A stretch of DNA of 24,610 bases, from IMG/VR virus record IMGVR_UViG_3300042564_000738, positions 1-24,610 of that record; one strand, written 5' to 3'. The notes below the pieces were generated by a model. It did no database searches. It was not told where the DNA came from and worked only from the letters and a program-made list of their open reading frames with translations. Source of the stretch: a virus. Made by a program: the position numbers and the translations under genes. How positions within the stretch are numbered: the first letter of the stretch is position 1; every line of letters starts with the position of its first letter. Positions 1 through 24,610 of the stretch are shown piece after piece.

Positions 1-48
1 GAAAAAACAGAAATAGAAATTAAAAATATAAAAAGAAATGGTATATAG
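1..48 (+). CDS. C-terminal fragment of an upstream gene
   Basis: Frame 1 is open from the window edge to a TAG at 46-48, giving 15 residues that end in KNIKRNGI. The other two forward frames stop earlier, at 16 and 23. Its stop would overlap the start of the next gene by 11 bases, which matches the packing elsewhere in the window. Too little is visible to assign a function, and the upstream gene could equally end in one of the other frames. Confidence 0.35.
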   Translation, partial: EKTEIEIKNIKRNGI

Positions 49-460
49 AATTATAAAAGAAATTAAAGATGTGTTACTTGATGAGCCATTTGTAAACACA
101 GTTACAGAGGGTGATATATTTGAAGTTGATTTAAACAAACAAACAATATTTCCATTAAGTCATATTATATTAAATAGTGCAACGCATCAAGGTAACGTAT
201 TATCTTTTAATATTACTATTTTGTTAATGGATATTATAAACCAAAAAGATGATAGCAATAAAGTTGATATTTGGAACACTCAATTACTTTTAGCTACAAG
301 GGTTTTAAATAAATTAAATAGAGCAGATATTGCTGATGACTTTTGGGAGTTAACAGGTAATCCTACTTACGAACCATTTACAGAACGATTTGAGAACGAT
401 TTAGCAGGATGGGCGGTTACGTTTGATGTATTAGTAAGAAACGATATTACTATCTGTTAA
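38..460 (+). CDS. Putative tail terminator / neck protein
   Basis: A 140-residue soluble protein rich in acidic and aromatic residues, with no signal peptide or membrane segment. Its size, the alternating strand/helix look (GDIFEVDLNK, LSFNITILLMDI, LATRVLNKLN, WAVTFDVLVRND) and its place directly upstream of an HK97 gp10-like gene fit the small tail-completion or tail-terminator proteins that cap the tail tube at the head end. That role rests on context more than on a diagnostic motif. The stop overlaps the next start by one base (TAATG), so the two are probably translationally coupled. It starts at the first ATG after the upstream fragment. No Shine-Dalgarno site is present, as is normal for Bacteroidetes. 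Confidence 0.55.
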   Translation: MVYRIIKEIKDVLLDEPFVNTVTEGDIFEVDLNKQTIFPLSHIILNSATHQGNVLSFNITILLMDIINQKDDSNKVDIWNTQLLLATRVLNKLNRADIADDFWELTGNPTYEPFTERFENDLAGWAVTFDVLVRNDITIC

Positions 461-966
461 TGGATAATAAACAAACATATAAATACTTAAACGACTTTGC
501 TAAATATGTAATTCAGCAGAGTAGAAGTAATTTAAGTAAAAGCGATAAGAACGTAAATAAGAAGTTATATAATAGTTTAGATAGTGAAATTGAGGTAGGT
601 GCTAATAGTTTTAGAATGTCTTTTTTAATGGAAGATTATGGTGCTTTTCAAGACCAAGGAGTTAGTGGAACGAAAAGAAAATATGATACTCCATTTAGTT
701 ATAAAAGTAAAAGACCACCATTAAAACCAATTACTGATTGGGTTACAAAACGTAGGTTTCAATTTAGAAAAGAAAATGGAAAGTTTATGTCTTATAAATC
801 TACTGCTTATTTAATTGCAGGTGGTATTTTAAAGAACGGAATTAAACCAAGTTTGTTTTTTACAAAACCATTTAACAAAGCATTTGAACGATTACCTGAT
901 GAATTGGTTGAAGCATACGGATTAGACGTTGAACAATTTTTACAATATACAATTAATAAAAAATGA
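460..966 (+). CDS. HK97 gp10-like head-tail joining protein
   Basis: A 168-residue protein. The middle reads YGAFQDQGVSGTKRKY, then a basic, proline-containing stretch (KSKRPPLKPITDWV), then AYLIAGGILKNGIKPSLFFTKPF. A YG-x-FQDQGVSG segment followed by an alanine/glycine helix and a G-I-x-P-x-x-F-F-x-x-x-F ending recalls the HK97 gp10 / minor tail completion family, which sits at the neck and helps attach the tail. The gene starts in the stop codon of its upstream neighbour (TAATG) and overlaps the next gene by four bases (ATGA at 963-966), placing it in a tightly coupled tail operon. The family assignment is by pattern recognition, so moderately confident. Confidence 0.6.
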   Translation: MDNKQTYKYLNDFAKYVIQQSRSNLSKSDKNVNKKLYNSLDSEIEVGANSFRMSFLMEDYGAFQDQGVSGTKRKYDTPFSYKSKRPPLKPITDWVTKRRFQFRKENGKFMSYKSTAYLIAGGILKNGIKPSLFFTKPFNKAFERLPDELVEAYGLDVEQFLQYTINKK

Positions 967-1973
967 AAAAAATATTTATAAGAAGTCCGTATTTTATTGA
1001 AATAAACGAATCAGGACAAACAGGTGCTAAAATAGAAATATTCTTATGGAATAAAGGAACTACCGAACCTATAATTCCAAATTATACTTTAAGTAAAAAC
1101 ATAGCGAGTGCTTCTCAAACTTTAGTATCTTGGAATGTAGCAAACTATGCAAAGGAATTTATTAAACCTATTGCACCTGTAACTGTTTCAGTAGCTACTG
1201 AAGAAAATTCAAATACTTGGTGTTATATGAAAATTAAAACATATAAATTAGAAACCTCAACAGAAACGCTTTTAAATACAGAAACATTTGTTTGTTTAAA
1301 TGGTTACACACAATACTCAGGCGGTTATAATCAAAGCAATACTGATACTATAATACCTTTAGTAAATACAAATATTAAGTTAACTACATTTTCAGGTTTT
1401 AATTATATAAATGTTTGGATTGAAGATAATGAATATTATGTATGGTCATCTAATACATCGGTTAGTTTTTTTACACCAACAAGCGAAGGCTTATGGAAAT
1501 TACCTTATGATTATGATAATTATTCTTTATTCATAGGACTTGAACCTATTTTTGGAATTAACACCGAACAATTATGCGAACCTAAATATACACCAATAAC
1601 TTGTAAATTTATTAATCGTTTTGGTGGTTGGCAGTTCTTAACGTTTTTTAAAGCTAATAGCAGTTCGATAGACGTAACTTCTAAAGATTTTGATATGTTA
1701 CCTTCATCAATAAATTATAATGCCTTACAAGGTCAAAAAAGAGTATTTAATCAACAAGGTAAACAAAAAATAAAATGTAACACAGGATGGGTTGATGAAA
1801 ACTACTTTGAATTAATACAAGATTTACTTTTAAGTCAAACTGTTTTATTAGACAATAAACCTGTAACAGTAAAAAGTCAAAGTGCAGATTATAAAACAAA
1901 TTTAAAAGAAAAGAATATTAACTACGAAATAGAATTTGAATATAACTTTGGGTTAATTAACGATGTAATATAA
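963..1973 (+). CDS. Tail-associated structural protein (unknown family)
   Basis: A 336-residue protein, rich in beta-prone residues (T, N, Y, F, W), without a signal peptide or membrane segment. Many short aromatic strands (SPYFIEINESGQTGAKIEIF at the N-terminus; GFNYINVWIEDNEYYVW in the middle) suggest a beta-sandwich structural protein. It overlaps the joining-protein gene by four bases and ends directly before the start of the large tail protein at 1974. This position suits a distal tail or baseplate component working with the 825-residue protein. I recognise no catalytic motif and cannot name a family; a tail role is inferred from the operon. Confidence 0.5.
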   Translation: MKKIFIRSPYFIEINESGQTGAKIEIFLWNKGTTEPIIPNYTLSKNIASASQTLVSWNVANYAKEFIKPIAPVTVSVATEENSNTWCYMKIKTYKLETSTETLLNTETFVCLNGYTQYSGGYNQSNTDTIIPLVNTNIKLTTFSGFNYINVWIEDNEYYVWSSNTSVSFFTPTSEGLWKLPYDYDNYSLFIGLEPIFGINTEQLCEPKYTPITCKFINRFGGWQFLTFFKANSSSIDVTSKDFDMLPSSINYNALQGQKRVFNQQGKQKIKCNTGWVDENYFELIQDLLLSQTVLLDNKPVTVKSQSADYKTNLKEKNINYEIEFEYNFGLINDVI

Positions 1974-4451
1974 ATGAAAGTAGCTTTATATATTAAAACA
2001 AAAAAACAGTACGACCCTTCTTTAGATTTAGTTATAGAAAAATTTGAAGATAGGGTTTTAGCTGATGGCGGTACTTTTGAAGCGTTTAATTGTTTAAAAA
2101 CTGAAGTAGATTCTTTAGGTGGTGTTAGTGGTATTGCTTTAAATACTATAACTGATTTTGCTGCAAGAGTTTTAGCTGATGGCGGTGTTTATGAATCTGA
2201 AAATTGTTTGCTAAATATAATAAACGATTTAGGTGGTGTTGTTCCTGCTGTAGCTGAAACTGATTTTGTTCGCAGAATAGAGTTATTTGAAGATGAAAAG
2301 ATTTCTTTAACTTCATCTATACAAAACGTTAACGATATATCAAAAGTATTTACCGACTATTCACAATCGTTTACAATTCCTGCAAGTGATAACAATAACG
2401 AAATATTTAGACATTGGTACGAAAATAGTTTAGACAATGGATTTGACCAACGTGTAAGATATGATGGTTACATTGAACTTGATACGCAATTATTTAGAAC
2501 AGGTAAATGGCAGTTAGAATCAGCAAGTTTAAAAAACAATAGAATAGAAGATTATAAAATTACTTTCTATGGAGATTTAAAATCTTTAACTGATAAATTT
2601 GGTGAAGATAAATTAAACGATGTAGAAGAAATAAATGATTATACTATTTCTTACAGCGGAACTGCTGTTAGAAGTAAAGTTACTGTATTTACTCCTGAAG
2701 ATGTTATGTTTCCATTAATTACTTCTGATAGAGTTTGGCAGTATGGTGTAGGTGGTGCAAATGATATTTCAACAAGTGGCGGAGCAATTAATTATGATGA
2801 ATTATATCCTGCTATAAAAGTAGCAAGAGTTTTCGATGCTATTGCTGATAAATACAATTTGAATTTTAGCGGTACTTTTTTAAATCAACAAAAATTTAAT
2901 AAGGCTTATTTATGGTTGAAAGGAAACGATTCAAGACGATTTGTTTCTACAACACAAAGAAAACAAATTTTATTTAATAATAACAATACTTATTTACCTC
3001 AAGTTTTTAATATTGAAAACAACACTTATAATTTAGTTATTGCTGCAAGTGTTGGAATTGGTGGTGGTGTGATAGCACAACAGTTTAATTTTAGAATAGT
3101 AATAAACTTTCCTGCAATTACAGACCATAGAATATTTATATACAAAGATGGGAGTTTATTTACTACTTTAGAATTTAATGCAAGTCAATCAACTATAAAT
3201 ATACCTGCAGCATTTGGTGGTGGTGCTTATACATTTTTTGTTGAGTCTTTTACTCCAACAACTTACACTTATTCTTATTCGTTTTCATATACAAGATGGA
3301 ATATAAATACAAACAATACAACTTTCCCAACAGTTAATTTAGGTTCAAGTAGTGGAAGTTTAAATTCTAATTTGAATTTATTAAATTATATGCCTGATAT
3401 TAAGGTAACTGATTTCTTTAGTGGAATATTAAAAATGTTTAATCTTACTGCTTTTAGTACAGATGGAATTAATTTTACATTAGAGCAGTTGGAAAATTGG
3501 TATTTTTTAGGTGATATAAAAGATTTTAGTGAATATTGTACAACTGATTTAGATTTTAATAGAATAAAACCATACAAGAAAATCAATTTTGAATATGAAA
3601 AAAGTGAGAATGTTTTAAGTAGAAACTTTTTTACTACAAATTCAAGAGAGTACGGAAATTTAAGTTCTACTTTTAATACTGATGGTTCTGATTATTCAAT
3701 TAAGTTACCATTTGAAAATTTATTATTTAATAAGTTTACAGGTACTAATTTACAAGTTGGTTATGCTTTAAAATCAGACTTAACACCATACGCACCAAAA
3801 CCAATTATTTTATATTTCACTGAAAGAAAATCAGGAACATTATTTATTAATAACGGAAGTGGAGCAACAAACATATCAAATTTTAATGTATTTGGGCAAG
3901 ATTGTATTGATACTTCTGATTTAACAAACAACACTTTAAATTGGGGTGTTGAAATTAGTTCTTATTTTTTAGAGCCTATCAACAATTCATTATTTAATAA
4001 CTATTATTTGGCTTACTTAAATAACTTGTATTCTTTAAAATCAAGAATGGTAAAAGTTAAAATGCGTTTACCTTATTTAGAATTATTAAATTTAAGGTTA
4101 AACGATAGAATTGTTATCAGAGATAAAAGATATATTATAAACCAATACACAACTGATTTAACAACCTTTGAAAGTGATTTTGAATTGATTCAAGATTTTA
4201 GAAGTATCAATTATGATAATAGTTCTTTAAGAAGTATTAGCAATCAAGCAGTTATATTTGATGTATTTACAACTTCAAAAGAGCCTTTAACTTGGACTAT
4301 TGCTGAAGACGTCGATAGTATGATAACAGGAATTTCTTTTAATGAATTAGGTGTTAAAATAGAAGTTAAACCAAACGTGAGCGGTTTAGAACGCAACGCA
4401 TCAATAATAAGTAACAATAACGATTTAATAGCAATTATACAAGATGCTTAA
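1974..4451 (+). CDS. Large tail/baseplate protein with N-terminal repeats and BACON-like end
   Basis: An 825-residue structural protein. The N-terminus carries two copies of a short module (residues 24-50 and 62-88), each with RVLADGG followed by a conserved Cys-Leu pair and ending DLGG or SLGG. The two copies share an 18-base identical DNA core (2055-2072 and 2169-2186). The region after about residue 98 (RIELFEDEKISLTSS, then DYSQSFTIPAS) resembles a domain I associate with tail-tip proteins of Bacteroidetes phages. The last 70 or so residues (WTI ... RNASIIS ... IIQDA) have the W-x-I and R-x-A-x-I pattern of a BACON-like beta-sandwich, a fold linked to glycan or mucin binding. A role in the tail tip or baseplate, perhaps touching the cell surface, is inferred. 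Confidence 0.6.
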   Translation: MKVALYIKTKKQYDPSLDLVIEKFEDRVLADGGTFEAFNCLKTEVDSLGGVSGIALNTITDFAARVLADGGVYESENCLLNIINDLGGVVPAVAETDFVRRIELFEDEKISLTSSIQNVNDISKVFTDYSQSFTIPASDNNNEIFRHWYENSLDNGFDQRVRYDGYIELDTQLFRTGKWQLESASLKNNRIEDYKITFYGDLKSLTDKFGEDKLNDVEEINDYTISYSGTAVRSKVTVFTPEDVMFPLITSDRVWQYGVGGANDISTSGGAINYDELYPAIKVARVFDAIADKYNLNFSGTFLNQQKFNKAYLWLKGNDSRRFVSTTQRKQILFNNNNTYLPQVFNIENNTYNLVIAASVGIGGGVIAQQFNFRIVINFPAITDHRIFIYKDGSLFTTLEFNASQSTINIPAAFGGGAYTFFVESFTPTTYTYSYSFSYTRWNINTNNTTFPTVNLGSSSGSLNSNLNLLNYMPDIKVTDFFSGILKMFNLTAFSTDGINFTLEQLENWYFLGDIKDFSEYCTTDLDFNRIKPYKKINFEYEKSENVLSRNFFTTNSREYGNLSSTFNTDGSDYSIKLPFENLLFNKFTGTNLQVGYALKSDLTPYAPKPIILYFTERKSGTLFINNGSGATNISNFNVFGQDCIDTSDLTNNTLNWGVEISSYFLEPINNSLFNNYYLAYLNNLYSLKSRMVKVKMRLPYLELLNLRLNDRIVIRDKRYIINQYTTDLTTFESDFELIQDFRSINYDNSSLRSISNQAVIFDVFTTSKEPLTWTIAEDVDSMITGISFNELGVKIEVKPNVSGLERNASIISNNNDLIAIIQDA

Positions 4452-4587
4452 ATTAATATTAGAAATGCTTCCATTGTTAAACGAACACGATAGCGAAGCG
4501 ATTGCAATAGCAAAAGGAAAACATAAATTACCAACAAACATTAAAGAATTAAAACAAGCGATAAAATGGCAATTAAGAAAACAATAG
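4444..4587 (+). CDS. Small overlapping gene before the tape measure (47 aa)
   Basis: An ATG at 4444 opens a 47-residue frame ending in TAG at 4585-4587. It overlaps the end of the large tail gene by 8 bases and the start of the tape measure gene by 22 bases, and it exactly fills the 114-base gap between them. The product begins MLKLILEMLPLLNEHD and ends KQAIKWQLRKQ: two short amphipathic helices with a basic tail. The tiled overlaps mirror the rest of the operon, which argues for a real gene. In many long-tailed phages the slot before the tape measure holds tail assembly chaperones; this product is far shorter, so that role is only a suggestion. Confidence 0.55.
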   Translation: MLKLILEMLPLLNEHDSEAIAIAKGKHKLPTNIKELKQAIKWQLRKQ

Positions 4588-6614
4588 AAATTGATGTAAG
4601 TACAGTCCAAGCGGTTGGTGGTTTAGATAACCTTTCAAAAGCGTTAGAGAAAGTTGATTCATCAGCTAAAGGCGTAGAAGCCACCTTTGAAGAAGTTTAT
4701 GGTGATTTAAAACCTTTAACCGCAAGAATGGGTGAAGCTGAAGATAGGCTTTATGAGTTAGCTTTAGCAGGTCAAAGTGCAAGTCAAGAATATAAAGATT
4801 TATTAGCATCTGTTGGGCAGTATAGACAAGTGCAAATGCAAACGGATATGGTTGTTGACGCTGCAGCAACTACATTTGATACTAAATTAGGTGGAGCTTT
4901 ACAAGGTGCTACTTCTGCTTTTGCAGGTATTCAAGGTGCGATGGCTTTAACAGGCGGACAAAGTGAAGAACTTGAAGCTGCTATATTAAAAGTTCAGGGT
5001 GCAATGGCACTTGCTGAGGGTGTTCGTGGTTTGCGTGAGGGTTCAGTTGCTTTTAAAGCATTAGGAACTTCGGCAAAGGCTGCATTAAACGGAATTAAAA
5101 CAGGAATTGCCGCTACAGGTATTGGTGTTTTATTAGTTGCTTTAGGTGCAGTTGTAGCTTATTGGGATGATATTAAAGAAGCGGTTAACGGAGTAAGTAG
5201 TGAACAAGAAGATTTAAATAGTTTAGCACAAACAAATTTAGAAGCTGAACAAAATAAACTTGACACAATAGGTAATCAAGATAATATTTTAAAACTTCAA
5301 GGTAAATCTGAGAAAGAAATTTTAAAAACTAAAATAGCACAAACTGACCAAGTTATAAAGGCTTCTGAAATTCAAATTGAGCAATCAATAGCAACTGCAA
5401 AAGCACAAACTGAAGCAGCTAAAAGAAATAAAGAAATTTTAGCTGATGTTCTTAAATTTATGCTTGTTCCACTTACTGCACTTTTAAAAACAGTTGATTT
5501 AGTTGGTGATGCTTTAGGTAAAGATTTTGGTTTAGAAGAGAAAGCATTTTCAGCATTATCAAATCTTGTTTTTGACCCAAAGAAAACTGAAGAAGAAGGA
5601 AATGCAGTTGTAGCCGAACAAAAGAAAGCGTTACAAAAATTAAAAAATGATAGAGCAGGGTTGCAACTTTCTATTAATAATATTGACAATCAAGCAGCTA
5701 AAGAATCTTCTGATAAAAGAAAAGAAGCTAACGATAAAGCTATACAAAACGAGAAAGATAAAGCAGATGCTTTAGAACGTATTAGACAAGGCGAAATTGA
5801 TACTGAAGCGGAACGTAGAGCAGAGGAGTTATTTCAAGTTCAAGAACAATATAGATTATTAATTGAAGAAGCTACAAAATTCGGTCAAGATACAACTTCT
5901 TTAAAAGAAGCACAACTTACAAAAGAAAAAGAATTAAAAGATAAATTCAAAGAAGAAGACAGGGTTAAAGAAGAAGAATATTGGATGGCTGAATCTGAAA
6001 AGGCTATTGCAAGAGATGAAGAAGCAAAGAAAAAAAGAGAAACTGATGCTGCTGAAGATTTAGAATTTCAAAAATCAAAAGATGAAGCTATTGCTGCTTC
6101 AAAACAAAACTTGACTAATATAATATCAGGTTTAGAAGAATCAGGTTTAGCTAAAACAAAAGCAGGTCAAGGAATATCAAAAGCTATTGCTTTAACACAA
6201 ATTGGAATTGATAGTGCGGTTGCTATTTCTAAAGCGTCTACTTTAGCAAATGCTGAAGGAACTGCTGCTCAGTTAGCTTTTCCAACTGTTCCGGGAATTG
6301 GTACTGCAGCAAGGATAATTTCATACGCATCTACTGCTTTATCAGTTGTTTCAAACATAGCAAGAGCTAAAAAATTATTATCAAGTGGCGGTTCATCTAC
6401 AGGCGGAAGTTCAGGCGGCGGCGGTGGTGGTTCTGCTCCAACAGGTGGTGGTGCTCCACCCCCTCAATTTAACGTTGTAGGCAATAGCGGTGTAAATCAA
6501 ATTGCTCAAACATTAGGAAGTCAACAACCTGTCCAAGCGTATGTAGTTGCAAACAATGTAACAACCGCACAAAGTTTAGATAGAAACATTATTCAAAATG
6601 CTTCTTTAGGATAA
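4566..6614 (+). CDS. Tape measure protein
   Basis: A 682-residue protein with the expected architecture. It has a helical N-terminus, alanine/glycine-rich hydrophobic segments (about 108-150 and a likely membrane helix at 180-199), a long charged coiled-coil region (about 220-520, rich in E, K and A), a second hydrophobic helix region near 540-600, and a glycine/serine-rich linker followed by a conserved-looking C-terminus (FNVVGNSGVNQIAQTLGS). Tape measures set tail length at roughly 0.15 nm per residue, which would predict a tail near 100 nm. The hydrophobic segments fit a role in DNA passage through the host membrane. It starts at the ATG inside the small upstream gene. Immediately after its stop come the two hairpins at 6615-6672. 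Confidence 0.85.
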   Translation: MAIKKTIEIDVSTVQAVGGLDNLSKALEKVDSSAKGVEATFEEVYGDLKPLTARMGEAEDRLYELALAGQSASQEYKDLLASVGQYRQVQMQTDMVVDAAATTFDTKLGGALQGATSAFAGIQGAMALTGGQSEELEAAILKVQGAMALAEGVRGLREGSVAFKALGTSAKAALNGIKTGIAATGIGVLLVALGAVVAYWDDIKEAVNGVSSEQEDLNSLAQTNLEAEQNKLDTIGNQDNILKLQGKSEKEILKTKIAQTDQVIKASEIQIEQSIATAKAQTEAAKRNKEILADVLKFMLVPLTALLKTVDLVGDALGKDFGLEEKAFSALSNLVFDPKKTEEEGNAVVAEQKKALQKLKNDRAGLQLSINNIDNQAAKESSDKRKEANDKAIQNEKDKADALERIRQGEIDTEAERRAEELFQVQEQYRLLIEEATKFGQDTTSLKEAQLTKEKELKDKFKEEDRVKEEEYWMAESEKAIARDEEAKKKRETDAAEDLEFQKSKDEAIAASKQNLTNIISGLEESGLAKTKAGQGISKAIALTQIGIDSAVAISKASTLANAEGTAAQLAFPTVPGIGTAARIISYASTALSVVSNIARAKKLLSSGGSSTGGSSGGGGGGSAPTGGGAPPPQFNVVGNSGVNQIAQTLGSQQPVQAYVVANNVTTAQSLDRNIIQNASLG

Positions 6615-6672
6615 TATACCTTATTGGGTATAATGTAAACAAATTTGTTTATACTATACCTTTTTGGGTATA
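6615..6672. repeat. Hairpin - palindrome - hairpin element
   Basis: Directly after the tape measure stop codon lie two near-identical hairpins, TATACC-TTATTG-GGTATA (6615-6632) and TATACC-TTTTTG-GGTATA (6655-6672). They flank a perfect 16-base palindrome, TAAACAAATTTGTTTA (6636-6651). The outer arms can also pair with each other, so alternative folds are possible. The stems are AT-rich and are not followed by a T-run, so this is not a standard Rho-independent terminator on the plus strand. It occupies the first half of the 99-base gap between the tail and head modules. Function is unknown; a regulator binding site, an RNA processing site or a weak terminator are options. Confidence 0.6.
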
Positions 6673-6713
6673 AAAAACAATTTAATAAATAATTAATTTT
6701 TAAATAAAAACAA

Positions 6714-7307
6714 ATGAATTTAATAGAACTTATTATAGATGACAAAGAAGATTTGCAAGGTGTTGAAGCTATTTCAATCGTAGAAAACCCTGCTATTGAA
6801 TCTGACTTTGTAGCATTAAAATCTGAAGAAGTTAAACTTGCTGAAGTAGATAAAGAGAAACGTATTTTGATGGGTGCTGTTTTAATCCCTGAAAAGCCGA
6901 TTTACCGACGTAATGGCGAAGATGAATATTATATATATTTTTCAAAAGATACTGTTGTAAAAGCATCGCAGTTGTTTTTAAAAAAAGGGAATCAAGGCAA
7001 TTCAACATTAGAACACTCAAAAGCAATCGATGGTTTAACAGTTGTTGAAAGTTGGATAGTTGAAGATTTAACTAAAGACAAAACTGCTTTATATAATTTA
7101 AGTGTTCCTGTTGGTACTTGGATGGCAAGTGTAAAAGTTGACAACGATGAAATTTGGAACGATTACGTTAAAACAGGAAAAGTAAAAGGTTTCAGTTTGG
7201 AAGGACATTTTGCTGACCAATTAGAAAAGAAAAAAGAATTATCAAAGGTACTTACTGAAGACGAAGAATTGATTTCTAAATTAAAAGAAATACTTAAAAA
7301 CGTATAA
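6714..7307 (+). CDS. XkdF-like prohead serine protease
   Basis: A 197-residue protein matching the XkdF-type (PBSX, Peptidase_S78_2) prohead protease pattern. It has an N-terminal AISIVENPAIESDFVAL segment, a conserved core with STLEHS (likely catalytic His101), a VVESWIVED strand, then VPVGTWMASVKVD, and finally KGFSLEGHF with the likely nucleophile Ser161. Such proteases cleave the scaffold and capsid delta domains during head maturation. A charged C-terminal tail follows (170-197). It opens the head module after the hairpin element and overlaps the next gene by one base (TAATG). The leader TTTTTAAATAAAAACAA just before the start is repeated before the gene at 10793. Confidence 0.8.
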   Translation: MNLIELIIDDKEDLQGVEAISIVENPAIESDFVALKSEEVKLAEVDKEKRILMGAVLIPEKPIYRRNGEDEYYIYFSKDTVVKASQLFLKKGNQGNSTLEHSKAIDGLTVVESWIVEDLTKDKTALYNLSVPVGTWMASVKVDNDEIWNDYVKTGKVKGFSLEGHFADQLEKKKELSKVLTEDEELISKLKEILKNV

Positions 7308-7927
7308 TGAAAAATACTGCATTTAAAGTTCACGTTGGTAATGCTACTCAAACAGAAGTAGACGAAGTAAATATCGAACAAGGTGCTATGTTGGTTACTG
7401 ATGAATCTTTATTTATGGGATTTAATGGTGAACAAGTTAGAGTATATCCACCACAATCTGATAAAATGGGTTTAGGTTGGGCAAGATACGATGATACACA
7501 ATATACAAGTGCTTCGCCTTATTCGTTTACTACAACTGCTTTTACAATACCAAATAATAAAGGTTTTGTAATTGATGAACATATACACTCAGAAATTGAT
7601 TATTATGCAAGTAACAAATTAAGAGCAGAGTTTGAAAACGATGTGTATATAGTTACAATCGCATTTAAAGCACAAATAAGCAACGCAAACGGATATGTTG
7701 ACTTATACCTTGAAGGTGGAAATGGAACTCCTTACGATAGAGTTAAAGACACAATAACTTTCCCAAAAGGTGCTAATTCAGAACATACATTTGCTAAAAC
7801 ATTTCAATATTATGCTGATGAAGATGTAGTAACAAATGGGTTAAGCGTTAAAATGAAAGCAAGTCACTCAGGAAAAATACACGATGTAATATATTTTATT
7901 CAAAGAACACAAAATCATAAATACTAA
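7307..7927 (+). CDS. Probable head decoration or head-fibre protein
   Basis: A 206-residue protein starting in the stop codon of the protease gene. The N-terminal part (GAMLVTDESLFMGFNGEQVRVYP) resembles the short repeat seen in phage head-fibre and decoration proteins, where a 'label value, display' strand pair recurs. The rest is a probable beta-sandwich (YSFTTTAFTIPNNKGFVIDE; YVDLYLEGGNGTPYDRV; IHDVIYFIQRTQ) resembling trimeric capping domains. Its place between protease and capsid genes supports an external capsid role. No catalytic signature is visible. A receptor-binding or carbohydrate-binding role cannot be excluded. Confidence 0.5.
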   Translation: MKNTAFKVHVGNATQTEVDEVNIEQGAMLVTDESLFMGFNGEQVRVYPPQSDKMGLGWARYDDTQYTSASPYSFTTTAFTIPNNKGFVIDEHIHSEIDYYASNKLRAEFENDVYIVTIAFKAQISNANGYVDLYLEGGNGTPYDRVKDTITFPKGANSEHTFAKTFQYYADEDVVTNGLSVKMKASHSGKIHDVIYFIQRTQNHKY

Positions 7928-7932
7928 TAAAA

Positions 7933-8130
7933 ATGAGTAAAGCTACAAAAAGTAAAACAAGTCCAAAGGGCGGAAACAGAGGTTGTCTTTGTGCAGACAG
8001 CACTTATAAAAAAGAATGTTGTAATGGTGATTTACAGGCTCAAGGAGTTGGTGCTACACTTTCACAAGGTGGTGAATCATTAATAACCAATGTAAATGGA
8101 ACAAGGACAATAGTTTCTAACAATGGTTAA
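7933..8130 (+). CDS. Small Cys-rich conserved phage protein
   Basis: A 65-residue basic protein with four cysteines in two pairs: C18-x-C20 within GNRGCLC and C29-C30 within KKECCNG, followed by LQAQGVGAT. The paired cysteines could bind a metal or form disulfides. The GCLC...ECCNG...QAQG arrangement is one I associate with small proteins near capsid genes in Bacteroidetes phages, but I know of no assigned function. It lies five bases after the decoration-like gene and 51 bases before the next. The gap after it (8131-8181) shows only AT-rich leader sequence. Confidence 0.6.
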   Translation: MSKATKSKTSPKGGNRGCLCADSTYKKECCNGDLQAQGVGATLSQGGESLITNVNGTRTIVSNNG

Positions 8131-8181
8131 CCTTAAAAATATAACAAAACTTTATAATATTAATTTTAAAACAAAAATCAA

Positions 8182-8586
8182 ATGAGTACGTTAAAATCCG
8201 TAGGTAACAAATTATTCAAAACAGAACTTGCTACACAAAAAGTTGAGTTAGCTATTGCTGATGATATGGCAAAACTTTCTTCTGAAGCTGATGCTCAGTT
8301 AACAAGGTTAAAAGCAGACAATGATAATTTAAGAAATATCGATAAAGCTATTGCTGATGCTAAAAATTTAGGAAAAACTGAATTAGCAAAAGCAGTTAAA
8401 AATATAGTTTCTGCTGAAGGTACAATGAAAAAAATAACTGACATATTAGGTAAAGCTGAAAAAACTGCAAAAGAATTAGGTATCGATGTAAAAACTATTC
8501 CTGCCTATACTTCATTAAACAAAGTTTATACTTCATTGGAAATTTATACTGAAGATAAAGAATTTGGAGAATATAAAAATCTATAA
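8182..8586 (+). CDS. Helical protein of the head module (possible scaffold partner)
   Basis: A 134-residue, almost entirely helical protein rich in A, K, L and D. It has heptad-like patterns from about residue 25 to 100 (AIADDMAKLSSEADAQL; KAVKNIVSAEGTMKKIT) and a short, more polar C-terminus ending EFGEYKNL. There are no cysteines, membrane segments or catalytic motifs. Its position between the decoration genes and the capsid gene suggests a scaffold or internal capsid protein, but it could be another virion component. It has an A-rich leader (AAAACAAAAATCAA) of the Bacteroidetes type. Confidence 0.5.
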   Translation: MSTLKSVGNKLFKTELATQKVELAIADDMAKLSSEADAQLTRLKADNDNLRNIDKAIADAKNLGKTELAKAVKNIVSAEGTMKKITDILGKAEKTAKELGIDVKTIPAYTSLNKVYTSLEIYTEDKEFGEYKNL

Positions 8587-8601
8587 TTAAATTAAATATA
8601 A

Positions 8602-9153
8602 ATGTCGAACGTAATTAACCAAATTAAAACCTTATTGGGAATGGAAGTAAAACTTGCTCAAATGGCTTTAGAAAATGGTACTATTATCGAAGCTGAAGTA
8701 TTTGAAGCAGGTGCAAGTGTTTTCATCGTAAACGAAGAAGATAGAATTGCTTTACCTGTTGGAGAATACAAGTTAGAAGATGGTATGATTTTAATCGTAG
8801 CCGAAGAAGGAATTATTGCTGAAATCAAAGAAGCTGTTGTTGAAGAGGAAACTCCTGAAGCAGAAGTGGAAGTTGAAGTAGAGCAAGAAATGGCTGAGGT
8901 TAAAGAACCTAAAAGAGTAATTGAATCAGTTACTAAAGAAATGTTCTTTGCTGAAATCGAATCTTTGAAAAAAGAAATCGAAGAATTAAAATTAGCTAAA
9001 ACAGAAGTTAAAGTTGAAGAAGTAGAATTATCTGCTGAACCATTAACTCATAACCCTGAAGCTACTGCTAAAAGAGATGTAAATCTTTTTTCACAAAACA
9101 GAACAAGAACAACTTTTGATTCTGTATTAAACAAAATTTCAAACTTTAAATAA
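8602..9153 (+). CDS. Probable scaffolding protein
   Basis: A 183-residue acidic protein. Residues 14-68 look like a compact beta domain (ALENGTIIEAEVFEAGAS, then EYKLEDGMILIVAEEG). It is followed by a very acidic, valine/glutamate-rich linker (about 75-105) and a coiled coil (about 108-145, EIESLKKEIEELKLAK). The C-terminal tail is basic (SQNRTRTTFDSVLNKISNFK). An acidic coiled-coil protein with a basic C-terminal tail, encoded just before the major capsid gene and after a prohead protease, is the usual profile of a scaffold that is degraded during maturation. The capsid gene follows after six bases. Confidence 0.65.
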   Translation: MSNVINQIKTLLGMEVKLAQMALENGTIIEAEVFEAGASVFIVNEEDRIALPVGEYKLEDGMILIVAEEGIIAEIKEAVVEEETPEAEVEVEVEQEMAEVKEPKRVIESVTKEMFFAEIESLKKEIEELKLAKTEVKVEEVELSAEPLTHNPEATAKRDVNLFSQNRTRTTFDSVLNKISNFK

Positions 9154-9159
9154 TAAAAA

Positions 9160-10092
9160 ATGGCGACTACAACCTCTATTACAACTACTTATGCAGGTCA
9201 ATTTGCAGGGAAATATATTTCTGCTGCATTACTTTCTGCAACTACTATCGAAAACGGTGGTATTGAAGTAAAACCAAACGTAAAGTATAAAGAAGTTATC
9301 AAAAAATTAGCAACTAACGATTTAGTTAAAAACGCTACTTGTGATTTCGATGCAACTTCTACAGTTACTTTAACTGAAAGAATCCTTCAACCTGAGGAAT
9401 TCCAAATTAACCTATCTTTGTGTAAAAAAGACTTCCGCAGCGATTGGGAAGCGATTCAAATGGGATATTCTGCATTTGATACATTACCACCTTCTTTTCA
9501 AGATTTCTTATTAGCACACGTTGCTGCTAAAGCTGCTCAAAACAATGAAGTATCTATTTGGAGAGGTGCTAACGCAACTGCAGGTCAATTTGATGGTTTA
9601 GTTACTTTAGCTACTGCTGATGCAACTGTTATTGACGTAGCAGGTGAAGCTATCACTGCTGCTAACGTTATTGAAGAAATGGGTAAAGTAGTTGATGCTA
9701 TCCCTTCTGCATTATACGGACAAGAAGATTTATATCTTTATGTATCTCAAAACGTTGCTCGTGCTTACGTTCGTGCTTTAGGCGGATTTGCTGCATCAGG
9801 TTTAGGTGCTAATGGTACTAATGCAATGGGTACTCAGTGGTTTAACAACGGAAGTTTAACTTTTGACGGAGTTAAAATATTTGTTGCTAACGGATTAGCT
9901 GATAACTATATGATGGCTGCTCAAAAATCTAACTTATACTTCGGTACAGGTTTATTAGCTGACCACAATGAAGTGAAAGTTATTGATATGGCTGACATCG
10001 ACGGAAGTCAAAATGTAAGAATCGTTATGAGATTTACAGCAGGTGTACAATACGGAATCGGTTCTGATATCGTTCTTTACACTCCTGCATAA
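9160..10092 (+). CDS. Major capsid protein
   Basis: A 310-residue protein with the composition of an abundant structural protein: alanine-, threonine- and glycine-rich, few charges. It contains segments typical of Bacteroidetes phage capsid proteins (LQPEEFQINLSLCKKDFRSDW; DFLLAHVAAKAAQNNEVSIW; NGSLTFDGVKIFVANGL; FTAGVQYGIGSDIVLYTPA). It sits after protease and scaffold genes and is followed at once by a strong terminator (10117-10146), as expected for a highly expressed gene. The sequence is visibly richer in G and C than the flanking genes, perhaps from codon selection. The HK97 fold is inferred from context. Confidence 0.85.
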   Translation: MATTTSITTTYAGQFAGKYISAALLSATTIENGGIEVKPNVKYKEVIKKLATNDLVKNATCDFDATSTVTLTERILQPEEFQINLSLCKKDFRSDWEAIQMGYSAFDTLPPSFQDFLLAHVAAKAAQNNEVSIWRGANATAGQFDGLVTLATADATVIDVAGEAITAANVIEEMGKVVDAIPSALYGQEDLYLYVSQNVARAYVRALGGFAASGLGANGTNAMGTQWFNNGSLTFDGVKIFVANGLADNYMMAAQKSNLYFGTGLLADHNEVKVIDMADIDGSQNVRIVMRFTAGVQYGIGSDIVLYTPA

Positions 10093-10116
10093 TTTTTTGA
10101 ATAACCAATTATAAAG

Positions 10117-10146
10117 GGTGGTGCAATAAACACCACCTTTTTTTTT
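10117..10146 (+). terminator. Rho-independent terminator after the capsid gene
   Basis: A 7-bp stem GGTGGTG / CACCACC with a 7-base loop (CAATAAA) is followed by nine T residues. It lies 24 bases past the capsid stop codon. Confidence 0.85.
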
Positions 10147-10170
10147 AATAACATATAAAAATATAAACAA

Positions 10171-10698
10171 ATGGCTTGTGACTTAGGATTTGGTAGAATC
10201 GAACCTTGCAAAGATTCAGTAGGTGGATTGAAAGCGGTTTATTTCGTAAACTATGGAGATATGACAGGCGTAACTTACGATGCAACAAATACAGACGTAA
10301 TTGATGCAGTAGCAGGTACTCCAACAGCTTATAAATACGATTTAAAAGGTGCTTCTACATTTACACAAAATGTAAACAGCTCACGTGAAAATGGAACAAC
10401 ATTTTTCGAGCAGGTATTGGAATTAACATTTAAGAAATTAACTGTTAAAGACCACAAAGAATTGAAATTAATGGCTTACGGAAGACCAAATGTTATCGTA
10501 GAAGATAACAACGGAAACTTCTTTTTAGCAGGATTAGACCACGGAATGGATGTTACAGGTGGTACTATTGTAACAGGTGGTGCTTTCGGTGATTTAAGTG
10601 GTTACACTTTAACTTTAACAGGAATGGAACAAGTTCCTGCTAACTTTATTGGTGATACGTTAACTGCTGCAGGATTCACTGTTGTAGTTGGTTCTTAA
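10171..10698 (+). CDS. Probable major tail (tube) protein
   Basis: A 175-residue beta-rich protein. Features are an N-terminal CDLGFGRIEPCKDSVGGLKA, a central FFEQVLELTFKKLTVKDHKEL (strand plus helix), then FFLAGLDHGMDVTGGTIVTG and SGYTLTLTGMEQVPANFI. The 'glycine-rich loop, D-L-x-G-Y-T-L-T-L-T, P-A-x-F' ending is one I associate with tail tube proteins of Bacteroidetes phages. It is isolated between two terminators (10117-10146 and 10724-10750), which is typical of a separately and strongly expressed structural gene. A second decoration-type virion protein is the main alternative, because the gene lies between capsid and portal and not beside the tape measure. Confidence 0.65.
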   Translation: MACDLGFGRIEPCKDSVGGLKAVYFVNYGDMTGVTYDATNTDVIDAVAGTPTAYKYDLKGASTFTQNVNSSRENGTTFFEQVLELTFKKLTVKDHKELKLMAYGRPNVIVEDNNGNFFLAGLDHGMDVTGGTIVTGGAFGDLSGYTLTLTGMEQVPANFIGDTLTAAGFTVVVGS

Positions 10699-10723
10699 TT
10701 AAATTAATAAATAGTTGAAAATT

Positions 10724-10750
10724 GGGTAGTGTAAAAGCTACCCTTTTTTT
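10724..10750 (+). terminator. Rho-independent terminator
   Basis: Stem GGGTAG / CTACCC with an 8-base loop (TGTAAAAG), followed by seven T residues. It lies 25 bases after the tail tube stop. The loop is nearly shared with the terminator at 19627-19651. Confidence 0.85.
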
Positions 10751-10792
10751 ATTTATACAAAAACAAAGATTGTTTATTTTTAAATAAAAACA

Positions 10793-11122
10793 ATGATAAT
10801 TTTAAAAGAACAAGAAGCAGCACAAAACTTATACGCCACAATAGATGGTTTAGAAGCTGATGCTATTGTTTTAAGAGATGAAGAAGCTAATACAGAAGAA
10901 ACTATTGAATGCGTATTTTCGATTGATAAATATTACGCAGTTACTAATTTGGTTTTTCCGATAAAACAAAATAAATTCTACACTTTAACAATTTTAAATG
11001 GTACAGATGTAGTTTATAAAGATAAAATATTTTGCACAAATCAAATAATTGAAGAATTTAGTATAAACAATAATGTTTACACACAAAGAACTTCTGATAA
11101 CGAATACATAATTTATGAATAA
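10793..11122 (+). CDS. Conserved-type phage protein upstream of the portal
   Basis: A 109-residue protein with a probable all-beta fold (MIILKEQEAAQNLYATI; FYTLTILNGTDVVYKDKIFC; NNVYTQRTSDNEYIIYE). The last third, with a Cys-T-N segment and then a YTQR-x-x-DNEYIIYE ending, is a pattern I have seen in small proteins of Bacteroidetes phages, without known function. It overlaps the portal gene by eight bases, so it is likely co-translated with it. Its leader shares 17 identical bases (TTTTTAAATAAAAACAA) with that of the protease gene at 6714. Confidence 0.55.
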   Translation: MIILKEQEAAQNLYATIDGLEADAIVLRDEEANTEETIECVFSIDKYYAVTNLVFPIKQNKFYTLTILNGTDVVYKDKIFCTNQIIEEFSINNNVYTQRTSDNEYIIYE

Positions 11123-12899
11123 CGTACACATTTTAAGTTTAAGTGCTTATAATTCTCCAACGATAACTGAATCTAAAAATAAAGATTTTGTTGAATACGG
11201 AGAAGATAACAACTATTTTCAATACTTAATAGATAGGTTTTTATATTCAAATACAAATCACGCTATTATAACAGGTATTGCTAATATGGTTTATGGTAAA
11301 GGTCTTGATGCTACCGATTCAAATAGAAAGCCTAACGAGTATGCACAAATGATGTCTATTGTAAAAAAGGATTGTTTGCGTAAAGTATCTTTGGAACGTA
11401 AACTTTTAGGTATGGCTTCAATGCAGGTTATTTACTTAAACGGAAAAGTTAAATCTGTTGAGCATTTTCCTATTCATACTTTACGTGCTGAAAAATGTAA
11501 TGACAAAGGCGAAATTGAAGCGTGGTTTTATCATCACGATTGGGCAAATTACAGAAAAGGTGACCAATTAAAACGTATCCCTGCTTTTGGTTTTGGTAAC
11601 GGAAAAGAAGTTGAAATATATGTTATTAAGCCTTATATTTCAGGTTACCATTATTACACTCCGATAGATTATTCAGGTGCTTTACCTTATGCAATGTTAG
11701 AGCAAGAAATTTCTGATTACTTGATTAACGATGTAATGAACGGATTTAGCGGTACAAAAGTAATTAACTTTAATAACAATATACCACCTGAAGAAAAACG
11801 TCAAGAAGTTGCAAACGATGTTAAACGTAAATTAACAGGTTCACGTGGTGACAAAGTAATTGTGTCTTTTAATGCAAGTGCTGAAAACAAAACAACAGTT
11901 GATGATATTCCTTTAAACGATGCTCCTGCTCATTACGAGTATTTAAGCACTGAATGTTTTGAAAAATTAATCGTAGGCCATAGAGTTACAAGTCCAATGC
12001 TTTTAGGTATTCGTGAATCAGGTGGCGGTTTAGGTAACAACGCTGATGAAATAGAAACTGCTACACGTTTATTTGACAATATAGTTATTAGACCATATCA
12101 ATTAGAAATCATTGAAGCTATTGATGAAATATTAGCTATAAACGGAATCGCTTTAAACCTATATTTTAAGACGATACAGCCACTTGATTTTATAGACGTA
12201 AATACTATGAACGCAGAAACAAACGAAGAGGAAACAGGCGTTAAAATGTCTTCTGACAAGGTTTGTTGTTCTGCCGATGATTCTTTAGATGATGAGGTTG
12301 CACAAAGTCTAATTGACTTGGGTGAATTTCAAAATGAAAATTGGTTATTAATTGACGAAAGCGAAGTTGACTACGATAACGATGATGCTGAAAACGAATT
12401 ATTAAATAAAGAACCAAAACAAAGTTTACTATCTAAAGTTTACAATTTTGTAAGTACAGGAACTGCAAGACCAAACGCTAAAAGTGAACAAGATGAAAAC
12501 ATTGATGGTATTCGTTTTATAACTCGCTATGTTTATGCAGGTGAAAATTCTGATAATACTCGTTTGTTTTGCAAAAAAATGACAGAAGCAAATAAAATTT
12601 ATCGTAAAGAAGATATTATAAGAATGTCTGAACAAGCGGTTAATAAAGGTTGGGGTCCACGTGGTGCTGATACCTATTCAATATGGTTATATAAAGGCGG
12701 TGGAGCGTGTCACCATCGTTGGAATAAGCAAGTTTATGCAAGTTTTGAAGGCGTTAACATTGATGTTAATTCACCTAAAGCAAAAATAATAGCAGGTGCA
12801 AAAGCTGAAGCGTATGGATATACAATCAAGAATGCTGCTTTAGTTTCACAAAGACCGATAGATATGCCAAACAAAGGATTTTTACCTAAAAACAATTAA
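11115..12899 (+). CDS. Portal protein with C-terminal minor-head-like module
   Basis: A 594-residue protein. Residues 1 to about 365 look like a portal: EYGEDNNYFQYLIDRFLYS near the N-terminus, membrane-free helical and strand segments, then SDYLINDVMNGFSGTKVINF, FEKLIVGHRVTSPMLLGI and a GLGNNADEIETATRLFDN helix, a typical portal stem/wing stretch. After an acidic linker (about 365-435) comes a separate module (about 465-545): RFITRYVYAG, TRLFCKKM, IYRKEDI, then GADTYSIWLYKGGG and ACHHRW. This TR-x-FC / Y-x-(K/R)-(E/K)-DI / GGG-x-C-x-H-x-W order recalls C-terminal domains of MuF-type minor head proteins; Cys486, Cys532, His533 and His534 could bind metal. The fusion would tether an internal head protein to the portal. 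Confidence 0.75.
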   Translation: MNNVHILSLSAYNSPTITESKNKDFVEYGEDNNYFQYLIDRFLYSNTNHAIITGIANMVYGKGLDATDSNRKPNEYAQMMSIVKKDCLRKVSLERKLLGMASMQVIYLNGKVKSVEHFPIHTLRAEKCNDKGEIEAWFYHHDWANYRKGDQLKRIPAFGFGNGKEVEIYVIKPYISGYHYYTPIDYSGALPYAMLEQEISDYLINDVMNGFSGTKVINFNNNIPPEEKRQEVANDVKRKLTGSRGDKVIVSFNASAENKTTVDDIPLNDAPAHYEYLSTECFEKLIVGHRVTSPMLLGIRESGGGLGNNADEIETATRLFDNIVIRPYQLEIIEAIDEILAINGIALNLYFKTIQPLDFIDVNTMNAETNEEETGVKMSSDKVCCSADDSLDDEVAQSLIDLGEFQNENWLLIDESEVDYDNDDAENELLNKEPKQSLLSKVYNFVSTGTARPNAKSEQDENIDGIRFITRYVYAGENSDNTRLFCKKMTEANKIYRKEDIIRMSEQAVNKGWGPRGADTYSIWLYKGGGACHHRWNKQVYASFEGVNIDVNSPKAKIIAGAKAEAYGYTIKNAALVSQRPIDMPNKGFLPKNN

Positions 12900-12902
12900 C
12901 AA

Positions 12903-13415
12903 ATGGCTCACGCATTACTAATAAGTACAGAAGATGTAAAAAGATTTACAATACTAAATGGAAATTTAGATGTAGATGATTTTATTCAATATATAAAAAT
13001 AGCACAGGATATAACTATTCAAAACTATTTAGGAACTGATTTATACAATAAGTTTCAAACATTAATTTTAAGTGGTGATATTAGTTTAAACGCTAATTTA
13101 AAGTACAAAAACTTACTTACTGAATACATTAAACCGATGTTGATTCATTTTGCTATGGTTCAATATTTACCATTTGCTGCTTATACAATAGCTAACAAAG
13201 GAGTATTTAAACATACTTCTGAAAACGCTACAAGTGTAGAAAAAAACGAAATTGATTTCTTGGTTGAAAAGGAACGTGATATTGCACAACACTATACGCA
13301 AAGATTCATAGATTTTATGTGTTTTAATAATCAAGATTTTCCTGAATATAATAGTAACTCTAATGGGGATATGTACCCTGATACAGACAATTTTTATGGT
13401 TCGTGGGTGCTCTAA
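12903..13415 (+). CDS. Head-tail connector (DUF6712-like)
   Basis: A 170-residue helical protein: LLISTEDVKRFTILNGNLDVDDFIQYIKIAQDITIQNYLGTDLYNK, then KNLLTEYIKPMLIHFAMVQY and IANKGVFKHTSENA. An N-terminal helix pair, a 'Y-L-G-x-x-L-Y-x-K' segment, and an 'N-K-G-V' turn before a long helix match small head-completion proteins downstream of portals in Bacteroidetes phages (DUF6712-like, analogous to gp6/gp15 connectors). It lies three bases after the portal gene. The C-terminus is polar and Asn/Asp-rich. Confidence 0.6.
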   Translation: MAHALLISTEDVKRFTILNGNLDVDDFIQYIKIAQDITIQNYLGTDLYNKFQTLILSGDISLNANLKYKNLLTEYIKPMLIHFAMVQYLPFAAYTIANKGVFKHTSENATSVEKNEIDFLVEKERDIAQHYTQRFIDFMCFNNQDFPEYNSNSNGDMYPDTDNFYGSWVL

Positions 13416-13506
13416 AAAAACAAGAAAAAAAGTAGGCAATTATCAAAAGCCTAAAGAAGAAAACAAAAAGAAATTAGAACTATTTTTAAGTAAATATGGC
13501 AAATAA
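13396..13506 (+). CDS. Small basic gene bridging two structural genes (36 aa)
   Basis: An ATG at 13396 opens a 36-residue frame ending in TAA at 13504-13506. It overlaps the connector gene by 20 bases and the next gene by 11, filling an 80-base gap exactly. The product is very basic (KKTRKKVGNYQKPKEENKKK) with one cysteine at residue 5. The tiled overlaps are like those of confirmed neighbours. Against it, lysine-rich short frames arise easily in A-rich DNA, so this could be chance. Confidence 0.4.
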   Translation: MVRGCSKKTRKKVGNYQKPKEENKKKLELFLSKYGK

Positions 13507-13732
13507 TATAGATTGGGGGCAAGGCGTAAACAACAATAATATTTATTGGGGTCAAGGTGCTGTTAGTAATGATATAAGTTGGGGTTCTGCTTATTCTGTA
13601 AGTTGGAGTGGTGAAACTGAAATTGTAGGAAACGAAGTTGAAGCAGTTGTAAATTTTATTGCAAGAATTACTACCGATAGTGGAACGTTTGAAGCAAAAC
13701 AATGTTTAATTAATAATATAGAAAATATATAA
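13496..13732 (+). CDS. Structural protein with WGQG repeats and a DGG-type module
   Basis: A 78-residue protein in two parts. Residues 4-35 are three tandem 11-residue repeats (NIDWGQG, NIYWGQG, DISWGSA), with tryptophans exactly 11 apart at 7, 18 and 29. Residues 51-78 match the module found twice in the large tail protein at 1974 (ARITTDSGTFEAKQCL, compare RVLADGGTFEAFNCL). Sharing a module with a tail protein and lying directly before a fibre gene suggests a small tail or fibre-attachment component. The next gene starts one base after its stop. Confidence 0.6.
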   Translation: MANNIDWGQGVNNNNIYWGQGAVSNDISWGSAYSVSWSGETEIVGNEVEAVVNFIARITTDSGTFEAKQCLINNIENI

Positions 13733-13733
13733 T

Positions 13734-14978
13734 ATGAGTTTATTTGAAAGTGCAAGTTTGGTAGTAACTCCAAACGGAACAAAAGCATCAAAGTTATATG
13801 CTATAAAACCAACCGATGGAAGTGGCGATTTAACTGTAACAAGAGCAACAACTGCTACAAGGGTTAATTCAAGTGGATTGATTTCAAGTGTAGCGAGTAA
13901 CGTTCCACGTTTAGATTATACGAATGGAAGCTGTCCAAGTATATTAGTTGAGCCACAAAGAACTAATTTGTTACAATATTCAGAACAGTTTAATACTTCT
14001 CCTTGGAATGCGAGTAATGTTAGTATAGTAGCAAATGATACAGCATCACCAAATGGAACATTAACTGCTGATAAAGTTATTTGTGCAAGTGGTAGTTCTA
14101 TATCTCCAAATATTTTTTATCTTAATGGTATAAGTACAATTATAGGGCAATCTTATAAATATACTGTTTATGCAAAAAAAGGTAGTAGTAATTTTGTTAA
14201 AATACGTTTTAGCGGTTCGGCATTTTCTACCGAAACAAATTCACCTGTTTTCAATCTAAATACAGGTGTTGTTGTAAGTGGAACAGGAACTATTAACAAT
14301 ATAGGTAATGGTTGGTATAGAGTTGAGGCAACTTCTATCGCAACAGCAACAACAGGTGCAGTTGTAACTATTGATATACCAAGTTCTACAGCTGTATGGC
14401 CAAATGGAAATTTTACAGGAAGTGAATTTATATATATTTGGGGTGCACAACTCGAAGCAGGCTCTTACGCTACTTCTTACATTCCTACAACTTCAGCAAG
14501 TGTAACAAGAAATGCTGATGTGATTAGTAAAACAGGAATAAGTAGTTTAATTGGTCAAACTGAGGGTACTATTTTTTTAAATTGTAAAATAAACACAAAT
14601 AACGAAAATGCAGATATTTTTTTATTGTACAATAATAGCAATGTTACTCTTGGGGCTTACGTTATAGGTTTTAATACATCAGGAAATATAACGCTTTATT
14701 CTTTGCCTTCAGGTTCTCTTAATACTTTAAAAGATGGAGATAATAGAAATATAAATATAAAAATTGCACTTGCATATAAAAGTGGAGATTTTTCTTTTTA
14801 CATTAATGGAATAGAAACATTTACAAGTTCTTCAATTTCTATAGCAAATGGATTATCTGCTTTGTTTTTAAATAGCAATAATTTACCTGCAAATTTTGGT
14901 ATTGGAAATTATAATACAGTATCACTTTTCCCAACACGTTTAACAAATGCTGAATTAACCGAACTAACAACTATTTAA
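13734..14978 (+). CDS. Putative tail fibre / receptor-binding protein
   Basis: A 414-residue secreted-looking but signal-less structural protein, rich in S, T, N and G. The first 100 residues hold a collar-like segment (TVTRATTATRVNSSGLI; PRLDYTNGSCPSILVEPQRTNLLQYS). Residues about 100-265 resemble a carbohydrate-binding beta-sandwich (YTVYAKKGSSNFVKIRFSGS; GWYRVEATS; IYIWGAQLEAGSYATSYIPT). Residues about 275-414 resemble a second, LamG/concanavalin-like domain (GTIFLNCKINTNNENADIFL; KSGDFSFYINGIE). The 'W-G-A-Q-L-E-x-G-x-x-A-T-S-Y-I-P-T' signature is common in phage fibre and adhesin proteins. Host surface glycan binding is the likely role. It lies one base after its upstream neighbour and one base before the next gene. 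Confidence 0.7.
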   Translation: MSLFESASLVVTPNGTKASKLYAIKPTDGSGDLTVTRATTATRVNSSGLISSVASNVPRLDYTNGSCPSILVEPQRTNLLQYSEQFNTSPWNASNVSIVANDTASPNGTLTADKVICASGSSISPNIFYLNGISTIIGQSYKYTVYAKKGSSNFVKIRFSGSAFSTETNSPVFNLNTGVVVSGTGTINNIGNGWYRVEATSIATATTGAVVTIDIPSSTAVWPNGNFTGSEFIYIWGAQLEAGSYATSYIPTTSASVTRNADVISKTGISSLIGQTEGTIFLNCKINTNNENADIFLLYNNSNVTLGAYVIGFNTSGNITLYSLPSGSLNTLKDGDNRNINIKIALAYKSGDFSFYINGIETFTSSSISIANGLSALFLNSNNLPANFGIGNYNTVSLFPTRLTNAELTELTTI

Positions 14979-14979
14979 T

Positions 14980-15300
14980 ATGTACATATATAAATTAAAA
15001 TACACAGATAAAGAAACTGCAATAAAAGACCTTTTAAGTAAAGGTATTTATGTAGAAGTACAAAACCTTAACAAAGAAATTACTTTAGCTTACGGGCAAG
15101 GTATACAGGCGATAGTAGAAATAGGATTAATAGTTTTAGAGAATGGCACTTACGATGCTGATTTTAAAGAAATAACTGCTCCCGTTTACGCTGATGGTTT
15201 TCATTATGACGTAATGAGTGAAAGTGAAATTAAGTTTACTAATGCTATTGAGGTAAACAACCCAAAACATACTTTTGCAGGTTATGAAAACGTATCTTAA
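14980..15300 (+). CDS. Small fibre-associated protein, possible chaperone
   Basis: A 106-residue acidic protein (KLKYTDKETAIKDLLSKGIY; YGQGIQAIVEIGLIVLENGTY; DADFKEITAPVYADGFHYDV), ending EVNNPKHTFAGYENVS. The closing 'N-P-K-H-T-F-A-G' motif and the position straight after a fibre gene are typical of small companions of tail fibres in Bacteroidetes phages. Whether it is a fibre chaperone or a virion part cannot be told from sequence. It overlaps the holin start by 17 bases. Confidence 0.5.
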   Translation: MYIYKLKYTDKETAIKDLLSKGIYVEVQNLNKEITLAYGQGIQAIVEIGLIVLENGTYDADFKEITAPVYADGFHYDVMSESEIKFTNAIEVNNPKHTFAGYENVS

Positions 15301-15718
15301 TTATTTTTTTAGCGGTTTAATATTATTCTTTGCACCGATTCAGGGTTTATTAATTGCAGTTGCTTTTGGTATATTCCTTGATACATTTACAGGTATTTTT
15401 AAAAGTGTTAAATTAAACGGATGGCGTTCTATTAGAAGTAGAACGTTATCCAATATAGTTAGCAAAATGCTTTTATACCAAATTACTATTTTATTATTAT
15501 ATGTGATTGATAAATTTTTATTAAACGAATTTATTAAATTACATTTTACTATTGAATTTATGTTTACAAAATTGGTTGCTATTTTATTAATTTTTATTGA
15601 ACTTGTAAGTATTAAAGAAAACGTAGAATCTGCATTAAAAATAGATATTTGGAAAATGTTAAAGAATTTATTAAACCGAGCAAAAGAAGTTAAGACAGAT
15701 ATTAACCAAATTAAATAA
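15284..15718 (+). CDS. Holin (phage_holin_4_1-like)
   Basis: A 144-residue membrane protein with about three hydrophobic segments (roughly 12-36, 61-80 and 92-110), a central LDTFTGIFKSVKLNGWRSIRSRTL loop (split here as LDTFTGIFKS and GWRSIRSRTL) and a charged C-terminus. The 'D-x-x-T-G ... W-x-S ... S-K' pattern is that of the toxin-secretion/phage-lysis holin family, which forms inner-membrane lesions to release endolysin. I chose the ATG at 15284 over a TTG nine bases upstream. It overlaps the preceding gene by 17 bases. The endolysin gene follows after an inserted homing endonuclease. Confidence 0.75.
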   Translation: MKTYLNYFFSGLILFFAPIQGLLIAVAFGIFLDTFTGIFKSVKLNGWRSIRSRTLSNIVSKMLLYQITILLLYVIDKFLLNEFIKLHFTIEFMFTKLVAILLIFIELVSIKENVESALKIDIWKMLKNLLNRAKEVKTDINQIK

Positions 15719-15754
15719 TATTAAATATATTTTTGTATATTTATAAAAAAAAAT

Positions 15755-16522
15755 ATGAATTATAAAGTATACAAAATTCAGAGAATCGACACTAATGAAA
15801 TTGTGTATATTGGAATTACAAAAAATAAATTACACACAAGATTTTCTTCACACTTAAGTGATAAAAGAAGAAATCCAAAAAAAGTAAATTATTTTCAAAA
15901 ATATCGTAATTTATTAGAAATAGTTTGTATTGAAGAAGGAATAGAAAATTTAAAACAAGCAAACGAAAAAGAAATATATTACATAAAAAAATACAAGGAT
16001 TTAGGTTGTAATCTTTTAAATGCTACTGATGGTGGTGATGGTACTTTAAACTTTGAATCTTGGAATAAAGGAGTAAAATGTAATTATATAAATAAATTAA
16101 TGCAAAATAGTCCAAATGCAAAAAAGATTTATAGTTACGATTTAAATGGTAATTTTTTAAAAGAATATAATTCAATTAAAAAAGCAAGTGAAGATTTAAT
16201 TATACCAAGAAGTTCAATTAAAAATATTGCAGACTTAAAAAGTTCGTTTGTAAGTTATAAAAACATTTCTTTTAGATATTTTAAAAAAGAAAATATAGAA
16301 ATAAAAAGAATATCTGAAAAAGAAAGAATTAAAAGAGTACAAAAAGGAAAATTAGAATCTTGTAAAAGAGTTATTATTGAGGATAAAGAATTTAATAAAA
16401 AACATACTTTTAAAAATTATATAGATTGTATGAAATATTTTAAATTTAATAAAGGTACTCTTCAAACTTATTTATCTGTTTCAAAAGAAACTAAAAAATA
16501 TAAATTTTATTATGAAGAATAG
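15755..16522 (+). CDS. Free-standing GIY-YIG homing endonuclease
   Basis: A 255-residue protein. Residues 4-90 are a GIY-YIG nuclease domain: VYKI (5-8) and VYIG (17-20), Arg29, His33, a likely metal-binding Glu73 in KEIYYIKKY, and Asn89 before the glycine-rich TDGGDG. Residues 121-176 resemble a NUMOD1-type DNA-binding repeat (KIYSYDLNGNFLKEYNSIKK), followed by a basic helical C-terminus. Such genes spread themselves by cutting cognate DNA lacking them. The gene is visibly richer in A than its flanks, sits between holin and endolysin, and ends 11 bases inside the endolysin gene. This suggests a recent insertion into the lysis cassette. Confidence 0.85.
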   Translation: MNYKVYKIQRIDTNEIVYIGITKNKLHTRFSSHLSDKRRNPKKVNYFQKYRNLLEIVCIEEGIENLKQANEKEIYYIKKYKDLGCNLLNATDGGDGTLNFESWNKGVKCNYINKLMQNSPNAKKIYSYDLNGNFLKEYNSIKKASEDLIIPRSSIKNIADLKSSFVSYKNISFRYFKKENIEIKRISEKERIKRVQKGKLESCKRVIIEDKEFNKKHTFKNYIDCMKYFKFNKGTLQTYLSVSKETKKYKFYYEE

Positions 16523-16928
16523 AGAAATTTCTTGGATTGTTATTCATTGTACAGCTACTCAACCAAACACAAAAAAAGAAGCTATTTTAAGTTATTGGAA
16601 AAATACTTTAAAGTGGAAGTCTGTAGGTTATCATAGATTGATTGATGCAAATGGTGTTATTCACGAACTTGCAAAATACGAAGAAACTACAAACGGAGTT
16701 AAAGGTTATAATTCACAATCTATTCATTTTAGTTACATTGGTGGTATTGATGAATCAGGTAGACCAAAAGATACAAGAACTTTAAAACAAAAAGAAAGTT
16801 TATTGTATTTAGTTAAACAGGCTAAAAAACAATTTCCAAACGCTATTGTTCAGGGTCATAAAGATTTTAAAGGAGTTGCAAAGGCTTGTCCGAGTTTTGA
16901 TGCTAAAAACGAATATAAAGCGATTTAA
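16512..16928 (+). CDS. Endolysin: N-acetylmuramoyl-L-alanine amidase, T7-lysozyme type
   Basis: A 138-residue Amidase_2 enzyme that cleaves the bond between muramic acid and L-alanine in peptidoglycan. Zinc ligands expected in this family are visible: His12 (IVIHCTA), His116 (QGHKDF) and Cys126 (KACPSFD). Catalytic Tyr40 (VGYHRLID) and Lys124 also match T7 lysozyme. The length is close to T7 lysozyme (about 150). No signal peptide is present, so release depends on the holin. The start overlaps the homing endonuclease stop by 11 bases. The spanin-like gene follows after 11 bases. Confidence 0.9.
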   Translation: MKNREISWIVIHCTATQPNTKKEAILSYWKNTLKWKSVGYHRLIDANGVIHELAKYEETTNGVKGYNSQSIHFSYIGGIDESGRPKDTRTLKQKESLLYLVKQAKKQFPNAIVQGHKDFKGVAKACPSFDAKNEYKAI

Positions 16929-16939
16929 AGAACTATTTT

Positions 16940-17392
16940 ATGAAATATATATATTTACTTACTTTTATCATTTTAACGTCTTGTGGGTCACGTAAGGTAG
17001 CTATAAACACGCAAGAGAAAGAAGTTGAAACTAAAATTGTAGAAAACATAGTAACAACTGATAGTTCAAATGTAGAAATTAAATTTAATTACGAATTAAA
17101 TATTTTTACTGTAGAAGCTAAAGATAATTTAAAGCCATTTACTTATAATGGCAAAACGTATTTTAACGTCGTTTTAAGGCACGAAAACAAAAAAGACAAT
17201 AGTTTATATAAAAAAGATATAAAAGTCGTTAAAAACGAAAGTAAAGTATCAAATATTAAATCTAAAGAAGTAATTAAACAAAAGAATATAGAAAGAGATA
17301 ATTATAATGTTAAATATTATATTATATTTTTAATTATATTATTATTAATTATATATTATATTTTAAAAAGATATTTTAAATTTATATTATAA
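16940..17392 (+). CDS. Candidate unimolecular spanin (lipoprotein with C-terminal anchor)
   Basis: A 150-residue protein. The N-terminus is a lipoprotein signal with lipobox LTSC (Cys15). Residues 16-122 are a polar, charged periplasmic region with a small beta-rich part (FNYELNIFTVEAKDNLKPF). The C-terminus is a strong membrane helix (about 125-142, YYIIFLIILLLIIYY) followed by basic KRYFKF. An outer-membrane lipid anchor at one end and an inner-membrane helix at the other is the definition of a u-spanin, like T1 gp11, which fuses the membranes in the last lysis step. It follows the endolysin directly. The last 80 bases of the gene are almost pure A/T. Confidence 0.75.
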   Translation: MKYIYLLTFIILTSCGSRKVAINTQEKEVETKIVENIVTTDSSNVEIKFNYELNIFTVEAKDNLKPFTYNGKTYFNVVLRHENKKDNSLYKKDIKVVKNESKVSNIKSKEVIKQKNIERDNYNVKYYIIFLIILLLIIYYILKRYFKFIL

Positions 17393-17432
17393 ATATATTA
17401 TTATATATATATTATATTATATATTAAAATAA
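17310..17432. other. Near-pure A/T tract, possible DNA-unwinding element
   Basis: Of these 123 bases only one (G at 17370) is not A or T. The tract covers the 3' end of the spanin-like gene and about 40 bases of non-coding DNA, and runs up to the GC-rich palindrome at 17433. Such tracts melt easily and are common in replication origins and at transcription boundaries. Confidence 0.5.
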
Positions 17433-17449
17433 GCGTGTGCACGCGAGGG
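17433..17449. repeat. GC-rich palindrome
   Basis: GCGTG-TG-CACGC (17433-17444), followed by GAGGG, is an island of G and C in extremely AT-rich DNA. The arms are perfectly complementary with a 2-base centre. It could be a protein-binding site, a packaging (cos-like) site or part of an origin; sequence alone does not decide. Confidence 0.5.
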
Positions 17450-17462
17450 TTAAAAAATACAC

Positions 17463-17484
17463 TTATTAACCACTTTGTTAATAA
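17463..17484. promoter_or_regulatory. Operator-like inverted repeat
   Basis: TTATTAAC - CACTTT - GTTAATAA is a perfect 8+6+8 inverted repeat. It ends nine bases before the -7-like element at 17493 and includes the only TTTG that could serve as -33. This placement suits a dimeric regulator controlling the gene at 17506. Confidence 0.5.
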
Positions 17485-17492
17485 ACTTTACT

Positions 17493-17500
17493 TACATTTG
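17493..17500 (+). promoter_or_regulatory. -7-like promoter element TACATTTG
   Basis: This matches the Bacteroidetes TAnnTTTG element and lies only five bases before the ATG at 17506. A TTTG at 17474-17477 is present upstream but at 15 bases spacing, shorter than usual. If active, the transcript would be leaderless. Confidence 0.4.
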
Positions 17501-17505
17501 TATTA

Positions 17506-17880
17506 ATGAAAGTTAAACGCTCCACATTAGTTAAGAATTTAGATACTGTATTTAGTCAGTACATTAGACGCAAAGATGCGTTTGATGAAATTGCTACTTG
17601 CGTAACTTGTGGAAAAAATGACCATTGGAAAAAACTACAATGCGGACATTTTATGAGTCGTAGACATTATTCAACACGTTGGGATGAAAACAACGTAGGA
17701 GTTCAATGTTATGGTTGCAATATAACTTCACAGGGTCAGCAGTTTTTATTTGCTAAATACTTGGGTTTAGAACTTGCTGAACAAATGGTTTTAAAATCAA
17801 AGCAAACTGTTAAATTTACTGATGCAGATTTGCAGGATATGATTCAACACTACAAAGATAAATTAAAAAAGTTTTCTTGA
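17506..17880 (+). CDS. NinG/Rap-like HNH-type recombination protein
   Basis: A 124-residue zinc protein. It has Cys32-x-x-Cys35 (TCVTCGK), QCGHF (46-49) with His48, SRRHYSTRWDENNVGVQC and a second pair Cys68-x-x-Cys71 followed by Asn72 (CYGCN). This order, C-x2-C ... QCGHF-x-S-R ... DE-x-N ... QC-x2-C-N, is that of the lambda NinG (Rap) family, which acts on branched recombination intermediates; the fold is a zinc-stabilised HNH. It is the first gene after the A/T tract, palindrome and operator-like repeat, and has its own terminator. Phages with NinG often carry an annealing protein, and an Erf-like gene lies just downstream. Confidence 0.8.
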   Translation: MKVKRSTLVKNLDTVFSQYIRRKDAFDEIATCVTCGKNDHWKKLQCGHFMSRRHYSTRWDENNVGVQCYGCNITSQGQQFLFAKYLGLELAEQMVLKSKQTVKFTDADLQDMIQHYKDKLKKFS

Positions 17881-17882
17881 TA

Positions 17883-17902
17883 TTTCTAATTGTTTCTAAT
17901 TG
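17883..17902. repeat. Tandem 10-base repeat
   Basis: TTTCTAATTG occurs twice in a row directly after the NinG-like gene and before its terminator. Only two copies are present, and the function is unknown. Confidence 0.5.
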
Positions 17903-17912
17903 TTTGAAAAGA

Positions 17913-17940
17913 GGGTAGTTTAACGGCTATCCTTTTTTTT
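17913..17940 (+). terminator. Rho-independent terminator after the NinG-like gene
   Basis: Stem GGGTAG / CTATCC with one G-U pair and an 8-base loop (TTTAACGG), followed by eight T residues. Confidence 0.85.
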
Positions 17941-17979
17941 GCCTAAAAGTTAAAGTTTTGTTAAAAAAATAAATTATAG

Positions 17980-18009
17980 TTGCTAATTAAAAAAAGCATT
18001 ATATATTTG
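17980..18009 (+). promoter_or_regulatory. Bacteroidetes-type promoter of the DNA-metabolism operon
   Basis: TTG (17980-17982), a 19-base spacer, then TATATTTG (18002-18009). This is an excellent match to the Bacteroidetes housekeeping promoter (-33 TTG, -7 TAnnTTTG). It leaves a leader of about 20 bases before the ATG at 18036. It sits right after the terminator at 17913-17940 and would drive the early-type operon starting with the 56-residue gene and the Erf-like gene. Confidence 0.8.
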
Positions 18010-18035
18010 CTTCATCAAAATAAAACAATTAACAA

Positions 18036-18206
18036 ATGAAAGATTTAATCGACTACCAAAGATTCCAAGTTGAAGCATTACAAAAACGTATTTGCGAACT
18101 TGAAAGTAAACTAAACGAAGTTAAAACACACATATTTGAATTATGTGATGAAGATTGTCCAAATGAGTACAAAACAATTATTAAACAAAAAACTTACGAA
18201 TTATGA
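18036..18206 (+). CDS. Small coiled-coil protein leading the early operon (56 aa)
   Basis: An ATG at 18036 gives a 56-residue product starting MKDLIDYQRFQVEALQKR. A helix with heptad spacing (about 8-35) is followed by a short segment with two cysteines (LCDEDCPNEY) beside an earlier Cys20. It is the first gene behind the strong promoter at 17980-18009 and overlaps the Erf-like gene by four bases (ATGA at 18203-18206), so translational coupling is likely. Function unknown. The promoter, the A-rich leader and the coupling together make a real gene likely. Confidence 0.7.
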   Translation: MKDLIDYQRFQVEALQKRICELESKLNEVKTHIFELCDEDCPNEYKTIIKQKTYEL

Positions 18207-18787
18207 AAGAATTATCATTACACGAAAAATTAAGCAAAATTCAAGTAGAATTTAAAGCTAACAAATCAAAGTTTAACTCTTTTGGTAAATACAACTTCCG
18301 TTCTGCAGAAGATATTTTAGAAGCGTTAAAACCTTATAACGAAAAATATGGAGTATCTTTTACTATTAACGAATCATTAGTTGAATCATTTGACAGTAAT
18401 TTACCACCTATGTTAAAGTCAGTTGCTACTATTTACGATAACAATGGTTTAAATGAAATAAGTGCTACTGCAATAGTAGGGGTTGACTTACAGCAAAAAG
18501 GAATGCAAGTTCCTCAACAATTTGGTTCAGCTTCATCTTATGGTAAAAAATACGCTTTAGGTAACTTACTTTTAATTGATGACACGCAAGATGCTGATGC
18601 AACTAATACACACGGAAAAGAAACTAAATCTGCACCAACTGAAGAAGATAAAAAGTGGTTAAACGTAAACACTCCTGAATTTACACAGGCTATTGAGTAT
18701 TTAAAAAATGGCGGTAATATTGAAGCTATTGAAAAAAAGTATAATTTAGCTGCAAAAACAAGAGCAGAATTAAGAAAAGTAAAATAG
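18203..18787 (+). CDS. erf: Erf-family single-strand annealing protein
   Basis: A 194-residue protein of the ERF superfamily, which anneals complementary single strands during phage recombination or genome circularisation. Family marks are GKYNFRSAEDILEALKP (28-44), a central strand-rich region, and QQFGSASSYGKKYALGNLL (105-123) followed by the acidic DDTQDAD (126-132). The C-terminal part is variable, with a short helical tail (QAIEYLKNGGNIEAIEKKYN). It is co-transcribed with the small gene before it, and an SSB-like gene follows about 500 bases downstream. Confidence 0.88.
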   Translation: MKELSLHEKLSKIQVEFKANKSKFNSFGKYNFRSAEDILEALKPYNEKYGVSFTINESLVESFDSNLPPMLKSVATIYDNNGLNEISATAIVGVDLQQKGMQVPQQFGSASSYGKKYALGNLLLIDDTQDADATNTHGKETKSAPTEEDKKWLNVNTPEFTQAIEYLKNGGNIEAIEKKYNLAAKTRAELRKVK

Positions 18788-18788
18788 T

Positions 18789-18890
18789 ATGAGATTAGCA
18801 ATTTATTTAATAGGTGTGCCACTACTTATTATTTTTTATATTATTGTGGTAAGAATTATAAAATATTTATTTAACAACAAAAATTTTTAA
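18789..18890 (+). CDS. Tiny single-span membrane protein (33 aa)
   Basis: An ATG at 18789, one base after the Erf-like stop, gives a 33-residue product with one membrane helix (LAIYLIGVPLLIIFYIIVV) followed by a basic tail (RIIKYLFNNKNF). The lipoprotein gene at 18892 starts one base after its stop. The exact tiling between two good genes supports it. A role in host envelope modification is possible but only guessed. Confidence 0.55.
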   Translation: MRLAIYLIGVPLLIIFYIIVVRIIKYLFNNKNF

Positions 18891-18891
18891 A

Positions 18892-19251
18892 ATGAAAAAA
18901 ACAATTTTAATTTTAGGTGTGTCTTTAACATTATTATCTTGTTATGACTTTCAACGTGAACAAGCTGAAAAAGATGCTCAAAGTGCAGGTAAACAAATTC
19001 TGTTAAAATCAGAAAGTTCTAAAAAAGCAAAAATAGAACAAGCTAAAGCTGATTTAGAAAGTGCTAAATTAGAAGCAGAAACAAGATTAATTGAAGCAGA
19101 AGCTAAATCTAAATCAATTAACGCTATTTCAAAGTCTTTAAAAGATAATCCTGAATATTTAAAATACTTAATGATTCAAGGAATGAACAATAGTCATAAC
19201 AAGGTTTATATTCCAACTGAAGCACAATTACCAATATTAGAAGCAAAGTAA
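18892..19251 (+). CDS. Lipoprotein with coiled coil and prohibitin-like C-terminus
   Basis: A 119-residue protein. The signal peptide ends in lipobox LLSC (Cys17). Residues 25-80 are a charged coiled coil (KKAKIEQAKADLESAKLEAE). Residues 86-116 (NPEYLKYLMIQGM ... KVYIPTEAQLPIL) resemble the C-terminal end of SPFH/prohibitin proteins, but the SPFH domain itself is absent. It should be an envelope-anchored, oligomerising protein. Being in the early-type operon, not the lysis cassette, it could act in superinfection exclusion or membrane protection. This is inference. Confidence 0.65.
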   Translation: MKKTILILGVSLTLLSCYDFQREQAEKDAQSAGKQILLKSESSKKAKIEQAKADLESAKLEAETRLIEAEAKSKSINAISKSLKDNPEYLKYLMIQGMNNSHNKVYIPTEAQLPILEAK

Positions 19252-19309
19252 ATAAAAACTGAATAGCTGACAACAGGAAAAAAAGGTAGGCAAAGTAAAT
19301 TTATATATT

Positions 19310-19618
19310 ATGAGTTCAATTATCAATTTGAGCATTAGAGTTGACAAACTACCAAAAGAAAAGTTTGTAATGGGTAAAGATGGTGCAGTGTACTATAATT
19401 GTACATTAAACATTAACGATGACGCTAATCAATGGGGTCAAAATGTATCTTTAACAGATTCACAAACTAAAGAAGAACGTGATGCTAAAAAAGCTAAAAA
19501 CTATTTAGGTAACGGAAACGTAGTTTGGACTGATGGAAACATTAAAGCAGTTAAAAAAGAAGGACAACCTGCAACACAACAAACTGCATCGGTAGATACA
19601 AGTGATTTACCATTTTAG
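19310..19618 (+). CDS. SSB-like single-stranded DNA-binding protein
   Basis: A 102-residue protein. The N-terminal 75 residues look like a compact OB fold with few strands (INLSIRVDKLPKEKF; AVYYNCTLNINDD; NGNVVWTDGNIK). A disordered Gln/Thr-rich linker leads to the acidic-hydrophobic tip DTSDLPF, closely matching the DDIPF-type end of SSB proteins that recruits partner enzymes. The nearby Erf-like gene fits a recombination/replication pair. It is followed by a terminator at 19627-19651. The 58 bases before it show no clear promoter. Confidence 0.72.
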   Translation: MSSIINLSIRVDKLPKEKFVMGKDGAVYYNCTLNINDDANQWGQNVSLTDSQTKEERDAKKAKNYLGNGNVVWTDGNIKAVKKEGQPATQQTASVDTSDLPF

Positions 19619-19626
19619 TATTAATT

Positions 19627-19651
19627 GGGAGTGTAACAGCTCCCTTTTTTT
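19627..19651 (+). terminator. Rho-independent terminator after the SSB-like gene
   Basis: Stem GGGAG / CTCCC with an 8-base loop (TGTAACAG), followed by seven T residues. Confidence 0.8.
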
Positions 19652-19660
19652 AAAACAATT

Positions 19661-19843
19661 ATGAAAAAAAAAGAAATATTTTATTGTAATTTAACTTTGC
19701 AAGATGGAAAAAATAATTTATTTTTGAAAAATGTTGTTTACAAAGAAACTGATGGGTATTTTAGAAATAAAAGATTAGGTATTATACAACCTTTAAAAGT
19801 TTTGAAAGTCGATATAATTCATAGTATTGGTTTTGAAAATTAA
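19661..19843 (+). CDS. Hypothetical protein (60 aa)
   Basis: A 60-residue basic protein (KEIFYCNLTLQDGKNNLFLK; YKETDGYFRNKRLG; LKVLKVDIIHSIGFEN), probably a small beta-rich fold. It starts 10 bases after a terminator and 26 bases before the ABC-GNAT gene, so it may belong to the same transcript as that gene. No family is recognised. Confidence 0.5.
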   Translation: MKKKEIFYCNLTLQDGKNNLFLKNVVYKETDGYFRNKRLGIIQPLKVLKVDIIHSIGFEN

Positions 19844-19869
19844 ATAGAAAACAATTAAAAAAAACAATT

Positions 19870-21057
19870 ATGAAAATCAATTTAACACATAAAATTAACA
19901 ATGATAAATATACTGAATATGTATATGAAGCATTTGACATACAAAATAAAAATGAATCAAATGTTTTAGTTGAAGCTAATTTAGAAAATTTACCAAAACA
20001 ATGGAACATAGGAGTTGTGTATGGTGGAAGTGGTACAGGTAAAACTACAATATTAAAAAATTATTTCAAAAAAGAAATGGATGTTTCATATTTTGATAAT
20101 AATAAATCTTTAATATCTAATTTTGATTGGTTAGAACCACAAGAAGCTACATTTTTATTATCAGCTATGGGATTGTCTTCAGTACCAACTTGGTTACGTC
20201 CATTTAATACATTATCAAACGGAGAACAATATCGTGCTAATCTTGCTTATTTAGTAGGAAAAGCATCAGATAATGAAGTAATTTTAGTTGATGAATATAC
20301 ATCAGTAGTAGATAGAGATGTCGCTAAAGCTATGTCTAATGCGTTACAAAAATATATTAGACGCACAAACAAAAAAATTGTACTTGCATCTTGTCATTTT
20401 GATATTATGGAATGGTTGCAACCTGATTGGATTTATTCACCATCAAAAGGGCGTCTTGAGATAGCGCCATCACTTCGGCGACCAAAAATTGAACTTCAGA
20501 TTGTTCGATGTCGATATGAAACTTGGAAATTATTCAAACACAATCATTATTTAACTGAAGATTTAAATAAAGCTGCAAAATGTTTCGTAGCTTTGTTCAA
20601 TGATAAACCAATAGCTTTTATGGCTATATTGCCTTTTCCGAGTGGTGTTATTCAAAATGGTTATCGTATTTCACGAGTAGTTGTATTGCCTGATTTTCAA
20701 GGTTTAGGAATTGGTTTTAAATTTTGTGATTGGTTTGGACAAGTTTATAAAAACGATAATAAAACAATGTACATAAAAACATCAAATCCTGCTTTGTGGT
20801 CTGTTTTTAATAATTCAAAAAATTGGTTATTTTGTGGCGAAACAAAAGGAGAAGAAAAAGCAGAAATGATGCAATCAAAAAAACAAAAAACACAAGGTGA
20901 TTATAATACATCAACAAGAATATCTAAATCTTATAAATTTGTAGGAGTTGAAAACGACATAAATACGGATTTAATAACGTTTAATGCTGATGCTTGGAAA
21001 GACGTTGCTCAAAATCAAATTAGTATATTTGACATCATAAACGAACAATTTGATTAA
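19870..21057 (+). CDS. ABC ATPase - GNAT acetyltransferase fusion
   Basis: A 395-residue two-domain protein. Residues about 20-200 are an ABC-type ATPase: Walker A GGSGTGKTT (52-60), signature LSNGEQ (115-120), Walker B VILVDEYTS (137-145), D-loop SVVDRD, and switch histidine H176 in CHFD. No membrane domain is encoded nearby, so transport is unlikely; a DNA- or RNA-acting role is more plausible. Residues about 208-330 are a GNAT domain with ISRVVVLPDFQGLGIG (267-282), the Q-x-x-G-x-G acetyl-CoA loop. A charged C-terminal region follows. The domain order recalls TmcA (ATPase plus GNAT, tRNA acetylation) in concept only, since TmcA uses a different ATPase. Modification of phage nucleic acid is the leading hypothesis. 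Confidence 0.85.
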   Translation: MKINLTHKINNDKYTEYVYEAFDIQNKNESNVLVEANLENLPKQWNIGVVYGGSGTGKTTILKNYFKKEMDVSYFDNNKSLISNFDWLEPQEATFLLSAMGLSSVPTWLRPFNTLSNGEQYRANLAYLVGKASDNEVILVDEYTSVVDRDVAKAMSNALQKYIRRTNKKIVLASCHFDIMEWLQPDWIYSPSKGRLEIAPSLRRPKIELQIVRCRYETWKLFKHNHYLTEDLNKAAKCFVALFNDKPIAFMAILPFPSGVIQNGYRISRVVVLPDFQGLGIGFKFCDWFGQVYKNDNKTMYIKTSNPALWSVFNNSKNWLFCGETKGEEKAEMMQSKKQKTQGDYNTSTRISKSYKFVGVENDINTDLITFNADAWKDVAQNQISIFDIINEQFD

Positions 21058-21058
21058 A

Positions 21059-21277
21059 ATGAATCATATTTTAGATATACAAGATAAATATTTCAATGAT
21101 ATTAAAACAGGAATCAAAACATTTGAAATAAGACGTAACAATCGTAATTATGCAGTAAACGACACTTTAACGTTAGTTAATTTAGAAACTAATGAAGCGC
21201 TTGTAAAAACAATTATATACGTTACTGATGTATCTATTTACGATTTAAAACATATATTAATATTAGGAATAAAATAA
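21059..21277 (+). CDS. DUF3850 / ASCH-like small protein
   Basis: A 72-residue protein with the DUF3850 pattern: HILDIQDKYFNDIKTGIKTF, then EIRRNNRNYAVNDTLTLVN, ending in a hydrophobic strand (HILILGIK). DUF3850 belongs to the PUA/ASCH-like folds, which often bind or process RNA or modified bases. I chose the ATG at 21059 over a TTG nine bases upstream, so the gene begins one base after the ABC-GNAT stop and is probably in its operon. The G-x-K-T-x-E-I-R segment (18-25) can be lined up with G-R-K-T-I-T-I-R of E. coli YqfB, an ASCH enzyme, except that the YqfB nucleophile Thr24 is Glu here. Confidence 0.72.
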   Translation: MNHILDIQDKYFNDIKTGIKTFEIRRNNRNYAVNDTLTLVNLETNEALVKTIIYVTDVSIYDLKHILILGIK

Positions 21278-21283
21278 ACAATT

Positions 21284-21748
21284 ATGAAAACACAAACAAA
21301 TTTATTTTTTGAAAATTCTGTAAGTGAATACTTTAGCGGAAAAATGGATTTATATCTTGGAGATATAGATTTTAAATTTGCTGATGAATTTGTTAATATA
21401 ACAGCTGAAATAAAAACAATTTCAGAATCAAATCAATTTACGGGAAAAAAATTATCATTTAATCAAGCAAGAGAATATGCTTGTGATGTAGATTTGTTAG
21501 ATGATTTAAAAAGAATTAAAAAAAATTATTTATTTGAATATCATAAATATAACATTGAACCATACGTTATAATAATTCCTTTTAAAAAAATAACAGGAAA
21601 TGAAAAAATAGCAATAGATTTTTTAGATTTGACAAAAGCTAAAATGTTGTATGTAAAAAAAGACAATCAATTTAATCAATGGTTATCAGGAAATAGATAT
21701 ATTGGTATATTCCCAAAAAAACAATTATTAGTAGTAAATTATAAATAA
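21284..21748 (+). CDS. Unknown protein, possible PD-(D/E)XK-like fold
   Basis: A 154-residue soluble protein. MDLYLGDIDFKFADEF is followed by ITAEIKTISES, where an acidic residue (Asp27 or Asp29) precedes an E-x-K (Glu42-Ile-Lys44) at a spacing seen in PD-(D/E)XK nuclease-fold proteins. A later helix has SFNQAREYACDVDLLDDLKR. The rest is a strand-rich C-terminus (PYVIIIPF; RYIGIFPKKQLLVVNY). The nuclease reading is tentative: E-x-K alone is weak evidence. It lies 6 bases after the DUF3850 gene and one base before the ATPase gene. Confidence 0.5.
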   Translation: MKTQTNLFFENSVSEYFSGKMDLYLGDIDFKFADEFVNITAEIKTISESNQFTGKKLSFNQAREYACDVDLLDDLKRIKKNYLFEYHKYNIEPYVIIIPFKKITGNEKIAIDFLDLTKAKMLYVKKDNQFNQWLSGNRYIGIFPKKQLLVVNYK

Positions 21749-21749
21749 A

Positions 21750-22601
21750 ATGACAGAAGAAGAAACAATTACAAGAATGTTGATGGAAGTTTTAGAAGAA
21801 GACTGTTACATCAATCCTGAACAAGAAATAGAATATCCAATACCTGCTTTATCATTTGGAACAAAAGAATACGAAACTAAAGATGGTTATAAATCATATC
21901 CGCTTCCAATAGGAACTTATGGTAACTTTAGTTTTATTCAAGCACCACCTAAATCTAAAAAAACCTTTTTTATTTCGCTTTTAAGTGCAGTTTATTTAAA
22001 AAACGAATTACAAGGTTTTGGTGGGAATTTAAGAGGAAACAGGCAAGATAAAAACGTTATTCATTTTGATACTGAACAAGGTAACTTCCACGCATCAATG
22101 GTTTTTAAAAGACCATTACAAATGACAGGATTAAAAGATGATAAATATTATACTTATGCTTTGCGTCAGTTAGGGTTTAAAGAACGTGTTATGTTTATTG
22201 AATATATACTTTATGACAAATTAGAAGGTAAAGATATTGGTTTAGTTATTATTGATGGTATTGCTGATTTATGTGCTGATGTTAATAATATAGAACAGGC
22301 TTCTGAAGTTGTGCAGCATTTAATGCGTTGGTCAAAAGAATTAAATTGTCATATAGTAACTGTTATTCACTCAAATTTCGGAACTGATAAACCAACAGGA
22401 CATTTAGGTTCGTTCTTGGAAAAGAAAGCTGAAACTCAAATCCAATTAGAATTAAATACAGTAAATAAAGAATTGGTTAAAGTAAGTTGCAAAAGAAGTA
22501 GAAATGCAAGTTTTGAGGATTTTAACTTTAAAGTCAATAATTTTGGATTTCCACAAGTTGAAGGTGATTTATATGATATACTAAAAGATGTAAAATGTTA
22601 A
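21750..22601 (+). CDS. RepA/RecA-like AAA ATPase, possible replicative helicase
   Basis: A 283-residue P-loop protein of the AAA_25/RepA-like type. Residues 55-73 hold GTYGNFSFIQAPPKSKKTFF with a Walker A (65-72) that keeps Lys71 and Thr72 but lacks both glycines. Next come FDTEQG (106-111), Walker B LVIIDGIADL (165-174), HSNFG (207-211) and GHLGSFLEKKAE (217-228), the arginine-finger-like and sensor region of RecA-fold helicases. Such proteins unwind DNA or load replication enzymes. Its neighbours (Erf, SSB, NinG types) support a replication/recombination role. No DnaB-like N-terminal domain is present. Confidence 0.75.
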   Translation: MTEEETITRMLMEVLEEDCYINPEQEIEYPIPALSFGTKEYETKDGYKSYPLPIGTYGNFSFIQAPPKSKKTFFISLLSAVYLKNELQGFGGNLRGNRQDKNVIHFDTEQGNFHASMVFKRPLQMTGLKDDKYYTYALRQLGFKERVMFIEYILYDKLEGKDIGLVIIDGIADLCADVNNIEQASEVVQHLMRWSKELNCHIVTVIHSNFGTDKPTGHLGSFLEKKAETQIQLELNTVNKELVKVSCKRSRNASFEDFNFKVNNFGFPQVEGDLYDILKDVKC

Positions 22602-22612
22602 TAACTTATTAA

Positions 22613-22620
22613 TAAATTTG
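22613..22620 (+). promoter_or_regulatory. -7-like promoter element TAAATTTG
   Basis: This matches TAnnTTTG and ends four bases before the ATG at 22625. No good TTG lies 19 bases upstream, so activity is uncertain. If used, the transcript would be leaderless, as for the gene at 17506. Confidence 0.35.
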
Positions 22621-22624
22621 AACA

Positions 22625-22921
22625 ATGGAAAACTTGACAATTAAAAATCATTTACAAGATTTAAAAGTATCTACTTCAAGGATGTTAGTTTACAATTCTG
22701 ATAACCCTGAGTTGTTAGCTTATTTTAAAGATGTAGTATTTAAGTTAGATATGATTGAGCAACTTATACAAGCTGATTCAGTTATTGATTGGAACGCTAT
22801 CGAGGGTGCTTATAAATCAATTTTAAATTTAGATAGTGAATTAACAAACGTTGAAATAAATATTGCTTTAAAACCTGCTATAGAAAAGAAAGTAGGTAAA
22901 ATAACCGCCAAACTTTATTAA
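22625..22921 (+). CDS. Hypothetical helical protein
   Basis: A 98-residue acidic, helical protein (LKVSTSRMLVYNSDNPELLA; FKLDMIEQLIQADSVIDWNA; LKPAIEKKVGKITAKLY). It has no cysteines, membrane segments or known motifs. It lies after the ATPase gene and two bases before a small membrane protein gene. Function unknown. Confidence 0.55.
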   Translation: MENLTIKNHLQDLKVSTSRMLVYNSDNPELLAYFKDVVFKLDMIEQLIQADSVIDWNAIEGAYKSILNLDSELTNVEINIALKPAIEKKVGKITAKLY

Positions 22922-22923
22922 TT

Positions 22924-23115
22924 ATGATTTACATTTTATTAGCTTTATTAGTTATTCTTTTAATTTGGGCAGACCAAACAGATAAAGATATTCAGATAGC
23001 ATCAATACAGGGTTTTATGGTTGGTGTTCTTTATGACTGTGATGAACAAGATGAAGAAAAATATTATACTATTCAGGTTTTGCTTGGAGTTTTATCAATT
23101 AATATTTATTGGTAA
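22924..23115 (+). CDS. Small membrane protein
   Basis: A 63-residue protein whose N-terminal helix (IYILLALLVILLIWADQ) is a probable membrane anchor. It is followed by an acidic loop (CDEQDEEKYY) and a hydrophobic end (VLLGVLSINIYW). Its TAA stop shares a base with the next ATG (TAATG at 23113-23117), so expression is probably coupled to the sigma-like gene. Function unknown. Confidence 0.55.
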   Translation: MIYILLALLVILLIWADQTDKDIQIASIQGFMVGVLYDCDEQDEEKYYTIQVLLGVLSINIYW

Positions 23116-23627
23116 TGAATATTTTAAATCAGGTTGCAAAGTATCATAACGATTGGGTAGAACTTGCTTCGGTATTTGACAAAGATTGGGCAGAGGATAT
23201 CGTTCAGGAAATGTACCTTTTATTACATAAATACAACGTAACCGAACAGCAAATGTTTACTAATGGTAAAATCAATCGTGGTTATGTATTTATAATAATA
23301 AGAAACATACACTTTCAACTTTACAATATTAGAAAACGTATTGACAAATGTGAATTGAATGATGAAATTTACAACTTGATTGATGACTATTCAGAAGAGA
23401 AAGAAAATGAATGGAATGAATTTAGAATAAAAGCAGAACAAGAAGTTAATAGTTGGGAATGGTACGATAAAAAGCTATTTACTTTATACAGGGATAATAA
23501 AACCTCAATAAGAAAATTAGCAAAAGAAACAGGTATTAGTTTTGTTTCAATATTTCACACGTTAAAAGCTAATAAGCAAAAACTTAAAAGATTACTTCAA
23601 GAAGATTACGATAACTTAAAACTTTAA
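23115..23627 (+). CDS. Sigma-70-like (ECF-type) transcription factor
   Basis: A 170-residue protein. Residues 26-40 (AEDIVQEMYLLLHKY) resemble sigma region 2.1-2.2. Residues 57-75 (GYVFIIIRNIHFQLYNIRKR) resemble region 2.3-2.4, which contacts the -10 element. Residues 128-152 (NKTSIRKLAKETGISFVSIF) form a helix-turn-helix like region 4. An acidic linker (about 92-110) separates them. I chose the ATG at 23115 over a TTG six bases upstream. It may direct host RNA polymerase to a subset of phage promoters; a non-sigma HTH DNA-binding protein is the alternative. Confidence 0.65.
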   Translation: MNILNQVAKYHNDWVELASVFDKDWAEDIVQEMYLLLHKYNVTEQQMFTNGKINRGYVFIIIRNIHFQLYNIRKRIDKCELNDEIYNLIDDYSEEKENEWNEFRIKAEQEVNSWEWYDKKLFTLYRDNKTSIRKLAKETGISFVSIFHTLKANKQKLKRLLQEDYDNLKL

Positions 23628-23631
23628 AAAA

Positions 23632-24009
23632 ATGGGTAGACCAAAAAAATCAAAAGGACTTGGTGATACAATAGAAAAAATCACTGAAGCAACAGGAATT
23701 AAAGCAGTAGTTGAAGCAGTATCTGAAGCAACAGGAATAGATTGTGGTTGCGAAGATAGAAAGCATTTACTTAACAAAATATTTCCTTATAAAAAAACAG
23801 AGTGTATAAACGATGTAGATAACGAATGGTTAACTAATTTCTTTTCGGTAACTAATAATCAGTTAACACCAAAGCAACAGAATAGAATTACTGAAATTTA
23901 TAAGAATGTATTTAATGAAAACATACAGCCTTCAAATTGTGGTTCTTGTTGGAGAGATAAAATAAACGAACTCAAACAAGTTTACGATACGCAAAATGCA
24001 AGTAAATAA
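23632..24009 (+). CDS. Cys-containing conserved-type phage protein
   Basis: A 125-residue protein. The N-terminus is basic (MGRPKKSKGLGD) and holds two similar segments, ITEATGI (17-23) and VSEATGI (30-36). It then has C38-x-C40 (DCGCEDRKHLLNKIFPY), Cys58, and C103-x-x-C106 (NCGSCW). The five cysteines could bind a metal. The 'GLGDTIEK...ATGI...DCGC-(E/D)-(E/D)-R-K-x-x-L-N-x-x-F-P-Y' layout is one I associate with proteins of Bacteroidetes phages and prophages, without known function. A terminase-associated or DNA-binding role is possible. It overlaps the next gene by 14 bases. Confidence 0.55.
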   Translation: MGRPKKSKGLGDTIEKITEATGIKAVVEAVSEATGIDCGCEDRKHLLNKIFPYKKTECINDVDNEWLTNFFSVTNNQLTPKQQNRITEIYKNVFNENIQPSNCGSCWRDKINELKQVYDTQNASK

Positions 24010-24610
24010 ACAAAATAGGTTTGAAGTATCTTTTGATAAAACAAAGTTTAGTTTATTAAACAAAGACAAAAAGATTGCTTGGCTATTTAGAAGTTCAGAA
24101 GTTGGAAAATGTGCTAAAATATTTGATGACTATTATAACTCTGAACAAACTTTAACTCCAAAAGGTTGGTTTTTATTTTATAAGTCAGTAATGGGTGTTG
24201 ATATACTAAAAGAAGTTTCCAATAAGATTATGGAAATAACTAAATTAGATGAAGATACCTGTTTTGAATATACAAAGTTTAGAGTTCTTGGTCAAACTTG
24301 GAATGGTATGTTAAACGAAATAGATTTAATTAACGAACTTAAACAAGAATTTCCAAACATTGAATTTAGAAAGGCAAACTATAATTTAGATGAAAACTAT
24401 TTTACTGATTGGGAAGCATACAGCCACGGAAAATTATTTTTAGGTTTACAAATTAAGCCAATAACGTATCAGTATATGAATACACCTTATCAGAATCAGG
24501 CTAAATTGAACCACGAACTGCAAAGGCAAAAATACAAAGATGAGTTTAAAGTTCCACATTTTTTAATATATTACGAGAACAATAAACTACAAGACAAACA
24601 AAAAGTAATA
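23996..24610 (+). CDS. MjaI-family-like restriction endonuclease (C-terminus cut off)
   Basis: An open frame from ATG 23996 to the window end, 205 residues so far. The order of motifs matches what I know of the MjaI restriction endonuclease family: TWNGMLNEIDLI (101-112, T-x-G-x3-E, with Glu108), YFTDWEAY (135-142, Asp138), LGLQIKPITY (149-158, a Q-x-K followed by P-x-T-Y), and FKVPHFLIYYEN (184-195, strand near the end). Glu108, Asp138 and Gln152/Lys154 would form a PD-(D/E)XK-type active site. The prototype MjaI cuts CTAG. No methyltransferase is visible in this window. The start overlaps the upstream gene by 14 bases. The family call is by motif recognition and the recognition site is inferred. 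Confidence 0.65.
   Translation, partial: MQVNKQNRFEVSFDKTKFSLLNKDKKIAWLFRSSEVGKCAKIFDDYYNSEQTLTPKGWFLFYKSVMGVDILKEVSNKIMEITKLDEDTCFEYTKFRVLGQTWNGMLNEIDLINELKQEFPNIEFRKANYNLDENYFTDWEAYSHGKLFLGLQIKPITYQYMNTPYQNQAKLNHELQRQKYKDEFKVPHFLIYYENNKLQDKQKVI

Follow-up and report, generated by a model that had tools for sequence, protein, structure and literature searches.

The last gene of the window, meaning the whole analysed stretch of 24,610 nucleotides, very probably specifies a type II-like endonuclease from the MjaI lineage of restriction enzymes, an orphan with CTAG as its recognition site and with immunity conferred by loss of that site, i.e. restriction without modification. The association between gene and missing site is seen in several unrelated types of element, both phages and plasmids. 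The site loss shows selection by a sequence-specific process; cleavage, and cleavage of CTAG in its unmodified form, are inferred.

The endonuclease gene and its neighbours

The window is the entire 24,610-base record of a freshwater virus (IMGVR_UViG_3300042564_000738). The genome is siphophage-like, with Flavobacterium and Nonlabens phages as its kin; it is incomplete, so that genes downstream of the endonuclease had to be read in relatives. The features discussed are as follows.

1–24610, no strand: stretch free of CTAG and also of GATC, CATG and CTGG/CCAG (tetramer counts).
23109–23627, + strand: sigma-factor-like/HTH protein (phrog_1740, E 9.5e-6), the next gene upstream of the flank gene; synteny kept in relatives.
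23632–24009, + strand: gene flanking the nuclease slot on its upstream side (phrog_32048), kept in relatives whichever nuclease comes next.
23996–24610, + strand: MjaI-family (PF09568) endonuclease gene (Pfam match; full-length relatives 95–99% identical).
24290–24319, + strand: G-x-T-W-N-G-x3-E motif, residues 99–108 (G99...T101...E108; alignment of homologues).
24389–24457, + strand: likely catalytic core D132/D138/E140...Q152-x-K154 (invariant in homologues).

A preliminary description had placed an MjaI-like endonuclease at the end of the window, with the motifs of the family in the expected order, and both claims hold. The open reading frame has an ATG start and runs off the contig end, with 205 of about 219 residues present, and its product matches Pfam PF09568 (RE_MjaI; E 1.3e-6, 28.8 bits) above the curated cut-off of 22.7; viral homologues with 72% and 44% identity score under this cut-off. 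Thr101, Trp102, Asn103, Gly104 and Glu108 do not vary among 16 phage proteins, and two Firmicutes homologues keep the entire G-x-T-W-N-G-x3-E motif save Gln100. The D132/D138/E140...Q152-x-K154 residues are unvaried across all homologues, at identities as low as 25–28%, and their PD-(D/E)XK pattern suggests that they are the likely catalytic core. Further invariant stretches in relatives are Q152-x-K154-P-x-x-Y158 and V186...Y192-Y193. The AlphaFold model of the endonuclease of one relative (L007; pLDDT 88) may have a PD-(D/E)XK-like fold; its top fold matches (Hjc, Vsr and BsaWI) have Z scores of 7–8, a range in which chance similarity is possible. A sequence search of the PDB gave no useful relative, a first search of isolated phages gave no homologue, and no relative emerged when species genomes were scanned with an alignment of the phage proteins alone; a search through Pfam opened up the wider family. 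An ASCH/DUF3850 gene lies at 21050–21277, about 2.7 kb upstream of the MjaI homologue.

R.MjaI recognises CTAG. Of 395 Bacteroidota genomes, 60 contain PF09568, and the chromosomal genes directly adjoin a TSPPY-class DNA methylase at 11 of the 12 loci inspected. Unlike these homologues, the phage endonuclease is an orphan. Relatives in which the missing end is visible have an endonuclease of about 219 residues, with small conserved phage genes after it. No methyltransferase lies beside it in carrier contigs where the next genes are visible, so the cognate methylase next door that the preliminary description named as a refutation is not seen in these relatives, and scanning G005–G008, contigs of ∼30 kb, for methylase motifs gave none. 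The same scan located unrelated methylases some kilobases from the endonuclease in G001, G004 and G009; these were rejected as partners, being weakly similar to MjaI-associated methylases and not common to carriers. The arrangement expected of a type II restriction–modification system, a cognate methyltransferase beside the endonuclease, is found neither in the carrier contigs that show the next gene nor in the two plasmids described below. The phage and plasmid versions share with MjaI-type systems the family, the T-W-N-G/E and Q-x-K-P core and CTAG as the linked site, but differ in having no partner methylase and in their proposed self-protection by absence of the site.

Loss of CTAG in the window, in viral relatives and in megaplasmids

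The window contains no CTAG, in agreement with the earlier statement that the site is missing where base composition would predict several dozen; the exact count of 0 compares with expectations of 40–63 (52.2, sd 6.5, from dinucleotide shuffles; 40.5 from a maximal-order Markov model; 63 from base composition). However, GATC (0 of 42 expected), CATG (0 of 35) and CTGG/CCAG (0 of 82) are also absent, which the preliminary description had overlooked. The window alone therefore cannot tie CTAG to the gene, the original argument from it was too weak, and CTAG loss by itself was rejected as proof since four tetramers are missing. There is a single CTTAG/CTAAG where about 24 are expected, and TAAG stands at less than half of expectation. 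The non-palindromic CTGG/CCAG is absent from the window and from 58 viral contigs, mostly endonuclease carriers, and no gene matching this loss was found.

Viral relatives were gathered via the endonuclease and the terminases and reduced to 246 distinct contigs. Nor does CTAG reach its expected frequency in relatives that carry the gene: the count is zero in all 45 endonuclease-bearing viral contigs (0 of 1314 expected), at endonuclease identities down to 43%. By comparison, CTAG is zero in 31 of 93 contigs that lack the endonuclease and show either the slot itself or a different one of its nucleases (Fisher p 5e-16; neither the Fisher tests nor the E-values take account of relatedness). Among 63 gene families in deduplicated contigs the endonuclease ranks first for CTAG depletion (40 of 40 carriers; 0 of 1168 sites expected). 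Phylogenetically independent pairs, of which five were supported (2.8 agree on average and 0 disagree), are too few for significance.

CTAG is the sole tetramer missing from every carrier, the other missing tetramers varying among them. CATG is retained in the carriers L334 (64 of 75 expected), L296 (50 of 54) and L340 (31 of 45), GATC is near normal in L334 and CTGG/CCAG is retained in L297–L300, yet CTAG is zero in these contigs. In this phage clade CTGG/CCAG loss tracks the endonuclease in part (36 of 43), the only exceptions being the L297–L302 group and the plasmids; assignment of CTGG/CCAG to the same enzyme was rejected because L297–L300 and the plasmids keep this sequence while carrying the gene. 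Apparent exceptions to the missing sites occur in G013 (L127; 4 CATG, 2 CTAG, 2 GATC and 4 CTGG/CCAG) and G036 (1 CATG). These sites are confined to the start of the contig (all within positions 1–400 in G013 and within the first 49 bases in G036) and therefore look like chimeric contig ends. As a point against the pairing, CTAG is also zero in some relatives that lack the endonuclease (G014, 0 of 54; G034, 0 of 55; L404, 0 of 59), which might be past carriers or reflect other pressures.

Independent replicons show the same association. A tblastn search of plasmids identified orphan homologues of MjaI, with E values from 4e-9 to 1e-12, in two Firmicutes megaplasmids, pSC2 of Paenibacillus polymyxa and unnamed1 of Brevibacillus, neither of which has a methylase adjoining the gene; the phage and Firmicutes versions are 25–28% identical. 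CTAG is absent from both (0 of 632 expected in the 470 kb of pSC2 and 0 of 624 in the 414 kb of unnamed1), whereas GATC, CATG and CTGG are at 80–100% of expectation. Four sister megaplasmids without PF09568 contain CTAG at 63–86% of expectation (64 of 74, 42 of 67, 36 of 54 and 38 of 58). An ASCH-domain gene adjoins the MjaI homologue in both carriers (L174 and L175), and pSC2 also carries rpsL, rpsG, fusA and tuf (L233, 1818–6163). Over the stretch read, three megaplasmids without the endonuclease (L304–L306) are entirely free of other palindromes: GATC and CCGG in Aneurinibacillus, GATC, GGCC and GCGC in Jeotgalibacillus, and AGCT in Alkaliphilus. These may harbour other orphan nucleases.

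Alternative nucleases of the slot and their tetranucleotides

In relatives that lack the endonuclease, other small proteins lie between the same two flanking genes.

alt: in the slot; 130–136 residues, WDCY...ELKC; model pLDDT 86, best fold match to Hjc resolvases (Z 11.7).
alt3: after the same upstream gene; 131–134 residues, HPSDIDAV...EVK.
alt4: in the slot in L379 and L441 and elsewhere in the genome in other contigs; 114–124 residues, IEVK...SRGK-SG.

Three of the four nuclease families have no Pfam match over the cut-off, and searching the PDB by sequence for relatives of the GATC-linked nuclease yielded nothing useful. CATG is zero in 52 of 52 alt carriers (0 of 1741 expected, contig ends of 500 bp having been trimmed before the count), and alt ranks first of the 63 families for CATG. 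GATC is zero in 12 of 12 alt3 and 9 of 9 alt4 carriers, and these families take the first two ranks for that site. Carriers of the CATG-linked alt can have close to normal CTAG (90 of 111 expected). Where two nucleases occur together both sites are affected: L010, with the endonuclease and alt, lacks CTAG and CATG, and contigs with alt and alt4 lack GATC and, apart from a single copy at the end of a contig, CATG. The slot, as predicted from these sequences, is occupied by interchangeable small nucleases, each paired with loss of its own tetranucleotide.

The pairing extends to phages outside the sample. In ct2KA10, an unrelated phage with an alt homologue (43% identity), the predicted loss of CATG was observed (0 of 132), as was that of GATC in Tenacibaculum phage pT24, which has an alt3 homologue (0 of 112 in the 40 kb read). 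ct2KA10 (L479, OX376641) lacks five palindromes (AGCT, CATG, GATC, GGCC and CCGG), and only the CATG-linked nuclease was identified in it. Seven phages, namely C75C1 and six Pelagibacter isolates, have alt4 homologues, all with zero GATC, counted over whole genomes for three and over 16 kb stretches for four, while Pelagibacter phages without alt4 contain 131 of 139, 46 of 43, 26 of 35 and 8 of 43 expected sites. In HTVC200P and HTVC119P, an HNH/endonuclease VII-like protein (L485, 6877–7350; L487, 7054–7527) takes the place of the GATC-linked nuclease between DNA polymerase and exonuclease. The GATC-linked nuclease gene of HTVC019P spans 12845–13249.

The alternative that the tetramers were lost to evade host restriction–modification, the nuclease gene being incidental, draws on well documented site avoidance of this kind (PMC6286503), on the three further tetramers missing from the window with no matching gene found there and on the absence of CTAG from some relatives that lack the endonuclease. 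It is nevertheless unlikely. On host HTCC1062 the carriers HTVC019P and HTVC025P have 0 of 95 and 0 of 78 expected GATC and the non-carrier HTVC010P has 131 of 139, and on HTCC7211 two carriers have 0 of 35 and 0 of 47 against 46 of 43 in a non-carrier, a contrast among phages of the same host that host restriction cannot explain. CTAG likewise differs by gene among sister plasmids, and the ranking of genes for each site is headed by the nuclease family paired with it. Recognition-site avoidance in viruses, the subject of that survey, has in common with the present case the complete loss of short palindromes, and no term for phage-encoded or solitary enzymes was found in the survey; here the avoidance tracks the element's own enzyme rather than that of the host.

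Restriction without modification as a possible strategy of mobile elements

If the gene encodes a CTAG-specific nuclease, its acquisition would select for total loss of its own site, and the phage would need no methylase because this selection would have purged every CTAG from the genome. Self-immunity through site loss, as first put forward from the window, finds comparative support in the zero CTAG of carriers and the lack of an adjacent methylase. During infection the enzyme would cut any DNA with unprotected CTAG. The simplest target would be the host chromosome, providing nucleotides and shutting down the host, and others would be co-infecting or resident phages and plasmids; the benefit is thus likely to be cleavage of the host chromosome or of rival DNA. 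Were the nuclease swapped out, the sites would presumably reappear only gradually, and this would account for relatives that lack it and are nonetheless poor in CTAG. Counting against the proposal, an active CTAG cutter on a resident plasmid should attack the chromosome of its host, barring silence of the enzyme or some protection of the host.

Cleavage of a methylated site in the manner of DpnI, with sites lost since host methylation makes phage DNA a target, predicts the same site loss, and the CATG-linked nuclease has weak matches in fold that include DpnI and NhoI/Eco15I (Z about 7). This reading is improbable, as it needs matching methylases in all hosts, and MjaI homologues of known type, like MjaI itself, act on unmethylated sites, with the protecting methylase adjacent. 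The remaining alternative, that the slot encodes nucleases of replication or recombination akin to Hjc junction resolvases, not restriction enzymes, and that the sequence link is a by-product, accords with the model of the CATG-linked nuclease being closest to archaeal Hjc (103 residues aligned), with the setting of the slot among replication genes and with the position of the Pelagibacter homologues between DNA polymerase and exonuclease, but is very improbable because junction resolvases leave total loss of one exact tetranucleotide unexplained, the endonuclease is a true MjaI homologue and L298 and L299 also have a RusA-like and L296 a NinG/HNH-like open reading frame (by eye). The modelled fold of the 130-residue CATG-linked nuclease, and perhaps that of the C-terminal domain of the endonuclease, resembles that of Hjc and other PD-(D/E)XK resolvases, but a missing exact tetramer is unexpected for structure-specific enzymes.

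The host-DNA-degrading nucleases of T4 and the restriction–modification genes of Chlorella viruses spare viral DNA through base modification or methylation. The proposed orphan endonuclease would similarly cut host DNA and spare its own, with protection arising from the lack of sites. No precedent for restriction without modification was found in the open-access literature, to which the search extended. The four families together probably reflect a general strategy of mobile elements, in which unrelated PD-(D/E)XK-type nucleases would be swapped as cassettes, each forcing the loss of its own tetranucleotide; missing words would then record the nucleases carried now or before, and a carrier's genome could reveal which sequence an uncharacterised phage nuclease recognises. 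The specificities proposed for the four families (CTAG, CATG and GATC) are testable, and since isolated Pelagibacter and Tenacibaculum phages carry members, a laboratory test is possible. Restriction without modification would give restriction enzymes a second way of telling self from non-self, and part of the palindrome avoidance of phages would be explained by their own genes rather than by those of the host.
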